64,000 nt of DNA from Gammaproteobacteria bacterium Gsub (GTDB lineage: Bacteria > Pseudomonadota > Gammaproteobacteria > PS1 > Pseudothioglobaceae): positions 1 through 64,000 of the forward strand of contig JYIN01000010.1 of assembly GCA_002007405.1 (NCBI GenBank), written 5' to 3'. Shown piece after piece: positions 1 through 64,000 of this stretch. How positions within the stretch are numbered: position 1 is the first letter of the stretch; each line of letters begins with the position of its first letter. The notes beneath the pieces are model-generated. The model had not been told where the DNA came from, searched no databases, and saw only the letters and a list, made by a program, of their open reading frames with translations. The position numbers and the translations under genes were made by a program.

Positions 1-136
1 CAATATCACCTTGTTCTACAATAATAATCTCATCAAAAGGCTGACTGAGTTGGGTGATTGATTTTAGGCACCGAGTTAAATCATCGGGGCGGTTTAAAGT
101 AGGGATGATTAGGGTGGTTTGTGTTGAACTTGCCAT
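1..136 (-). CDS. Family 2 glycosyltransferase, N-terminal part (runs off the window edge)
   Basis: Reading the minus strand from an ATG at 134-136 gives about 45 codons that stay open to the window edge. The peptide has the usual GT2 start: a hydrophobic beta strand followed by IPTLNRPDDLTRCLKSI, then a second strand EIIIVEQGD. This is the nucleotide-binding half of the GT-A fold in family 2 enzymes, which transfer sugars from nucleotide-sugar donors. Acceptor and donor cannot be told from this part. The gene is truncated only by the window, not visibly broken. Confidence 0.75.
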   Translation of the reverse strand, partial: MASSTQTTLIIPTLNRPDDLTRCLKSITQLSQPFDEIIIVEQGDI

Positions 137-223
137 GTATTTTGGTGTTTTGGTAATGTTTATGTCTGCCTAGATTTTGTCGTCATTTTAACAGATAAGC
201 GGATTATCGGTTTTAATATCAAT

Positions 224-433
224 TTATTTAACGCCTTGTCCTTGTTGATACATCAGCCCAAGATGAGAACAGCCCTCGCCATCATCTAAACCACATGCTT
301 TTTGATAATATTCCACTGCTTTAAAATCATCTTGTTTAACGCCTTTGCCTTTGTCATACATCACCCCAAAACCAACACAACTTAATCCATTACTGCTATC
401 ACATGCTTGTTTTAGCCTACCAATATCATTAGC
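224..433 (-). pseudogene. Remnant of a Sel1-repeat (TPR-like) protein
   Basis: The minus strand, ending at a TAA at 224-226, encodes about one and a half Sel1-like repeats: motifs GVMYDKGKGVKQDDFKAVEYY and LGLMYQQGQGVK, with the Cys spacing of the Cys-rich Sel1 subfamily (HcpA-like). The frame continues upstream to about 433 without a convincing start codon or ribosome site. A signal-peptide-like hydrophobic stretch lies just upstream in a different frame, so a frameshift has probably separated the export signal from the repeats. No function is inferred; intact relatives are secreted or periplasmic adaptor-like proteins. Confidence 0.55.
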
Positions 434-529
434 CGATATAAAAAACTGCCAGACCCAAATATTAACGCCAAAAATATAATAATTTATAATTAACTAAATT
501 TATATCAGTGATGTCAGTCATTGATTGTG

Positions 530-606
530 TGGTGGTTATGGGTGGACTTGAACCACCGACCCCAGCATTATGAATGCTGTGCTCTGACCAACTGAGCTAC
601 ATAACC
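530..606 (-). tRNA. tRNA-Met (CAT), elongator type
   Basis: A complete cloverleaf is visible on the minus strand. The 7-bp acceptor stem is GGTTATG paired with CATAACC, followed by discriminator A and an encoded CCA (530-532). The D-arm contains AGCTCAGTTGGT, the anticodon loop TTCATAA has CAT at 570-572, and the T-loop is GGTTCAAGTCC. The fully paired first acceptor base pair and overall similarity to the elongator Met tRNA of enterobacteria argue against an initiator. Ile-CAT (lysidine) is the remaining alternative but fits less well. Confidence 0.93.
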
Positions 607-650
607 AAAAAGATCGTGTATTATCAAAAGATTTAGGCAAAATGTCAATA

Positions 651-745
651 GAGACCTTTTGCATAAATGATCGGATTTAAAAAAAAATCACCCATTCGGC
701 AAAATCTCTCATTTTTTTAAATTATCCGTAATTGTGCAAAAGTCT
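651..745. mobile_element. MITE-like element with inverted ends
   Basis: The two ends are imperfect inverted copies: GAGACCTTTTGCATAAATGA at the left, and at the right a sequence whose reverse complement begins AGACTTTTGCACAATTACGG. The centre is A/T-rich (A8 and T7 runs) and has no coding potential. TA flanks both ends and could be a target duplication. Related ends occur at 43421-43447, 47241-47258 and 57121-57136. The size, about 95 bp, fits a non-autonomous element or an excision scar. It lies between the tRNA and coaE and could supply or disturb the coaE promoter. Confidence 0.5.
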
Positions 746-772
746 AATACTATTAAATAAAATAGGAGCATT

Positions 773-1378
773 ATGGCTATTGTTAAAATCGCACTGACTG
801 GCGGTATTGCTTGTGGTAAGTCAAGTGTGGGTCAAATCTTTAAAAAAATGGGTGCGACTATTATTGACCTTGATCAACTTGCTCGTGAAGTAGTTAAGCC
901 TAATACTGAGAGTTTGAAAGAGTTGGTGGCAATTTTTGGCACGGCTATTCTCAACACTGACAAAACCCTCAACCGCAAAAAACTGCGCCAACAATTGTTT
1001 GCTAACCCAGCCAATCAACAATTGATTGAAAAAATCCTACATCCAAAAATATTAGCGCGTATGCACGCACAGATTAAGCACCTTGATGCTAAACAGGTTA
1101 TTGTTGATGTTCCTTTGTTGGTGGAGCAAAACCTGTGGTCTTTATTTAACCGCACTATTGTGGTTGATTGCAGTGTGCAAAACCAGATAAAACGCTTGAT
1201 AGAGCGTGAAAATATTAGCAAAGCCCTAGCTCAGAAAATGATCCTAGCCCAAGCCGATCGCAAACAACGCTTGGATTTGGCAAATCACCTACCTACTGAT
1301 GTCATTGAAAATAACGCTGATTTTTCGTCTTTAGAGGAAAAAACCCAAAAATTGTGGCAAAAATTAGCCCAACTTTAG
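773..1378 (+). CDS. coaE: Dephospho-CoA kinase
   Basis: Catalyses the last step of coenzyme A synthesis, the ATP-dependent 3'-phosphorylation of dephospho-CoA in the cytoplasm. The 201-residue length matches the family (about 200). The N-terminal P-loop GGIACGKS is followed by the CoaE motif DLDQLAREVV and, in mid-protein, HPK and DVPLLVE. Near the C-terminus the lid and base-binding motif QADRKQRLDLANH is intact. The ATG is chosen because AGGAG lies about six bases upstream. The gene stands alone and its promoter would lie in or next to the upstream MITE-like element. Nothing looks broken. Confidence 0.95.
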   Translation: MAIVKIALTGGIACGKSSVGQIFKKMGATIIDLDQLAREVVKPNTESLKELVAIFGTAILNTDKTLNRKKLRQQLFANPANQQLIEKILHPKILARMHAQIKHLDAKQVIVDVPLLVEQNLWSLFNRTIVVDCSVQNQIKRLIERENISKALAQKMILAQADRKQRLDLANHLPTDVIENNADFSSLEEKTQKLWQKLAQL

Positions 1379-1391
1379 TTATGTAAAGGTT

Positions 1392-1712
1392 TTAGGTGGG
1401 GTCGTTAATTTTTAGTCGCTCTACCACTTTGCCAGCAAACAAATGTTGGGTAATAATTTCATCAATATCCGCCTCATCAATATATTGATACCAAATATTA
1501 TCTGGATACACCACCACCACAGGACCAAACTCACAACGCCCCAAACAACGCGTCTCGCTAACCCCAATTTTTCCCTGACCTAACCTGCCTGTATTACGGC
1601 ATTTGTTTTTTGTATAGCGATACATTTGTTCAGCGTCAAACTGCCCACAGCACGCCTCGCCATTCTTGCGCCTATTGTTACAAAAAAATAAGTGGTGTTT
1701 ATAATAATTCAT
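1392..1712 (-). CDS. Thioredoxin-like 2Fe-2S ferredoxin
   Basis: A 106-residue protein of the thioredoxin-fold 2Fe-2S ferredoxin family (COG3411; resembles Azotobacter FeFd and the NuoE C-domain). Cys11 and Cys21/22 in the N-terminal half and Cys56 and Cys60 (RCLGRCEFGP) give the usual cluster ligand pattern. The following segment VVVYPDNIWYQYID and the C-terminal VVERLKI are characteristic of the family. It probably carries electrons in the cytoplasm, but the partner is not known. The ATG directly follows the rsmI stop, so it is co-transcribed with rsmI. A 20-bp tandem duplication (1705-1744) spans this junction. Confidence 0.88.
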   Translation of the reverse strand: MNYYKHHLFFCNNRRKNGEACCGQFDAEQMYRYTKNKCRNTGRLGQGKIGVSETRCLGRCEFGPVVVVYPDNIWYQYIDEADIDEIITQHLFAGKVVERLKINDPT

Positions 1713-1744
1713 TCAATGCCTGTTTAATTCATTCAATGCCTGTT
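1705..1744. repeat. Perfect 20-bp tandem duplication at the rsmI/ferredoxin junction
   Basis: The unit TAATTCATTCAATGCCTGTT occurs twice in direct succession. Because 20 is not a multiple of three, the second copy is read in a different phase. It changes the rsmI C-terminus to end NRH and turns an ancestral overlap of the rsmI end with the ferredoxin ATG into two abutting genes. Both genes remain open, which suggests a recent, tolerated slippage event. Confidence 0.9.
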
Positions 1745-2555
1745 GATAACAATATTTTTTGTCAATGCCAGTGATTTTGGCGGCTAATCTAGCGGCTTTT
1801 GATGCCCCCATCTCGTTTAATAATAAAGGTAGGATTTTATCTAATTGCTGCATATTGATTTTTTTATTAACTTTGTTAATAGCGGAGACAATGATAACAA
1901 ATTCACCTTTTTGGTGGGCATTATCTGCTTGTAAATAGGTTATTAATTCTTTTAGAGTTGAGGTTTTTATGGTTTCAAAAGATTTGCTGATTTCTTTTGC
2001 TAAACAAACCACACGCTCACTGCCTAATATTGCCTGTAAATCTAGCAAACTTGACAATATTCGTCTTGGCGATTCATAAAAAATAGCACTTTGCTCAATA
2101 TGGGCAATTGTGCGAATGGCTTTTTGGCGGGCACTGGTTCTAGTTGGTAAAAAACCAAAAAAACTAAAACTATCGCTAGCAATCCCAGATGCACACAAGG
2201 CACTGATTATTGCATTTGCCCCAGGGATTGGCACAACTTTAACACCAGCTTGTTTGGCACCGTGCACCAGTATATAGCCCGGGTCGCTAATCAATGGTGT
2301 GCCAGAATCACTAATCAGCGCCATCGTTTTACCATTAAGTATCGTTTTTATCACTGTGGCTGATTTTTGCCTCTCGTTGTGTTCGTGCAGTGTTTGGGTG
2401 GGGGTGGTAATATCATAATAATTTAACAATTTTTTACTGTGACGCGTATCTTCTGCTAAGATAATATCAACTGTTTTTAAAATTTCAATCGCCCTAAAAC
2501 TGATATCATCTAAATTTCCAATCGGAGTAGCAACAATATAGAGAAGTCCTGACAT
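1713..2555 (-). CDS. rsmI: 16S rRNA (cytidine-1402-2'-O)-methyltransferase RsmI
   Basis: SAM-dependent tetrapyrrole-methylase-fold enzyme that 2'-O-methylates C1402 in the decoding centre of 16S rRNA. The motif VATPIGNLDDISFRA opens the protein. AEDTRHSKKLL, SDSGTPLISDPG (SAM-binding loop), PIPGANAI and FYESPRR follow in the family order. The start at 2553-2555 (MSGLLYIVATPIG) gives 280 residues, close to the usual 286. An upstream start would add 24 residues unlike the family and would run into yraN. It is divergent from yraN with one base between the two ATGs, so each promoter must sit in the other gene. The 3' end is altered by the 20-bp duplication. Confidence 0.94.
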   Translation of the reverse strand: MSGLLYIVATPIGNLDDISFRAIEILKTVDIILAEDTRHSKKLLNYYDITTPTQTLHEHNERQKSATVIKTILNGKTMALISDSGTPLISDPGYILVHGAKQAGVKVVPIPGANAIISALCASGIASDSFSFFGFLPTRTSARQKAIRTIAHIEQSAIFYESPRRILSSLLDLQAILGSERVVCLAKEISKSFETIKTSTLKELITYLQADNAHQKGEFVIIVSAINKVNKKINMQQLDKILPLLLNEMGASKAARLAAKITGIDKKYCYQQALNELNRH

Positions 2556-2556
2556 T

Positions 2557-2922
2557 ATGTTTAGTTTTAAAAGAAAAATTGGTAACACAGCTGAGGTAAT
2601 TGCGCTACAATATCTATCCAAATGCAATCTACAACTGGTTGAAAAAAATTATTTAACAAAACTGGGCGAAATAGACATTATTATGCTTGATAAAAACAAT
2701 AACGAACTGGTTTTTGTTGAAGTGCGTTATCGTAAAAATACCAACTTCGGCTCTGCAACAGATACCATTGGTAGTGATAAACAAACAAAAATCACCAAAA
2801 CTGCACAGTACTATTTGCAATCTAGACGACAATATCGGGATTTTACTTGTAGATTTGATGTTATTGGGATTGAATATAGCTTAAAAAATCCTAAAATTAA
2901 CTGGATTAAAAATGCCTTTTGA
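2557..2922 (+). CDS. yraN: UPF0102 endonuclease-like protein YraN
   Basis: A 121-residue YraN/UPF0102 protein with the restriction-endonuclease-like core GEIDIIMLD followed by VFVEVRYR, carrying the acidic and lysine/arginine positions of that fold. The cellular role is unsettled; the fold suggests a nuclease or Holliday-junction-related role. The rsmI/yraN/dolP neighbourhood is the conserved gammaproteobacterial arrangement, but lpoA and diaA, present in E. coli, are missing here. The start is the first ATG, one base from the divergent rsmI ATG. dolP follows after 14 bases and is probably co-transcribed. Confidence 0.9.
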   Translation: MFSFKRKIGNTAEVIALQYLSKCNLQLVEKNYLTKLGEIDIIMLDKNNNELVFVEVRYRKNTNFGSATDTIGSDKQTKITKTAQYYLQSRRQYRDFTCRFDVIGIEYSLKNPKINWIKNAF

Positions 2923-2936
2923 ATAAAATCTTTTAA

Positions 2937-3686
2937 ATGTTAAAAATATTCATAATTATCCTATTTTCTCTGCTACTCAATGCTTGCATCAATCCTGTTA
3001 TCGGAATTTCAGCCACTGCAACTGTCTTAACAACACAAAATGACCGCCGCAGTATAGGCACTATTGTTGATGATAAAGCTTTATACCTGCGTCTTATCAA
3101 TGTGGTGAATGAAGATGCGTTATTAAAAGATGCCCATCTAAATTTTTTAACTTATAACGGCAGGGTTTTGGTCACTGGGGAAGTTGCTGACGAAGAAAGT
3201 AAATCTCGTATTGAAAAACTTATCTCTGATGAAATCCCCCAAATCTTAAAGGTAGTTAACGAGACAAAAATAGCACCAAATAGTAGTCTATTCTCCAGAG
3301 CAAAGGACAGTCTTATTACGATTGAAATTGAGAGTGTATTCTACACTCAAGAGGTCTTTCATCCATCCCATATCAAGGTAATGACTGAAGATCAGACGGT
3401 TTATTTAATGGGTAGTGTTACCCAAAGAGAGGCGAATAAAGTGGTAAAAATCGTTAAAAAAGTAGCGGGCGTGGAAAAAATTGTGAAAGTTTTTGAATAT
3501 CTAAAGTCTAAGCCTATTGCTGAGATAAAGGCCGAAGAACAACGCAAACTGGCAGCAGAAAAAAAGTTAAAAATTGACAAACAAAGGCAAATATTGGAAA
3601 AGCAAAAAGCACTGATTAAGACCCAAGAGAGAAAAATTCAAGAACAAATTGATAATCTTAACGCTCAAGAAGGGACAGCCTTTTAG
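2937..3686 (+). CDS. dolP: BON-domain outer-membrane lipoprotein, DolP/YraP-like, with coiled-coil tail
   Basis: The lipoprotein signal peptide ends in the lipobox LLNAC (Cys17). Two BON domains follow at about residues 45-115 and 125-195. DolP binds anionic phospholipids and helps keep the outer-membrane envelope and BAM machinery intact. Residues from about 195 to 249 are a Lys/Glu/Gln-rich, strongly helical coiled-coil segment that E. coli DolP (191 residues) lacks. The gene sits 14 bases after yraN. Orthology is supported by domain order and neighbours; the function of the tail is unknown. Confidence 0.85.
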   Translation: MLKIFIIILFSLLLNACINPVIGISATATVLTTQNDRRSIGTIVDDKALYLRLINVVNEDALLKDAHLNFLTYNGRVLVTGEVADEESKSRIEKLISDEIPQILKVVNETKIAPNSSLFSRAKDSLITIEIESVFYTQEVFHPSHIKVMTEDQTVYLMGSVTQREANKVVKIVKKVAGVEKIVKVFEYLKSKPIAEIKAEEQRKLAAEKKLKIDKQRQILEKQKALIKTQERKIQEQIDNLNAQEGTAF

Positions 3687-3928
3687 CGTTACAGATTGTT
3701 AGCTTAGTTTTAATACACTTTTTTATAGCATCCTCAAAATCTTACTTTATTGCACGGCAAACGCTGTTTAGGCGAGACGCAGCGAAGCCAAACTAAACCG
3801 TTTTGTTATCTGTGCTTAGTTGAGGGGGCAAAGCTCGTTGCAAAAGGATTGGTTTTATAACTATGCAAACACCTTCCTTTATAAAAAAGGTAAAATTCAA
3901 AGGGTTTAATTTTAAAATTTGCAGAAAA

Positions 3929-4564
3929 ATGATTAAGAAACTCACAATTATATTGGCTATTTTCCATCTCAACATTGCTTTTTCTATGTTTGCTATGTCT
4001 GCTGCACCTATAAAGGGGGTTATAGACCCACCGAATACCGCTGCACTAAACTTGCTTACCGATGCCTTGTCTGCACTCAAAGAATTAAGAAAGCACAACA
4101 AAGCTTCTGCTGAAAATGTTGAGACCTTAATAAAATCTAAAATGCTACCCAGCATTGCCATAGATGTTTCAACTCAATTGGCACTTAAAAAACACTGGCA
4201 GACTTTAAATACCAAGCAAAAACTGATTTTTCAACAATACATTACCCAATCTTTAGTTCAAGATTATGCCAGCGTCCTATCCTCTTACGATAAATTAGAC
4301 AGTATTGATATTGAAGTTGACTCAATGGTAAAACGCAAGGGCAACAAGGCTATTGTTAAGTTGTTCGTTAGTCTTGATAACGATTCAAAACCTTTTATTA
4401 TTTCTTTAAAGATGATTAGGTCTGGGCATTGGCGTACTTATGATGTTGTTTTTTCTGGGGTTAGTTTAATAAAAAATTATCAAGCAGAATTTGATTCGCA
4501 TATCAAACGCAAGGGCATTGAGAGCCTAATCGCTAAAATGACTAAAAAATTAGATAATGTATAA
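3929..4564 (+). CDS. mlaC: Phospholipid-transport periplasmic protein MlaC
   Basis: Periplasmic lipid shuttle of the Mla pathway (Ttg2D/MlaC family). MlaC carries phospholipids between the outer-membrane MlaA complex and the inner-membrane MlaFEDB transporter. The chosen ATG (3929) starts a clear signal peptide (MIKKLTIILAIF...AMSAAP) and gives 211 residues, the E. coli length. An ATG at 3863 would add 22 basic residues before the signal. The C-terminal half has the MlaC pattern, ending in a family-type WRTYDVVFSGVSL segment. The stop overlaps the murA start by eight bases. No mlaF, E, D or B lies beside it, unlike in most relatives. Confidence 0.87.
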   Translation: MIKKLTIILAIFHLNIAFSMFAMSAAPIKGVIDPPNTAALNLLTDALSALKELRKHNKASAENVETLIKSKMLPSIAIDVSTQLALKKHWQTLNTKQKLIFQQYITQSLVQDYASVLSSYDKLDSIDIEVDSMVKRKGNKAIVKLFVSLDNDSKPFIISLKMIRSGHWRTYDVVFSGVSLIKNYQAEFDSHIKRKGIESLIAKMTKKLDNV

Positions 4565-5816
4565 GCTAACCATCCATGGCGGCAAAGCTTTAAGCGGAAC
4601 CATTAAAACTGCAGGTTCTAAAAACTCATCTCTACCTATTTTATTTGCCTCTATTTTGGCAGATACTCCAATTACCTTAACCAATACCCCGCATTTGAGT
4701 GATGTTTCAACCACACTTAGATTGTTAATGAATATGGGCGCTGAATTTATTTTAGAATCTGATAATGCTTTATTTGTTGATTCCTCAAAATTAACCAATC
4801 TGGTGGCAGATTATCATTTGGTTAAAACCATGCGTGCCTCAATTTTGGTATTGGGACCAATATTGGCAAAGTATGGAAGGGCTAAAGTATCTCTACCGGG
4901 TGGTTGTGCCATTGGCACTCGTCCAGTTGATTTGCACCTTAAATCTTTAGAAGAACTAGGCGCTACAATTGAAGTTAAAAACGGTTATATTTATGCACAG
5001 GCCAAAACCCTGATAGGTGCTGAGATATATTTTGACCAAGTTACCGTTACCGCGACTGAGAATTTACTCATGGCAGCTACTTTGGCTAAAGGAACAACCA
5101 CCATTCATAATGCTGCTCAAGAACCAGAAATTTGCGATTTGTGCAACTGTTTAAATAAAATGGGAGCAAAGATCTTTGGCATAGGCACTTCAATACTTGT
5201 TATTGAAGGAGTGGAAAGTTTAAACGGTGTTAGTTATTCAGTCTGCCCTGACCGTATTGAAGCGGCTACTTATCTAGTGGCTGCTGCGATTACAAGCGGG
5301 TCAATCACGGTTAAAAATATTCGTTATCAATCGATGCGTGCAGTGTTGGGAAAATTGATTGAAATAGGTGCTGATATTAAAACCAGAAACAACTCCATCA
5401 CCCTTGATATGAAAGGCAGAAGACCCAAGGCGGTGAATATTAAAACCAGCACTTATCCTAATTTTCCAACCGATATGCAGGCACAATTTACTGCCCTTAA
5501 TGCCATCGCTGAGGGGCACAGCTCAATCACTGAAAATATTTTTGAAAATCGTTTTATGCACATTCCTGAACTAGCGCGTATGGGTGCTGATTTAACCTTG
5601 GAAGGCAATACTGTCTTTTGCCGAGGGGTGGAGTCGCTCACTGGTGCCCACTTAATGGCAACTGATTTGCGTGCCTCGGCATCATTGGTTTTGGCAGGGT
5701 TGGCCGCTAATGGTACAACCACCATTGAACGGGTTTATCACTTAGACCGTGGCTATGAAACCATTGAAGAAAAATTAAAATTATTAGGGGCTCAAATTGA
5801 GCGTGTCCAAGACTAA
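4557..5816 (+). CDS. murA: UDP-N-acetylglucosamine 1-carboxyvinyltransferase MurA
   Basis: Catalyses the first committed step of peptidoglycan synthesis, transfer of enolpyruvate from PEP to UDP-GlcNAc in the cytoplasm. The protein has 419 residues, exactly the E. coli length. Lys22-Asn23 (GSKNSSLP) and the mobile-loop catalytic Cys117 in PGGCAIGTRPVDLH are present, so the enzyme should be of the fosfomycin-sensitive Cys type. Its start codon lies inside the end of mlaC (translational coupling), and hisG follows after five bases. The murA-hisG-hisD order is common in gammaproteobacteria. Confidence 0.97.
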   Translation: MYKLTIHGGKALSGTIKTAGSKNSSLPILFASILADTPITLTNTPHLSDVSTTLRLLMNMGAEFILESDNALFVDSSKLTNLVADYHLVKTMRASILVLGPILAKYGRAKVSLPGGCAIGTRPVDLHLKSLEELGATIEVKNGYIYAQAKTLIGAEIYFDQVTVTATENLLMAATLAKGTTTIHNAAQEPEICDLCNCLNKMGAKIFGIGTSILVIEGVESLNGVSYSVCPDRIEAATYLVAAAITSGSITVKNIRYQSMRAVLGKLIEIGADIKTRNNSITLDMKGRRPKAVNIKTSTYPNFPTDMQAQFTALNAIAEGHSSITENIFENRFMHIPELARMGADLTLEGNTVFCRGVESLTGAHLMATDLRASASLVLAGLAANGTTTIERVYHLDRGYETIEEKLKLLGAQIERVQD

Positions 5817-5821
5817 TAACC

Positions 5822-6439
5822 ATGTTAACAATTGCATTATCCAAAGGTAGAATTCTCAAACAAACGCTACCCTTACTTAAAAAAGCAGGCTTAGAAATTT
5901 CCGATACAGAACTTAATTCTAGAAAACTCATTCTTAACACTAATTTTGATACGGTTAAAGTAATTATTATTCGTGCCAGTGATGTGCCGATATTTGTGCA
6001 ACATGGCGCAGCAGATATGGGTATTGCTGGCAAAGATGTATTGTTAGAGCATGGTGGGAGCGGTTTGTTTGAACTGCTAGATTTGGGTATTGCCAAATGC
6101 AGGTTGATGGTTGCTGCCAGCGATAAAGCCAAACTCAAGCAAAACACTTTAAAAATTGCCACTAAATACATCCATTCTACCCAATGTTATTTTGCTGCCA
6201 AAGGCACTCAGATTGAGGTGATTAAACTCTATGGTGCAATGGAGTTAGCCCCTAAAGTTGGCTTGGCACATTGTATTGTTGATTTGGTGGATACTGGTAA
6301 TACCTTAAAAGCCAATGGCTTAATAGCGTTTGAAAAAATTGAGGATATTTCTTCTCGGCTAGTGGTCAATAGTAGTGCATTCAAAACCAAAGATACCCAG
6401 ATTAAAGCTTGGATTGAGAATATCAAAAAAAGCTTATGA
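5822..6439 (+). CDS. hisG: ATP phosphoribosyltransferase, short form (HisG-S)
   Basis: First step of histidine synthesis, joining ATP and PRPP. At 205 residues it lacks the C-terminal regulatory domain of the long E. coli type. The short form needs the HisZ (HisRS-like) subunit for activity and feedback control; no hisZ is in this window. The family start [13 protein letters not shown] and the PRPP-binding region ending [17 protein letters not shown] are intact. The last four bases overlap the hisD ATG (ATGA), showing coupled translation. Confidence 0.95.
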
Positions 6440-7734
6440 TTACAAATCTATCTTCACAACAAACTGATTTTCAAGATAAATTATCAAAACTTCTAAGTTG
6501 GGAGAGCGTTGCCTCTCAAGAAGTTAGTAAAACAGTTGATAAAATTATTGCCAATATTCGCACCCAAGGCGATTCAGCGTTAATTGATTATTCAATTAGG
6601 TTTGACAAGGTTGAGGCAAAATCAATGGCGGATTTGAGTTTGCATCAAAATCAACTCAGAGCTGCTTTTGATTCTTTGGGCGAGGTAGAAAAATCTATCC
6701 TACAAAATGCAGCAAATCGTATTCGCCGCTATCATAAAAAGCAAAAACAAAGCACCTGGACTTATACCGAAGAGGATGGGACTGTGCTGGGGCAAAAGAT
6801 CACCCCATTAGAGCGTGTCGGTCTGTATGTTCCTGGCGGTAAGGCGGCTTACCCTTCTTCAGTATTGATGAATGCTATTCCCGCAAAAGTCGCCGAGGTA
6901 GAAACTCTAATTATGGTGGTGCCAACTCCAAATGGGGCGAGTAACCCATTAGTATTAGCCGCTGCCTATCTCTCGGAGGTGGATAAGGTATTTACCATCG
7001 GTGGCGCCCAAGCCATTGCCGCACTGGCGTATGGCACACAAACCATTCCAAAAGTGGATAAAATAGTTGGTCCCGGTAATCGTTATGTGACAACGGCAAA
7101 ACGCGCGGTTTTTGGTCAGGTTGGGATTGATATGATTGCCGGTCCTAGTGAAATATTGATTATTTGTGATGGCAAAACCAACCCTGATTGGATTGCTATG
7201 GATTTATTCTCACAAGCCGAACATGATGAAGCTGCGCAATCCATCCTGCTTTGCCCCGATACAGATTTTATCGCCCAAGTTAGGAGCAGCATTGTCAAAT
7301 TGCTGCCCACTATGAAAAGGCAAGATACTATCAAAACTGCACTCAAGAATCGAGGCGCATTGATTCACACCCAAACCATAGACGAAGCGATAACCCTTGC
7401 TAACCAAATTGCCCCCGAGCACTTAGAGCTTTCAGTTACAGACCCGCAAAGTCTATTAGATAAAATTAAACATGCAGGGGCAATATTCATGGGCAGAAAC
7501 AGTTGCGAGGCCATAGGTGATTATTGTGCTGGTCCGAACCATGTCCTACCCACTTCTGGCACCGCACGCTTTTCCTCACCTCTTGGGGTCTATGATTTTC
7601 AGAAAAAATCCAGTTTGATTATGGCGTCTGCCAAAGGTGCAGACACACTCGGTAAAATTGCCGCTATGCTAGCAGACAGCGAAGGGTTCCAAGCCCACGC
7701 ACAATCCGCCCGTTACCGCACAAAAAACCATTAA
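6436..7734 (+). CDS. hisD: Histidinol dehydrogenase
   Basis: Zn- and NAD-dependent enzyme that oxidises histidinol to histidine in the last two steps of the pathway. Its 432 residues match the family (434 in E. coli). Visible motifs are [20 protein letters not shown], the NAD-binding GPGNRYV and GPSEILI region, the Zn-site motif SQAEHDE, EHLEL, and the C-terminal [19 protein letters not shown]. It overlaps hisG by four bases and ends the mlaC-murA-hisG-hisD unit. No strong terminator follows. Confidence 0.97.
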
Positions 7735-7780
7735 CAAACCCTTCTAAGCAGGCAAATCTGTGTTTCTCAGCAAGCCTATT

Positions 7781-8737
7781 TTATAAATCTAAGGCTTCAA
7801 TTTCTAATAACATTTTGTTAATTTGTGGTCCTAATTGTGCCTTGTAGCCGTGCCAATTTTTGTAGGCGGTGAGCTTTTTATCTGCCTTGGGTTTGATTTC
7901 ATAATCGGCTAAATCCTGCTCATAGCCTTTTTTGGTTTCAGCTTGGATAATGAGTAGATAATTTAAAAACGGTACCACTGCTTGTTGAGAACTCCCCGTA
8001 GGACCGTGTCCAGGCACATAATTCTTGAGTTTTAGATTGACTGCGTATTTTAAGACTTTGATATTGCCGTGCATATCTGCTGAATTATCAAATCTTGCTT
8101 GTCGGTGGGAAAAACTGTTATCCCCTAGAAAGAGAGTTTTACTTGCTATATGCTCAATCATAATATCGGTATCAGTATGGGCTTTGGGTACTGGATTGTG
8201 AATTTTAAAATCTTCTCCAGCTGCTTGAATAATTTGTAAATGTTGGGTAGCATGGGTTGGATAAGTGGCAATTGTGCCTTTAGACACACCTTGAGTTAAA
8301 TTTTCTATAAGACTTACCCAAGTTGCACCAGCACCGTCTTTTGCTTGGGCAATCATATTGGGGTGTGCGTAAATTTTGACTTTTGGGTATTTTTCAACAA
8401 TTGCTTGATTGCCTAGCCAATGGTCGCCATGCACATGGGTATTAAAAACAGCTGTGATTGGTTTTTTGCTTATTTTCTTAATCTCTTCAATAATTTTTTT
8501 GCCCACAAGATACGAGCTGCCAGGGTCAATAACAACAACACCTGTGCTACCGATAACAATACCAGGATTATTCATAAAACCTTGATTTTTAGCATTCGGC
8601 TCGCCTAATGGACCATGAATGACAAAGACATTATCGCTGATTTGTTTAGGATTAAACTCGCCAAGACCTGCAATCATCCAAGCATTTGAGAATGTTGATA
8701 AGGTGAGTAAGGTAAGTAAAAAAGTGGTTTTTTTCAT
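7781..8737 (-). CDS. Secreted metallo-beta-lactamase-fold hydrolase, SoxH-like
   Basis: A 318-residue protein with an N-terminal signal peptide (MKKTTFLLTLLTLSTFSNAW) and the MBL metal motif H101-x-H103-x-D105-H106 (THVHGDHWLGN). Later metal-site positions are visible as PKAHTDTD, FLGDNSF and the terminal VPGHGP. Architecture and size resemble SoxH and the quinoprotein-relay zinc hydrolases, which are periplasmic thiol- or thioester-type hydrolases often found in sulfur oxidisers. The substrate cannot be read from the sequence. It faces the fad operon across a 411-bp gap and has no operon partner. The start is set by the signal peptide. Confidence 0.82.
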   Translation of the reverse strand: MKKTTFLLTLLTLSTFSNAWMIAGLGEFNPKQISDNVFVIHGPLGEPNAKNQGFMNNPGIVIGSTGVVVIDPGSSYLVGKKIIEEIKKISKKPITAVFNTHVHGDHWLGNQAIVEKYPKVKIYAHPNMIAQAKDGAGATWVSLIENLTQGVSKGTIATYPTHATQHLQIIQAAGEDFKIHNPVPKAHTDTDIMIEHIASKTLFLGDNSFSHRQARFDNSADMHGNIKVLKYAVNLKLKNYVPGHGPTGSSQQAVVPFLNYLLIIQAETKKGYEQDLADYEIKPKADKKLTAYKNWHGYKAQLGPQINKMLLEIEALDL

Positions 8738-8785
8738 TTTAATTTGTTGATTAGATTTAATGTTTTATTGTAGTGTATTCTACCC

Positions 8786-9105
8786 CGCAAGAGAAGGTTT
8801 TTTGTCGTAAAGGTATCTCAACAAAATCTATCCAAACCTTAGCAAAGAAAAATCCAGTGCAACTGAGGCTAGAGGATTTTTAACTAGACTGTTTTTTAAC
8901 TAATCTTAAGATATTTTATCTCCATTTGAGATGCAACATCTGCTAACGGGATAGTGGCAAAGAGTTTAACGATAAAATGGGTAACTATTTATTTTAATAT
9001 AACTCTAAAAAGCGCATTATTCACTTAGGAAAATGCCACCGATTGAATATATTAAAATGAATGAGAAGGAATGTAGGGGGCAATGTAATTATGTTATGGG
9101 TGCAT
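8786..9105 (+). repeat. Dispersed mosaic intergenic repeat, copy A (upstream of fadE)
   Basis: This occupies most of the 411-bp gap between the MBL gene and fadE. It shares an exact 20-mer, GATGCAACATCTGCTAACGG (8930-8949), with the reverse complement of 29616-29635. It also shares CCACCGATTGAATAT (9036-9050) with 29435-29449 and GGTATCTCAA-type sequence (about 8811-8842) with the complement of 55350-55380. Relative to copy B it lacks about 70 bp between two GTTTAA-containing direct repeats. No open reading frame is credible. It ends near TTATGGGTGCATAC, about 45 bp before the fadE ATG. Confidence 0.8.
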
Positions 9106-9148
9106 ACATTGAGTAAAACATTTTTATAAAATAGGTTATGATAGTGCC

Positions 9149-11506
9149 ATGTTAGTGTTTTATTACCTATCATTTATACTTTTAATTGGTCTTTTATTTA
9201 CTCGCTTACAAAGGCTATTTCCCATTTTTACATTGTTATTTTTAGTTTCTACGCTGTATTTTTTGGCAGTTTTATCAGTGCATAGCTGGGTTTTAATTGC
9301 TATTGGTTTGTTGTTTGTAGGGGTGTGGTTGGTGCTCAGTGTGGGTGTTGTGCGTGCTTGGCTGTTGAATATTTTTGCGAAAAAATTTATCCATCAAAGT
9401 AATATTGGCATAAGTGAAACTGAGAAAATTGCGATGCAAAGTGGGGATACACACTGGGAGGAGAATCTATTTTCTGCAAGACTAGATTGGGATAAATTAC
9501 ACAATGTGCAAACTCAGCCCCTAAGTCAAGAAGAGTGTGATTTTATTGCTGAAAAAGTCCCCGCTTTATGCCAACAGTTTTATCAACATGGTATGAGTAG
9601 GCAAACGCTTGAGGAGATTAAAAATCAAGGATTTTGGGCGTTTAATATTCCCAAAAAATACGGCGGTTTAGACTTTTGTGCACAGGCACATGCTACAATT
9701 TTAGCTCAACTCTCAGTTTGCGATGTGTCTTTGGCAGTAACTGTTATGGTGCCAAATTCCTTAGGACCTGGTGAGCTGATTTTGCACTATGGTGAGCAGA
9801 CACAAAAACAATCTCTATTGCCCAAGTTGGCTAGTGGTGAGCACATTCCTTGTTTTGCACTAACTTCTACTGATGCGGGTTCTGATGCAGGTGCTATGAG
9901 AGATACTGGCGTGGTTTGTGAGCAAATATATAAAGGCAAGAAAACCCTAGGGCTCAAACTTAATTGGGAAAAACGCTACACTACGCTAGCTCCGATTGCG
10001 ACTTTGATTGGGCTGGCATTTAAGACTTACGACCCAGATGGTTTATTGGGTGGCAATAAAACATTGGGCATTAGTTGTGCTTTGGTAGATGTGAATTTAC
10101 CGGGTGTGGATATTGGTCGTTATCATCATCCGATTGGTGGTTCTTTTGCCAACGGTCCGCATCAAGGCAGGGATGTTTTTATTCCACTGTCAGCTGTGAT
10201 TGGTGGCAGGCAAATGCTTGGGAAAGGCTGGGCAATGTTAATGGAGTCACTGTCTTTGGGGCGCGGCATTTCCTTGCCTTCCTTGTCTTTAGCAGGGTGC
10301 GAATTGGGGCTTAAAAGTAGCCTTGAATATAGTTTATTGAGGCGACAGTTCAAACAGGGTCTATATCGTTTTCAAGGAATAGCAGAAAAAATCATCCCGA
10401 TGGCAGCAGATATTATGCAAATGCAGGCAATGAGTATCTTTCATCTTAATTTGTTAGACCAAGGCATTAACCCCTCCCTTAGCTCTGCCATCTTAAAATA
10501 CCATCATACCGAGGCCCTACGCACCCATCTAAATACTGCTATGGATATTCATGCGGGCAAAGCGATAATGTTGGGTGATAAAAATTATCTTAGCAATATT
10601 TATGCAGCAATTCCCATTGCCATTACTGTTGAGGGGGCCAATATTCTAACCCGATCAATGATTATCTTTGGTCAAGGTTTAATGCGTTGTCATCCGTATT
10701 TAAAAGATGAAATTGCACAATTAGCAAATAAAAATACTGCTGGATTGAGTTTGCTACTAGGCAAACATTTGCAACATATCATTTGGGTCAAGACAAAGAG
10801 TTTTTTTTATGGGCTTAACGCCGCGCTTAGCCCCTTACCGAGGGCGACATTATCTAAAGTTACCCGCCCCTATTATCAAAAAATTAGCGCCCTAAGTGCA
10901 AGCTTTGCTTTTTTGGTTGAGATAGCGGTACTCAAATTTGGTATCGGGCTAAAGTTTCAAGAATCTATCAATGGTTTGTTTGCTGATGTGTTAATACGCT
11001 TATACGCCTTATCCACTACGCTGAAATTTTATGATGAGCAACGCTCAGATAGCCATACCAACCTTATACATTGGATTGGACAGACACAATCTCGTCAAAT
11101 TCAGTTAATTTTGCTTGAAATTAGCCAACAATTTAAACTAAGCTCGTTGTTGCGTTTGCTTATTTTGCCCCGAGGAATCAGTCAAAAGTCGCCAAAACTC
11201 AGCCTGCAAAATCAACTCATCAAGCAATTGATAGGCGACCCAGTATTAAAAAACGCCCTAACCAAGAGCGTTATTCTGCCCTATAAATCACACCCCTTAA
11301 AACAATTAGATAAGGCATTTAAATTAGCACTCCAAGCTGAGGAAATTTATCAATCTGTGGGCTTTGTTGATGATTTGATAGCTATTGGAAAATTATTAAA
11401 TAGCGATAAAATTAACCAACAGCAGCACGATTTATTAGTAGAATTGACCCAACTAAGAGCAGATATTTTATCGGTGAATGATTATGCGAGGTCTTATGAA
11501 GATTAA
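9149..11506 (+). CDS. fadE: Membrane-anchored acyl-CoA dehydrogenase FadE
   Basis: Flavoprotein for the first step of fatty-acid beta-oxidation, making trans-2-enoyl-CoA. The length (785) and domain order match FadE of E. coli (814). Two or three hydrophobic helices (residues about 1-75) come first, then the acyl-CoA dehydrogenase domains with FALTSTDAGSDAG, then the signature ITVEGANILTRSMIIFGQG containing the expected catalytic Glu, then the FadE-specific C-terminal domain. It is first in a four-gene operon; its end overlaps the next gene by 11 bases. A promoter would lie in or just after repeat copy A. Confidence 0.93.
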   Translation: MLVFYYLSFILLIGLLFTRLQRLFPIFTLLFLVSTLYFLAVLSVHSWVLIAIGLLFVGVWLVLSVGVVRAWLLNIFAKKFIHQSNIGISETEKIAMQSGDTHWEENLFSARLDWDKLHNVQTQPLSQEECDFIAEKVPALCQQFYQHGMSRQTLEEIKNQGFWAFNIPKKYGGLDFCAQAHATILAQLSVCDVSLAVTVMVPNSLGPGELILHYGEQTQKQSLLPKLASGEHIPCFALTSTDAGSDAGAMRDTGVVCEQIYKGKKTLGLKLNWEKRYTTLAPIATLIGLAFKTYDPDGLLGGNKTLGISCALVDVNLPGVDIGRYHHPIGGSFANGPHQGRDVFIPLSAVIGGRQMLGKGWAMLMESLSLGRGISLPSLSLAGCELGLKSSLEYSLLRRQFKQGLYRFQGIAEKIIPMAADIMQMQAMSIFHLNLLDQGINPSLSSAILKYHHTEALRTHLNTAMDIHAGKAIMLGDKNYLSNIYAAIPIAITVEGANILTRSMIIFGQGLMRCHPYLKDEIAQLANKNTAGLSLLLGKHLQHIIWVKTKSFFYGLNAALSPLPRATLSKVTRPYYQKISALSASFAFLVEIAVLKFGIGLKFQESINGLFADVLIRLYALSTTLKFYDEQRSDSHTNLIHWIGQTQSRQIQLILLEISQQFKLSSLLRLLILPRGISQKSPKLSLQNQLIKQLIGDPVLKNALTKSVILPYKSHPLKQLDKAFKLALQAEEIYQSVGFVDDLIAIGKLLNSDKINQQQHDLLVELTQLRADILSVNDYARSYED

Positions 11507-13880
11507 CCAAGTTGCTGTTCTGGGCAGTGGGATGATGGGCGGGCAAATTGCTGCGATGTTTGCCAATGCCAATATCCCAACCTTGTTATTTGATTATAAA
11601 AAAAAGATCTTAGCAGACAATATCAAAAAACTATCCACCCTTACCCCTCCCGCCTTTACTCAAAATCTACAGCAGCAGTGGCTAACGCCTTGTAGTTATA
11701 AACAAGATTTAGATAAACTCAGCGTTTGTGACTTGGTTATTGAGGCGATTATTGAAGACTTTGATGCCAAGCGAGATTTGTTTATCAAGGTTGTTAAAAA
11801 ATTACCCAAGCATGCTATTTTGGCAAGCAATACCTCAAGTTTAAGTATTACCAAAATGCAATTTGAGCTTGATCGACACCAAGAGCGGTTTTGTGGTATT
11901 CATTTTTTCAATCCGCCGCGTTATATGCCTTTGGTTGAACTAGTTGCTGGCAAGCAAACCGAGTCCAAAGTATTAACGGATCTGGAGGTGTTTTTAACCA
12001 CACAGTTAGGCAAAAACATCATCCATAGCAATGATGAAGTGGGCTTTATTGCCAATCGTATTGGGGTATTTTCCATTGCTGCGTGTATTCACCATGCCAA
12101 GCGTTTCTCTCTTGGTTTTGACACCATTGATGCTCTTACAGGGGTGTTACTACACCGCCCCAAAAGTGCTACTTTTAGAACTGCAGATTTGGTTGGCTTA
12201 GACATTCTTAAACATGTATTAAAGCAATTTTACCAGCAACACATAAACGACCCGTGGAGGGCGTATTTTTTGGCACCCAGTTGGTTAGATGATTTGGTCG
12301 CACAACAACATTTAGGTGTGAAAACCAAAATTGGCATTTATTACAAAGAAAAAAATAAAATTAAAGTTTATCAAACTCAGAGTAGAGAATATCAATTAGC
12401 GGATTATGGAGTCGATAAAAAAGTTAAAAAAATCCTCAAGCAAGACCTTAAAAACCAACTACCACAGTTAAAAAACTGTAACCATTCACAAGCACAATTT
12501 ATCTATGCTGTGCTCAAAGACACCGCACTTTATAGTGCTTATCATTTAGATTCAATTGCCAATTCAACCCGTGATGTTGACTGGGCACTGCATTGGGGGT
12601 TTGGCTGGGAGATAGGGATTTTTGAATATTGGCAAACACTGGGCGTTGCCAACGGAGTTGCCTTATTTGGCGAAGACAGCAAACAATACCTGCCTACTTG
12701 GCTACAGAATTGCGAAAATTTTTACACCCAGCAAGGCGCTTGGTCGCCAGAACTAGGGCAATTTATCCCTTATTCTGGTTTATCGGTCTATAACACCCAA
12801 CTGTGTCGCCCTACACTCTTAAATGAAGCGCTTAAAGATCAAGGAGAGACTGTGTTTGAAAATAACTCAGCACGCTGTTGGCATCAGGGTGATAGGGTGC
12901 TGATTTTCACCTTTAAAACGCAACTGCATACACTCAATTTAGAGGTTATCCAATCATTAGACAAGGCGATTAACGAGGCACAGGAAAATTTCCAAGCCTT
13001 AGTTATATGGCAAGCTAAGCCTCCTTTTTCAGCAGGTGCTAATCTTTATGAGGTAGTTGCTGGGGCAAAATTGGGTATGATTGAACATCAATCCCTACTT
13101 AGTAATGTAAAACAAAAGGCTTGGTCATTATTAAAACCCGAGCTACCTAGTGTTGCACATTTGTTGCCCATTAACGCACTTATTCAACAATTACAAAATA
13201 CTTTTAGCCGTCTTAAATATAGTTCTATTCCTGTGGTTTCGGCAGTGCAAGGTTTGGCACTTGGTGGTGGTTGTGAGTTATTACTACATACAGACCGTGT
13301 GGTAGCGAGTTGTGAAAGTTATATTGGGTTGGTAGAAATGGGGGTGGGATTGTTGCCTGCTGGCGGGGGCTGTTGTGTGATGGCAGAGCGTAGTAGCGAA
13401 CAAGGCGCTCGGTTTGAAGTTTTAGCACAATATTTTGAACAAATTGGCACAGCGCGTGTTTCTAACAGTGCTGAACAGGCACGGAAAATGGGGTATTTGC
13501 GCCAAACAGATGTCATTATCGCCCAACCTTTAGAGTTACTTTATATTGCCAAACAGCAAGCAAAATTATTGCTTAAACAACATTATCGCCCCTCTAATCC
13601 CAACGCTTTGATTAAAGTTGGCGGGCGCGAGGCTCGGGCAAACATTTTAGCGCAATTGACCAATATGCGCGCTGGAGGATATATTTCAGAATACGATTAT
13701 TTTATTGCCGAGAAAGTCGCTGATACTATTTGTGGTGGTGATGTTGATGCTGGAACCGAGGTTGGTAGAGCGTATTTGTTAGATTTAGAACGCCACCATT
13801 TTTTGGATTTATTAAAACAAGAAAAAACTCAAAAGCGGATTGAACACATGCTGACTCAACATAAGCCACTTAGGAATTGA
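11496..13880 (+). CDS. Bifunctional 3-hydroxyacyl-CoA dehydrogenase / enoyl-CoA hydratase (HAD-first, FadN-like)
   Basis: Does the second and third beta-oxidation steps. The dehydrogenase comes first (NAD motif GSGMMGGQ; catalytic His in GIHFFNPPRYMPLVELVAG; DEVGFIANRIG), followed by the dehydrogenase C-domains. The enoyl-CoA hydratase/crotonase domain lies at the C-terminus (oxyanion motif FSAGANLYEV, then GLALGGGCELLLHTDRV and EMGVGLLPAGGG). This HAD-before-ECH order is that of B. subtilis FadN (about 790 residues) and relatives, opposite to E. coli FadB/FadJ. The ATG at 11496 is preferred because GAGG precedes it by five bases; it gives 794 residues. It overlaps fadE and is followed by the thiolase after one base. 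Confidence 0.92.
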   Translation: MKINQVAVLGSGMMGGQIAAMFANANIPTLLFDYKKKILADNIKKLSTLTPPAFTQNLQQQWLTPCSYKQDLDKLSVCDLVIEAIIEDFDAKRDLFIKVVKKLPKHAILASNTSSLSITKMQFELDRHQERFCGIHFFNPPRYMPLVELVAGKQTESKVLTDLEVFLTTQLGKNIIHSNDEVGFIANRIGVFSIAACIHHAKRFSLGFDTIDALTGVLLHRPKSATFRTADLVGLDILKHVLKQFYQQHINDPWRAYFLAPSWLDDLVAQQHLGVKTKIGIYYKEKNKIKVYQTQSREYQLADYGVDKKVKKILKQDLKNQLPQLKNCNHSQAQFIYAVLKDTALYSAYHLDSIANSTRDVDWALHWGFGWEIGIFEYWQTLGVANGVALFGEDSKQYLPTWLQNCENFYTQQGAWSPELGQFIPYSGLSVYNTQLCRPTLLNEALKDQGETVFENNSARCWHQGDRVLIFTFKTQLHTLNLEVIQSLDKAINEAQENFQALVIWQAKPPFSAGANLYEVVAGAKLGMIEHQSLLSNVKQKAWSLLKPELPSVAHLLPINALIQQLQNTFSRLKYSSIPVVSAVQGLALGGGCELLLHTDRVVASCESYIGLVEMGVGLLPAGGGCCVMAERSSEQGARFEVLAQYFEQIGTARVSNSAEQARKMGYLRQTDVIIAQPLELLYIAKQQAKLLLKQHYRPSNPNALIKVGGREARANILAQLTNMRAGGYISEYDYFIAEKVADTICGGDVDAGTEVGRAYLLDLERHHFLDLLKQEKTQKRIEHMLTQHKPLRN

Positions 13881-13881
13881 T

Positions 13882-15063
13882 ATGAAAGATTGTTATATTG
13901 TTAGCGCATTACGCACCCCAGTTGGTAAAGCAGGTGGCGTGTTTAAATACACCCGCCCAGATGATTTGCTTAGCTTTATACTTAAGCAATCTTTATCTGC
14001 TAACCCCAGTTTGGATCCTAGTAGCATTGATGATGTTATTATTGGTTGCGCCATGCCTGAGGCACAACAAGGGTTGAATATTGCTAGAATTGCACTTTTG
14101 TTGGCAGATTATCCGCAATCGGTAGCAGGTGTTACGGTTAATCGTTTTTGTGCCTCAGGCTTGCAGTCAATTGCCCAAGCTGCTGATCGGATTCGCCTTG
14201 GAGAGGCGCAAGTTATGGTAGCAGGCGGGGTTGAGAGCATGAGCATGATTCCGATGTCAGGGCACACACCTAGTTTTAATCCCAAAATTTTTGCCAATGA
14301 GCATTACAAAATTGCCTATGGCATGGGTGTTACCGCTGAACAAGTAGTGCAAAAATACCGCATTGGACGACAAGAGCAAGATAACTTTGCCTTGCAAAGC
14401 CACAAACGCGCCGCTAAAGCCCAAAGTGCAAATTTATTTGCTGACGAAATTATCCCTTACACGGTGCAAAACCATATTTATAACCCTCAGACACAAAACG
14501 CTGAGACAGTATCCACCGTAGTAACAGCAGATGAAGGGGTGCGTTTAGATACCTCGTTTGAAAAACTAACCGCCTTAAAGCCTGTATTTGATAAAAACGG
14601 CAGTGTTACTGCCGGTAATGCTTCACAAATGAGTGATGCAGCTGGGGCAGTATTATTGTGTAGTGAGCGTGCATTAAAAACCTTTAACTTAGAGCCATTA
14701 GCACGGTTCGTTGGCTATAGTGTAAGCGGTGTAGCACCTGAAATTATGGGCATTGGTCCTGTGCTTGCTATACCTAAAGTATTAAAACAGTGTGGCTTGG
14801 AGCAGGAGAATTTAGCACATATTGAGTTGAATGAGGCGTTTGCTGCACAAAGTCTGGCAGTTATTCATAATTTAGGATTAGATACTGATATTGTCAATCC
14901 CCTAGGTGGTGCAATCGCCCTAGGTCATCCTTTAGGCGCTACTGGCACACTGCGTACTGCCACCTTGCTTCATCACCTGCGTCGGAGTAATAATCGCTAC
15001 GGTATGGTCAGCATGTGCATCGGGTCCGGCATGGGTGCAGCAGCAGTTTTTGAGCATTTATGA
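13882..15063 (+). CDS. fadA: Acetyl-CoA C-acyltransferase (3-ketoacyl-CoA thiolase)
   Basis: Thiolytic cleavage of 3-ketoacyl-CoA, closing the beta-oxidation cycle. At 393 residues it matches the family. The nucleophilic Cys lies in [12 protein letters not shown] near residue 92. NEAFAAQ, the His motif [10 protein letters not shown] and the C-terminal Cys motif CIGSGMGAA are all intact. It begins one base after the preceding stop and shares an ATGA overlap with the next gene. FadA and AtoB types cannot be told apart by motif alone; the operon favours a degradative role. Confidence 0.93.
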
Positions 15064-17675
15064 GTACCAATCACCCTTATAGAACGCGAATACTCTCAAT
15101 TGATGGGGGAGGTGTGCGCGGCGTTATACCTGCAGTTATACTAAAATATTTAGAAGAAAAATTACAAAATCTAAGTAATAATCCTGATGCTAGAATTGCA
15201 CACTATTTTGATTTATTTGCTGGCACCAGCACTGGGGCGCTTATTGTGGCAGGGTTGCTTGTCCCTGATAAAGATAACAAGCCACGCTACAGCGCCCAAC
15301 AAATGGTAGAGTTGTATAAAAATACTGCCCATATTATTTTTAACGCCTCACTATTACAATCTATCAAATCCGTCTCAGGTATTCTTGATGTTAAATATAA
15401 TGCCGAAGGTTTTGAGGGGGTGCTTGATGCGAACTTTGGGAATTGTGAATTAAAAGACTTACTCAAGCCTTGTTTAATTCCAGCTTATGACTTACAGCAC
15501 AGTAAAAACTATTATTTTCGCCAGTATTTAGCACACAAAAACCCTGAGCACAATTATTATATCCGCGATGTTTTGCGTGCTACCAGTGCTGCACCAACTT
15601 ATTTTTCACCTGCCCAGATTTTAGCGGTGGAAGGCAAATACGAACATTGTTTTATTGATGGGGGTATATTTGCGATTAATCCTGCCCCTTCGGCTTATGC
15701 AGAATACCGCAACCTGAACCCTTCCCACCACGCCAAAGATACAATGATGCTATCGTTGGGAACGGGCAGAAAAAGCTTGCAGGTGGATTGTGAAAAACTC
15801 CAGCACCTAGGGGCTATGGAATGGCGCGACATTGCCAGTAATATTATTGCCACAGCAACGCCCGAGGCATCGCATGAGCAATTACAGGCGGTGTATAATC
15901 GTAGTTCTTATTATTTGAGGTTAAACGCAGATTTTGATCCATTACATTCGTGCAGTTTAGACAATAGTGATAAGGCTTATTTGGCATATTTAGTGGAACT
16001 AGGTGGGCAAGTGGTGAAAAAAAACCAAAACGCACTTGATAAGTTTGCTCAGCAGTTGATTGACAACAATCCAAAATCTAGCCAATATCAACAAACTCGG
16101 CTCACTTATTATTTGGACAATGCTGCACAATATGCGCCTAAGAATGTTGCCCTCATTGGTTTTGATACACCGATTAACTATACGCAGTTACGCCACCATA
16201 GTTTGGCGCTGTGCGCTTATTTATCTAAACATACTGAGCCGGGCGTGGTGGCAATTATGCTACCTAATTTACTCTCTTTTCCCGTGAGTTTGTTTGCCGT
16301 ATGGTATAGCAATCGCACTGCAACTTTAGTTAATCCATTGGTTAGTAGTGATGAATTACTTAAACAATGTTTAGATAGTGGGGCAAAAACTATCATCGTA
16401 GCCCAGTTATTTTTAAAAACTTTGCAAAATATTATTGCTAAAACCGCTATTAAAAATGTAATTACTGTTGAGATAGGCGATCTGCAACCTAAATTAAAAC
16501 GCCACTTACTCAACGGGGTAAGTTTTATTAAACACCCTAATTTAGCGAGAAACATAGATAATGTGGATTCTGTATGTCTAGATAAGATTTTAAAAAACAA
16601 GACCCCTATCAATGCAAATATTCAACTGGATAATGATATTGCTTTATTACAATACACTGGCGGTACCAGCGGCACGCTAAAGGCTGCGGTATTAACGCAT
16701 CAAAATATAGATGCCAATATCAAGCAAGTGCAACATTGGTTAGATGATAAAATCACTAGCAGTAGCATGATTTTGACAGCATTGCCGCTCTATCATATTT
16801 TTGCTATGAGTGTCAATTTGTTGTTATTTATTCACTTAAAGGCGAGTAGTGTTTTGGTGGCAAATCCTCGACAGATAAAGCAATTAATTCACCCGTTAGA
16901 AAAATATCCCATTGAGGTTATCACTGGGGTTAATACTTTGTTTAGCGTCTTAGTGCGCTACCCGAAGTTTTCCAAACTTGACCATTCTAATCTCAAATTT
17001 GTCATCGGCGGGGGTATGGCAGTGAATGAAGGTGTTGCTAAATTATGGCAACAACAAACTGGCAAGCCCATCACCCAAGGCTACGGGCTTAGCGAATGCT
17101 CGCCAGTGGTTAGTGTTGATGCCAATGATATTAGTGATTTTACTGGCTCAGTCGGTAAAGCTTTAATTGACACACAAATCAAAATCTTAGATCCGCAATC
17201 AAAAGAATGTGCGTTTAATAAGGTTGGGGAAATTGTTATCAAAGGTCCTCAGGTAATGGAATCTTATTGGAAAAAACCAGAATTAAACCAACAAGTTTTT
17301 ACCGAAGATGGATTTTTTCGTAGTGGAGATTTAGGATATTTAGACAATAAGGGGCGACTTTTTATAGTTGACAGGCTAAAAGAGATGATGATTGTCTCAG
17401 GTTTTAATGTCTATCCTAATGAGGTTGAAAAAGTACTTAACCAACATCCCGAAGTGATTGAATCTGCATGTGTGGGTATGAATGATGAGCAGGGCAATCA
17501 GCATGTTAAGGCATTTGTAGTAAAAAAACAAAACACTGATTTGAGTGCAAAACAACTCATTGCTTATTGTCAAGAACATCTTAGCCATTACAAAATTCCA
17601 AAGGCTATTGAATGGATAGACAACTTACCAAAAACACCTGTTGGTAAAGTTTTAAAACGAAAATTAAAGACCTGA
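15060..17675 (+). CDS. Fusion of patatin-like phospholipase and long-chain acyl-CoA ligase
   Basis: One 871-residue protein with two complete enzymes. Residues 1 to about 330 are a patatin domain: oxyanion motif DGGGVRG (15-21), nucleophile elbow GTSTG (Ser57), and catalytic Asp200 in DGG. Residues from about 345 to 871 are an ANL adenylate-forming enzyme of FadD type: P-loop YTGGTSGTLK (532-541), YGLSECSPV, the hinge region SGDLGYLD and VDRLKEMMIVSGFNVYP, and the C-terminal catalytic Lys region PKTPVGKVLKRKL. The A3 loop has LKAA where PKGA is usual. Expected activities are release of fatty acid from a lipid and its ATP-dependent loading on CoA. It is last in the fad operon (ATGA overlap). 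No signal peptide, so cytoplasmic or at the inner face of the membrane. Confidence 0.9.
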   Translation: MSTNHPYRTRILSIDGGGVRGVIPAVILKYLEEKLQNLSNNPDARIAHYFDLFAGTSTGALIVAGLLVPDKDNKPRYSAQQMVELYKNTAHIIFNASLLQSIKSVSGILDVKYNAEGFEGVLDANFGNCELKDLLKPCLIPAYDLQHSKNYYFRQYLAHKNPEHNYYIRDVLRATSAAPTYFSPAQILAVEGKYEHCFIDGGIFAINPAPSAYAEYRNLNPSHHAKDTMMLSLGTGRKSLQVDCEKLQHLGAMEWRDIASNIIATATPEASHEQLQAVYNRSSYYLRLNADFDPLHSCSLDNSDKAYLAYLVELGGQVVKKNQNALDKFAQQLIDNNPKSSQYQQTRLTYYLDNAAQYAPKNVALIGFDTPINYTQLRHHSLALCAYLSKHTEPGVVAIMLPNLLSFPVSLFAVWYSNRTATLVNPLVSSDELLKQCLDSGAKTIIVAQLFLKTLQNIIAKTAIKNVITVEIGDLQPKLKRHLLNGVSFIKHPNLARNIDNVDSVCLDKILKNKTPINANIQLDNDIALLQYTGGTSGTLKAAVLTHQNIDANIKQVQHWLDDKITSSSMILTALPLYHIFAMSVNLLLFIHLKASSVLVANPRQIKQLIHPLEKYPIEVITGVNTLFSVLVRYPKFSKLDHSNLKFVIGGGMAVNEGVAKLWQQQTGKPITQGYGLSECSPVVSVDANDISDFTGSVGKALIDTQIKILDPQSKECAFNKVGEIVIKGPQVMESYWKKPELNQQVFTEDGFFRSGDLGYLDNKGRLFIVDRLKEMMIVSGFNVYPNEVEKVLNQHPEVIESACVGMNDEQGNQHVKAFVVKKQNTDLSAKQLIAYCQEHLSHYKIPKAIEWIDNLPKTPVGKVLKRKLKT

Positions 17676-17687
17676 TAATTGCCCTAA

Positions 17688-17726
17688 AGCGTTAATAATC
17701 TCTAATACAAACGCTGCGTGTTTTTT
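17688..17726 (+). terminator. Possible terminator of the fad operon
   Basis: AGCGTT (17688-17693) and AACGCT (17710-17715) can form a 6-bp stem with a 16-base loop, followed after five bases by T6. The large loop and short stem make this weak, but it lies 12 bases after the last fad gene stop. Confidence 0.35.
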
Positions 17727-17745
17727 ATTTTTTGTGATTTTAATA

Positions 17746-17754
17746 TGGTAAAAT
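17746..17754 (+). promoter_or_regulatory. Candidate extended -10 promoter for rpmH-rnpA
   Basis: TGGTAAAAT fits an extended -10 element (TGn followed by TAAAAT). It lies 30 bases before the rpmH ATG. No good -35 box is visible 17 bases upstream, as is usual for extended -10 promoters. Confidence 0.4.
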
Positions 17755-17784
17755 TGCGAGATTTTATTAGCCGGTATTTTAATC

Positions 17785-17925
17785 ATGAAGCAAAAAAGAA
17801 CCTTTCAACCCAGTGTCTTAAAACACAAACGCACCCATGGCTTTAGATTAAGGATGGCTAGCCGTGCTGGTAGAGCAATCATTAACGCGCGTAGAAAAAA
17901 AGGACGCAAACGCTTGGCTGCCTAA
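17785..17925 (+). CDS. rpmH: 50S ribosomal protein L34
   Basis: A 46-residue basic protein, exactly the usual L34 length. It begins [13 protein letters not shown] and continues with the family motif [16 protein letters not shown] and the Arg/Lys-rich end [13 protein letters not shown]. Structural protein of the large ribosomal subunit. The stop codon is followed at once by the GTG start of rnpA, so the two are co-transcribed. In most gammaproteobacteria dnaA lies upstream of rpmH; here a beta-oxidation operon does. Confidence 0.97.
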
Positions 17926-18261
17926 GTGTCTTTACGACTAACGCGTGATAGAAAAATTCTCAAGGCAAGGGAATATGCACATGTTTTTAAAAAAGGAAAG
18001 CTACTCACAGGAAAATACTGGCAAGTGATTGCCCAACCTGCCCCCAAAGCACAATTAGGCTTGGCAATTTCAAAAAAAATATGTCGCTCAGCGGTGGATA
18101 GAAACCGACTAAAACGCATTGTTAGAGAGACTTTTAGACTGCAACAGCAATATTTAGGCAGTTGGGCTTTTGTAGTGATGGCAAGAAAATCCAAGCCCGC
18201 AAAAAATGCTGTTTTAGCCACCGAATTATTAAATTTATTAAAAAAGATAACCAAAATATAA
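17926..18261 (+). CDS. rnpA: Ribonuclease P protein component
   Basis: Protein cofactor of RNase P, which matures the 5' ends of tRNAs. It has 111 residues. The RNR signature is present as [18 protein letters not shown], preceded by LGLAISKK. The start is a GTG at the base after the rpmH stop; no other start preserves the N-terminal motif [20 protein letters not shown]. The stop overlaps the yidD ATG by one base (TAATG). Confidence 0.95.
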
Positions 18262-18485
18262 TGCGCCATCTGTTGTTAATACCGATTAAATTTTACCAAC
18301 GCTTTGTCAGTCCATTTTTAAGTGCAAACTGTCGTTTTATCCCAACCTGCTCTGAATATTCTTATCATGCCGTTAAAACACACGGGGTTTTTAAGGGTCT
18401 TAATTTAAGTCTTCGGCGTATTGGCAAATGCCATCCTTGGCATACGGGCGGATTTGACCCTGTACCCAAAAAACACCCACATTAA
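18261..18485 (+). CDS. yidD: Membrane-protein insertion efficiency factor YidD
   Basis: A 74-residue YidD (UPF0161) protein that supports YidC-dependent membrane insertion. The family pattern [12 protein letters not shown], then [15 protein letters not shown], then [17 protein letters not shown] is complete. The start is the ATG overlapping the rnpA stop; a longer reading from 18162 would overlap rnpA with a non-family sequence. yidC follows after 25 bases. The Cys residues are conserved in the family. Confidence 0.94.
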
Positions 18486-18510
18486 CCAACCAAAACTTTT
18501 TAACTTTGTT

Positions 18511-20121
18511 ATGAACAATCAAAAACTTTTTTTAATCATTGCCATTTTTTTAACTATTTTCTTACTTTGGGATAAATGGGAAATTACCCATACAACCAAT
18601 CAAAATGGCAAGCGCATCAGCAAAACTAAAATTATCTCAAACGAGGCAATAAAACAAGATTTGGATATCCCCAGTATCAACGCAGATGAAATTAACTTAC
18701 CAGTACCTAAAATTACTGAACAAGAGGCGACTACAACCGTTATAACAGACTTACTCACAGTGGAAATTAGTAACAAAGGTGGCACCATTCAAAATGCCTT
18801 CTTAAATACCTATCCAGTTGAAATTAATACAGAGGGAAAATTTCAACTATTAAACAACTTAGAGGGCACACTGTTTCAAGCACAAAGTGGCTTGGCTTCG
18901 CGTGATAATTTATTGCCAACACATTTGTCTGATTTTAACAGCGCTCATTCCAATTACCAATTAGTAGCAGACAAGTTGGTTGTGCCGTTGACTTGGCAGG
19001 ATCAAGATGGCATTCAGGTAACTAAAAATTTTCATTTTAAAAAAGGCAGTTATGTCATTGGAATAGACTATCAAATCAGCAATAATAGTAGCCGTGCCAT
19101 TCCAATTAAAAGTTATGTGCGCCTGAGTCGTAATTCTATTAAACAGTCAAACTTAATGATGCCAACTTTTACTGGCGGGCTGATTTATGACAAAAATGCA
19201 AATGTAGTGCAAAAAAATGAATTTGACGACTGGTCTGAATTTAATCTACAAAAATCAATCGGCGGTTGGCTGGCAATGGCACAGCAATATTTTATTGCCG
19301 CCTGGATTCCAAACCAAAATGAATCGCAAATTTTCTCTGCCAGTGCTAACAATAATTTATATAAACTCACCAATACCAACCGCCAAATCAACCTTGGTGC
19401 TGGCGAGCATATAACTTTGTCAGCCAATCATCTCTACCTAGGTCCTAAAGAATATGGCAAGATTGAGGAAGTAGCAACTGGCTTAAATTACACCCTTGAT
19501 TATGGTTGGTTAGATATTTTGGCGGACCCACTGTCTTGGGCAATTCATAAAATTAACAACTTTGTTGGCAGTTGGGGTTGGTCAATTATCATTATTACTA
19601 TCTTAATTAAATTGGCATTCTACCCGTTGAGCAAAAAATCTTACCATTCAATGGCAGGAATGCGAAGACTAGCGCCAAGACTTGCAAAACTTAAAGAAAC
19701 TTATGGTGATGATAGACAAAAAATGGGGCAGAAAACCATGGAATTGTACAAAAAAGAAAAAGTTAATCCAGCTTCAGGCTGTTTGCCAATTATTATCCAA
19801 ATCCCAGTTTTTATCGCTTTTTACTGGATGTTATTAGACACGGTAGAATTACGCCAAACTCCATTTTGGTGGTTAAGTGACCTCTCTGCAAAAGATCCAT
19901 ACTATATCTTACCAGTTATTATGGGCGTCTCAATGTTTGTCCAACAAAAACTCAATCCCCCGCCACCAGATCCGATGCAGGCAAAAATTATGATGTCTCT
20001 ACCCTTTGTATTTACGATTTTCTTTTTATGGTTTCCCTCAGGTTTAGTGCTTTATTGGGTGTTTAACAACATATTGTCAATTATTCAGCAATGGACAATT
20101 AACAAACACATTAATGGTTAA
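18511..20121 (+). CDS. yidC: Membrane protein insertase YidC
   Basis: Inner-membrane insertase (Oxa1/Alb3 family) of 536 residues (E. coli 548). The ATG at 18511 starts an N-terminal transmembrane anchor (KLFLIIAIFLTIFLLW). A large periplasmic domain follows (about 55-340). The conserved insertase core comes next, with IIIITILIKLAFYPLSKKSY, then the cytoplasmic coiled coil with KVNPASGCLPIIIQIPVFIAFY, and the final segments FVFTIFFLWFPSGLVLYW. The gene is preceded by rpmH-rnpA-yidD in the conserved order, but the usual next gene mnmE is absent; a TauD-like gene overlaps its last eight bases. Confidence 0.96.
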   Translation: MNNQKLFLIIAIFLTIFLLWDKWEITHTTNQNGKRISKTKIISNEAIKQDLDIPSINADEINLPVPKITEQEATTTVITDLLTVEISNKGGTIQNAFLNTYPVEINTEGKFQLLNNLEGTLFQAQSGLASRDNLLPTHLSDFNSAHSNYQLVADKLVVPLTWQDQDGIQVTKNFHFKKGSYVIGIDYQISNNSSRAIPIKSYVRLSRNSIKQSNLMMPTFTGGLIYDKNANVVQKNEFDDWSEFNLQKSIGGWLAMAQQYFIAAWIPNQNESQIFSASANNNLYKLTNTNRQINLGAGEHITLSANHLYLGPKEYGKIEEVATGLNYTLDYGWLDILADPLSWAIHKINNFVGSWGWSIIIITILIKLAFYPLSKKSYHSMAGMRRLAPRLAKLKETYGDDRQKMGQKTMELYKKEKVNPASGCLPIIIQIPVFIAFYWMLLDTVELRQTPFWWLSDLSAKDPYYILPVIMGVSMFVQQKLNPPPPDPMQAKIMMSLPFVFTIFFLWFPSGLVLYWVFNNILSIIQQWTINKHING

Positions 20122-20977
20122 TGTCTTAACCAAAGCGGACGATTATAAGCGTTGGCGTGATGATAAATTTGCCAATGCACTCACCGAGTTAGATGATTAT
20201 AAGGTTGAGATTAGGGACCCGTTCAAACTCTCTCAGGCAGAAAAAGACAAAATCCATACTTTATGTCTGTGTGCAAATTTTGTAATTTTTAAAATCCAAC
20301 CTCACGACTCATACGAGAGTGCCGTCATTAGCATCAATACTCAACTTGGACTAACCAACTTAGACGCTCACCTATTTGTTAAAAATCAAGGTTTAACACA
20401 TATTACCCAAAGCACTGATAAAAACCAACGCGAATTTATCCCTTACACTAATAAAAATTTAGCTTGGCATACTGATGGTTATTACAACCCTATCGAACAA
20501 CGCATTCGGGCATTTTCTTTGTTTTGTGTAAGACCAGCATTGACAGGCGGTGTTAATGAATGGATTGACCCGCAAATGGTTTATTTACTACTGCGAGAAG
20601 ATAACCCAGATATTGCTAAAGCACTGACCCACCCGCGGGCAATGTGTATTCCAGAGCACAAAATATACGAAAAAGTGAGGCGTGTTGCCTCAGTTGGACC
20701 GATATTTTTTATTGATAATCTAAGTCGCACGCTTTCTATGCGCTACACTCAGCGGAAGAAAAATATTAGTTTTTTAGATTCCACCGAGACCAAACAGGCA
20801 GTTAAACATTTAGATGCTTTATTAAACACCCAGACTCATTATCATTTTAAACATCTCCTGCGTACTGGCGAAGGATTATTATGTAACAATGTTGTCCATA
20901 AACGCAGTGCTTTCAACGATGATAAAGATAGCCCTAGGTTGTTGTTAAGAGGGCGCTACTTTAACCGCATAAATTAA
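20114..20977 (+). CDS. TauD/TfdA-family Fe(II)/2-oxoglutarate dioxygenase
   Basis: A 287-residue non-heme iron dioxygenase-like protein. The metal triad is visible as H-x-D in LAWHTDGYYNP and a distal His in CNNVVHKRSAF; the 2-oxoglutarate-binding Arg is probably in LLRGRYF. The substrate is unknown; relatives of this length are often annotated only as TauD/TfdA family proteins. It overlaps yidC by eight bases and precedes ampD by 15, so it is probably translated with the yidC operon. Taurine use is not supported, since no tauABC genes are nearby. Confidence 0.83.
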   Translation: MVNVLTKADDYKRWRDDKFANALTELDDYKVEIRDPFKLSQAEKDKIHTLCLCANFVIFKIQPHDSYESAVISINTQLGLTNLDAHLFVKNQGLTHITQSTDKNQREFIPYTNKNLAWHTDGYYNPIEQRIRAFSLFCVRPALTGGVNEWIDPQMVYLLLREDNPDIAKALTHPRAMCIPEHKIYEKVRRVASVGPIFFIDNLSRTLSMRYTQRKKNISFLDSTETKQAVKHLDALLNTQTHYHFKHLLRTGEGLLCNNVVHKRSAFNDDKDSPRLLLRGRYFNRIN

Positions 20978-20992
20978 GACTATAATTAACCT

Positions 20993-21517
20993 ATGATTCA
21001 TAACCACTTACTCAGCGCAGCAAAGCAAGTGCCATCAGATAATCAAAATGAGCGACCTACTGATGTGATTTCATTAGTGGTTATTCATAATATTTCCTTA
21101 CCCCCGAATATTTTTAATAATGACTATATTGAGCAGTTTTTCACCAACCAACTTGATTTTGATATTCATCCTTATTTCCAAACCATCCGTAATCAGCAGG
21201 TATCGGCACATCTTTTGATTAAGCGTGATGGCAAAATACTGCAGTTTGTCCCCTTTAACAAACGCGCCTGGCATGCGGGTGAATCTAATTTTTTGGGATG
21301 TGATAACTGCAATGATTTCTCTATTGGCATTGAGCTTGAGGGGGCGGATAATATTATCTATGAAAAAATCCAATACCAAGTATTAAACAACACAATCTCT
21401 TTGTTAAAAAAACACTATCCCATCACCGCTGTTGTTGGACATAATGAGATCGCGCCCGGCAGAAAGACCGATCCGGGTGATGCATTTGATTGGAGCAAAA
21501 TAGATGAACACAAATAA
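20993..21517 (+). CDS. ampD: 1,6-anhydro-N-acetylmuramyl-L-alanine amidase AmpD
   Basis: Cytoplasmic zinc amidase of the peptidoglycan recycling pathway. It has 174 residues (E. coli 183) and no signal peptide. Zn ligands are His32 in VVIHNIS and the late pair in VVGHNEIAPGRKTDPGDAFDW. The substrate loop FNKRAWHAGES and GIELEGAD are intact. The gene end overlaps the kdsC-ogt start by 14 bases. A role in beta-lactamase regulation is known for enterobacteria but not implied here. Confidence 0.94.
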   Translation: MIHNHLLSAAKQVPSDNQNERPTDVISLVVIHNISLPPNIFNNDYIEQFFTNQLDFDIHPYFQTIRNQQVSAHLLIKRDGKILQFVPFNKRAWHAGESNFLGCDNCNDFSIGIELEGADNIIYEKIQYQVLNNTISLLKKHYPITAVVGHNEIAPGRKTDPGDAFDWSKIDEHK

Positions 21518-22367
21518 ACTGGCAAAAAATATCAAACTGGCTATTTTTGATGCTGATGGAGTTTTAACCGATGGTGGCTTGTACTTTGCCGATGATGGCA
21601 CAGAGTTTAGGCGTTTTAATTCTTTAGACGGTTTGGGCATCAAACTGCTTAAAAATAATGGCATTGAGCCAGCGGTTATCACAGCACGCACTTCTTTGGC
21701 TGTTAAAAATCGCATCAAAGAGCTCGGTATTAAATATCTTTATCAAGCACAAAATGACAAATTGGTAGTGTTTAATAATTTAATAAAAAAACTTCACCTC
21801 AAAAAACAACAATGTGCTTTTGTAGGTGATGATATCACTGATTTACCAATAATGACTCAAGTAGGTTTGCCAATTGCCGTTGCCAATGCCCATGATTTAG
21901 TGAAGGAAAATGCTTATATGACTACCAAAAAAACGGGGGGCAATGGTGCGGTTAGAGAGGTTTGTGATTTTATTCTTAAAGCCCAAGGCAAATTTGACTC
22001 TGCCATAGAGTCTTATTTAGCGAGACCTCAGTCTATTAGTCAGTCTCTTAGTATGACTAAATTTCAAAAGCACTGTTACCAAACTCTAAAAACACAGGTC
22101 CCCGCTGGTAAAGTCATCAGCTACGCTGGGTTGGCGCAACTCATGGGGTGCCCAAAAAGCATGCGTGCAGTCGGTCAAGCCATGGGCAAAAACCCGTATG
22201 CCCCCACCGTACCTTGCCACCGTGTGGTTAAATCAAATGGTGAATTAGGCGGTTTTAACGATGCCATCACGGTCAAAATCAAGCGTCTCAAAGAAGAAGG
22301 TGTAGAAGTCAAAGATGGCAAAATCATAAATTTCAAACGCCATTTATTCATAAAGCATAGTTTATAA
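21504..22367 (+). CDS. Fusion of KDO-8-phosphate phosphatase (KdsC) and alkylguanine/alkyltransferase-like protein (Ogt)
   Basis: Residues 1 to about 172 are KdsC, a HAD phosphatase of LPS KDO synthesis: nucleophile Asp16 and Asp18 in DADGVLTDG, then TARTS and GDDITDLPIM. Residues from about 184 to 287 form an MGMT/Ogt DNA-repair domain with the helix-turn-helix GKVISYAGLAQLMGCPKSMRAVGQA and the alkyl-acceptor Cys238 in PCHRVV, followed by GGF. The two join in one frame through a short linker (RPQSISQSLS). Met184 (22053) could start a separate Ogt, but no ribosome site precedes it. The preceding gene is ampD; the convergent neighbour is atpC. Confidence 0.88.
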   Translation: MNTNKLAKNIKLAIFDADGVLTDGGLYFADDGTEFRRFNSLDGLGIKLLKNNGIEPAVITARTSLAVKNRIKELGIKYLYQAQNDKLVVFNNLIKKLHLKKQQCAFVGDDITDLPIMTQVGLPIAVANAHDLVKENAYMTTKKTGGNGAVREVCDFILKAQGKFDSAIESYLARPQSISQSLSMTKFQKHCYQTLKTQVPAGKVISYAGLAQLMGCPKSMRAVGQAMGKNPYAPTVPCHRVVKSNGELGGFNDAITVKIKRLKEEGVEVKDGKIINFKRHLFIKHSL

Positions 22368-22375
22368 CCAGTGTA

Positions 22376-22792
22376 TTAGTGTTTTTTACCACGCATTTTA
22401 GAGATCATCTGTAATTGTGCCATGGCTTCGGCTAGGGCAGCTTGGGTTGAGCTAATGTCGTGTTTGCTACTGGCATCAGCCATTGTTTCTTCGGCGCGTT
22501 GTTTGGCTTCTAAGGCTTTAGATTCGTCTAAATCGTTGGCACGGATAGCGGTGTCGGAAAAAATCGTAACCACATCAGGTTGGACTTCAATAATGCCACC
22601 AGAGACATAAATTGATTCAACACCTTGCTGAGTCTGCACTCTCACTTCACCGGGTTTTAAGGTTGATAATAAGGCAACATGTTTTGGGTAAATACCAATT
22701 TCACCGGCTGATGCAGGCGCAAAAATACACTCAGCCTCGCCCGAGTAAAGCGACTCTTCACTACTGACCACATCAACATGGATCGTTGGCAT
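22376..22792 (-). CDS. atpC: ATP synthase epsilon subunit
   Basis: The 138-residue epsilon subunit of F1, which links the rotor to the c-ring and inhibits ATP hydrolysis. The N-terminal beta-sandwich runs from IHVDVVSSEESLYSGEAECIF through GEIGIYPKHVALL and VSGGIIEVQPDVVTIFSD. The C-terminal two-helix domain is rich in Ala/Glu. Last gene of the atp operon; it abuts the atpD stop. Converges with the kdsC-ogt fusion with an eight-base gap, without an obvious terminator. Confidence 0.95.
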   Translation of the reverse strand: MPTIHVDVVSSEESLYSGEAECIFAPASAGEIGIYPKHVALLSTLKPGEVRVQTQQGVESIYVSGGIIEVQPDVVTIFSDTAIRANDLDESKALEAKQRAEETMADASSKHDISSTQAALAEAMAQLQMISKMRGKKH

Positions 22793-24184
<1,392 letters not shown>

Positions 24185-24307
24185 CTAAATGATATATTAT
24201 TTTAGTTCTATTTTATTAAACCACCCTTTTCTGTGCTTGCTGACATCGTTCTATCAGGAATAATAAAAGATATTTCTCGATGTGATATTTAACTGATTCT
24301 CTCATTG

Positions 24308-25171
24308 TTAAACCGCGGCAGCACCACCTACAATCTCAGAGATCTCTTGGGTGATTGCCGCTTGTCTTGCTTTGTTATAAATCAATTCTAAATCTTTTAC
24401 CATATCACTTGCATTGTCGGTGGCACTTTTCATGGCAATCATGCGTGAAGATTGCTCAGAGGCAATATTCTCAACCACGCCTTGATACACCAAAGCCTCA
24501 ATATAGCGTTTGAGTAATACATTCAATGCCACTTGTGCGTCAGGTTCATAAATATAGTCCCAATGATGATCCATCTCCTTTGTCTCAGTTACTACCATTG
24601 GTAGTAATTGTGTCAGATTCGGGGTTTGCACCATGGTGTTTTCAAATTTATTGTAGGCAATGGATAATTGTTGTATTTCATCCTTATCATAAGCGTCTAA
24701 CATCACTTTAATCGTACCTAATAAATCATCAAGATGGGGGCTGTCACCCAGATTGGTTAATACGGATTTGATATTGAACCCAAGATTTTTAAAAAATGTT
24801 GTGGCTTTTTTGCCAATGGTACAAATATCAATCTCAATGCCTTGGGTTTGATAACTGGAGATTTGCTTTAATAAGCTTCTAAATAGGTTGGTATTTAAGC
24901 CACCACATAGCCCTCTATCACTGGAGATAATGATAATACCAAGGCGTTTTAAATGTCCCACCTCTTTCATATACGGGTGTGAAAATTCGCAATGTGCATG
25001 AGACAGATGCCCGATAACTTTTGATATTTTTTCACAATAAGGGCGTGATGCTTGCATTCTGCTTTGGGCTTTTTTCATTTTAGAAGCGGCGACCATTTCC
25101 ATAGCCGAAGTAATTTTTTGCGTGTTTTTAATACTTGTAATTTGTGTTCTAATTTCTTTTCCAGCCGCCAT
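24308..25171 (-). CDS. atpG: ATP synthase gamma subunit
   Basis: Central shaft of F1, 287 residues as in E. coli. The N-terminal helix begins [31 protein letters not shown], and the C-terminal helix contains ERQ-like and [30 protein letters not shown], the most conserved gamma segments. Also visible is [18 protein letters not shown]. Lies between atpA and atpD in the normal order; the 15-base gap after atpA shows co-transcription. Confidence 0.96.
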
Positions 25172-25186
25172 TTTTTTACCTATCCC

Positions 25187-26728
25187 CTACCAAGTATGAT
25201 TTGTTTTAAAGTCATCAATAGCAGCTTGCAAATCAGTGGCAATTTCATCATTATAATCCCCTGTTTCGTTAATTTTGGCAATCAATGCGGTTTGATTGGC
25301 ATTCATATAAGCAATCAGTGCAGTCTCAAAATCAACCACTTTATTGACCTCAATATCATCCAACGAACCTGAGTTGGCAGCAAATAATGAAGTTGCCATT
25401 TCAGCCACTGATAATGGCGTGTATTGGTTTTGTTTCATCAATTCAGTAACCCGCTGACCGCGGTCAATTTGGGCTTTGGTTTCGGCGTCAAGGTCTGAGG
25501 CAAACTGGGCAAATGCTGCCAATTCACGATATTGTGCAAGGTCTAAACGAATGCCGCCACCAAGTTTTTTAATAATACTAGTTTGTGCCGCGCCACCCAC
25601 ACGAGATACTGATAAACCAGCATTAATTGCGGGGCGAATGCCAGCGTTAAATAAATCAGTCTCTAAAAAAATTTGACCATCGGTAATAGAGATAACATTG
25701 GTTGGCACAAAAGCAGAAACATCCCCCCCTTGTGTTTCAATGATAGGCAATGCGGTTAATGAACCGGTTTGTCCCTTAATCTCGCCATTGGTATATTTTT
25801 CAACATAGTCGGCATTAACGCGTGAGGCGCGCTCAAGCAAACGCGAATGCAGATAGAATACATCTCCTGGATATGCTTCCCGACCTGGCGGGCGTTTTAA
25901 TAACAACGACACCTCGCGATAAGCCCAAGCCTGTTTGGTTAAATCGTCATATACAATCAAAGCGTCTTCACCACGGTCACGAAAATATTCGCCTATCGCA
26001 CAACCTGCATAAGGAGCAATATATTGTAAAGCTGCAGAGTCGGAGGCGCCTGCTGATACCACAACAGTATTTTCCATTGCACCGTGTTCTTGGAGTTTAC
26101 GCACAACGGCTGCTACCGAAGAATCTTTTTGCCCAATGGCAACATACACACACTTAACTTCAGTATCTTTTTGGTTAATAATAGTATCAACTGCCACGGC
26201 TGTTTTTCCTGTTTGGCGGTCACCAATAATAAGCTCGCGTTGTCCACGACCAATCGGCACCATCGAGTCAATGGCTTTCACCCCAGTTTGAATTGGCTGA
26301 GCAACACTTTGGCGCTCAATCACGCCAGGAGCAACAACTTCTAAAGGACGAAACTCTTTGGCATCAATGCCTCCTTTACCGTCAATCGCCTTACCTAATG
26401 GATTAACCACGCGACCTAACATTGGCTTACCCACTGGCACTTCCACCAAACGGTTAGTACATTTGACGATATTGCCTTGTGAAATATGGTGGTAATCACC
26501 CAAAATTACTGCACCAACGCTATCTTGCTCTAAATTAAGTGCCATTCCAAAAGTATTATTTGGAAATTCAAGCATTTCCCCAAATTGAACATCTGCCAAA
26601 CCATGAATCCGCACAATGCCATCACTGATACTGATAACTGTACCCTCAGTGCGTGCTTGGGCGACAAAATCAAAGTCTTGTATTTGTTTTTTAATTAAAT
26701 CACTAATCTCGCTTGCGTTTAATTGCAT
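25187..26728 (-). CDS. atpA: ATP synthase alpha subunit
   Basis: Non-catalytic nucleotide-binding F1 subunit, 513 residues, exactly the E. coli length. P-loop [13 protein letters not shown], then the family motif [33 protein letters not shown], and [17 protein letters not shown] with the arginine finger region. The ATG is followed by the usual start [15 protein letters not shown]. Ribosome site and spacing are normal. Neighbours: atpH upstream by 33 bases, atpG downstream. Confidence 0.97.
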
Positions 26729-26761
26729 AACTTTTTCCTCTCAATAAAATAAACTCTCAAA

Positions 26762-27313
26762 TTAATGTATTGCTGACAAACGCAAACCCAACTCATCAAT
26801 CCGCGCTTGAATCGACAAATCAATCACTCTGTCGCCTTCTTTAATAATAACACCACCGACTAAATTCTTATCTATTTTGGTATCTACACTGACTATTTTT
26901 TGATATTTAGCAGACAAATCAGCAATAATCCTCTCCTTTTGTTCTGTGCTCAATGGATAAGCGCTGATTATATGAAATACTTTGGTATCACTGCTCAGAT
27001 TTATCATTGATTCAAATAAGGATAAAATGCTGGGCAATGCAGCGAAGCGCCCGTTATTTAACAATAAATTCAAAAAAGCACGCTCTTGTGATGTTAATAC
27101 TTTGTTTAGAATTAATTTTAATAACTTGACAATCGCCTCAATTTTACTACGCTTGCTAATATTCGGCGTGGCAATGAATGCTTGTATAGTAGTGTTATTG
27201 ACCAATTGTTTTCCGGCTTGCAAAAAACGCTGCCAATCTGAATATGATTTATTTAGCTTGGCAATGGCAAAAATAGCATTGGCATAAGGCTTGGCGATGG
27301 TTGTTAATTCCAC
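26762..27313 (-). CDS. atpH: ATP synthase delta subunit
   Basis: Peripheral-stalk subunit joining F1 to the b dimer. 183 residues (E. coli 177). Begins with the delta motif TIAKPYANAIFAIAKLNKS. The C-terminal half shows the conserved segment TKIDKNLVGGVIIKEGDRVIDLSIQARIDEL. Sequence between is variable, as usual for delta. It follows atpF by 10 bases. Confidence 0.94.
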   Translation of the reverse strand: MELTTIAKPYANAIFAIAKLNKSYSDWQRFLQAGKQLVNNTTIQAFIATPNISKRSKIEAIVKLLKLILNKVLTSQERAFLNLLLNNGRFAALPSILSLFESMINLSSDTKVFHIISAYPLSTEQKERIIADLSAKYQKIVSVDTKIDKNLVGGVIIKEGDRVIDLSIQARIDELGLRLSAIH

Positions 27314-27323
27314 TTAAAAAATC

Positions 27324-27794
27324 CTATAATGTTTGTGATAATTTACCTAGTATATCCTGATGTGCCTTTACATCAACTTCTCTTGCTAATACCGAACCAA
27401 CCCCTTGCATGACCAGATCAGATACCTGCTCTTTTAAGGTATTACGAGCGCGCGCTGTTTCTTGCTCAATTTCAGCTTGGGCGTTGGTTTTAATCTTGTC
27501 GGCTTCTTGAGTGGCAAGATTTTTGGCATCCTCTACCATATTTGTTGCTTGTCTGCCTGCATTGGCGATGATCTCAGCTGCTTGGTCTTTAGATTGATTT
27601 AATATTTCTTCGGCTTTTTGTTGTGCTTCCTGATGTTCTGAAAATCCTCGTTCTGCTGCAATTAAGCCATTTTCAATGTGTTTTTTGCGTGCTTGCATGG
27701 CAGCCACAATGGGTGGCCAGATAAATTTCATGCAAAACCATGTGAACATGGCAAACATAATGAGCTGACCAATCATTGTCAAATTAATATTCAT
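27324..27794 (-). CDS. atpF: ATP synthase b subunit
   Basis: Peripheral-stalk subunit, 156 residues, the E. coli length. One N-terminal membrane helix (NLTMIGQLIMFAMFTWFCMKFIWPPI) followed by a long charged, Ala/Glu/Gln-rich coiled coil to the C-terminus. The turn motif KFIWPPIVAAMQARKKHI is conserved. Lies between atpE and atpH in the canonical order. Confidence 0.95.
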   Translation of the reverse strand: MNINLTMIGQLIMFAMFTWFCMKFIWPPIVAAMQARKKHIENGLIAAERGFSEHQEAQQKAEEILNQSKDQAAEIIANAGRQATNMVEDAKNLATQEADKIKTNAQAEIEQETARARNTLKEQVSDLVMQGVGSVLAREVDVKAHQDILGKLSQTL

Positions 27795-27826
27795 TATTTA
27801 AACCTGTGCTTTTAAATAAAAATAGT

Positions 27827-28060
<234 letters not shown>

Positions 28061-28086
28061 TTATTACTCCTGTTTTTTTAAAAAAA

Positions 28087-29318
<1,232 letters not shown>

Positions 29319-29345
29319 TTTCGCTACAAATTTACAAAATTTGAG

Positions 29346-29373
29346 ATTATACAGTCTATAGCATAAAAATCAA
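29346..29373 (-). promoter_or_regulatory. Sigma-70-type promoter of the atp operon
   Basis: On the minus strand TTGATT (29368-29373) and a perfect TATAAT (29346-29351) are separated by 16 bases, 28 bases upstream of the atpI ATG. This is the best promoter match seen in the window. Its -35 box lies about a dozen bases inside the edge of repeat copy B. Confidence 0.7.
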
Positions 29374-29384
29374 ACTTTGTGCAT

Positions 29385-29745
29385 CCACCCATAACACATT
29401 ATCTTTTTGATATATTCTTTCTCATTCGTTTTTAATATTCAATCGGTGGTATTTGTCTAAGTGGAATGCACTCTTTTAGGGTTATACCAAAATAAATAAT
29501 CACTTATTTTATCGTTAAACTCTTCTGAGTTATTCTAAATCATAAAGATTGCAATTAACTCATCTGTTTTGCAATCTGCCAGTCAAACTATTTTTTTTAA
29601 ACGCTTTGCCATTATCCGTTAGCAGATGTTGCATCTTAAAATTAGTTAAAATCCTCCAGCTTCGGACGCACTGCAAAATGGGAAAAAACAAGTGATAGTT
29701 TAAGGATTATTTAGGTATTTTTTCTGTTGGAGAAAATATAGTATT
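29385..29745 (-). repeat. Dispersed mosaic intergenic repeat, copy B (upstream of atpI)
   Basis: The 465-bp gap between atpI and the DPM-type gene is largely repeat. Exact matches to copy A in inverted orientation are CCGTTAGCAGATGTTGCATC (29616-29635) and ATATTCAATCGGTGG (29435-29449). Its far end, GATTATTTAGGTATTTTTTC... TTGGAGAAAAT (29704-29737), matches copy C. It contains a 70-bp block absent from copy A. There is no credible coding sequence. Confidence 0.8.
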
Positions 29746-29783
29746 TTTCCCTTCAGTTTAGTTGTAATGTGTTTTTGCTTATT

Positions 29784-30866
29784 TTATGTGCTCTTAAAAA
29801 CCCACTTTGATGCCAACAAAAAATTAAGGAAAAATCCTAAGCCAATACCGATAAAAAAAGCAATTAACGGATAATGATAAAAAAATAGGATTTGTGTGGT
29901 GAGTAGATAATAACTGCCAACATTAACAACAAAACCTAACGATGAAGTGCTGATAAAAGCAAGCCATTGTTTTATTTTTGGTTTTCTGAGACGGGTTTTA
30001 AAAGTGGTTTTACGGTTAAACAGCCAATTAGCAGAAGCAGCAAACCAAAAAGAAACTATTCTAGCAATCATATGAGGTGAGGCAAACAACCACTGTGCCA
30101 ACAAATAAACACATAAATCAACCACCATACCATTTAAACCCACCAATCCAAACTGAAAAAGTTCGCTCAATCTAGGGTAGGCAAATTGATAAAGACGATG
30201 CAGATGCCTTAAATAATTCCATTGTTCTTTAGTATTTAATTTACTCTTGCCGAATGTGCGTTTTTTAAAGAAAATTGGCAGTTCAACAATGTGCTTAAAA
30301 TTGCCTTTAACCATCAATTCTAAGCCAATTTTATAGCCAATAGGGTTGAGGTTTTTGAGTGGCGGACAGTCTATTTTTCTAAAGGCGAAAAACCCTGACA
30401 TCGGGTCTTTTGCCTTAACTAATAGCGAGGATAAAAAGGTGGCAATTTTTGAGTTTAAGTGGCGTCCCAGATGCCAAGAGCCATCAATCTTGCCACCTTT
30501 AACAAAGCGTGAACCAATCACAAAATCCGCCCTATTTGTTGCTAATAAATCAACCATTTCAACGATGGTCTTTGCCGGGTGAGATAAATCAGCATCCATA
30601 ACCACAATATAATCCCCTTGTGCTTGTTTAAATCCATCTATCACCGCTAAAGCCAGACCATGATTGTGCAACCGAGTGATCAATTTGAGAGGGTAGTTTT
30701 GGCTGAGTTGCTGGGTAATTTCGGCTGAATTATCAGGCGAATTATCATCCATTAATAACACCTCATAATTTTGAGATGATAAAACATCATCAATGGCTTG
30801 GATTAGTGGGATTAAGTTATCTGCTTCGCAAAAAGTTGGGATAATAACGCTGATATTTTCATTCAT
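29784..30866 (-). CDS. Polyprenyl-phosphate glycosyltransferase (DPM1-like GT2) fused to a GtrA membrane domain
   Basis: A 360-residue protein in two parts. Residues 1 to about 225 are a GT2 enzyme of the dolichol/undecaprenyl-phosphate mannose synthase type: SVIIPTFCEADNL, LLMDDNSPDNS, the DxD motif VVMDADLSHP, and IGSRFVKGGKIDGSW. Residues from about 235 are a GtrA domain with four membrane helices. Such enzymes load a hexose from a nucleotide sugar on a lipid carrier, and GtrA may flip it. It is divergent from the TMTC-like GT-C gene, which could use such a lipid-linked donor. Donor sugar not determinable. Confidence 0.88.
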   Translation of the reverse strand: MNENISVIIPTFCEADNLIPLIQAIDDVLSSQNYEVLLMDDNSPDNSAEITQQLSQNYPLKLITRLHNHGLALAVIDGFKQAQGDYIVVMDADLSHPAKTIVEMVDLLATNRADFVIGSRFVKGGKIDGSWHLGRHLNSKIATFLSSLLVKAKDPMSGFFAFRKIDCPPLKNLNPIGYKIGLELMVKGNFKHIVELPIFFKKRTFGKSKLNTKEQWNYLRHLHRLYQFAYPRLSELFQFGLVGLNGMVVDLCVYLLAQWLFASPHMIARIVSFWFAASANWLFNRKTTFKTRLRKPKIKQWLAFISTSSLGFVVNVGSYYLLTTQILFFYHYPLIAFFIGIGLGFFLNFLLASKWVFKST

Positions 30867-31082
30867 ATATCTTAATTTTTAGGTGTTAATGAGTAAAATT
30901 AAAAAAGTTTTTGTTGATTTAGTGAAGAATATTTTAGTTTGGCAGCCATCAAAAATGCACGGGTTTTAACATAGAAAGTAGCTTAAACATATTTGAAAAA
31001 TGATGTTATCCTTGTATCCTTCATAAGGTTATATTTTATATGACAATTTTCGCTAAATTTATGGGCTACATAATAAAGGTTT

Positions 31083-32636
31083 ATGAAATCAAAGGTATTT
31101 TTTAATCAACAAAATCTAAGTCTATTCTTGCTCATTGGGCTACCTTTAGTGATTTATTGGCAAGTTTGGGATTATGATTTTATTTGGGACGATAGCGAGC
31201 ATTTAAAAGCACCATTTGTTATCAATCCAACATTTGGTAATTGGCTATCGCTGTGGAAGGGGTATTTTGGGCTATACATTCCTATTTTTTATACCTATTT
31301 ATCCTTTGTTTATAATGCTGCCAATATTCTATCGGTCCCTGTTGATTCGCTACTCCACATTAGTAATGTTATTATTCATATTGTTAATGGTTTATTGGTA
31401 TTTACTTTATTAAAATTCTTTATTGCTAACCCAAGGGCGGTTTTAATAGGTACTTTGATTTTTTTACTCCACCCTGTGCAGGTGGAATCTGTGGCGTGGA
31501 TTAGCGAATCAAGGGGTTTATTAGCCACGCTATTTGGTTTATTGGCTCTATATTATTACCTAAAAAAAACAACCCCAACTTATGGAGTTATTATTCTTAT
31601 TGTGCTGGCTATATTGGTTAAGCCTTCTGCCATTGTTTTTGTTTTGTTTTTTCTAGCGATTGATTATTTTTATTATGCAAAAAAATTAAAACCTAGTATT
31701 GTTAAATTACTGCCCTTGATATTCGTCATCATTCTCATCAGTGTTGTTAATTATATCGTTCAATACTATCATAACACTGCTGGTATTTTTGAAACATTAG
31801 AAATTGCCTTGTGGCAAAGAGTATTTGTTTGGTTCAGTGGTATTTTCTTTTATTTTTATAAAATAATATATCCATTTGATCTAGGGCTTTATGGGTTGAG
31901 CGCTAAGTTTCTTGTTGGGCAATCTTGGCTTTATCTGTTGGCAACGATTGGCGCTGTTAGTTTGACATTATTTTATCTAAAACAAAGAAAAAATAAGCTG
32001 GTTGTCTTAGCATTGGTTTTGTTTATCGTTGGTTTTTTACCGACTTCTGGCTTGGCAACATTTGGGTTTCAAACTTTTTCCGTGTTTGCTGATAGATATA
32101 TTTACAACTCTTTTTTTGCAGTGGCATTATGGGTTGGCTATGTCATCAACACAGTTAATCATCATTTATTAAACAAATTTTTTTGGTTGATTATTGTTGT
32201 ATTAATGGGTTTGAGTCTAAAGCAAATTTCTGTTTGGGAAAATGACGAAGCATTTTGGAAAAAACAAATTCAAACCTCATTTAGACCATTGAGTCCATTG
32301 ATTCATCATATGGCACAGGGTGATTCTAAAAAAGCACTGAGTCTTTTTGGGACAAAAAATCAATTACACCAAATTGCTAAAAATATGAATAACCAAGGGG
32401 TTAGTGCCAGCAAATTTGGGCAATATAAATTGGCAATCAAACATTATACTAAAGCGATTTCAATACGCAAAGACTACATCAGGGCGTATCACAACAGAAG
32501 TATTGCTTATTATAAAAACAAGCAATATTGCAAAGCTTTAAAGGATGCCGATACTGTGAAAAAATTAGGTGGAGAGTTATCTGCTGGTTTGCAAGGGGCA
32601 ATTGATCAAATTATTCTAAATCGGCAATGTTTATAG
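31083..32636 (+). CDS. TMTC-like GT-C membrane glycosyltransferase with C-terminal TPRs
   Basis: A 517-residue protein. Residues 10 to about 395 are hydrophobic with roughly ten membrane helices. An acidic pair in the first periplasmic loop (FIWDDSEHL) fits the GT-C catalytic site, and FLLHPVQVESVAWISESRG matches the conserved TMTC/DUF1736 signature. Residues from about 435 to 515 form two tetratricopeptide repeats (GVSASKFGQYKLAIKHYTKA, then AYHNRSIAYYKNKQYCKALK). Eukaryotic TMTC proteins are O-mannosyltransferases using dolichol-phosphate mannose; a similar lipid-linked donor is inferred here from the divergent DPM-type gene. The acceptor is unknown. Confidence 0.78.
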   Translation: MKSKVFFNQQNLSLFLLIGLPLVIYWQVWDYDFIWDDSEHLKAPFVINPTFGNWLSLWKGYFGLYIPIFYTYLSFVYNAANILSVPVDSLLHISNVIIHIVNGLLVFTLLKFFIANPRAVLIGTLIFLLHPVQVESVAWISESRGLLATLFGLLALYYYLKKTTPTYGVIILIVLAILVKPSAIVFVLFFLAIDYFYYAKKLKPSIVKLLPLIFVIILISVVNYIVQYYHNTAGIFETLEIALWQRVFVWFSGIFFYFYKIIYPFDLGLYGLSAKFLVGQSWLYLLATIGAVSLTLFYLKQRKNKLVVLALVLFIVGFLPTSGLATFGFQTFSVFADRYIYNSFFAVALWVGYVINTVNHHLLNKFFWLIIVVLMGLSLKQISVWENDEAFWKKQIQTSFRPLSPLIHHMAQGDSKKALSLFGTKNQLHQIAKNMNNQGVSASKFGQYKLAIKHYTKAISIRKDYIRAYHNRSIAYYKNKQYCKALKDADTVKKLGGELSAGLQGAIDQIILNRQCL

Positions 32637-32710
32637 TGCATACATAAAACCAACAAGTCTTGGGGTAGATTCTTAGTTGGAATCAAGAGGCAAAGCTTCT
32701 GGTTTGAAAA

Positions 32711-34090
32711 TTAAGCCTCAAACCAATTTAGTTTTTCTCGAAGTTTGACCACTTCGCCAACAATAATTAAAGTGGGTGCATGAATGTTTGTATTTTCAAC
32801 TAGGTTAGACAACTCCATCAATGTTGTTACATAAACTTTATGCTCAGGCGTTGTACCCCTTTCAATCAAAGCCACTGGCATATTCGCACGCATTCCATGT
32901 GCCATTAACTGTTTAGATAGATATTTAGCCCCAATCAATGCCATATAAAACACGATAGTTTGTTGCTCCACCACTAGCTCATCCCAAGGCAGGTTCATTG
33001 TACCGTCTTTCAGATGTCCAGTTACAAAACGCAACGATTGTGAATAATCTCTGTGGGTAAGCGGAATCCCAGAATAAGTTGAGCAACCACTCGCTGCAGT
33101 GATCCCCGGCACCACTTGAAATGGCACATTATTCTCAGCCAAAGTCTCAATTTCTTCACCACCACGCCCAAAAATAAACGGATCTCCCCCTTTTAGGCGA
33201 CAAACACGCCTGCCCTGTTTGGCTAAATCCACCAGTAACTGATTAATATCACCCTGTGCAACGGTGTGATTAGCACATTCTTTACCAACATAAATCAACT
33301 CTGCGTCCCGCCTAACCAGCTCCATTACTTCGTCAGAAACTAATCTATCATACAAAATAACATCGGCTTGTTGCATCAAACGCAAGGCTTTAAAAGTCAG
33401 CAAATCAGCATCACCCGGACCTGCACCCACCAAATACACTTCGCCAGTTTTATCATCTACATGCTCCCCAAGCTGTGCTTGTAAATCGGCTTTGGCTTCT
33501 TCAATTTTTCCAGAGAAAACTTTTTCTGCCACAATGCCAGAGAATATTTTCTCCCAAAAATGGCGACGGGATTCAATATTGTTCAATTTTTGCTTAACTT
33601 TATCTCTAAAATCACCTGCAAGTTCTGCCAATTTTCCATAGGCATGGGGAATGCTACTTTCTAATTTGGCACGAACGAGGCGCGCTAATACTGGCGCCTT
33701 ACCTGCTGATGAGACGGCAATGATAATCGGCGAGCGATCGACAATAGAAGGCATCACAAACGAGCACAAAGCAGGCGAATCCACCACATTAACCGGAATA
33801 TTTACCTCTTTTGCTAGCGCTGAAACACGGGCGTTTAAGTTGACATTATCAGTGGCAGAAATGATCAGCATTTGGGCGTTAATATCGCTTTTTATAAAGG
33901 CTTTTTTAATATATTTAATCTTTTTACTTTTGGCCAATTTCCTAATCTCCTCACAACACTCTTTTGCCACACAAGTAACTGCAGCATCGGCTTTTAATAG
34001 CAAATTAATCTTACGATAAGCAACATCACCACCACCAACCACTAGACAGGGTTGGTGTTTAATATCAATAAAAATGGGCAGATAATCCAT
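32711..34090 (-). CDS. cysG: Siroheme synthase CysG
   Basis: Multifunctional enzyme that makes siroheme from uroporphyrinogen III for sulfite/nitrite reductases. Residues 1 to about 210 are the precorrin-2 dehydrogenase/ferrochelatase part (NAD motif CLVVGGGDVAYRK). The C-terminal part is uroporphyrinogen methyltransferase (VYLVGAGPGDADLLTFKALR, VLYDRLV, GKECANH, RLKGGDPFIFGRGGEE, PGITAASG, PLTHRD). The ATG at 34090 gives 459 residues (E. coli 457); a longer reading adds 27 atypical residues. Its divergent neighbour is the Cys-rich unknown. In sulfur oxidisers siroheme serves DsrAB. Confidence 0.96.
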   Translation of the reverse strand: MDYLPIFIDIKHQPCLVVGGGDVAYRKINLLLKADAAVTCVAKECCEEIRKLAKSKKIKYIKKAFIKSDINAQMLIISATDNVNLNARVSALAKEVNIPVNVVDSPALCSFVMPSIVDRSPIIIAVSSAGKAPVLARLVRAKLESSIPHAYGKLAELAGDFRDKVKQKLNNIESRRHFWEKIFSGIVAEKVFSGKIEEAKADLQAQLGEHVDDKTGEVYLVGAGPGDADLLTFKALRLMQQADVILYDRLVSDEVMELVRRDAELIYVGKECANHTVAQGDINQLLVDLAKQGRRVCRLKGGDPFIFGRGGEEIETLAENNVPFQVVPGITAASGCSTYSGIPLTHRDYSQSLRFVTGHLKDGTMNLPWDELVVEQQTIVFYMALIGAKYLSKQLMAHGMRANMPVALIERGTTPEHKVYVTTLMELSNLVENTNIHAPTLIIVGEVVKLREKLNWFEA

Positions 34091-34122
34091 AGGTACTCGA
34101 CTATAAAATACGAAAATTGTAT

Positions 34123-34128
34123 TATAAT
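34123..34128 (+). promoter_or_regulatory. Candidate -10 box for the Cys-rich gene
   Basis: A perfect TATAAT lies 10-15 bases before the ATG at 34138. If used, the message would be leaderless or nearly so. No clear -35 box is seen at the expected distance. Confidence 0.35.
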
Positions 34129-34137
34129 CTATGCTTG

Positions 34138-34551
34138 ATGGACAACAAACATTACACCTGCTCTTTTTCACATTTAATTCTATCAGGGCGTTGTGGCTGT
34201 GAATTTAGTGCTAAAGACTGTGTGGCAGAAAAAGAATTTACCACTTGTATAGAAAAATCCTCATCAAACGACTGTCAAACCTTATATAAAAAGCTTCGAG
34301 ACAATAGCAATTTTGCACTTAAATCACACCACATTCACAATTTATCCATCAGTCAACAATCTCAAATTAAAATGGGTGGTCTGCTCGCTCTAACAGAAAT
34401 CATCAACCAATCACCTGCTGATAAAATTGATAACATTGCAAAACTAATAGCATTAGTCAAACAAAAATATAAAAGTTTTGAAAAAATCCCTTTTTCTCAA
34501 CTCATGCCAAAAATCGCTGCTTTTAAATTTAGACAACACAAAAAAATTTAG
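34138..34551 (+). CDS. Small Cys-rich protein of unknown function
   Basis: Not recognised with certainty. The ATG at 34138 gives 137 residues; a TTG at 34117 would add seven. Six cysteines fall in the first 46 residues (8, 19, 21, 28, 37, 46), with CGC at 19-21, and none after, which suggests a metal or Fe-S site or disulfide-rich N-terminus. The rest is Lys/Gln/Ile-rich and helical, with the segment KMGGLLALTEI. There is no signal peptide, so the protein should be cytoplasmic. It diverges from cysG with 47 bases between start codons. A TATAAT at 34123-34128 would put transcription start close to the ATG. Confidence 0.65.
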   Translation: MDNKHYTCSFSHLILSGRCGCEFSAKDCVAEKEFTTCIEKSSSNDCQTLYKKLRDNSNFALKSHHIHNLSISQQSQIKMGGLLALTEIINQSPADKIDNIAKLIALVKQKYKSFEKIPFSQLMPKIAAFKFRQHKKI

Positions 34552-34657
34552 CTGTAAAGACCTTTGGAAATCAAAGTGACTAACCCACTGATTTAGATAA
34601 TGTACAACCGAGTATCAAATACAAAAACCTTGAGGCATAAATTTTAGGTGTTATTTT

Positions 34658-34870
34658 TTGTCTTTGTTTTTTGAAAAATCGGCTCAAATTATAGTTTCAT
34701 CAGTAAAATACTGCTGTGGCATTTTGTTGAATGTATGCTTAACGGGGCTACCGATACAACGCATTATTTTAGCCAGCCCCAATAATAGGGTAATTGTGCT
34801 TGACCCATTTTTAGGCAGTGATACAATCGGCACATGTAGCACAGAAATATCAAAGAAAATGGATAGATAG
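34658..34870 (+). pseudogene. C-terminal relic of a type II/III DNA N4/N6 methyltransferase
   Basis: In frame, the segment IQRIILASPNNRVIVLDPFLGSDTIGT matches the SAM-binding motif of DNA adenine/cytosine-N4 methylases (normally RII.AS...D.VLDPFLGSGTTG), with the key Gly-Thr-Thr degraded to Asp-Thr-Ile. The upstream catalytic motif (DPPY/SPPY) and N-terminal parts are missing, and the frame ends soon after in KKMDR. This is therefore a broken remnant of a restriction-modification gene in the 358-bp gap before sucC. The rest of the gap (34552-34657) shows nothing recognisable. Confidence 0.7.
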
Positions 34871-34909
34871 AAAAATTCATAACCAAGATTGAACAACAAA
34901 AAATAGATT

Positions 34910-36067
34910 ATGCACATTCACGAATACCAAGCTAAAGATTTATTTAGGCAATTTAATATTCAAACACCAAGAGGGGTGCTTATTCATAATACGGATATGG
35001 CTTTTGATGCTTGCGATGTTTTGGGTGGTGAGGTTTGGGTGGTGAAAGCCCAAGTACATGCGGGAGGGCGTGGTAAAAGTGGGGGAGTGATTTTGTGTCA
35101 CAGCATTAAAGCGGTTGAGGCGGCTTGTAGAAAATTACTCGGCTCAAGGATTATAACCGAGCAAACTGGACCCAAAGGCCTGCCGATTAAGCAAGTGTTA
35201 GTCGAAGAAGGTCAAAATATTGAGAATGAATTGTATTTGAGTTTATTGATTGATAGACAAATACAAAAGATTACTATTCTTGCTGCTACCGAAGGCGGTA
35301 TGGATATTGAACAAATGGCTGCGCAAATGCCAAATAAAATTATTAAATTTAGTATTGACCCGCTGGGCGCGCTCAACGAAGACGACTGTAGCAAAATCGC
35401 CACCCAACTACAACTTAAAAAACCATTATTTACACAATTTACAACCATATTATTGGGTTTGTATAAAATTTTTGTGCAAAAAGATGCCAGCCTGATTGAA
35501 ATCAATCCGCTCATTATCACCCAAGGCCAACTGATTGCATTGGACGCTAAGATTGATTTTGACGATAACGCCTTGTTTCGTCATGAGGATATTAGCAAAC
35601 TGCGCGACAATTCTCAAGAAGACGAAAAAGCAATACAAGCCTGCAAATATCAGCTCAGTTATCTATCATTAGATGGCACTATTGGTTGCATGGTCAATGG
35701 TGCGGGTTTGGCGATGGCAACTATGGATTTGATTAAATATTATGGCAGCTCGGCGGCTAATTTTTTAGATGTAGGGGGTAGCACAACAGCACAAAGTGTT
35801 GCCAAGGCGTTTGAATTAATTCAAACTGAGGCAAATGTTAGGGGTATTTTGATAAATATTTTTGGTGGTATTGTGCGTTGTGATTTAATTGCCAAGGGGA
35901 TTTTACAAGCACTTGAAAAAGTGGGTTTAAGTCTTCCGGTTGTAGTGCGTTTAGAAGGCACAAATGCCACACAAGGGTTAGAATTATTAGACAAATCTGG
36001 ATTTAACATTCACCCAGAATCTGACCTTAATAAAGCCACTATTAAAATTGTGACACTGGCAAAATGA
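34910..36067 (+). CDS. sucC: Succinyl-CoA synthetase beta subunit (ADP-forming)
   Basis: Couples succinyl-CoA cleavage to nucleotide triphosphate formation in the TCA cycle. 385 residues (E. coli 388). It starts [21 protein letters not shown]; the ATP-grasp part has [17 protein letters not shown] and EINPLIIT; the CoA-ligase part has [17 protein letters not shown] and [23 protein letters not shown] and [14 protein letters not shown]. The end overlaps sucD by four bases (ATGA). No 2-oxoglutarate dehydrogenase genes are adjacent. Confidence 0.96.
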
Positions 36068-36933
36068 GTGTTTTAATTGATAAAAATACCAAGGTCATAA
36101 CCCAAGGTTTTACTGGAAAACAAGGTACATTTCACTCACAACAATCAATCCTTTATGGCACCCAACTGGTTGGCGGGGTAACGCCTGGCAAAGGCGGACA
36201 GCGGCATCTTGGACTGCCAGTATTTAACAGCGTTAAAGAATCAATGTTTGAGACTGGGGCAAATGCAACTATGATTTATGTGCCACCGCGTTTTGCTTTT
36301 GCCTCTATTATTGAGGCGATTGAGGCACAAATGCCAGTGATTGCTTGTATTACTGAGGGGATTCCAGTGCAGGATATGCTTAAAATAAAAGCCATTCTAA
36401 CAGATTCAAACTCAATTTTAATCGGTCCTAACTGCCCAGGCGCCATCACCCCCCAAGAGTGCAAACTTGGGATTATGCCTGGAGATATTCATCAAGCGGG
36501 CAGTGTAGGCATTGTTTCACGCTCAGGCACACTGACTTATGAGGCAGTGCATCAAACCACCCGTGCTGGGCTTGGACAAAGCACTTGCATTGGCATTGGT
36601 GGTGATCCCATTCAAGGTATGGATTTTATTGATTGTTTGGCATTATTTGAGACCGATAGACAAACGCAATCTATTATTATGGTGGGTGAAATTGGTGGCA
36701 ATACTGAGCAAGAGGCTGCCGAATATATAAAATCTAATATCTCAAAACCTGTGGTTTCTTATATTGCTGGACTTAGTGCCCCTAAAGGCAGACGCATGGG
36801 GCATGCAGGCGCGGTGATTAGTGGTGGCATGGGGGCAGCACAAGACAAAATCAAAGCTCTTGAAAAATCAGGCGTAGCAATTGCACAAAGCCCAACAGAG
36901 ATGGCGACCACTTTATTAGAGATTTTAAAATAA
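36064..36933 (+). CDS. sucD: Succinyl-CoA synthetase alpha subunit
   Basis: Alpha subunit that carries the phosphohistidine and binds CoA; 289 residues as in E. coli. N-terminal [17 protein letters not shown] and GVTPGKGGQ are typical. The active-site His lies in [34 protein letters not shown] and [11 protein letters not shown] are also intact. Translationally coupled to sucC. The 67-base gap to the convergent queA gene has no convincing hairpin. Confidence 0.97.
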
Positions 36934-37000
36934 GGTTTTCGCATAATAAAAAACTCTCAAAATAAAAACCGATTGTAGATAGGTATTAAAAAGGGTTAAT

Positions 37001-38014
37001 TCAAGCGCGTTCTAATAACATTGCATCCCCATAAGAAAAAAACCGATAATGTTTTTCTATGGCGTGTTGATAGATTTCCAGCATACGCTTATGACCAATA
37101 AAAGCACTAACCAGCATCAATAATGAAGATTTAGGCAGGTGAAAATTGGTAATCATTTTATCTACCACTTTAAATTCATAGTTAGGGTAGATAAAAATAT
37201 CTGTTTCGCCATTTTGAGCACTCAGCACACCATTTTTAATACTTGATTCCAAAACCCGCACAGCGGTTGTTCCAACAGCAATAATACGCCCGCCATTCAT
37301 CTTAGTTTGGTTAATTTTATCAACCGTAGATTGGCTAATTTCAAAATACTCACTGTGCATTTTATGTTGGGTAATATTCTCAACCTTTACTGGCTGAAAG
37401 GTGCCAGAACCGATGTGTAAAGTTACAAAACAATGTTGAGTGCCTTTTTGCTCTAAAGACATCAACAGTGCTTTGTCAAAATGTAGCCCTGCTGTGGGGG
37501 CTGCTACCGATCCACGAGGCTTGGCATACACGGTTTGATAACGCTCTAAATCAATTTTACTGTCCGCTCTTTTAATATAAGGCGGCAGAGGGATATGACC
37601 AACATTATCAAGCAAATCAAACAATGATTGGTCTGTAAATTCTAAGGTATAAAAATTATTTTTTTTATCTAAAATCCTAGTATTAACACCATTTTCCAGC
37701 ACCATATAACTGCCAATTTTTGGTGCTCGGCTACTGCGAATCATCGCCAATGCCTGACTCTTACTCAACAAACGCTCAATCATAATCTCTACTTTGCCTC
37801 CTGTTGTTTTATTAGCCAACAAACGCGCTGGAATAACTCGGGTATTATTCATTACCAATAAATCACCTGATTGAATAAAATTGTCTATTTGAGAGAAAAA
37901 TGTATCTATAATCTTTGATTGTGCTACTAAAAGACGGGAACTATCTCTTCGTGTTGGTGGCTGTTGAGCAATCAATGACTTCGGCAAGTCAAACTCAAAG
38001 TCACTGAGGCGCAT
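37001..38014 (-). CDS. queA: S-adenosylmethionine:tRNA ribosyltransferase-isomerase
   Basis: Makes epoxyqueuosine in tRNA wobble position 34. The ATG at 38014 (MRLSDFEFDLPKSLIAQQP) gives 337 residues, near the family size (E. coli 356). Motifs include RDSSRLLV, LVMNNTRVIPARL, VAAPTAGLHFD, LHIGSGTFQPV and TNFHLPKSSLLMLVSAFIG. Its start overlaps the rnfG end by 14 bases, so it is read with the rnf operon, in the place where rnfE normally lies. A longer start would only extend further into rnfG. Confidence 0.95.
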   Translation of the reverse strand: MRLSDFEFDLPKSLIAQQPPTRRDSSRLLVAQSKIIDTFFSQIDNFIQSGDLLVMNNTRVIPARLLANKTTGGKVEIMIERLLSKSQALAMIRSSRAPKIGSYMVLENGVNTRILDKKNNFYTLEFTDQSLFDLLDNVGHIPLPPYIKRADSKIDLERYQTVYAKPRGSVAAPTAGLHFDKALLMSLEQKGTQHCFVTLHIGSGTFQPVKVENITQHKMHSEYFEISQSTVDKINQTKMNGGRIIAVGTTAVRVLESSIKNGVLSAQNGETDIFIYPNYEFKVVDKMITNFHLPKSSLLMLVSAFIGHKRMLEIYQHAIEKHYRFFSYGDAMLLERA

Positions 38015-38630
38015 TATCATATTCCAAACAAACCTTGTCTTCTGGTTTGAGTAGGCAAGGTTTGTGCAAAATTTGGTAAGTGGCAGTAACGATTGCACGA
38101 GGCGTTATAGTTGCCCCCGTAAATGCATCAAACACACCACCATCGCTCCGCACTTTCCAATTATTTTTATTTGGATTTAACAGTGAAAGCCCGCTAAATT
38201 GTTTAATCCAATCAGACTTACGCAACTCAACTTTATCACCAAGACCAGGGGTTTCTTTATGGGTAATCACGCGCACACCTAGCAGCTTTTTATCAATACC
38301 AACACCAGTTAGGAGACGAATGTTGCCGTTATAACCGTTTGGATAAGTATGTTCAATTAAATAGGCAAAGACTTGGTTATTTTTTTTGGCTGGATAAATG
38401 CCTATTTTTTGCCGCACCCCATGTAGGGTAGTTTGTCTAAAAAATTTATCCTTCAAAATGTCATTATCATAACCGCTGACCAACTCACCCAAACGCTTAA
38501 TCAATAATTGGTTTTCATTGTGTTTAATTTGTACCTTAGTGCGCTCTTGTGTGAATGTAACAAAAAACACACTAAATGCGGTAAAAATCAATAATAATAG
38601 CCCAGATTTTAAAATGGGATGTATTACCAT
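38001..38630 (-). CDS. rnfG: Rnf/Rsx complex subunit G
   Basis: Membrane-anchored periplasmic flavoprotein of the ion-translocating ferredoxin:NAD oxidoreductase. One N-terminal helix (SGLLLLIFTAFSVFFVTF), then the FMN-binding domain. The covalent FMN attachment motif is FTGATITPRAIV, with the flavinylated Thr. The start at 38628-38630 lies five bases after the rnfD stop and gives 209 residues (E. coli 206). KETPGLGDKVE is also conserved. Overlaps queA. Confidence 0.94.
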   Translation of the reverse strand: MVIHPILKSGLLLLIFTAFSVFFVTFTQERTKVQIKHNENQLLIKRLGELVSGYDNDILKDKFFRQTTLHGVRQKIGIYPAKKNNQVFAYLIEHTYPNGYNGNIRLLTGVGIDKKLLGVRVITHKETPGLGDKVELRKSDWIKQFSGLSLLNPNKNNWKVRSDGGVFDAFTGATITPRAIVTATYQILHKPCLLKPEDKVCLEYDNAPQ

Positions 38631-38634
38631 TTTA

Positions 38635-39582
38635 TCATTGCCCAAATACCCTAGGTTGGGTGTAGTAATCAATCAGTGGCACAGCAATATTCATCAACAA
38701 TACAGCGAATGCCACGCCGTCAGGATAGCCACCGAAGGTACGGATAATGACCACCAAAACACCAATTAAAAATCCATAAATAAGCCTGCCTTTTGGTGTT
38801 GTGCTGGCAGAGATTGGATCGGTAGCAATGAAAAATGCTCCCAACATGGTTGCACCCAATATTAAGTGATTTTGTGGTGGAATATAGAATTGATGATTAC
38901 TCAAAGACAATATTGACGCCATAACCACAACACCCATTATAAAGGCGGTGGGAATATGCCACATAATCACTTGACGAATCATTAAATACAGCCCGCCTAA
39001 TAAAAAACCAGCGTTAATCCACATTTGAGCTACCGAATAAAGCTCAATCTCGTCAGTGGTTTTACCAAGTGCTAATTGGGTTTTTAAGGTGTCTAATCGG
39101 GTAGCACCACTGAGTGCATCAACTGGGCTTGAATTAAAAATAACATTCAATGTCTGTGGCAGACTTAAAAATTCACTTGCCCAAGTGCTCATTTGTAGCG
39201 GGTAGGAAATCAGCAAAAATCCATAGCCTAACATTGCCGGATTAAAAGGATTATTGCCCAAACCACCATATAATTGTTTGCCAAAAACAATGGCAAAACT
39301 CACTCCCAGCACAACCAACCACCACGGTGCAATACTGGGGATTGAAATGGCTAATAAAACCGCTGTTAAAATAGCAGAACCATCACTAATAGCAGGCTTT
39401 ATGGGAAATTTTCGAATCCTTAAAAAGGTCGATTCAACAGCAATTGCTACTGCCACAGCCAAAACAATTTGCAAGAAAACACCCCAGCCAAAGAAATAAT
39501 AATGGGCGCCGATACCCAATACTAAGGCATAAATTACCTGACGCATGATCCATGAAGTTGAGTTAAATACTGGTATCGTCAT
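38635..39582 (-). CDS. rnfD: Rnf/Rsx complex subunit D
   Basis: Integral membrane flavoprotein (NqrB homologue) with about nine helices. The covalent FMN site is SGATRLDTLK. FGKQLYGGLGNNPFNPAMLGY, LGAFFIATDPISAST and GGYPDGVAFAVLLMN are diagnostic. The ATG at 39582 ([11 protein letters not shown]) is preferred, giving 315 residues and a 20-base overlap with rnfC; an upstream start at 39606 is possible. The protein is somewhat shorter than E. coli RnfD (352). Confidence 0.94.
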   Translation of the reverse strand: MTIPVFNSTSWIMRQVIYALVLGIGAHYYFFGWGVFLQIVLAVAVAIAVESTFLRIRKFPIKPAISDGSAILTAVLLAISIPSIAPWWLVVLGVSFAIVFGKQLYGGLGNNPFNPAMLGYGFLLISYPLQMSTWASEFLSLPQTLNVIFNSSPVDALSGATRLDTLKTQLALGKTTDEIELYSVAQMWINAGFLLGGLYLMIRQVIMWHIPTAFIMGVVVMASILSLSNHQFYIPPQNHLILGATMLGAFFIATDPISASTTPKGRLIYGFLIGVLVVIIRTFGGYPDGVAFAVLLMNIAVPLIDYYTQPRVFGQ

Positions 39583-41071
39583 TATTTTTTGTGTTTTTTT
39601 TGACACGCTCTATAGCAGCGGCTATTTTATCTTTTTGGGTTTTATCGTCTGCCATTTTTTGCTTTAATTGTGCTTTTTTTGCCGCCATCATCTCAGCGTG
39701 TTCTTTCTTATTGCGTGCCAAGCGGTATTTTCTGTATTCAAAGCGTTCTCTGGCAATATTGACTTTATTTTGTTCTTTCACTTTGTTTGCATGTAGCGCC
39801 TTAGTAAATACAAAATATGCTGCCAAAGATATGTGGCTAGGACAGACATAATCACAACACCGGCATTCAATACAATCCAGTAGATTATAATCCAAAGATT
39901 TATCAATATTTTCATTCTTGGCATACCAATATAATTGTTGTGGCAATAAATTAACTGGGCAAACTAAATTACACTGCCCACAACGAATGCACCCCTGAGT
40001 TTTAATAGGTTTTTGACGGTTATTAACAAAAATACAATTGGTGATTTTACAAATCATTGTTTCAAGATTATCAACATCAACCCCCATCATCATACCTCCC
40101 ATACGCACAGAGTGAAGATTAGTATTCGGTTTAGAGAGGTTAACAATATGTGCAAAAGATGCCCCCAAACGCACTGTATAATTATCCACAGTTTCAACTG
40201 CCGACCCAGTCACAGTAACAATCCGTGACACTAAAGGTCTGCCCAGTTCTACAGCATCAAATATTGCTTTAGTAGTAGCAACATTTTGGCACAAAACACC
40301 TTGTTCAACTGCAAAACTGTTCGAGGGAATTTCAATATTAAGCAAGGCTTTAATCAATAATTTTTCAGCGCCAGAAGTGTATTTTGTGGGTATTTTTTGC
40401 AGTTTAATTTTGTCGTTATGGAGATACTTTAATAACGCTTCAAATGCCACCTGTTTGTCATCTTCAATAGCGATAATGACATGTTTGGCGCCACAAATAT
40501 GTAATAAAATCTCAATCCCGCGCATCACTTCTTGCGGATAATTTTGCATTAATGCATCATCACACGAAATACCCGGCTCACATTCAGTGCCGTTAATAAT
40601 CAAAGTATGGCAATTTTTAAGATTGTTTAATTTTGTATGGGTGGGAAAACCCGCACCTCCCAAACCGACAATACCTGATTTTTGAATGTGTTCAATCAAT
40701 GTTTTTTTTGAGCTGCGTAAAAAATTAATGCCGAAATTTGTATCTATCCACTCATCTTTACCGTCAGATTCAATAGTGATACACCCAGATTTTAAGCCTG
40801 AGTGATGTGGCGTTAGTTGTTTATCAATTGCTACCACCGTACCAGATATTGAAGCATGAATTGGCACACAAAAATCATCTTCAGTTTTGGCAATTATTTG
40901 CCCAGTAAAAACGCGCTCACCTACGCGCACACAGGGTTTGGCTTCCTCACCAATACGCTGTTGCAGGGGCAAAACTACTTTGCTTGGTAGAGGTGCAGGC
41001 ACAATTTTAATTTTGTCAATTGGATACGGATTTTTAATAAAAATACCGCCATTAAATTTATGTCTAGCCAT
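39563..41071 (-). CDS. rnfC: Rnf/Rsx complex subunit C
   Basis: Peripheral iron-sulfur and NADH-binding subunit. 502 residues. The N-terminal barrel-sandwich domain is followed by the NuoF-like part ([21 protein letters not shown]-like acidic stretches, [14 protein letters not shown]) and two 4Fe-4S motifs, [12 protein letters not shown] and [12 protein letters not shown]. The C-terminal tail is a short Lys/Ala-rich coiled coil rather than the long repeats of E. coli RnfC (740). Overlaps rnfB by eight bases. Confidence 0.95.
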
Positions 41072-41621
41072 TTTTTACCTCGTCTATATTGGATGCAAAT
41101 GCTGTTAATGTTGATGGAATTATTTTGATATGAATACAATCCACAGGGCAAACTGGAATACACAAATCACACCCTGTGCATTCATCTTCAATCACAGTTG
41201 TCATCATTTTAGGGGCACCTAAAAAGGCATCTACAGGGCAGGCTTGAATACATAAAGTGCAACCAATACAAAGCGTTTCATCCACAAATGCCACATGCTC
41301 AGGCTTGGTTTCGCCGTAGGTATCATTAAGTGGTAGCGTCTCAACATTGAGTAACTTAGCAAGGGCATCCACGCCTTCTTGCCCACCAGGCGGACATTGG
41401 TTAATCGCAGCCTCGCCACTGGCAATCGCTATTGCATACGGGCGACACCCAGGATAGTCACATTGACCACATTGGGTTTGTGGCAGAATAGCATCAATTT
41501 GGTCAACCAATGGATTGCCTTTGACCTTAAATTTAACCGCAGCATAACCCAAAATCAGACCCAAACTTAGTGCCAACAGCGAGAAAATTAAAACTGAATC
41601 CAGCACTTTAAGCCAAACCAA
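41064..41621 (-). CDS. rnfB: Rnf/Rsx complex subunit B
   Basis: Ferredoxin-accepting subunit, 185 residues. One N-terminal membrane helix, then the Fe-S domain with [16 protein letters not shown], then two 4Fe-4S motifs [16 protein letters not shown] and [16 protein letters not shown]. Membrane-bound, with clusters in the cytoplasm. It overlaps rnfA by 14 bases and rnfC by eight, indicating tight translational coupling. Confidence 0.96.
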
Positions 41622-42183
41622 TGAAGCCCATAAATGCCATTGACATCAGCCCTGCAGTAATCAGTGCGATTGGTGTACCTTGAAATATAGCAGGCACATT
41701 GCTACTTTCAATACGCTCACGAATACTAGAAAATAAAACCAATACAAAAGAAAACCCAACCGCAGCGCCAAACCCATATACAGCAGAAGCCAAAAAACCA
41801 TTATTCTGCCCAACATTTAATAACGCTACCCCCAGAACCGCACAATTAGTGGTAATTAGCGGTAGGAATATACCTAACGATTGGTGCAAAACTGGTGAGG
41901 TTTTATTCACCACCAGTTCGGTAAATCCAACCACCCCAGCAATGGTTACGATAAAGGCAATCGTGTGTAAATACTGCAAATCAAAAGGTATTAAAATGTA
42001 AGTATTGATAAGATAACTTGATAAACTAGCAAGTGTCAATACAAACGAAGTAGCAAAACCCATGCCAATAGCGGTTTCAATATTTTTTGAAACTCCTATA
42101 AATGGGCAAAGTCCTAAAAACTTTACCAATACAAAGTTATTTACCAAAATGGTGCTGAGTAAAATTAAAACATATTCATTCAT
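41608..42183 (-). CDS. rnfA: Rnf/Rsx complex subunit A
   Basis: Six-helix membrane subunit, 191 residues (E. coli 193). Motifs [31 protein letters not shown] and [21 protein letters not shown] are the family hallmarks; the Cys residues hold the membrane 2Fe-2S cluster shared with RnfE. First gene of the operon; the 273-bp upstream gap (42184-42456) contains two hairpins (42251-42272 and 42308-42329) but no strong promoter match. Confidence 0.95.
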
Positions 42184-42250
42184 ATAAATTTTGTATCATT
42201 TAAATTCAAACTCTCAATGCAACTTTTTGTTGGTTAATAATACCCTGATT

Positions 42251-42272
42251 CAAGCACCACTTTCGGTGTTTG
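42251..42272. other. Hairpin in the rnf leader region
   Basis: CAAGCACC (42251-42258) pairs with GGTGTTTG (42265-42272) around a six-base loop; one pair is G-T. No T-run follows on either strand, so it is not a typical terminator. A second stem ACAAGT/ACTTGT lies at 42308-42329. Nothing else is recognised in the 273-bp gap between lepB and rnfA. Confidence 0.45.
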
Positions 42273-42456
42273 ATAGTATGGGTTTTCATGGTCTATTATT
42301 CAATTAGACAAGTGGTTTGACTAACTTGTTACTATGGTAAATTATTAAATCCTATTTTCTTAGGCAGATACTGTCCCAAGGTAGGTCATCCGTATGTTTG
42401 TTTAAGCCTATTTTTACGGTGCAATTATCGCTAATTTGCCTTTAGACGAGGTTTTT

Positions 42457-43380
42457 TTAATCAATCAAACCGTTACGACTAAAGGTAAAAGTTTTAAGCG
42501 ATTGCCAGCGGTTTGGACCAAAAATAGCGCCGCCAATATCCCCATGCGCCCAAATATAAAAAGCTCTGCCAACAATGTATTCAGCAGGCACAAAGCCCCA
42601 AAACCGACTGTCACTACTGTGTGCTCGGTTATCTCCCATAACAAAATAATGTCCTTTAGGAACAACCAATTTAACACTTTTTGAGGCCTGTCTTGGATGC
42701 AGTAAAATATCATGTGGATTATCCTCTAATAATTCGCGTGTGTGTTTATAACCACTCATCTCAATGCCTTGTTCAATGCCTTGATAAATGCCGATTTTCT
42801 GATACTCAACCTGCTTCCCATTAATCTGCAGACGATCGTTGATATATTCAACCCTATCCCCAGGCAAAGCGATGATGCGCTTAATAAAATCAGCGCCTTT
42901 GTAATTTAGATTTTTTTCATAATTAGGATAGCGAAAAACAGCCACATCCCCCCTTTTCGGGCTACCGATAGCAATCAATTTTTTATTGCTAACTGGCAGG
43001 CGAATACCGTAAGAAATTTTATCCACCAAAAGAAAATCATAGGTTAAGAAAGTAGGCATCATTGAATTAGAAGGGATTCTAAACGGTTCAAGCAAAAAAC
43101 CGCGCAATACAAATACCAATAATAGAACTGGGAAAAATTCAGCCGACCATTGCACAATTTTGGGGCGGTGGGCATATTTTTCGCTTTTCTCAAATTTTAA
43201 AAAAAACAGAAAATAGATAAATTTAGCAATTTTTGATTTTTGTTGTGTGGTTTCGCTTTTCTGCTCAGTGTTAAAAAATAATTGATCAATGCAGACAATC
43301 ACAAAGGAAACTAATAAAAATAATGCTAAAAAAGTAGTAACATCCCAAGCAAAAAACCCTGTGGCGTTTTCAACAGTCAT
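42457..43380 (-). CDS. lepB: Signal peptidase I
   Basis: Inner-membrane serine protease that removes Sec/Tat signal peptides. The ATG at 43380 (MTVENATGFFAWD) gives 307 residues (E. coli 324). A longer reading to 43521 would include the mobile-element end at 43421 and overlap the next gene. Catalytic Ser is in PSNSMMPT, general-base Lys in FIKRIIALPGDRV, and the box E motif GDNRAHSSDSRFWGFVP is intact. One or two N-terminal membrane helices. No lepA partner is adjacent. Confidence 0.95.
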   Translation of the reverse strand: MTVENATGFFAWDVTTFLALFLLVSFVIVCIDQLFFNTEQKSETTQQKSKIAKFIYFLFFLKFEKSEKYAHRPKIVQWSAEFFPVLLLVFVLRGFLLEPFRIPSNSMMPTFLTYDFLLVDKISYGIRLPVSNKKLIAIGSPKRGDVAVFRYPNYEKNLNYKGADFIKRIIALPGDRVEYINDRLQINGKQVEYQKIGIYQGIEQGIEMSGYKHTRELLEDNPHDILLHPRQASKSVKLVVPKGHYFVMGDNRAHSSDSRFWGFVPAEYIVGRAFYIWAHGDIGGAIFGPNRWQSLKTFTFSRNGLID

Positions 43381-43420
43381 AATAAAAGTGCTAAAAAAAA
43401 TAAAAAAGTTATTATATAAT

Positions 43421-43447
43421 GAGACCCTTGCATAATTACGAATAATC
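43421..43447 (+). repeat. IS/MITE terminal-repeat-like sequence
   Basis: GAGACCCTTGCATAATTACG and the following AATAATC match the right end of the element at 651-745 read on its minus strand (AGACTTTTGCACAATTACGG). It lies in the 119-bp gap between the divergent lepB and DsrC-like genes and is the reason lepB appears extendable upstream. No second end was found nearby. Confidence 0.55.
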
Positions 43448-43499
43448 ATAAAAGCTTTACGATAATTTATCGGAATATTTTTATATTGGAGAAAATCAA

Positions 43500-43826
43500 A
43501 TGAAATTGGCAGATTTAGCAAGAGATGGGCACGGTTACCTGATTAATCTTAACGAATGGGATGAGGCAATCGCCCACGAGATTGCACAAGAAGAGGGTAT
43601 TATCCTGACAGATCAGAGTTTTAAACTGATTAACTTTTTGCGTGATGAATACATCAATAACAACAATAACCAGCCTAACGAACGCAACATAGTTAAAGCC
43701 TTAAAAAATGATTGGGGCAGTAAACTAACCACTAAGGAACTCTACGCTTTATTTCCCAAAGGTCCTGCCAAACAAGCAGGCAAGGTTGCTGGTCTGCCAG
43801 AAACCAAACGCAAAGGCGGTTATTAA
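43500..43826 (+). CDS. DsrC/TusE-family protein lacking all cysteines
   Basis: A 108-residue protein with the DsrC/TusE fold signature: DGHGYLINLNEWDEAIA near the start, ILTDQSFKLINFLRDEY in the middle, and KELYALFPKGPAKQAGKVAGLP near the end. DsrC carries two C-terminal cysteines and TusE one. Here the first position is Gly (QAGKVAGLP) and the usual GCV end is GGY; the protein has no Cys at all. It therefore cannot form the DsrC trisulfide or relay sulfur as TusE does. Cys-free DsrC relatives in sulfur bacteria have been proposed to be regulatory. GGAG precedes the ATG by nine bases. The stop overlaps the convergent aroA stop. Confidence 0.88.
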   Translation: MKLADLARDGHGYLINLNEWDEAIAHEIAQEEGIILTDQSFKLINFLRDEYINNNNNQPNERNIVKALKNDWGSKLTTKELYALFPKGPAKQAGKVAGLPETKRKGGY

Positions 43827-45124
43827 AACTGGGTAATTTTCATGCCAATACTATTGGCAAGCAGGGCAAAATTAGGGAATGAAGTGGCAATGTTATCCAC
43901 TTTACTAATCTCTATTGCGTGCTTGCATCTCACCGAAGCCACAGCAAACGCCATAGCAATACGATGGTCATAGTGCGAGTGAATAACACCGCGAGGTTTT
44001 TGTAATTCACCACCGCGGATTTTAATCCCATCTTCTAAAACCTCATTTTTAATACCTAAAATATTCAATCCATCTGCCATCGCTTGAATTCGGTCTGATT
44101 CTTTGACTCTAAGTTCTTTTGCCCCCGTCAGCACAGTTTCACCTTGGGCACAAGCGGCTGCAATAAATACCACGGGGAATTCATCAATCGTCAGTGGAAT
44201 GAGTTTCTTAGGAATATGAATCCCTTTTAATAGCGCTGATTGAATGTGAATATCAGCCAATAGCTCGCCACCAATTTCGCGCCGATTTGACAATGTTAGA
44301 TTGGCTCCCATCATCTTTAAAATATCAATAACACCAGTTCGTGTTGGATTGATATTAACACCTATTAGACTAATATCGGCATTGACTGCAATCGTGGCTG
44401 CAACCATAAAAAACGCTGCCGAAGAAATATCACCCGGTACATGGATTTGTGTGGCCTTTAATTTGCCACCGCCCATCAGGCATATTTGATTATTACGAAT
44501 ATTTATCGTATAGCCTAGCCCTTTTAACAGGCGTTCGGTATGGTCTCGGGTTGGGGTTGGCTGATGTATACAAGTTTCACCTTGTGCATACAAACCCGCC
44601 AATAGTAAGCAGGATTTTACTTGTGCAGAGGCAACGGGCAGATGATAATGAATGCCTCTTAGTTTTTGCCCCCCTTTGATTTTAAGTGGAAGTTTGCCGT
44701 TATTAGCCTCAATCACTGCCCCCATCTGACGCAGTGGATTGATTATCCGATTCATCGGGCGTTTTGAAAGCGAGCTGTCGCCTATCAATTCTGAATCAAA
44801 GTCTTGTGCTGCTAATATGCCAGAGATAAGCCGAACAGAAGTACCAGAATTGCCTAAATTAAGTGATGTTGAAGGCTGTTTCAAGCCATCAAGCCCCACT
44901 CCATGAATAGTAACCTTGTCTCCATTACGCTCAATTTTCACCCCCATCGCCGTAAAAGCCCTAAGTGTTGATAAGGCATCTTCACTTTGTAAAAATCCAT
45001 GCACTTGAGTTACCCCAGATGTTAAAGATCCGAGCATAATAGCACGGTGAGAAATTGACTTATCGCCTGGAATTTTTAAATCACCAGACAACACAGTGGC
45101 TGGTTTTGCAATGAATTTAGTCAT
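43823..45124 (-). CDS. aroA: 3-phosphoshikimate 1-carboxyvinyltransferase (EPSP synthase)
   Basis: Sixth step of the shikimate pathway. 433 residues (E. coli 427). Motifs: PGDKSISHRAIMLGSL, LNLGNSGTSVRLISG, GDSSLSKRPMNRI, PGDISSAAFFMVAA, DEFPVVFIAAACAQG, KESDRI and DHRIAMAFAVA. It overlaps tyrA by four bases. The last gene of hisC-tyrA-aroA, it converges on the DsrC-like gene with overlapping stop codons. Confidence 0.96.
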   Translation of the reverse strand: MTKFIAKPATVLSGDLKIPGDKSISHRAIMLGSLTSGVTQVHGFLQSEDALSTLRAFTAMGVKIERNGDKVTIHGVGLDGLKQPSTSLNLGNSGTSVRLISGILAAQDFDSELIGDSSLSKRPMNRIINPLRQMGAVIEANNGKLPLKIKGGQKLRGIHYHLPVASAQVKSCLLLAGLYAQGETCIHQPTPTRDHTERLLKGLGYTINIRNNQICLMGGGKLKATQIHVPGDISSAAFFMVAATIAVNADISLIGVNINPTRTGVIDILKMMGANLTLSNRREIGGELLADIHIQSALLKGIHIPKKLIPLTIDEFPVVFIAAACAQGETVLTGAKELRVKESDRIQAMADGLNILGIKNEVLEDGIKIRGGELQKPRGVIHSHYDHRIAMAFAVASVRCKHAIEISKVDNIATSFPNFALLANSIGMKITQF

Positions 45125-45972
45125 TTGCTATACCACGCATCACGCATCGATTTTGCCTCTGAAAATAGGTTTTCTAAGGTTTGTGATTGTCTGTTTTCAA
45201 TCAAGTTTGCTAACTTGTTTAAGACTTGTTGATAACCGTTAATATGTTTGATAATATCAACAGAATTATTGAGACAAATATCACGCCACATAAGGGAATC
45301 ACTTGATGCAATACGCGAAAAATCCTTAAATCCACCTGCTGCATAATTCATCGCATCAGGGTTGTTATCCCGTAAATAATCCATCAAACTAAAAGCCAAT
45401 ATATGTGGCAAATGAGAGGTCATTGCCAACAAATCATCATGCTTTTGAGCACTCATAATCTCCACTTTACCGCCCACTGATTCCCATAATTCACGCACCT
45501 TCGTGACCGCTTGTGTATCGGTGCAATCCTGAGGGGTTAAAATAATGCGTTGGTTGTAAAATAGCTTCTCATCCGCTGCCTCAATGCCACTTTTTTCTTT
45601 GCCGGCAATCGGGTGTGCGGGGACAAAACGCTTAGGCATTTGCCCAAAAATATCTTTGGCGGCATCCACCACACTGCCCTTGGTGCTACCAACATCGCAG
45701 ATAATAGTTGCATCATCAATATGTGGTTTAATCAACGATAAAATCTGCTTAAAACTATTAACTGGCACGGCAATAAGTACCATTTGTACACCTTCTAAAG
45801 CAGAGCCAATATCTAAACTATATTGGTCAATAATCCCCAGTGTTTGGGCTTTTTTTAATTTGTCTTCATGGCGACCAAAGCCAATAATGGTATTCACTTG
45901 ATTGGCACATTTAAGCCCGACGGCAAATGAGGCACCAATTAACCCAACACCAATAATACAAATTTTATTCAT
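45121..45972 (-). CDS. tyrA: Prephenate/arogenate dehydrogenase
   Basis: NAD(P)-dependent step of tyrosine synthesis. A single-domain TyrA of 283 residues, without the chorismate mutase part of the enterobacterial enzyme. Rossmann motif IIGVGLIGASFAVGLK, then DVGSTKGSVVDAA, VPAHPIAGKEKSGIEAA (substrate-binding His) and MTSHLPHILAF. Overlaps hisC and aroA by four bases each. Prephenate versus arogenate preference cannot be told. Confidence 0.94.
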   Translation of the reverse strand: MNKICIIGVGLIGASFAVGLKCANQVNTIIGFGRHEDKLKKAQTLGIIDQYSLDIGSALEGVQMVLIAVPVNSFKQILSLIKPHIDDATIICDVGSTKGSVVDAAKDIFGQMPKRFVPAHPIAGKEKSGIEAADEKLFYNQRIILTPQDCTDTQAVTKVRELWESVGGKVEIMSAQKHDDLLAMTSHLPHILAFSLMDYLRDNNPDAMNYAAGGFKDFSRIASSDSLMWRDICLNNSVDIIKHINGYQQVLNKLANLIENRQSQTLENLFSEAKSMRDAWYSK

Positions 45973-47036
45973 CGGAGTAATAATTTTAACGCATTCAAAA
46001 AAGCCTTATTTTCATCTTTTTTACCCACTGAAACACGCAAATACCCGGGCATTTCCACCAGTCTTACGATAAAACCCTGGGTTAATAATTTTTGATACAG
46101 GTTAGGTGCATCATCTACTTTAACCGCTACAAAATTTGCACTTGAAGGAATGTAGTCCAACCCTAATGTTTCAAAGCCTTTTGCCAGTTGCAATAAGCCT
46201 TGCCGATTAACTAAAATCGATTGTGCTAAAAACTCTTCATCAGCCAGAGCAGCCAGTGCCGCACTTTGTGCAATATGATTGACATTAAAGGGCTGGCGAA
46301 GTCGGTTTAAATAATTGGCAATCTTGGCAGTGGAGAGGCAATACCCCACTCTCAGCCCAGCCAAACCATAAGCTTTGGAAAAAGTTCGGGTAATGACTAA
46401 GTTATTAAATTCTCCAAGCCAATTAACGGCGTTATCCATAGTTTCTAAATATTCAAAATAAGCCTGGTCCAATACCACAACCACCGAACTGGGCACCTGC
46501 GATAAAAATCTATAAATATATTTATCGCTAAGTAATGTGCCAGTTGGATTATTCGGGTTGGCAATAAATATCAATTTGGTTTTATCAGTAATTGTTGCCA
46601 ACATAGCATCCAGATTATGGGCAAAATTATCAGCAGGGGTAATCACCGCCTTTGCCCCCAATGCTTGTGTTACCAAAGAATAAACCACAAATGCATATTG
46701 TGAAAAAATCACCTCATCGTCGCTTTTGCAAACATAGATTCTTGCTAATAATTCCAAAATATCATTTGATCCATTGCCCAGCGTAACTTGCGCAAAATCA
46801 ACCCCCAAATGGGCACTGAGCGCTTGCTTCAATTCAAAGCCATTACTGTCTGGATAACGCGCACTTTCAATGGCAGCCTTTTGCACTGCCGCTACCACTT
46901 TGGGGTTAACACCTAAAGGGTTTTCATTACTGGCTAATTTAACAACATTATCTAAACCTAATTCGCGTTGTAATTCACTAATTGGTTTACCGCCTTGATA
47001 GGGTTTGAGTTTTTTGACGGTTGGACAAACACACAT
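45969..47036 (-). CDS. hisC: Histidinol-phosphate / aromatic aminotransferase (HisC type)
   Basis: PLP enzyme of 355 residues. Motifs: KLASNENPLGVNPKV near the start, GNGSNDILELLARIY, FIANPNNPTGTLLS, and the Schiff-base Lys in TRTFSKAYGLAGLRVGY. The chromosomal position in front of tyrA-aroA is that of the second HisC copy (HisC2) in many proteobacteria, which may also transaminate aromatic keto acids. Since hisG-hisD elsewhere in the window has no hisC beside it, this could serve both pathways. Confidence 0.94.
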   Translation of the reverse strand: MCVCPTVKKLKPYQGGKPISELQRELGLDNVVKLASNENPLGVNPKVVAAVQKAAIESARYPDSNGFELKQALSAHLGVDFAQVTLGNGSNDILELLARIYVCKSDDEVIFSQYAFVVYSLVTQALGAKAVITPADNFAHNLDAMLATITDKTKLIFIANPNNPTGTLLSDKYIYRFLSQVPSSVVVVLDQAYFEYLETMDNAVNWLGEFNNLVITRTFSKAYGLAGLRVGYCLSTAKIANYLNRLRQPFNVNHIAQSAALAALADEEFLAQSILVNRQGLLQLAKGFETLGLDYIPSSANFVAVKVDDAPNLYQKLLTQGFIVRLVEMPGYLRVSVGKKDENKAFLNALKLLLR

Positions 47037-47487
47037 TTTTAGTTATTCAAATTTTAATGATTGAATTGTGGTTAAGACAATCTGGCATAAAGAAAGTAAT
47101 GATTTCTAAACCACCCGTTTTGCTAAAAATTAGATTATCCTGGTGTCTTATTCTTAAATTTAATTGGAACATAAGTGTCTGCATTTGATTGAGTAGAAAA
47201 GATACCATATTTACCGAATAGAAAATCAAGGATTTATTATTAAGACCTTTGCATAATGTATGGATGATTAGCAAAATGGGAGATAAGGCTTCATTAAGTC
47301 AAAAGCCTTGATTCTAACTTTTTAACCCCGCATAACAAGTGCTTGGGTGTCTGCTACTTCCTTTTCCATACGATAGAGGCAATAAAACCCACAACGAGAA
47401 CATCTGGTAGAAGCACTCAACAATTCTTACCGAGGGGCGAAAGCCCGAATCATTAATGTTTGTGTTCGTCTATCTTGTGAAAAATAA
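47037..47487. other. 451-bp non-coding gap with a terminal-repeat-like motif and hairpins
   Basis: No credible gene was found on either strand. TAAGACCTTTGCATAATG (47241-47258) resembles the mobile-element ends at 651 and 43421. A 7-bp stem AAGGCTT/AAGCCTT lies at 47285-47309 and a GGGC-GAAA-GCCC hairpin at 47435-47446, about 42 bases past the 3' end of tRNA-Phe. Short reading frames on the minus strand (47330-47455) look like decayed sequence. The region may be an insertion-sequence relic. Confidence 0.5.
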
Positions 47488-47563
47488 TGGTGGCCACACC
47501 TAGAATTGAACTAGGGACACAGGGATTTTCAGTCCCTTGCTCTACCGACTGAGCTATATGGCC
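47488..47563 (-). tRNA. tRNA-Phe (GAA)
   Basis: Minus-strand cloverleaf with acceptor GGCCATA paired to TGTGGCC (one G-T), encoded CCA at 47488-47490, D-arm AGCTCAGTCGGT, anticodon loop CTGAAAA with GAA at 47528-47530, and T-loop GTTCAATTC. It ends 112 bases upstream of the trxB end on the same strand. Confidence 0.96.
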
Positions 47564-47598
47564 AAAAAAATCAAAATTATACCAATAAACTTAGGTGG

Positions 47599-48555
<957 letters not shown>

Positions 48556-48637
48556 TTATACTTACAAATACAATGACCCAATTATAAAGTAAGTGCCGAT
48601 TTGGCAAACGGTAAAAACTTCAGCAGTTATCATTATT

Positions 48638-50926
48638 TTGAACAACAAACTTAAAACCAATAAATATAATAGAAACCCTCGCTCTAGAGCAACAAATGAG
48701 GTGTTGTTTATTACTTTAATTGCACTGAGTCTTACCTATTTATTGGCACTTATCACCCATTCTTCGTTAGAAAACCCTTACTCCAGTTCTGATATATTAA
48801 GCACACCTGCTAATCAAGCAGGGATTATCGGTGCTTATTTAAGTGATTTTTCGTTGTCAATTTTTGGTTATAGTAGCTATTTAATACCCATTGCACTACT
48901 TTGGTTGGGGTGGCGTATCCATAAAAATACAGGAAAACCTCCTAACCATCGCCTGATTTTTATCATACGCTTTATCGCTTTTATCATTTTATTACTTGCC
49001 AGTGCGGCAATTCTTAGCATTGAGGCGCCTAACCCACTCAAGGACACAGGCACTATTGGGGGTGGCGATGTGGGTTATTTAATCCACCAATATTTTGCCC
49101 CGCTATTCGCATCTGCTTCATTTATCATCTATTTAAGCGTCATCATGATTAGTTTTAGCATCAGTAGCGCGGCTTCATGGGGCAATATATTGAGTAAAAT
49201 TGGTAATATATTAAGCAAACTGCTAACAAAATTAAAAACAACTTACGCCAATATAAAAACTAGACAAACGATAAAAATAGCCGCTAAGGCGGATCGATCT
49301 GTCATTAAAAAATTCAGTATCCTAAATAAAACACCTGCCCCTAAAATTAAGCCAAGCAAAAAAAATGAGGCAGTGGCATCTGCCAATCTTTTTAATACTG
49401 AGACCCTAAGTGGATTGCCAGATTTGTCTTTATTAAATGAAGTTAATACTAAGACTATTGGTTATTCCAAACAAATGCTAGAGGATATGTCGCGTCAAGT
49501 TGAGCTAAAACTTAAAGATTTTGGTTTTGATGTTACCACCACAACCGTTACCCCAGGACCAGTGGTTACCCAGTTTGAGTTATCATTAGCACCAGGCATA
49601 AAAGTTTCGCAAATCATGAACCTTGATAAAGATCTTGCTAGAGCACTACTAGTCGAAAGTGTGCGGATTGTTGATGTGATTCCCGGAAAACCCGTGATTG
49701 GGCTAGAAATTCCCAATGCTGGGCGTGAAATGATTGGCTTGAGAGAAATTCTATCCTCAAAATTCTTTGCCAAATCAAGATCAGTTTTATCAATGGGTTT
49801 AGGCAAAGATATCAATGGTGTGCCTGTGGTTGTTGATCTAGCAAGAATGCCACATTTATTGATTGCTGGCGCAACCGGGATGGGTAAATCAGTCGGTTTA
49901 AATGCTATTATTTTAAGTGTGTTATATAAAGCCAGAGTTGATGAAGTGCGGATAATTATGATTGATCCTAAAATTGTGGAATTGGCTTGTTACGCTGATA
50001 TACCACATCTACTCACTCCTGTGGTCACTGATATGAACGAAGCTGCCAGCGTGCTGTGGTGGTGTGTTAGTGAAATGGAGAGACGCTATTCATTGCTGGC
50101 AAAACTCTCCGTTCGTAATATTGAGGGCTTTAATGAAAAACTCAAAAAAGCCAAAAACAGAGGGGAGCCACTATCTGACCCATCATTCAACCCTAATACT
50201 GCCAAGGAAGGAGAAATTGCACCTGAGTTAGAGACACTGCCACTTATTATGCTGGTGATTGATGAATATGCCGATATGTTGGGCGCACTTGCCCATCAAG
50301 ACCGAACTAAAGCCAAACGCGTTGAAGCATTGATTGTGCGTCTTGCACAAAAGGCGCGTGCCGCGGGGATTCACTTAGTTATTGCCACCCAGCGTCCAAG
50401 CGTAGATGTGATTACTGGGCTGATTAAATCCAATGTACCAACCCGCATTGCTTTCAAAGTTTCCTCAAAAGTTGATTCTCGCACCGTGCTTGACCAAGGC
50501 GGTGCAGAACAACTGTTGGGGATGGGCGATATGCTCTACATGGCCCCAGGCATTTCACATTTAACCCGCATTCATGGTGCTTTTGTTGATGATGATGAGA
50601 TTGAGCGTGTGGTGCGTTTTTTAAGGGAGAATTCACAAACCAATTATTTAGACGGTATTCTCGATACTACCCATAAGGAATTAGAAGGTAACTATAAGGG
50701 TAGCGATGATGCTGGAGAATTGGACCCGTTATATGATGAAGCAGTGCAAGTGGTTACTACTTCTAAGCGTGCTTCAATTTCTAGCTTGCAGCGCCGTTTG
50801 CGGATTGGTTACAATCGTGCTGCGCGTATTATTGAAGATATGGAAGCCAGTGGTGTTGTCAGCAGTGTAAACAGTGCAGGAAACCGTCAAGTATTAGCGC
50901 CAAAACCTATTGACAATGATGTTTAA
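48638..50926 (+). CDS. ftsK: DNA translocase FtsK
   Basis: Septal motor that resolves and pumps chromosome dimers. About 762 residues; much shorter than E. coli FtsK (1329) because the linker is short, as in many bacteria. Four membrane helices at residues 20-190, a charged linker, then the ATPase with Walker A GATGMGKSVG and Walker B IMLVIDEYADML, and the KOPS-reading gamma winged helix SSLQRRLRIGYNRAARIIEDME. The start is uncertain: TTG at 48638 gives a normal short cytoplasmic N-terminus, GTG at 48593 would add 15 residues but nearly coincides with a TATAAA box at 48583-48588. Confidence 0.94.
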   Translation: MNNKLKTNKYNRNPRSRATNEVLFITLIALSLTYLLALITHSSLENPYSSSDILSTPANQAGIIGAYLSDFSLSIFGYSSYLIPIALLWLGWRIHKNTGKPPNHRLIFIIRFIAFIILLLASAAILSIEAPNPLKDTGTIGGGDVGYLIHQYFAPLFASASFIIYLSVIMISFSISSAASWGNILSKIGNILSKLLTKLKTTYANIKTRQTIKIAAKADRSVIKKFSILNKTPAPKIKPSKKNEAVASANLFNTETLSGLPDLSLLNEVNTKTIGYSKQMLEDMSRQVELKLKDFGFDVTTTTVTPGPVVTQFELSLAPGIKVSQIMNLDKDLARALLVESVRIVDVIPGKPVIGLEIPNAGREMIGLREILSSKFFAKSRSVLSMGLGKDINGVPVVVDLARMPHLLIAGATGMGKSVGLNAIILSVLYKARVDEVRIIMIDPKIVELACYADIPHLLTPVVTDMNEAASVLWWCVSEMERRYSLLAKLSVRNIEGFNEKLKKAKNRGEPLSDPSFNPNTAKEGEIAPELETLPLIMLVIDEYADMLGALAHQDRTKAKRVEALIVRLAQKARAAGIHLVIATQRPSVDVITGLIKSNVPTRIAFKVSSKVDSRTVLDQGGAEQLLGMGDMLYMAPGISHLTRIHGAFVDDDEIERVVRFLRENSQTNYLDGILDTTHKELEGNYKGSDDAGELDPLYDEAVQVVTTSKRASISSLQRRLRIGYNRAARIIEDMEASGVVSSVNSAGNRQVLAPKPIDNDV

Positions 50927-51494
50927 ATCAATTCTCCTTTGTTTTCTATTTTTAGCTAATGGTGCTATTGCAAGTAACCAATTTGCTGATTTTTTTAATC
51001 ATTTAGAGTCTCTTAATGCGAACTTTATTCAGCAAACTTATAGCAACGCCAATGTTTTAATTCATACCGCCTCTGGCAGTCTAACATTTAAACGCCCAAA
51101 GCAACTGAGATGGCATGTAAAAAATCCAGAGGAACAAATATTACTACTCAATGATAATGAATTGTGGTTGATTGATATTGAATTAGAACAAGCCAGCTTG
51201 CAAAAAATCAAAAATATATCAAAAACACCACTACATTGGTTAATTAACAAGCCTGACACTCTCAAAAATATTCCCTTATTTTCACACACAGAAAAAGGCA
51301 TAAATTGGTACACGACTGGTCAAAATAATACCTTGCAGTTTGGCTTTGAAGACGATTTGTTAAAGGTAGTCTCAAAACAAAATAAACTAGGGCAACGAAT
51401 TTTAATCTTATTTTCTAAAATTGTTATTAACCCGAATATTGAGGCAGAGGTTTTTGAGCTTAATATAGGAGATAATTTTGATGTTATCCGTTAG
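50916..51494 (+). CDS. lolA: Outer-membrane lipoprotein carrier protein LolA
   Basis: Periplasmic chaperone that carries lipoproteins from LolCDE to LolB. Signal peptide SILLCFLFLANGAIAS, then the LolA start LESLNANFIQQTYSN, GSLTFKRPKQLRWHVKNPEEQILLLNDNELWLID, and a C-terminal beta barrel. About 192 residues (E. coli 203 precursor). The ATG overlaps the end of ftsK by 11 bases, the usual ftsK-lolA coupling. A TTG six bases upstream is an alternative start. Confidence 0.92.
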   Translation: MMFKSILLCFLFLANGAIASNQFADFFNHLESLNANFIQQTYSNANVLIHTASGSLTFKRPKQLRWHVKNPEEQILLLNDNELWLIDIELEQASLQKIKNISKTPLHWLINKPDTLKNIPLFSHTEKGINWYTTGQNNTLQFGFEDDLLKVVSKQNKLGQRILILFSKIVINPNIEAEVFELNIGDNFDVIR

Positions 51495-51505
51495 TTTTAG
51501 TAGTT

Positions 51506-52402
51506 TTAGCGGGTTTTTATTCTACTTTTTTGCAACCAAGCAGTCAATAGTTTAATTTGAAGGGCATCGAGTCTGTCTTTATGCGCTGGCATAACCCCTC
51601 GTCTGCCAAATTTAATAGAGTGTTTAATAGCATCTAAATCACCGCCATATAGCCAAATATCATCACTCAAGTCGGCTGCACCAAGTAAAGTTTTTCCAGT
51701 TAGGTTTGAGGCATGACAACCAAGGCAGAATTGCTGATATTTTGCCTTTCCATCTGCATGTTTTTTGGTATCGTTTTGTCCATCTTTGGTACTCACACTT
51801 TTAACATAAGCCGCTATTTGATTAACTGCCTGATCTTCCAATACTGCTCCCCAAGCCGGCATTATTGCTTTTCTACCTTGGGCAATGCTATGAGTTATTT
51901 GCTCGCTTTTGTCCCCCCAAAGCCAATCTTGGTCTATCAAGTTAGGGAATATGTCTTGACCTTGGGCGTCTTTTCCATGACAAGTAGCACAATTTTGAGC
52001 GTAAATATTACTTGCTAAGCGCATTGCTTGCGGATTTTTTTTCAAACTTAGCTCATCTGAAGTTTGTAATAAAGTCAATTTTTTATAATATTCATCATCA
52101 ATCTTTGCCTGACTTTCGGCATAATTTTGCGCCACAGTCCAGTTAAACAACCCGTTATAGTTGCCATAACTGGGGTAAAAAATCATATAGATTACACTAT
52201 AAAATAGAGCAATAGTGATGAGCCAGAACCACCAAAAAGGTGCTGGGGCACTGCCTTCTTTTAAATCACCGTCCCAAACAATCTCATCTTCATGTTCGTC
52301 TTTTGCAAAATAAATACGCAACACCAATACCAATAGGAATATTAACCCTAAAACAATCAGTCCAGTTACCCAAGTTTGCCAAAAAAAAGGTAAATTAGCC
52401 AT
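51506..52402 (-). CDS. ccoP: cbb3 cytochrome c oxidase subunit III (CcoP)
   Basis: Membrane-anchored diheme cytochrome c that passes electrons to CcoO/CcoN. Two membrane helices in the first 100 residues, then two heme motifs CATCH and CLGCH with downstream Met ligands (AIMPAWG and GVMPAH). The ATG at 52402 (MANLPFFWQTW) is chosen because AGGAG precedes it by about six bases; it gives 298 residues. The start overlaps the ccoQ stop. Confidence 0.95.
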   Translation of the reverse strand: MANLPFFWQTWVTGLIVLGLIFLLVLVLRIYFAKDEHEDEIVWDGDLKEGSAPAPFWWFWLITIALFYSVIYMIFYPSYGNYNGLFNWTVAQNYAESQAKIDDEYYKKLTLLQTSDELSLKKNPQAMRLASNIYAQNCATCHGKDAQGQDIFPNLIDQDWLWGDKSEQITHSIAQGRKAIMPAWGAVLEDQAVNQIAAYVKSVSTKDGQNDTKKHADGKAKYQQFCLGCHASNLTGKTLLGAADLSDDIWLYGGDLDAIKHSIKFGRRGVMPAHKDRLDALQIKLLTAWLQKSRIKTR

Positions 52403-52550
52403 GCCTATCTCCTGAAATTTCTTCATCAAATAAAGGAATATTCATACAGTCATCTTGTTCTTGTTTGCTTTGTCTCATTGACATCCAAATAATCAATGCA
52501 ATCATAAAACCCATGATAATCATGTCACCAATTAAAATAAATTGCCACAT
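52395..52550 (-). CDS. ccoQ: cbb3 oxidase small subunit CcoQ
   Basis: A 51-residue protein between ccoO and ccoP. It begins MWQFILIGDMIIMGFMIALI, one membrane helix, followed by a polar tail (MRQSKQEQDD...). Size, topology and place match CcoQ (FixQ), which stabilises the CcoNO-CcoP complex. The ATG shares one base with the ccoO stop (TAATG), and the stop lies within the first codons of ccoP, so all are translationally coupled. Confidence 0.88.
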   Translation of the reverse strand: MWQFILIGDMIIMGFMIALIIWMSMRQSKQEQDDCMNIPLFDEEISGDRHG

Positions 52551-53152
52551 TATCGATATACCCCCAATACTTGCAAGTAAGCAATCATTGCCTCTAATTC
52601 GGTCTTACCTTCAATATCTCGCCCAGCCTGTTTGATTTGTTCATCAGTATAAGGATGACCCATTTTTTTCAAAAGTTTTAATTTTGCTACAATCAACTCT
52701 GGATCTACCTTATTTTTATCCAGCCAAGGGTAGGCGGGCATAATCGATTCTGGTACTACCGCTCTAGGGTTAATTAAATGTATTTCGTGCCATTTATCAC
52801 TATATTTGCCAGCAAGCCTTGCCAAATCAGGACCAGTGCGCTTCGAACCCCACAAAAATGGACGATCATAAATAAACTCCCCAGCAATAGAATTTTTACC
52901 GTAGCGCATCACTTCGCCCACCAACGGTCTGATTTGTTGAGAATGACAACCAACACATCCTTCACGAATGTAGATGTCCCTGCCCGTCAATTCTAAAGCA
53001 CTATAAGGTTTGATGTTTTCCGTCCCTCGGTGTAGCGACTGATCAAATAAGTTGGGCAGAATTTGCACCAAACCGCCAATTGAGGCAACAATTAAAATAC
53101 CAAATATCAATAAAGCTGAGTTACTTTCAATGGTTTTATGTAGTTTTAACAT
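52550..53152 (-). CDS. ccoO: cbb3 cytochrome c oxidase subunit II (CcoO)
   Basis: Membrane-anchored monoheme cytochrome c, 200 residues. N-terminal helix ALLIFGILIVASIGGLVQILP, the heme motif IREGCVGCHSQQIRP, then the CcoO-typical EVMRYG, FIYDRPFLWGSKRTGPDLARLAGKYSD and IMPAYPWL (Met ligand). Lies between ccoN and ccoQ. Confidence 0.96.
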   Translation of the reverse strand: MLKLHKTIESNSALLIFGILIVASIGGLVQILPNLFDQSLHRGTENIKPYSALELTGRDIYIREGCVGCHSQQIRPLVGEVMRYGKNSIAGEFIYDRPFLWGSKRTGPDLARLAGKYSDKWHEIHLINPRAVVPESIMPAYPWLDKNKVDPELIVAKLKLLKKMGHPYTDEQIKQAGRDIEGKTELEAMIAYLQVLGVYR

Positions 53153-53167
53153 CTATGCCATGCCCCC

Positions 53168-54607
53168 TCAAATCTCGTTACCTTTATTGACTTTTGGTAT
53201 TCTCACCAACACTGGCATCACATTCTTGCCAGCAACAAAGGTTTTGAATAGATTATAAGCCATTAATAACGCACCCATTAAAAATAATAAGCCGCCTAGC
53301 AGGCGAATCCAATGATAAGGAATGGTGGTTATCATAATATCAATAAAACTATAATTTAACTGCCCATAATCATCAATTGATAAATTCATAATCCCTTGGC
53401 TGATGCCAGCACCCCATAACGCTACAATGTAGAGTAACACACCCATTAGTGCCAACCAAAAATGCACATTAACCAAATGCTTGCTAAATAATTCCTTTCT
53501 GCCGACCAGTTTCGGCACCAAAAAATAGATGGTTCCAAAAGTAATAAAAGCATTCCAACCCAGCGCACCTGAGTGCACATGTCCTACAGTCCAATCAGTA
53601 TAGTGACTGATTACATTTACACTTTTGATTGACAACATTGGGCCCTCAAAAGTGGATAGAGCATAGAATACCATTGATACCATCACAAATTTCATGCCTG
53701 GGTCGGTGCGTAATTTATCCCAAGCACCACTCATGGTCATTACCGCATTGACCATAGTTGCCCAAGAAGGGGCTAACAAAATCAGACTCATTACCATGGC
53801 AGTTGTCATTAGCCAATCAGGGATAGCAGTGTAATGCAAGTGATGCGGTCCAACCCAAATATAAGTATAAACAAACGCCCAAAATGCTATTATTGAGAGG
53901 CGATAACTCCAAATCGGCTTCCCAGCTTGCTTGGGCAAGGTGTAATAAAACATACCCAAAAAACCTGCAGTTAGAAAAAAACCAACCGCATTATGTCCAT
54001 ACCACCATTGTACAATCGCATCTTGCGCCCCTTCATAAACCGAATAAGACTGCATCCAACTATATGGCAACGCTAAATTATTAACAATATGCAACATTGC
54101 CACTACAATAATCAACGCCCCATAAAACCAATTAGAAACATAAATCGGGCGGATTTTTCGTGTGGCAAGAGTACCAAAAAAGACCACCGCAAAACTCACC
54201 CAAACCAAAGCCACAGCAATATCAAGTGGCCATTCAAACTCGGCATATTCTTTACTACTGGTATAACCCATCAGCAAACTCACCAAACCAACTGCCACCC
54301 CAATTTGCCAACCAATAGCAACAAACCAAGCCAATTTAGGGGTAAATAGGCGTACATGACAAGTGCGTTGCACGCTATAAAAACCAGTGGCAATCAGTGC
54401 TGAGCCGCCAAAACCAAAAATAACTGCATTGGTATGGAAGGGGCGTAAGCGTCCAAACGAGATTTGGGCAATATCTAAATTAAGCCACGGCATTACTAAT
54501 TCTGCCGATAGATACACCCCAGCACCCATACCTATAATTGCCCAAACAATGGTGCAAAATAATAAAAATACTGTGGCAGAATCAGTGTAATAAAGATTTT
54601 TTTCCAT
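53168..54607 (-). CDS. ccoN: cbb3 cytochrome c oxidase subunit I (CcoN)
   Basis: Catalytic heme b/heme b3-CuB subunit of the high-affinity oxidase; 479 residues, about 12 membrane helices. Heme-ligand regions are [47 protein letters not shown] and [23 protein letters not shown] precedes the ATG by nine bases. The ccoNOQP order is canonical; the assembly genes ccoGHIS are not in the window. Confidence 0.97.
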
Positions 54608-54611
54608 AAAG

Positions 54612-55181
54612 TTAAACTCCTAAATTGGGACCGATGCCATATACCCAAGCGATGGCACTGACACCTAATAGCGCTAAAAAAGCAGTAACCAAATAACCTA
54701 AAATTGCACAACCCATAAATACACCACGATCGTAATCGGTTTTTAATAAAATTGGAATAGAACTAAATAATAAATAACAGCTCCAAGCAAAAACAGGGGA
54801 AAGCACAATAATATGGAATAAAACTGAAGGATATAAATGCACCACGCCCGCCACCATAATCGGCGTGCCTACTACACTAACAACCGCAAACGCATCTTTT
54901 AAAGTGGCGTTTGGTGCATACACTTTTGCCATCCATTTAATCACAAAGGCGGTAACCAAAAAACCTGCTATTAAAGCTAGGGCATAAAAAATGGAAATGG
55001 CTATTGACTCTGGCAGAGATAGACGAATTGGATCAGATATGCCCAGTGACCAGCCATAAAAATAAGTGCCAAAAAAGGCACTGATAGGAGGGATAAGCCC
55101 TAACCAAATTGAATAACCAAAAAAGAGCTGTGCGGGCGAATAGTCAGACTCAGCAAGATGTTTGATTACGCTTTTAGTCAT
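54612..55181 (-). CDS. Yip1/DUF1282-family inner membrane protein
   Basis: A 189-residue protein with five or six membrane helices. Motifs such as [57 protein letters not shown] and [12 protein letters not shown] fit the Yip1 family. Its function in bacteria is unknown. It ends four bases before the ccoN start on the same strand, so it is the first gene of the cco operon; a role in oxidase assembly is only an inference from position. Confidence 0.75.
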
Positions 55182-55283
55182 AATAGCCTCGATAACTCAG
55201 TAGTCAAGTTAGGTCAAATTATATACTAACAAAATACCAAAGTGTATTTTTTTTACATATCCACAATACATTACACTTTCTCC

Positions 55284-55545
55284 TATATTCTTTCTCATTC
55301 ATTTTAATAGATTCAGTCTGCTGGTCAAACTTTTTTTAAACTCTTTACCAAGGTTTAGATATATTTTATTGAGATACCTTAATCTTATCACATTGTTTTT
55401 ACTTCACTGTCGTTTAGGTTTGGCTCTGGGTCTGATAAACATTATTTGGCGCTTTATATTTTTTTATTGGTTGGTTGATTTATTTATGTTAGTTTAAAGA
55501 GATTATTTAGGTATTTTTTTGTTGGAGAAAATGTAATCTGTTTTT
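55284..55545 (-). repeat. Dispersed mosaic intergenic repeat, copy C (between Yip1 gene and NDH-2)
   Basis: This fills much of the 395-bp gap. TATTCTTTCTCATTC (about 55288) matches copy B at 29413. CTG(C)(C/T)GGTCAAACT and the T-rich block after it match 29576-29600. TAGATATATTTTATTGAGATACC (55357-55379) is the inverted counterpart of 8812-8838 in copy A. GATTATTTAGGTATTTTTTT and GTTGGAGAAAAT (55501-55532) match the distal end of copy B. No coding sequence is present. Confidence 0.72.
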
Positions 55546-55576
55546 TTTGAGCTTTTACAGTTAAAAATTCAAGACC

Positions 55577-57121
55577 TTATTTTGTAAAAATTTTATCAAA
55601 TTGCCTAAAATCTTGTCGCAACGACAAAAACACATCTTGACTAATAGATAATATTTTAGTTTTTTCTAAAGCATAAACTTGCCCCTGGTGGGTATTATCA
55701 GCGCTCGTAGTATCAGGAAAATAATGTTGTTCTGTTAGTATTTTATCCTCTTCTTGAGTTTTGCAAATAACACTGCCAGAGATGATTAAATACAAATTTT
55801 TAATAATCTCACCAGAGTCACAAACCACATCATTTTTATTAAAATATAGGTATTTAATTGGCTTTTTTTCACAGGCGACTATTTGTACCAAAGTGCGAGG
55901 GAAAAAATAATCCATCATCCAATTAAGTGAAATTCTAATTTTTGCCATATTGCCAGGAATTTTAGTGATGTATACCCCTCGCCAAATCGCCCATGCCAAT
56001 ACCCCAGACAAACGCAACTTGGATATTTGTGCTACACCTTGATAGGCACCTATTGATGCCATTATTCCAATTGGCTTAAATTGAAAAGGTTTTTTTGGTT
56101 GTTGGAATAAATGCTGTAACAAATTATGTGCCAATACTTTGGCTTCACGCACTGCAAACTGTGCTGTTGAGGGGGCGTATTGTCCATTTCCCATTGGAAT
56201 TAGGGCAGCATCACCCAATGCCCAAATATTTTTAGTTTTTAATACCTGCATATATTCATTAACTTGTATTTTTTCGTGTTTTAAATCAAAATTATTAGTA
56301 ATGAAATCAAAAGCACCACTTCCTATTGTGGTAACAATAGTCAGTGCAGGTATTTTCTCACCATTATTTAATGCGACATACTCGGTACTGGCGCTTGAAA
56401 CAGAGATATTGAGTCGGATTTCCACGCCGCGTTTTTGTAATTTCCGTTGGGCGTAATTTGCTAAAGATTCTGGTAATTGTTGTAGAATCCGCCTTCCCCC
56501 TTGTAATAATATAAATTGCACCTGTGCGGGAGTAATATTGGGGTAATATTTCAATGCCCTATGCACCATGTCTTGTAATTCACCAATGGTTTCCACACCC
56601 GAAAATCCAGCACCAACCACCACAAAAGTAAGTGCGGATTTTTTAACCGCCTCATCTAAAGTAACATCAGCCAATTCCAAACATTGGAGAATATGATTTC
56701 TTAATAAAAAGGCATCATTTAAAGTTTTCATGGTGAAAGTATGTTCAGCAAAGCCAGTTAGATTCAAGTTGTTTGTCTGCCCACAGGCGATAATCAATTC
56801 ATCATAGTCGATGCTAATTAATTTTTTATGTCGACCCTGTAATACCTGAATTTGGTGATTTTTTTTATCAATCTGTTTGACCACAGCAAGACGATGTTTA
56901 ATCTTAGGCAACAGCATTCTAAGTGGGCTAACCGCATCATGCGGGTTGATAATGCCAGAGCTCACTTCTGGCAATAAGGGTTGAAAAATAAAATAATTAT
57001 GGGCGTTAATCAGCTCAATTTGGATATTTTTTTGCCCTGATTTTTTTAATAATTTAAATAAATTTTTGGCAATAAAAACACCTGAAAAACCAGCACCAAC
57101 AATTAAAATTTTTTTCATCAT
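55577..57121 (-). CDS. Type II NADH dehydrogenase-like flavoprotein with C-terminal cyclic-nucleotide-binding-like domain
   Basis: A 514-residue protein. Residues 1 to about 420 are an NDH-2 type FAD/NAD(P) oxidoreductase: FAD motif ILIVGAGFSGVFIAKNL, second Rossmann motif VVVGAGFSGVETIGEL, IWALGDAALIP and APSTAQFAVREA, and a hydrophobic, amphipathic membrane-contact region (about 370-420). Residues about 430-510 match a CRP/cNMP-binding beta-roll: YFNKNDVVCDSGEIIKNLYLIISGSV. It should pass electrons from NADH to quinone at the inner face of the membrane, with the tail as a sensor or regulator. The mobile-element-like motif TTATGCAAAAGTCTTA (57121-57136) abuts the start. Probably last of an eight-gene unit. 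Confidence 0.85.
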   Translation of the reverse strand: MMKKILIVGAGFSGVFIAKNLFKLLKKSGQKNIQIELINAHNYFIFQPLLPEVSSGIINPHDAVSPLRMLLPKIKHRLAVVKQIDKKNHQIQVLQGRHKKLISIDYDELIIACGQTNNLNLTGFAEHTFTMKTLNDAFLLRNHILQCLELADVTLDEAVKKSALTFVVVGAGFSGVETIGELQDMVHRALKYYPNITPAQVQFILLQGGRRILQQLPESLANYAQRKLQKRGVEIRLNISVSSASTEYVALNNGEKIPALTIVTTIGSGAFDFITNNFDLKHEKIQVNEYMQVLKTKNIWALGDAALIPMGNGQYAPSTAQFAVREAKVLAHNLLQHLFQQPKKPFQFKPIGIMASIGAYQGVAQISKLRLSGVLAWAIWRGVYITKIPGNMAKIRISLNWMMDYFFPRTLVQIVACEKKPIKYLYFNKNDVVCDSGEIIKNLYLIISGSVICKTQEEDKILTEQHYFPDTTSADNTHQGQVYALEKTKILSISQDVFLSLRQDFRQFDKIFTK

Positions 57122-57136
57122 TATGCAAAAGTCTTA
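57121..57136 (-). repeat. IS/MITE terminal-repeat-like motif at the NDH-2 start
   Basis: TTATGCAAAAGTCTTA is the reverse complement of TAAGACTTTTGCATAA, matching the ends at 651, 741 (complement), 43421 and 47241. It lies directly in front of the NDH-2 start codons within the 54-base gap after the aldehyde dehydrogenase gene. Confidence 0.45.
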
Positions 57137-57175
57137 CAAAGGCTATTTTTAAAGGATGTGGATTTAACAGCAAAC

Positions 57176-58552
57176 TTAATTTTTAATCACTAACATCTTA
57201 TGTTCAAGCATATCCGCCATCGTATGCTCAATTCCGCCAATACCATAACCTGAATGTTTACGCCCAGCAAACGGCATCCAATCGACTCTAAAAGTTGTGT
57301 AGTCGTTAATCATCACCGCCGAGGCTTGGAGTTTTTTTGCAGCCTTCATAGCAAATGATATATCATCACTAAAAACAGCTGCTTGGAACGACACATCCAA
57401 GGCATTTGCCTCATCAATTGCACAATCAACATCACTATAACTATAAATACAAACCACAGGGGCAAAAACTTCCAGCGTTGAAACTTTTGAATTTTTTGCT
57501 GGATTTAACAATACAGTAGGCGAGTAACTCACAGCATTGATACGCTTTCCACCAGTTATCAAAGTTGCTCCTTCAGCAATCGCCTCATTAACCCACGCTT
57601 CAACCCTATCAACTTCTTTAGGTAGGATCAAAGGTCCAACATCGGTCTTTTCATCAATCGCATCACCAACTACTAATTTTTCAGCCTCTTTGGCAATTTT
57701 TTTGGCAATTTCCTCTGCCTTCTCATCTGCTACATAAATTCTTTGCACTGAAACACAAACCTGCCCTGCATGGTAAAAACTTGCCTTTACCACCCCTTTA
57801 ATAAAACCTTCTTCATCTCGATACTTATCAAAAATAAGTGGGGCAACACCCCCATGTTCCAAAGCACAACGGCTACCAGGGGAGAGTTTTGATTTAAGAT
57901 ACCAACCAACTCTAGCCGAGCCGATAAAACTAAAAAATGCCACTCGCGGGTCGGTTACCAATTTTTCGGAATTTTCGGTACTGGTTAACGCCACTTGTAG
58001 CCAATATTTTGGCAAACCTGCTTGTGTGGCTAACTCAGCAAAACGCAAACAGCATAGCGGGGTTGCTTCCGTAGGTTTAACAATTACTGGGCAGCCAGTA
58101 GCAATGGCAGGCACCACCTGATGCACAATCAGGTTAAGAGGATGATTAAACGCACTCACTGCGACTACCACACCAATTGGCTCCATTGTGGTAAATGCCA
58201 AACGCCCTTCCCCTGCAGGGGTTAAGTCCATTGGCACCTCATAACCCTTGGTATTACGAATGCTTGAGATGGCAAGCTGTACACCGTCAATAGCGCGAGT
58301 AACTTCTACGCGTGCATCTTTTAGTGGTTTGCCGCCCTCATTGGCAATTAATTCTGCCAAATCTTGTGCCTCATTTTTCATCAAATGGGCAATTTTTTCT
58401 AAAATTTCAATTCTCTGATAAGCAGGCAACTTCCCTTTTTTGTGGGTTGAATCTGCATTTGATAGCATTGTCCCAACTTCAGTTGCATTGTGCATTTTAA
58501 GTGTTGCCAATACTTTTTGAGTGTAGGCTTGTTTAACTACTAATTGAGTCAT
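57176..58552 (-). CDS. Aldehyde dehydrogenase (NAD(P)-dependent)
   Basis: A 458-residue member of the ALDH superfamily. NAD-binding region EPIGVVVAVSAFNHPLNL and PVIVKPTEATP, oxidation motif FIGSARVGWYL, general-base Glu in CALEHGGVAPLI, nucleophilic Cys in YHAGQVCVSVQRIYV and the C-terminal MPFAGRKHSGYG. The sequence type is close to the group holding sulfoacetaldehyde, phosphonoacetaldehyde and lactaldehyde dehydrogenases; the substrate cannot be fixed. AGGAG precedes the ATG. It lies 11 bases after the TPP-enzyme gene, so the two probably act in one pathway. Confidence 0.9.
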   Translation of the reverse strand: MTQLVVKQAYTQKVLATLKMHNATEVGTMLSNADSTHKKGKLPAYQRIEILEKIAHLMKNEAQDLAELIANEGGKPLKDARVEVTRAIDGVQLAISSIRNTKGYEVPMDLTPAGEGRLAFTTMEPIGVVVAVSAFNHPLNLIVHQVVPAIATGCPVIVKPTEATPLCCLRFAELATQAGLPKYWLQVALTSTENSEKLVTDPRVAFFSFIGSARVGWYLKSKLSPGSRCALEHGGVAPLIFDKYRDEEGFIKGVVKASFYHAGQVCVSVQRIYVADEKAEEIAKKIAKEAEKLVVGDAIDEKTDVGPLILPKEVDRVEAWVNEAIAEGATLITGGKRINAVSYSPTVLLNPAKNSKVSTLEVFAPVVCIYSYSDVDCAIDEANALDVSFQAAVFSDDISFAMKAAKKLQASAVMINDYTTFRVDWMPFAGRKHSGYGIGGIEHTMADMLEHKMLVIKN

Positions 58553-58563
58553 GATTTTTCTCC

Positions 58564-60198
58564 TTACGCGTTTTTTAATTGTTCAGGAAAAAGTTTTTTA
58601 TTTTCCCGATAATCAATTGGTGCATCAATAATATGCACGCCACCTTTTTCAAAACAAGCGTGAATAAGGGGGATAAATTCATCCGCAGTTTTCACTTTAT
58701 GTCCGGCTGCACCGTAACTATCAGCATATTTAACAAAATCAGGATTATTATACTCAAGCCCAAAATCCTTCAAACCTTGCCCTTCTTGTTTCCAGCGAAT
58801 CATACCGTAGGCACTATCAGTTACAATAAGCACCACCAAATTAAGCCCAAGACGAACTGCGGTTTCTATTTCTTGCGAGTTCATCATAAATCCACCATCA
58901 CCACACACTGCCATCACTTGACGATTGGGATACAACAAGGCACACATCATCGCACTTGGTAAGCCTGCCCCCATTGTTGCTAAAGCATTGTCAAGTAAAA
59001 CAGTATTAGGCAAATAGGTATGATAATGTCTAGCAAACCAAATTTTATACATGCCGTTATCCAATGCGATAATAGCGTCTTTATCTAAGGCTTTTCGGGT
59101 ATCGGAGACAATTCTTTGTGGCAACATTGGAAAAGAATCGTCATTATCTAAGTCGTGAATAGTATGTTTAATTTTCTCTCTTACTTCAAGCATGTCTCCT
59201 ACTTTGTTATTAAGTTTGTTATTAAGTTTTTGAGTTAAAACAGTGATGCTATTTGCAATGTCACCCACCACTTCAAGTTGCGGAAAATACACCTCATCTA
59301 CTTTGGCAGAATTAAAATTGATATGAATCACGCGCTGCCCACCTTTGTACATAAAAAAGGGCGGCTTTTCAACAACATCATGCCCAACATTGATAATTAG
59401 ATCTGCCATTGCAACTGCACGGTGCACCATATCACCATCAGATAAGGCGGCAGTGCCTAGAAATAGCGGATTTTCACAGCTCACCACACCTTTACCCATT
59501 TGGGTATTAAAAAATGGAATGCCAGTTTTATTGATAAACTCTTGTAAAGGCTGGAATAGTTTTTTACGATTAGCACCAGCGCCAATCAACACTAAAGGTC
59601 GTTTTGATGCCTCAATCATTGTTTTGGCTTCATCTAAGGCGCACTCATCTGCATCAGGACGGTAGGCTTTATTAACTGGAAATATATGCCAATCTGCCAC
59701 TTCTTCTGTAGCAACATCTTCGGGTAATTCTAAATGCACCGCACCAGGTCGCTCTTCTTCTGCTAAGCGAAAACCATCACGCACTAATGAAGGGATCATG
59801 CCACCATTGACAATTTGTTTGCTTGATTTGGTCAGCGGCTCCATCATCCGCACAATATCCACAATCTGAAAACGCCCCTGTTTGCTGGAATTGATTGGCT
59901 TTTGTCCAGTAATCATCAACATCGGCATTGCGCCGAGTTGGGCATAAGCAGCACTGGTAACAAAATTGGTCGCCCCAGGTCCTAAGGTTGCCAAACAAAC
60001 ACCGGCTTTGCCAGTCATCCTGCCGTAAGTTGCTGCCATAAAAGCTGCGCCTTGTTCATGGCGGGTCAAAATAAGTTTTATTTTTGAATTTTTTAGAGAA
60101 TCTAAAAAGTCTAAGTTTTCCTCGCCAGGGATTCCAAAAACATACTCAACACCTTCATTTTCAAGGGCCTTTACAAATAAGTCAGATGCTTTCATCAT
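58564..60198 (-). CDS. Thiamine-diphosphate enzyme, acetolactate-synthase-like (AlsS type)
   Basis: A 544-residue ThDP enzyme of the acetohydroxyacid-synthase superfamily. The cofactor-activating Glu is in LTRHEQGAAFMAATYGR, followed by ATLGPGATNFVTS; the Mg-ThDP motif is CGDGGFMMNSQE to LNLVVLIVTDSAYGMI. No ilvN-like small subunit is adjacent, so a catabolic AlsS-type or a different 2-oxoacid decarboxylase/ligase is likely rather than biosynthetic IlvB. GGAGG precedes the start ATGATG. The stop of the upstream gene is within one base. With the aldehyde dehydrogenase it might process an oxoacid to an aldehyde and acid. Confidence 0.88.
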   Translation of the reverse strand: MMKASDLFVKALENEGVEYVFGIPGEENLDFLDSLKNSKIKLILTRHEQGAAFMAATYGRMTGKAGVCLATLGPGATNFVTSAAYAQLGAMPMLMITGQKPINSSKQGRFQIVDIVRMMEPLTKSSKQIVNGGMIPSLVRDGFRLAEEERPGAVHLELPEDVATEEVADWHIFPVNKAYRPDADECALDEAKTMIEASKRPLVLIGAGANRKKLFQPLQEFINKTGIPFFNTQMGKGVVSCENPLFLGTAALSDGDMVHRAVAMADLIINVGHDVVEKPPFFMYKGGQRVIHINFNSAKVDEVYFPQLEVVGDIANSITVLTQKLNNKLNNKVGDMLEVREKIKHTIHDLDNDDSFPMLPQRIVSDTRKALDKDAIIALDNGMYKIWFARHYHTYLPNTVLLDNALATMGAGLPSAMMCALLYPNRQVMAVCGDGGFMMNSQEIETAVRLGLNLVVLIVTDSAYGMIRWKQEGQGLKDFGLEYNNPDFVKYADSYGAAGHKVKTADEFIPLIHACFEKGGVHIIDAPIDYRENKKLFPEQLKNA

Positions 60199-61709
60199 TA
60201 ACCTCCTATTTTTTCTGGATACAGTTCACTCATAGTAACAGAGCGCCCATTATCTTGGACGATGCGTACATGTGAGCGATTCAACTCCCTTGGCTCACGC
60301 ACTCCACATGAATGGGCAATAATTTCAACCGCATGGTTCATGTTATGAACATAATTTGCTACTTTAGTGGCTTTATTTTTTGGATCAAGCCCTTTTTGCA
60401 AACGCTTATTATGGGTGGTAACACCTGTAGGGCAGGTGTTGCGATTGCATTTCAATGCTTGAATACAACCAATTGAGAACATAAATCCACGCGCACTGGT
60501 AATAAAATCAGCCCCAGAACACAGTGCCCATGCTACTTCTGAGGGAGTGATTAATTTACCCGAAGTAATCACCTTGACACGCTCTTTTAGGTTATATTGG
60601 CGTAATTTATCCACCAATAACGGCAAGGTTTCTTTGATAGTCAAGCCAACATTGTCTAATAGGGGCATAGGCGCTGCCCCAGTTCCACCATCACCACTAT
60701 CAAGGGTGATAAAGTCTGGGGCATACGCCTCGCCTTGTTTGTTAATTTCTTGAAAAAACTCATCTAACCAATCGGTCGCACCGATAACAGATTTAAAGCC
60801 AGTTGGCTTGCCTGTTATTTTGCGCACATGGTTTATCATTTTTAATAAATCATCAGCACTCTTAATTTCAACATGGCGATTGGGAGAGATAGAATCCTCA
60901 CCTATGCTAATGCCTCTAATCTGGGCGATTTGGGGGGTAACTTTAGTGCCCGGTAAAATCCCGCCCTTGCCCGGTTTAGCGCCTTGACTCATTTTAATTT
61001 CAAACATTTTGACATTTTCATGGGCTGCCAACTCACAGAGTTTTTCATCACTTAAATTACCTTCTAAATCACGCACCCCATATTTGGCAGTGCCAATCTG
61101 AAAGACAATATCTGCCCCGCCTTCAAGGTGATAAGGGCTAAGCCCTCCCTCACCTGTGTTATACCAACAGCCTGCCATTCTAGCGCCATTTGATAATGCT
61201 AAAACCGCAGGCTTTGAAATGGCTCCAAAACTCATTCCTGAGATGTTAAAAATTGACTTTGCCTGATAAGGCTGCTGGCAAAACTTTTCACCAATCATAA
61301 TATCAGAAGTTTTAACCGCATCCTCATCCAGTGTTGGAAAAGGACAGTTAGCAAAAATTACGGTGCCAACTGGGTTTAGATTTTTAGTTGAACCAAACGC
61401 CACTGTGGTGTCTGCATTATTTGCTGCTTTATGCACCCAGTCTCTTTCTGCACGGTTAAACGGCATCTCTTCACGATCCATGGCAAAAAAATACTGCCGA
61501 AAAAACTCACCCAAACTGGAAAAAATAGAACGAAAATGCCCAACAACTGGGTAATTGCGCAAAATTGCATTTTTATTTTGATTGATATCAATAATAAAAG
61601 TAATTACAATAATTAAAAAAACCAGCCCCACTGCAAAAACAAATAAGCTGGTTAATATTTCTAATGCTGGGGTAATTATTTCCACCGCCTCAGTTACTTC
61701 TGCTTTCAT
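60198..61709 (-). CDS. Membrane-anchored FMN-binding glutamate-synthase-domain protein
   Basis: A 503-residue protein: an N-terminal membrane helix (about residues 15-40), then the FMN/3Fe-4S domain of glutamate synthase. FNISGMSFGAISKPAVLALS, GEGGLSPYH, EIKMSQGAKPGKGGILPG, SGDGGTGAAPMP and the 3Fe-4S cluster Cys motif CIQALKCNRNTCPTGVTTH are present. The glutaminase domain of GltB is absent, as in archaeal-type GltS and in several FMN oxidoreductases of unsettled role. The real reaction may not be glutamate synthesis. AGGAAG precedes the ATG. It is flanked by DoxX and the TPP enzyme genes with almost no gap. Confidence 0.88.
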   Translation of the reverse strand: MKAEVTEAVEIITPALEILTSLFVFAVGLVFLIIVITFIIDINQNKNAILRNYPVVGHFRSIFSSLGEFFRQYFFAMDREEMPFNRAERDWVHKAANNADTTVAFGSTKNLNPVGTVIFANCPFPTLDEDAVKTSDIMIGEKFCQQPYQAKSIFNISGMSFGAISKPAVLALSNGARMAGCWYNTGEGGLSPYHLEGGADIVFQIGTAKYGVRDLEGNLSDEKLCELAAHENVKMFEIKMSQGAKPGKGGILPGTKVTPQIAQIRGISIGEDSISPNRHVEIKSADDLLKMINHVRKITGKPTGFKSVIGATDWLDEFFQEINKQGEAYAPDFITLDSGDGGTGAAPMPLLDNVGLTIKETLPLLVDKLRQYNLKERVKVITSGKLITPSEVAWALCSGADFITSARGFMFSIGCIQALKCNRNTCPTGVTTHNKRLQKGLDPKNKATKVANYVHNMNHAVEIIAHSCGVREPRELNRSHVRIVQDNGRSVTMSELYPEKIGG

Positions 61710-62177
61710 TTATCTTCCTATATTTTTACAAATTAGATTGTCTATTGAGATTCGTCCCGCACCATAAACCACCGTGATTAATAACATAACACCCCAAAGT
61801 TTATGGTCGTAAAATCCACCCTGCCAAATAATGGGGTAAGAAATAACCGCAATCACATTAAAAATGAAAAGCGCCAAAGCATTAAAGCGGGTGGCAATGC
61901 CCAATGTCAGCAATATCGGTAAAATCAATTCTGCTACTGTGCCCAGATAAGCGGCTAATTCCCAAGGAATGAGCGGGACTTGATACTCATTTTCAAATAA
62001 ATATTGTGCACTTGAAGACAAGAAAGGCATTTCTGAATCCCAACCCCCAAGCTTGGTTAAACCAGCACGAAAAAAGGCATCGGCTACATACAAACGCACA
62101 AATAATTTGAAAATATCGTCTGTATATTTGTGTATCAAAATAAATATTTTATTGTATAAGTTTATGATTTTATTCAT
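61710..62177 (-). CDS. DoxX-family membrane protein
   Basis: 155 residues, four membrane helices, with the DoxX motifs FVRLYVADAFFRAGLTKLGGW, AAYLGTVAELILPILLTLGIATR and HKLWGVMLLITVVYGAGRISID. DoxX proteins occur with DUF692/DUF2063 genes in the gig/bufferin type operons, as they do here. Its end is directly followed by the FMN protein start, and its start overlaps the DUF2063 gene by eight bases. Confidence 0.9.
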   Translation of the reverse strand: MNKIINLYNKIFILIHKYTDDIFKLFVRLYVADAFFRAGLTKLGGWDSEMPFLSSSAQYLFENEYQVPLIPWELAAYLGTVAELILPILLTLGIATRFNALALFIFNVIAVISYPIIWQGGFYDHKLWGVMLLITVVYGAGRISIDNLICKNIGR

Positions 62178-62727
62178 TTTTTTCCTTGTATTGTTGTTGG
62201 GTTATTTTTTCTACTAACACTTGTGCACCTTGTTTGTAAATTTTTAAATAATCACCACCAGTAGATAAATCTAATTGTTCGCTATTTTCGTCAAGTTGCC
62301 AAATTTTAATAATGGGGTAATTTGAGTGCATAAAAAATACCGCATTCAACGAAAAATAACAGGCCTCATACAAGGCTTCAAATTTTGCCACATCTGCAAG
62401 ATAAGGGAGCGTCCGACAGTGGGGGCTATGGTCGATAAAATCTGCAAACTGATGTCCATAGTCGATAATATTACCAGTTTTTGAGGGATGAGTTTGGATA
62501 AATTGCCTGCTTAGCATGTTAAAAAAATCCTCACCCACCAAGCGTTTAACACAACTATAACTATTGCCAAGTGCTTGTGTCAAACTGGCAAAATATTGAT
62601 GATGGTAAATGTTCATTAAATCTGCGGCAGAAAAATTGGCATTACCGATATAATCCTGAGTGGTGCTAGGTTCTATCACATTTTGATAGAAGTTTTGTTG
62701 CAGGTGTTTGAGGGTTTTATGTCTCAT
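62170..62727 (-). CDS. DUF2063 (BufC/GigB-like) MNIO partner protein
   Basis: 185 residues. The N-terminal domain matches DUF2063, described as a putative DNA-binding domain but serving as substrate-recognition partner of DUF692 enzymes: LQQNFYQNVI, NIYHHQYFASLTQALGNSYSCVKRLVGEDFFNMLSRQFIQTHPS, and a later YLADVAKFEALYEACYF. Overlaps the DUF692 gene by 11 bases, consistent with complex formation. No signal peptide. Confidence 0.87.
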   Translation of the reverse strand: MRHKTLKHLQQNFYQNVIEPSTTQDYIGNANFSAADLMNIYHHQYFASLTQALGNSYSCVKRLVGEDFFNMLSRQFIQTHPSKTGNIIDYGHQFADFIDHSPHCRTLPYLADVAKFEALYEACYFSLNAVFFMHSNYPIIKIWQLDENSEQLDLSTGGDYLKIYKQGAQVLVEKITQQQYKEKNE

Positions 62728-63532
62728 CTAATAAAGTTTGTGCTTTGTTTGCCTCAGATAATAATACTGATAAATCAGGAATATCAGTGTCCCATTCAAT
62801 CAAAGTTGGTTTATTACCGATTTTTTTTAGCGTGGTTTGATATAAATCCCACACTTTGTCAGCGACTTTTTGAGAATGGTCATCAATCAGAATAACACCT
62901 TGTGGTAGTTTCTTTCGAGTATGCCCTGCCAAATGAATCTGTAACACATCATCAACATCAACATTGTTGATATAATCAGTGGCTTGATACCCATGATTAA
63001 AACAACTGACAAACACATTATTCACATCAAATAATAACCCGCAACCCGACAAACTCGGCAGAGCTGAGAAAAATTCCCATTCGGGAATATTAGACTCTCT
63101 AAAACGCAGATAAGAAGAAGGGTTTTCAAGCAGAATTTGACATCCCAAAAAATCTTGCACCTGTTTGATTTTATCTGCAAAATAATGCAAAGACTTAGTC
63201 GTATAAGGCATTGGCAATAAGTCATTTAGATAATTGCCGTCAATACTAGACCAGCTGAGGTGGTCAGAGACTAAATCTGGTTTAAAACGCACAATAGTAT
63301 CTTTTAAATTTTGTAAATGTTGGAGGTTAATTTTATCAGCCGAGCCTAACGAAAGCCCGATACAGTGCAGACTCAGAGGATAATTATCAGCAATTTTCTC
63401 CAGCTGATAAGTGGCAAGATTATCAAAGAAAAAATTCTCACTATGCACCTCAAACCAATTAACCGCTGGGCGGGTATCTAATACCTGTTGCAAGTGCAAA
63501 TGCCGAAGCCCAATGCCTGCACCTTTAATCAT
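62717..63532 (-). CDS. DUF692 multinuclear non-heme iron oxidase (MNIO; BufB/GigA-like)
   Basis: A 271-residue TIM-barrel protein. Motifs GAGIGLRHLHLQQVL, FEVHSENFF, LSLHCIGLSLGS, LVSDHLSW, LLPMPYT, LLENPSSYL, LFDVNNVFVSC, IHLAGHTRKK, IDDHSQKV and LIEWDTDIPD supply the conserved His/Asp/Glu metal ligands. MNIO enzymes modify cysteines in ribosomally made peptides, for example to oxazolone/thioamide or thiooxazole groups that bind copper. The peptide gene normally comes first; here a secreted rhodanese gene does, seven bases upstream. Confidence 0.92.
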   Translation of the reverse strand: MIKGAGIGLRHLHLQQVLDTRPAVNWFEVHSENFFFDNLATYQLEKIADNYPLSLHCIGLSLGSADKINLQHLQNLKDTIVRFKPDLVSDHLSWSSIDGNYLNDLLPMPYTTKSLHYFADKIKQVQDFLGCQILLENPSSYLRFRESNIPEWEFFSALPSLSGCGLLFDVNNVFVSCFNHGYQATDYINNVDVDDVLQIHLAGHTRKKLPQGVILIDDHSQKVADKVWDLYQTTLKKIGNKPTLIEWDTDIPDLSVLLSEANKAQTLLDET

Positions 63533-63538
63533 TGGTTA

Positions 63539-63979
63539 TTACCAAAATTTATACCAAGGCTTACCACTGCCTGCAGGGATTTTTGTAGTCGCCAGCCCTT
63601 TATCGATCCAGCCATAATTGATGCCCCTATCCAGCTCAAAAATATTACTATATTGGGTTTTTTTATCCAAAAAACGACCAATGGTTTTAGTGCGATTTGC
63701 GTGGGCACAAACCAAAATAAACTCAGCTTCTTTATCAGGTACGATTTTTGCCAAATCAGCCAGCCATTTTTGGACATTATATTTGCCTTTAGTATCAAAA
63801 AAAGTCAATTTATGTGAGCCGGGAATAACACCATATTTTTGATATTCATCAGCCCTGCGCACATCAATAATTGCCACGCCTAATTTTTGTTTTGCTTGCA
63901 CTTGCCCAGCAGAAAGTGCCCTAAAATCGGCCATGACATGCAAACTAACGCCAAATAATGCCAGTATTATTATTCTCAT
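63539..63979 (-). CDS. Secreted rhodanese-like protein
   Basis: 146 residues: a signal peptide (MRIIILALFGVSLHVMA), then a single rhodanese domain with VAIIDVRRADEYQKYGVIPGSHKL and the active-site loop LVCAHANRT, whose single Cys is the only one in the mature protein. The role would be periplasmic sulfur transfer or sulfide handling, but the partner is unknown. It heads the visible MNIO gene run. The window ends 21 bases upstream, so an earlier gene in the same operon is possible. Confidence 0.86.
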   Translation of the reverse strand: MRIIILALFGVSLHVMADFRALSAGQVQAKQKLGVAIIDVRRADEYQKYGVIPGSHKLTFFDTKGKYNVQKWLADLAKIVPDKEAEFILVCAHANRTKTIGRFLDKKTQYSNIFELDRGINYGWIDKGLATTKIPAGSGKPWYKFW

Positions 63980-64000
63980 TTACCCACATAACTCGGATAT

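Follow-up and report, generated by a model that had tools for sequence, protein, structure and literature searches.

A patatin joined to a FadD-like acyl-CoA ligase in a gammaproteobacterial beta-oxidation operon, with a proposed role in recycling of cellular lipids

A patatin-ligase gene closes a beta-oxidation operon

We analysed a window of 64,000 nucleotides, the whole stretch of DNA to which all coordinates below refer. A single continuous ORF at 15060-17675 (+) encodes a protein of 871 aa, in which a patatin is followed by a long-chain acyl-CoA synthetase, as assigned by Pfam and by alignment with relatives. The gene is the last of a run of four, fadE, HAD-ECH, thiolase and patatin-FadD, which overlap or are separated by near-zero gaps. 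The first, at 9149-11506 (+), encodes a fadE-type acyl-CoA dehydrogenase of 785 aa (Pfam ACDH_C and Acyl-CoA_dh_N/M/1), and its NCBIfam NF007000 score of 734.9 bits exceeds the 600-bit cut-off. It is followed at 11478-13880 (+) by HAD-ECH, an 800-aa protein with 3-hydroxyacyl-CoA dehydrogenase ahead of enoyl-CoA hydratase (Pfam 3HCDH_N, 3HCDH and ECH), whose best NCBIfam match, Staph_FadB at 551.7 bits, falls under its cut-off. The third gene, at 13882-15063 (+), encodes an acetyl-CoA C-acyltransferase (thiolase) of 393 aa, with 624.4 bits to NCBIfam NF006553 against a cut-off of 567. The thiolase stop shares 4 nt (ATGA) with the ATG start of the fused gene. The coupling to fadE, a HAD-ECH enzyme and a thiolase described in the initial annotation is thereby borne out by the Pfam and NCBIfam matches of the upstream genes.

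Two further features lie ahead of the operon. A metallo-beta-lactamase-fold protein at 7781-8737 (-) is divergent from fadE and resembles SoxH-related quinoprotein relay hydrolases, with scores under the curated cut-offs. MlaC, a phospholipid trafficking protein, is encoded at 3863-4564 (+), ahead of murA, hisG and hisD; this is probably the usual mla-murA-his neighbourhood rather than a piece of the operon.

The patatin part of the fused protein (aa 1-338, 15060-16073 (+)) was delimited by PF01734, alignment with free-standing relatives and an AlphaFold2 model. Its Pfam match spans aa 12-212 (1.7e-22; 81 bits against a gathering score of 27.7), and its motifs are complete: the oxyanion motif GGGVRG at 16-21, the nucleophile motif GTSTG at 55-59 with Ser57 (codon 15228-15230 (+)), and DGG at 200-202 with the catalytic Asp200 (codon 15657-15659 (+)). 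A junction of about aa 339-346 (16074-16097 (+)), without a linker domain, leads to the AMP-binding domain at aa 353-737 (16116-17270 (+); PF00501, 222 bits, 1.2e-65) and the C-terminal AMP-binding_C domain at aa 788-863 (17421-17648 (+); PF13193, 3.2e-17). All three Pfam domains exceed their curated cut-offs. The ANL motifs YTGGTSG, YGLSE, GDL, VDR and PKTPVGK were all found, the last carrying Lys863, the final residue of the domain. Both the union of patatin and acyl-CoA ligase in one polypeptide and the complete catalytic centres that had been claimed for it from the sequence were confirmed by the ORF, the domain search and these motifs.

The separate proteins of relatives align over the entire patatin domain, C-terminal helix included, as well as over nearly the whole FadD N-terminus; since both parts align in this way, neither enzyme is truncated. 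In the AlphaFold2 model, pLDDT was mostly over 90 in the patatin part. The FadD part was modelled poorly because few FadD rows were usable, and we therefore make no claim on domain orientation. The best NCBIfam matches of the fused protein were long-chain-fatty-acid--CoA ligases, all under cut-off, and the FadD equivalog NF006523 was not reached (503.6 bits against 884). The ligase part is hence described here as FadD-like rather than as a FadD equivalog, with a predicted long-chain substrate.

Separate genes in relatives and origin of the junction

Seven genomes of the same family, probably the SUP05/Thioglobaceae group, carry adjoining patatin and fadD genes as two ORFs (G081, G039, G038, G079, G073, G075 and G074). 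Their patatin and FadD are orthologous to the parts of the window protein, with about 54-60% identity, and differ from it in being encoded by two overlapping or near-touching ORFs instead of one. At the junction, the two genes share 4 nt (ATGA) in G081, G075, G079 and G074 and overlap further in G039 and G038; in G073 a short gap separates them. On contigs that reach far enough, the operon order is that of the window: G081, G039 and G038 have the full order fadE, HAD-ECH, thiolase, patatin, fadD, and G074 keeps this order, although its HAD-ECH is shortened and its fadD is broken. The contig of G073 runs from a partial HAD-ECH through the thiolase and patatin into the beginning of fadD, and record L089 adds the end of fadE. 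Contigs end inside the thiolase in G079 and inside patatin in G075, and coverage of the order stops there on the upstream side.

Several other arrangements were seen in the family. The FadD ORF of G074 (L041, 9719-10732) has only 337 aa, with both FadD ends matching and the middle missing. In G063 (L038, 4298-5482) the thiolase overlaps fadD by 4 nt and there is no patatin, either by loss or because it was never gained. In G045 (L032, 4839-5935) thiolase and fadD flank a patatin that is broken over three frames, as a decaying gene or through draft errors. The patatin of G048 is convergent to a fad operon, and in the stretches read from G030, G014 and G026 (g4) no fad gene of the window's type lies beside patatin.

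We tabulated the two enzymes by hand in the 61 family genomes that were at least 85% complete. Both were present in 14, patatin only in 0, FadD only in 9 and neither in 38 (Fisher p = 3.6e-8, a value that ignores kinship). The genetic coupling of patatin and fadD reaches wider than the fusion, as the genes of relatives overlap or lie a few bases apart. Gene pairs with short overlaps are enriched for complex subunits (PMC10666635), and by analogy the split proteins of the relatives may already act together.

Among the 83 family genomes, no fused patatin-FadD other than that of the window was found; the same-genus genome G002 is uninformative on the fusion, as its contig starts within FadD. The same architecture is present in G088, from another gammaproteobacterial family and the only genome of its family and order in our sample, where fadE, HAD-ECH and thiolase are followed by a 929-aa patatin-FadD fusion. 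Domain order, operon and slot are all the same as in the window. The two fusions are about 33-37% identical, and the G088 linker is longer, at roughly 28 residues, and contains an in-frame ATG (L060:9226), with a TGA that is out of frame and shifted by one base. Judged by its letters, this ATG/TGA may be a relic of an ATGA overlap, although any ATG followed by A looks alike. In the patatin tree, the window sequence is basal to the family patatins (86/72) and G088 is sister to them (86/90); in the FadD tree, the window sequence falls within the family (100/100) and G088 lies outside on a long branch. These trees are compatible with one ancestral fusion that was later split or with two separate fusions, and the fused state may be the older one.

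A third patatin-FadD fusion was not found in the 83 family, 369 class and 398 phylum genomes (some shared) or in 80 named loci. In the profile search of contigs, a single-sequence query gave no match, and a query with the patatin alignment gave the 80 loci, none of them fused. The patatins of nine other class genomes had no adjoining fad genes in the stretches read. The same was true of the phylum genomes G689, G677, G691 and G746, for which the flanks read were about 1.5 kb long. No plasmid record covered 80% of the full fused protein, and the best plasmid matches were to the FadD part only.

At the window junction, an out-of-frame TAG (16079-16081) sits where the patatins of relatives stop (LIDNNPK against LVENHAV). 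One base inserted at 16064-16078 would end patatin at this TAG, the relatives' position, and give FadD a TTG start at 16060. A real small deletion and a missed base may each fit the junction sequence. The second case would make the fusion an artefact of assembly or base calling, with two overlapping genes in the true genome and one base missing between 16064 and 16078; the lack of another fused copy in the family, where the contig of G002 begins inside FadD, agrees with it. Against this, the restored FadD would use a TTG without an evident Shine-Dalgarno sequence, whereas all seven paired relatives can start FadD at ATG, and 16061-16112 contains no ATG, GTG or TTG in any frame. The junction also has no homopolymer longer than 4, while 542 runs of at least 5 occur within 48 long ORFs (55 kb; a set biased toward intact genes), and G088 shows the same architecture in an unrelated assembly. 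We regard an artefact as quite improbable. A real fusion is favoured because the ATG is absent, the neighbouring genes read cleanly and a second lineage, G088, is fused. The fusion probably arose when two adjacent genes were joined in frame, joining being a likelier direction than splitting.

A proposed role in recycling of the cell's own lipids

Apart from the fused protein, the genome has no patatin and no fatty-acyl-CoA ligase; its one other AMP-binding protein, a 642-aa ORF on contig C6, is probably an acetyl-CoA synthetase. FadL was found neither in this genome nor in the 83 family genomes, in a search with one Pfam model whose positive controls worked. When fadD is mutated in E. coli or S. 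meliloti, free fatty acids of membrane-lipid origin build up and stationary-phase survival is lower (PMC7232532). In the same work FadD degrades endogenous fatty acids from this source; its text, searched by word, has no mention of phospholipase. Recycling of the cell's own lipids is the best explanation for the locus because of the sole patatin and ligase, the absence of FadL, the co-occurrence of the two enzymes and the mutant data, and we consider it fairly probable that the protein is a bifunctional enzyme of this kind, a lipase and ligase feeding the operon's beta-oxidation. The N-terminal patatin, through Ser57/Asp200, would release a fatty acid from phospholipid of the membrane or from some other internal acyl lipid; the FadD-like ANL enzyme at the C-terminus would activate the freed fatty acid with ATP and CoA; and the other products of the operon, FadE, HAD-ECH and the thiolase, would degrade the acyl-CoA to acetyl-CoA. 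For the fused protein we infer the enzyme activities, the phospholipid substrate and the endogenous source of the lipid alike.

Some observations count against this role. Among solved structures, a plant patatin comes closest to the patatin part, followed by CBASS phospholipases, and the substrate is therefore not readable from sequence. Nine near-complete family genomes have FadD without patatin, and the FadD pathway can therefore do without it. Patatins have broad acyl hydrolase activity, and the protein could instead use another internal substrate (triacylglycerol, wax ester or an acyl-CoA thioester) or act as a transacylase, which we hold unlikely. A search for a WS/DGAT storage-lipid synthase gave no match, and its control also matched nowhere.

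Membrane-lipid recycling had been suggested in the initial annotation beside the use of host or environmental lipids. The former draws inferential support from the lack of a detectable FadL and from the single patatin and fatty-acyl-CoA ligase; the latter is disfavoured by the FadL result. The family includes host-associated lineages, and the protein might act on external lipids, be they from host tissue, from prey or dissolved, instead of those of the cell's membrane. With no FadL in this genome or in 83 relatives, and with an N-terminus that by eye has no long hydrophobic stretch ahead of the catalytic motif, we rate an outside source as rather unlikely; FadL was sought with one Pfam model, and another importer may exist.

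The fusion itself could mean, in line with the hand-over proposed in the initial annotation, that the phospholipid-derived fatty acid passes directly to the CoA-ligase site, bypassing the cytosol, in a dedicated lipase-to-ligase enzyme of gammaproteobacteria that lack FadL. Such channelling seems doubtful to us; if true, small chemolithotroph-like genomes would thereby have a self-contained means of recycling membrane during starvation. There is close to an even chance that the fusion is incidental, a single indel having joined co-translated neighbours and left both enzymes unchanged, without channelling and with a neutral or nearly neutral effect, which is compatible with the recycling role. 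Both enzymes are retained in relatives whose genes are separate, and only a slight difference sets the junction apart from the split state. The window also holds another fusion, a 287-aa ORF at 21504-22367 (+) in which a KdsC-type KDO-8-phosphate phosphatase (aa about 6-172) precedes an O6-methylguanine-DNA methyltransferase with PCHR (aa about 186-267). We know of no metabolic link between these two enzymes, and because KdsC-Ogt joins unrelated functions, genes of this genome can evidently fuse incidentally, and fusion need not mean channelling. Speaking against a purely incidental joining, the architecture recurs at the end of this operon in the distant lineage G088, and the short overlaps of the relatives, a trait enriched for complex subunits (PMC10666635), suggest that the enzymes may already cooperate. 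Three features link the lipase with the ligase and with beta-oxidation, namely the operon, the gene overlap of relatives and the fusion, in a family in which no FadL was found, and the endogenous recycling route that we propose becomes directly testable with one protein.

Comparison with known systems

By sequence, the patatin domain of CapV, a CBASS phospholipase, is related to that of the window. CapV is a defence effector activated by cGAMP, whereas the window's patatin sits among fad genes. CapV was rejected as an identity, as no CD-NTase lies beside the gene; the scanned neighbours are fadE, HAD-ECH, thiolase, the MBL-fold protein, yidC and a TauD-family protein. Potato patatin-17 (PDB 1oxw), the best solved relative of the patatin part (6e-35, PDB), has the GGG-R-G, GTSTG and DG motifs in common with it, but is a plant tuber protein without a ligase domain.

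Enterobacterial FadD matches the ANL part over its full length with about 40% identity. That enzyme is a separate protein that acts together with the importer FadL, whereas the window's ligase is fused and scores under the cut-off of the NCBIfam FadD equivalog. No description of a fusion between patatin and acyl-CoA ligase was found in the open-licence papers searched.

A parallel in layout is Aas, which like the window protein places a lipid enzyme ahead of an ANL acyl-activating enzyme in one chain. Aas consists of a PlsC-type acyltransferase and an acyl-ACP synthetase and rebuilds phospholipid, whereas the window's lipase would, as predicted from its sequence, break it. Identity with Aas was rejected, since the N-terminal domain is a patatin and not of PlsC type, and NF006386 matches aa 348-870, the ligase part, only. 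Both enzymes are of known kinds; what is new is their arrangement as domains of one protein.
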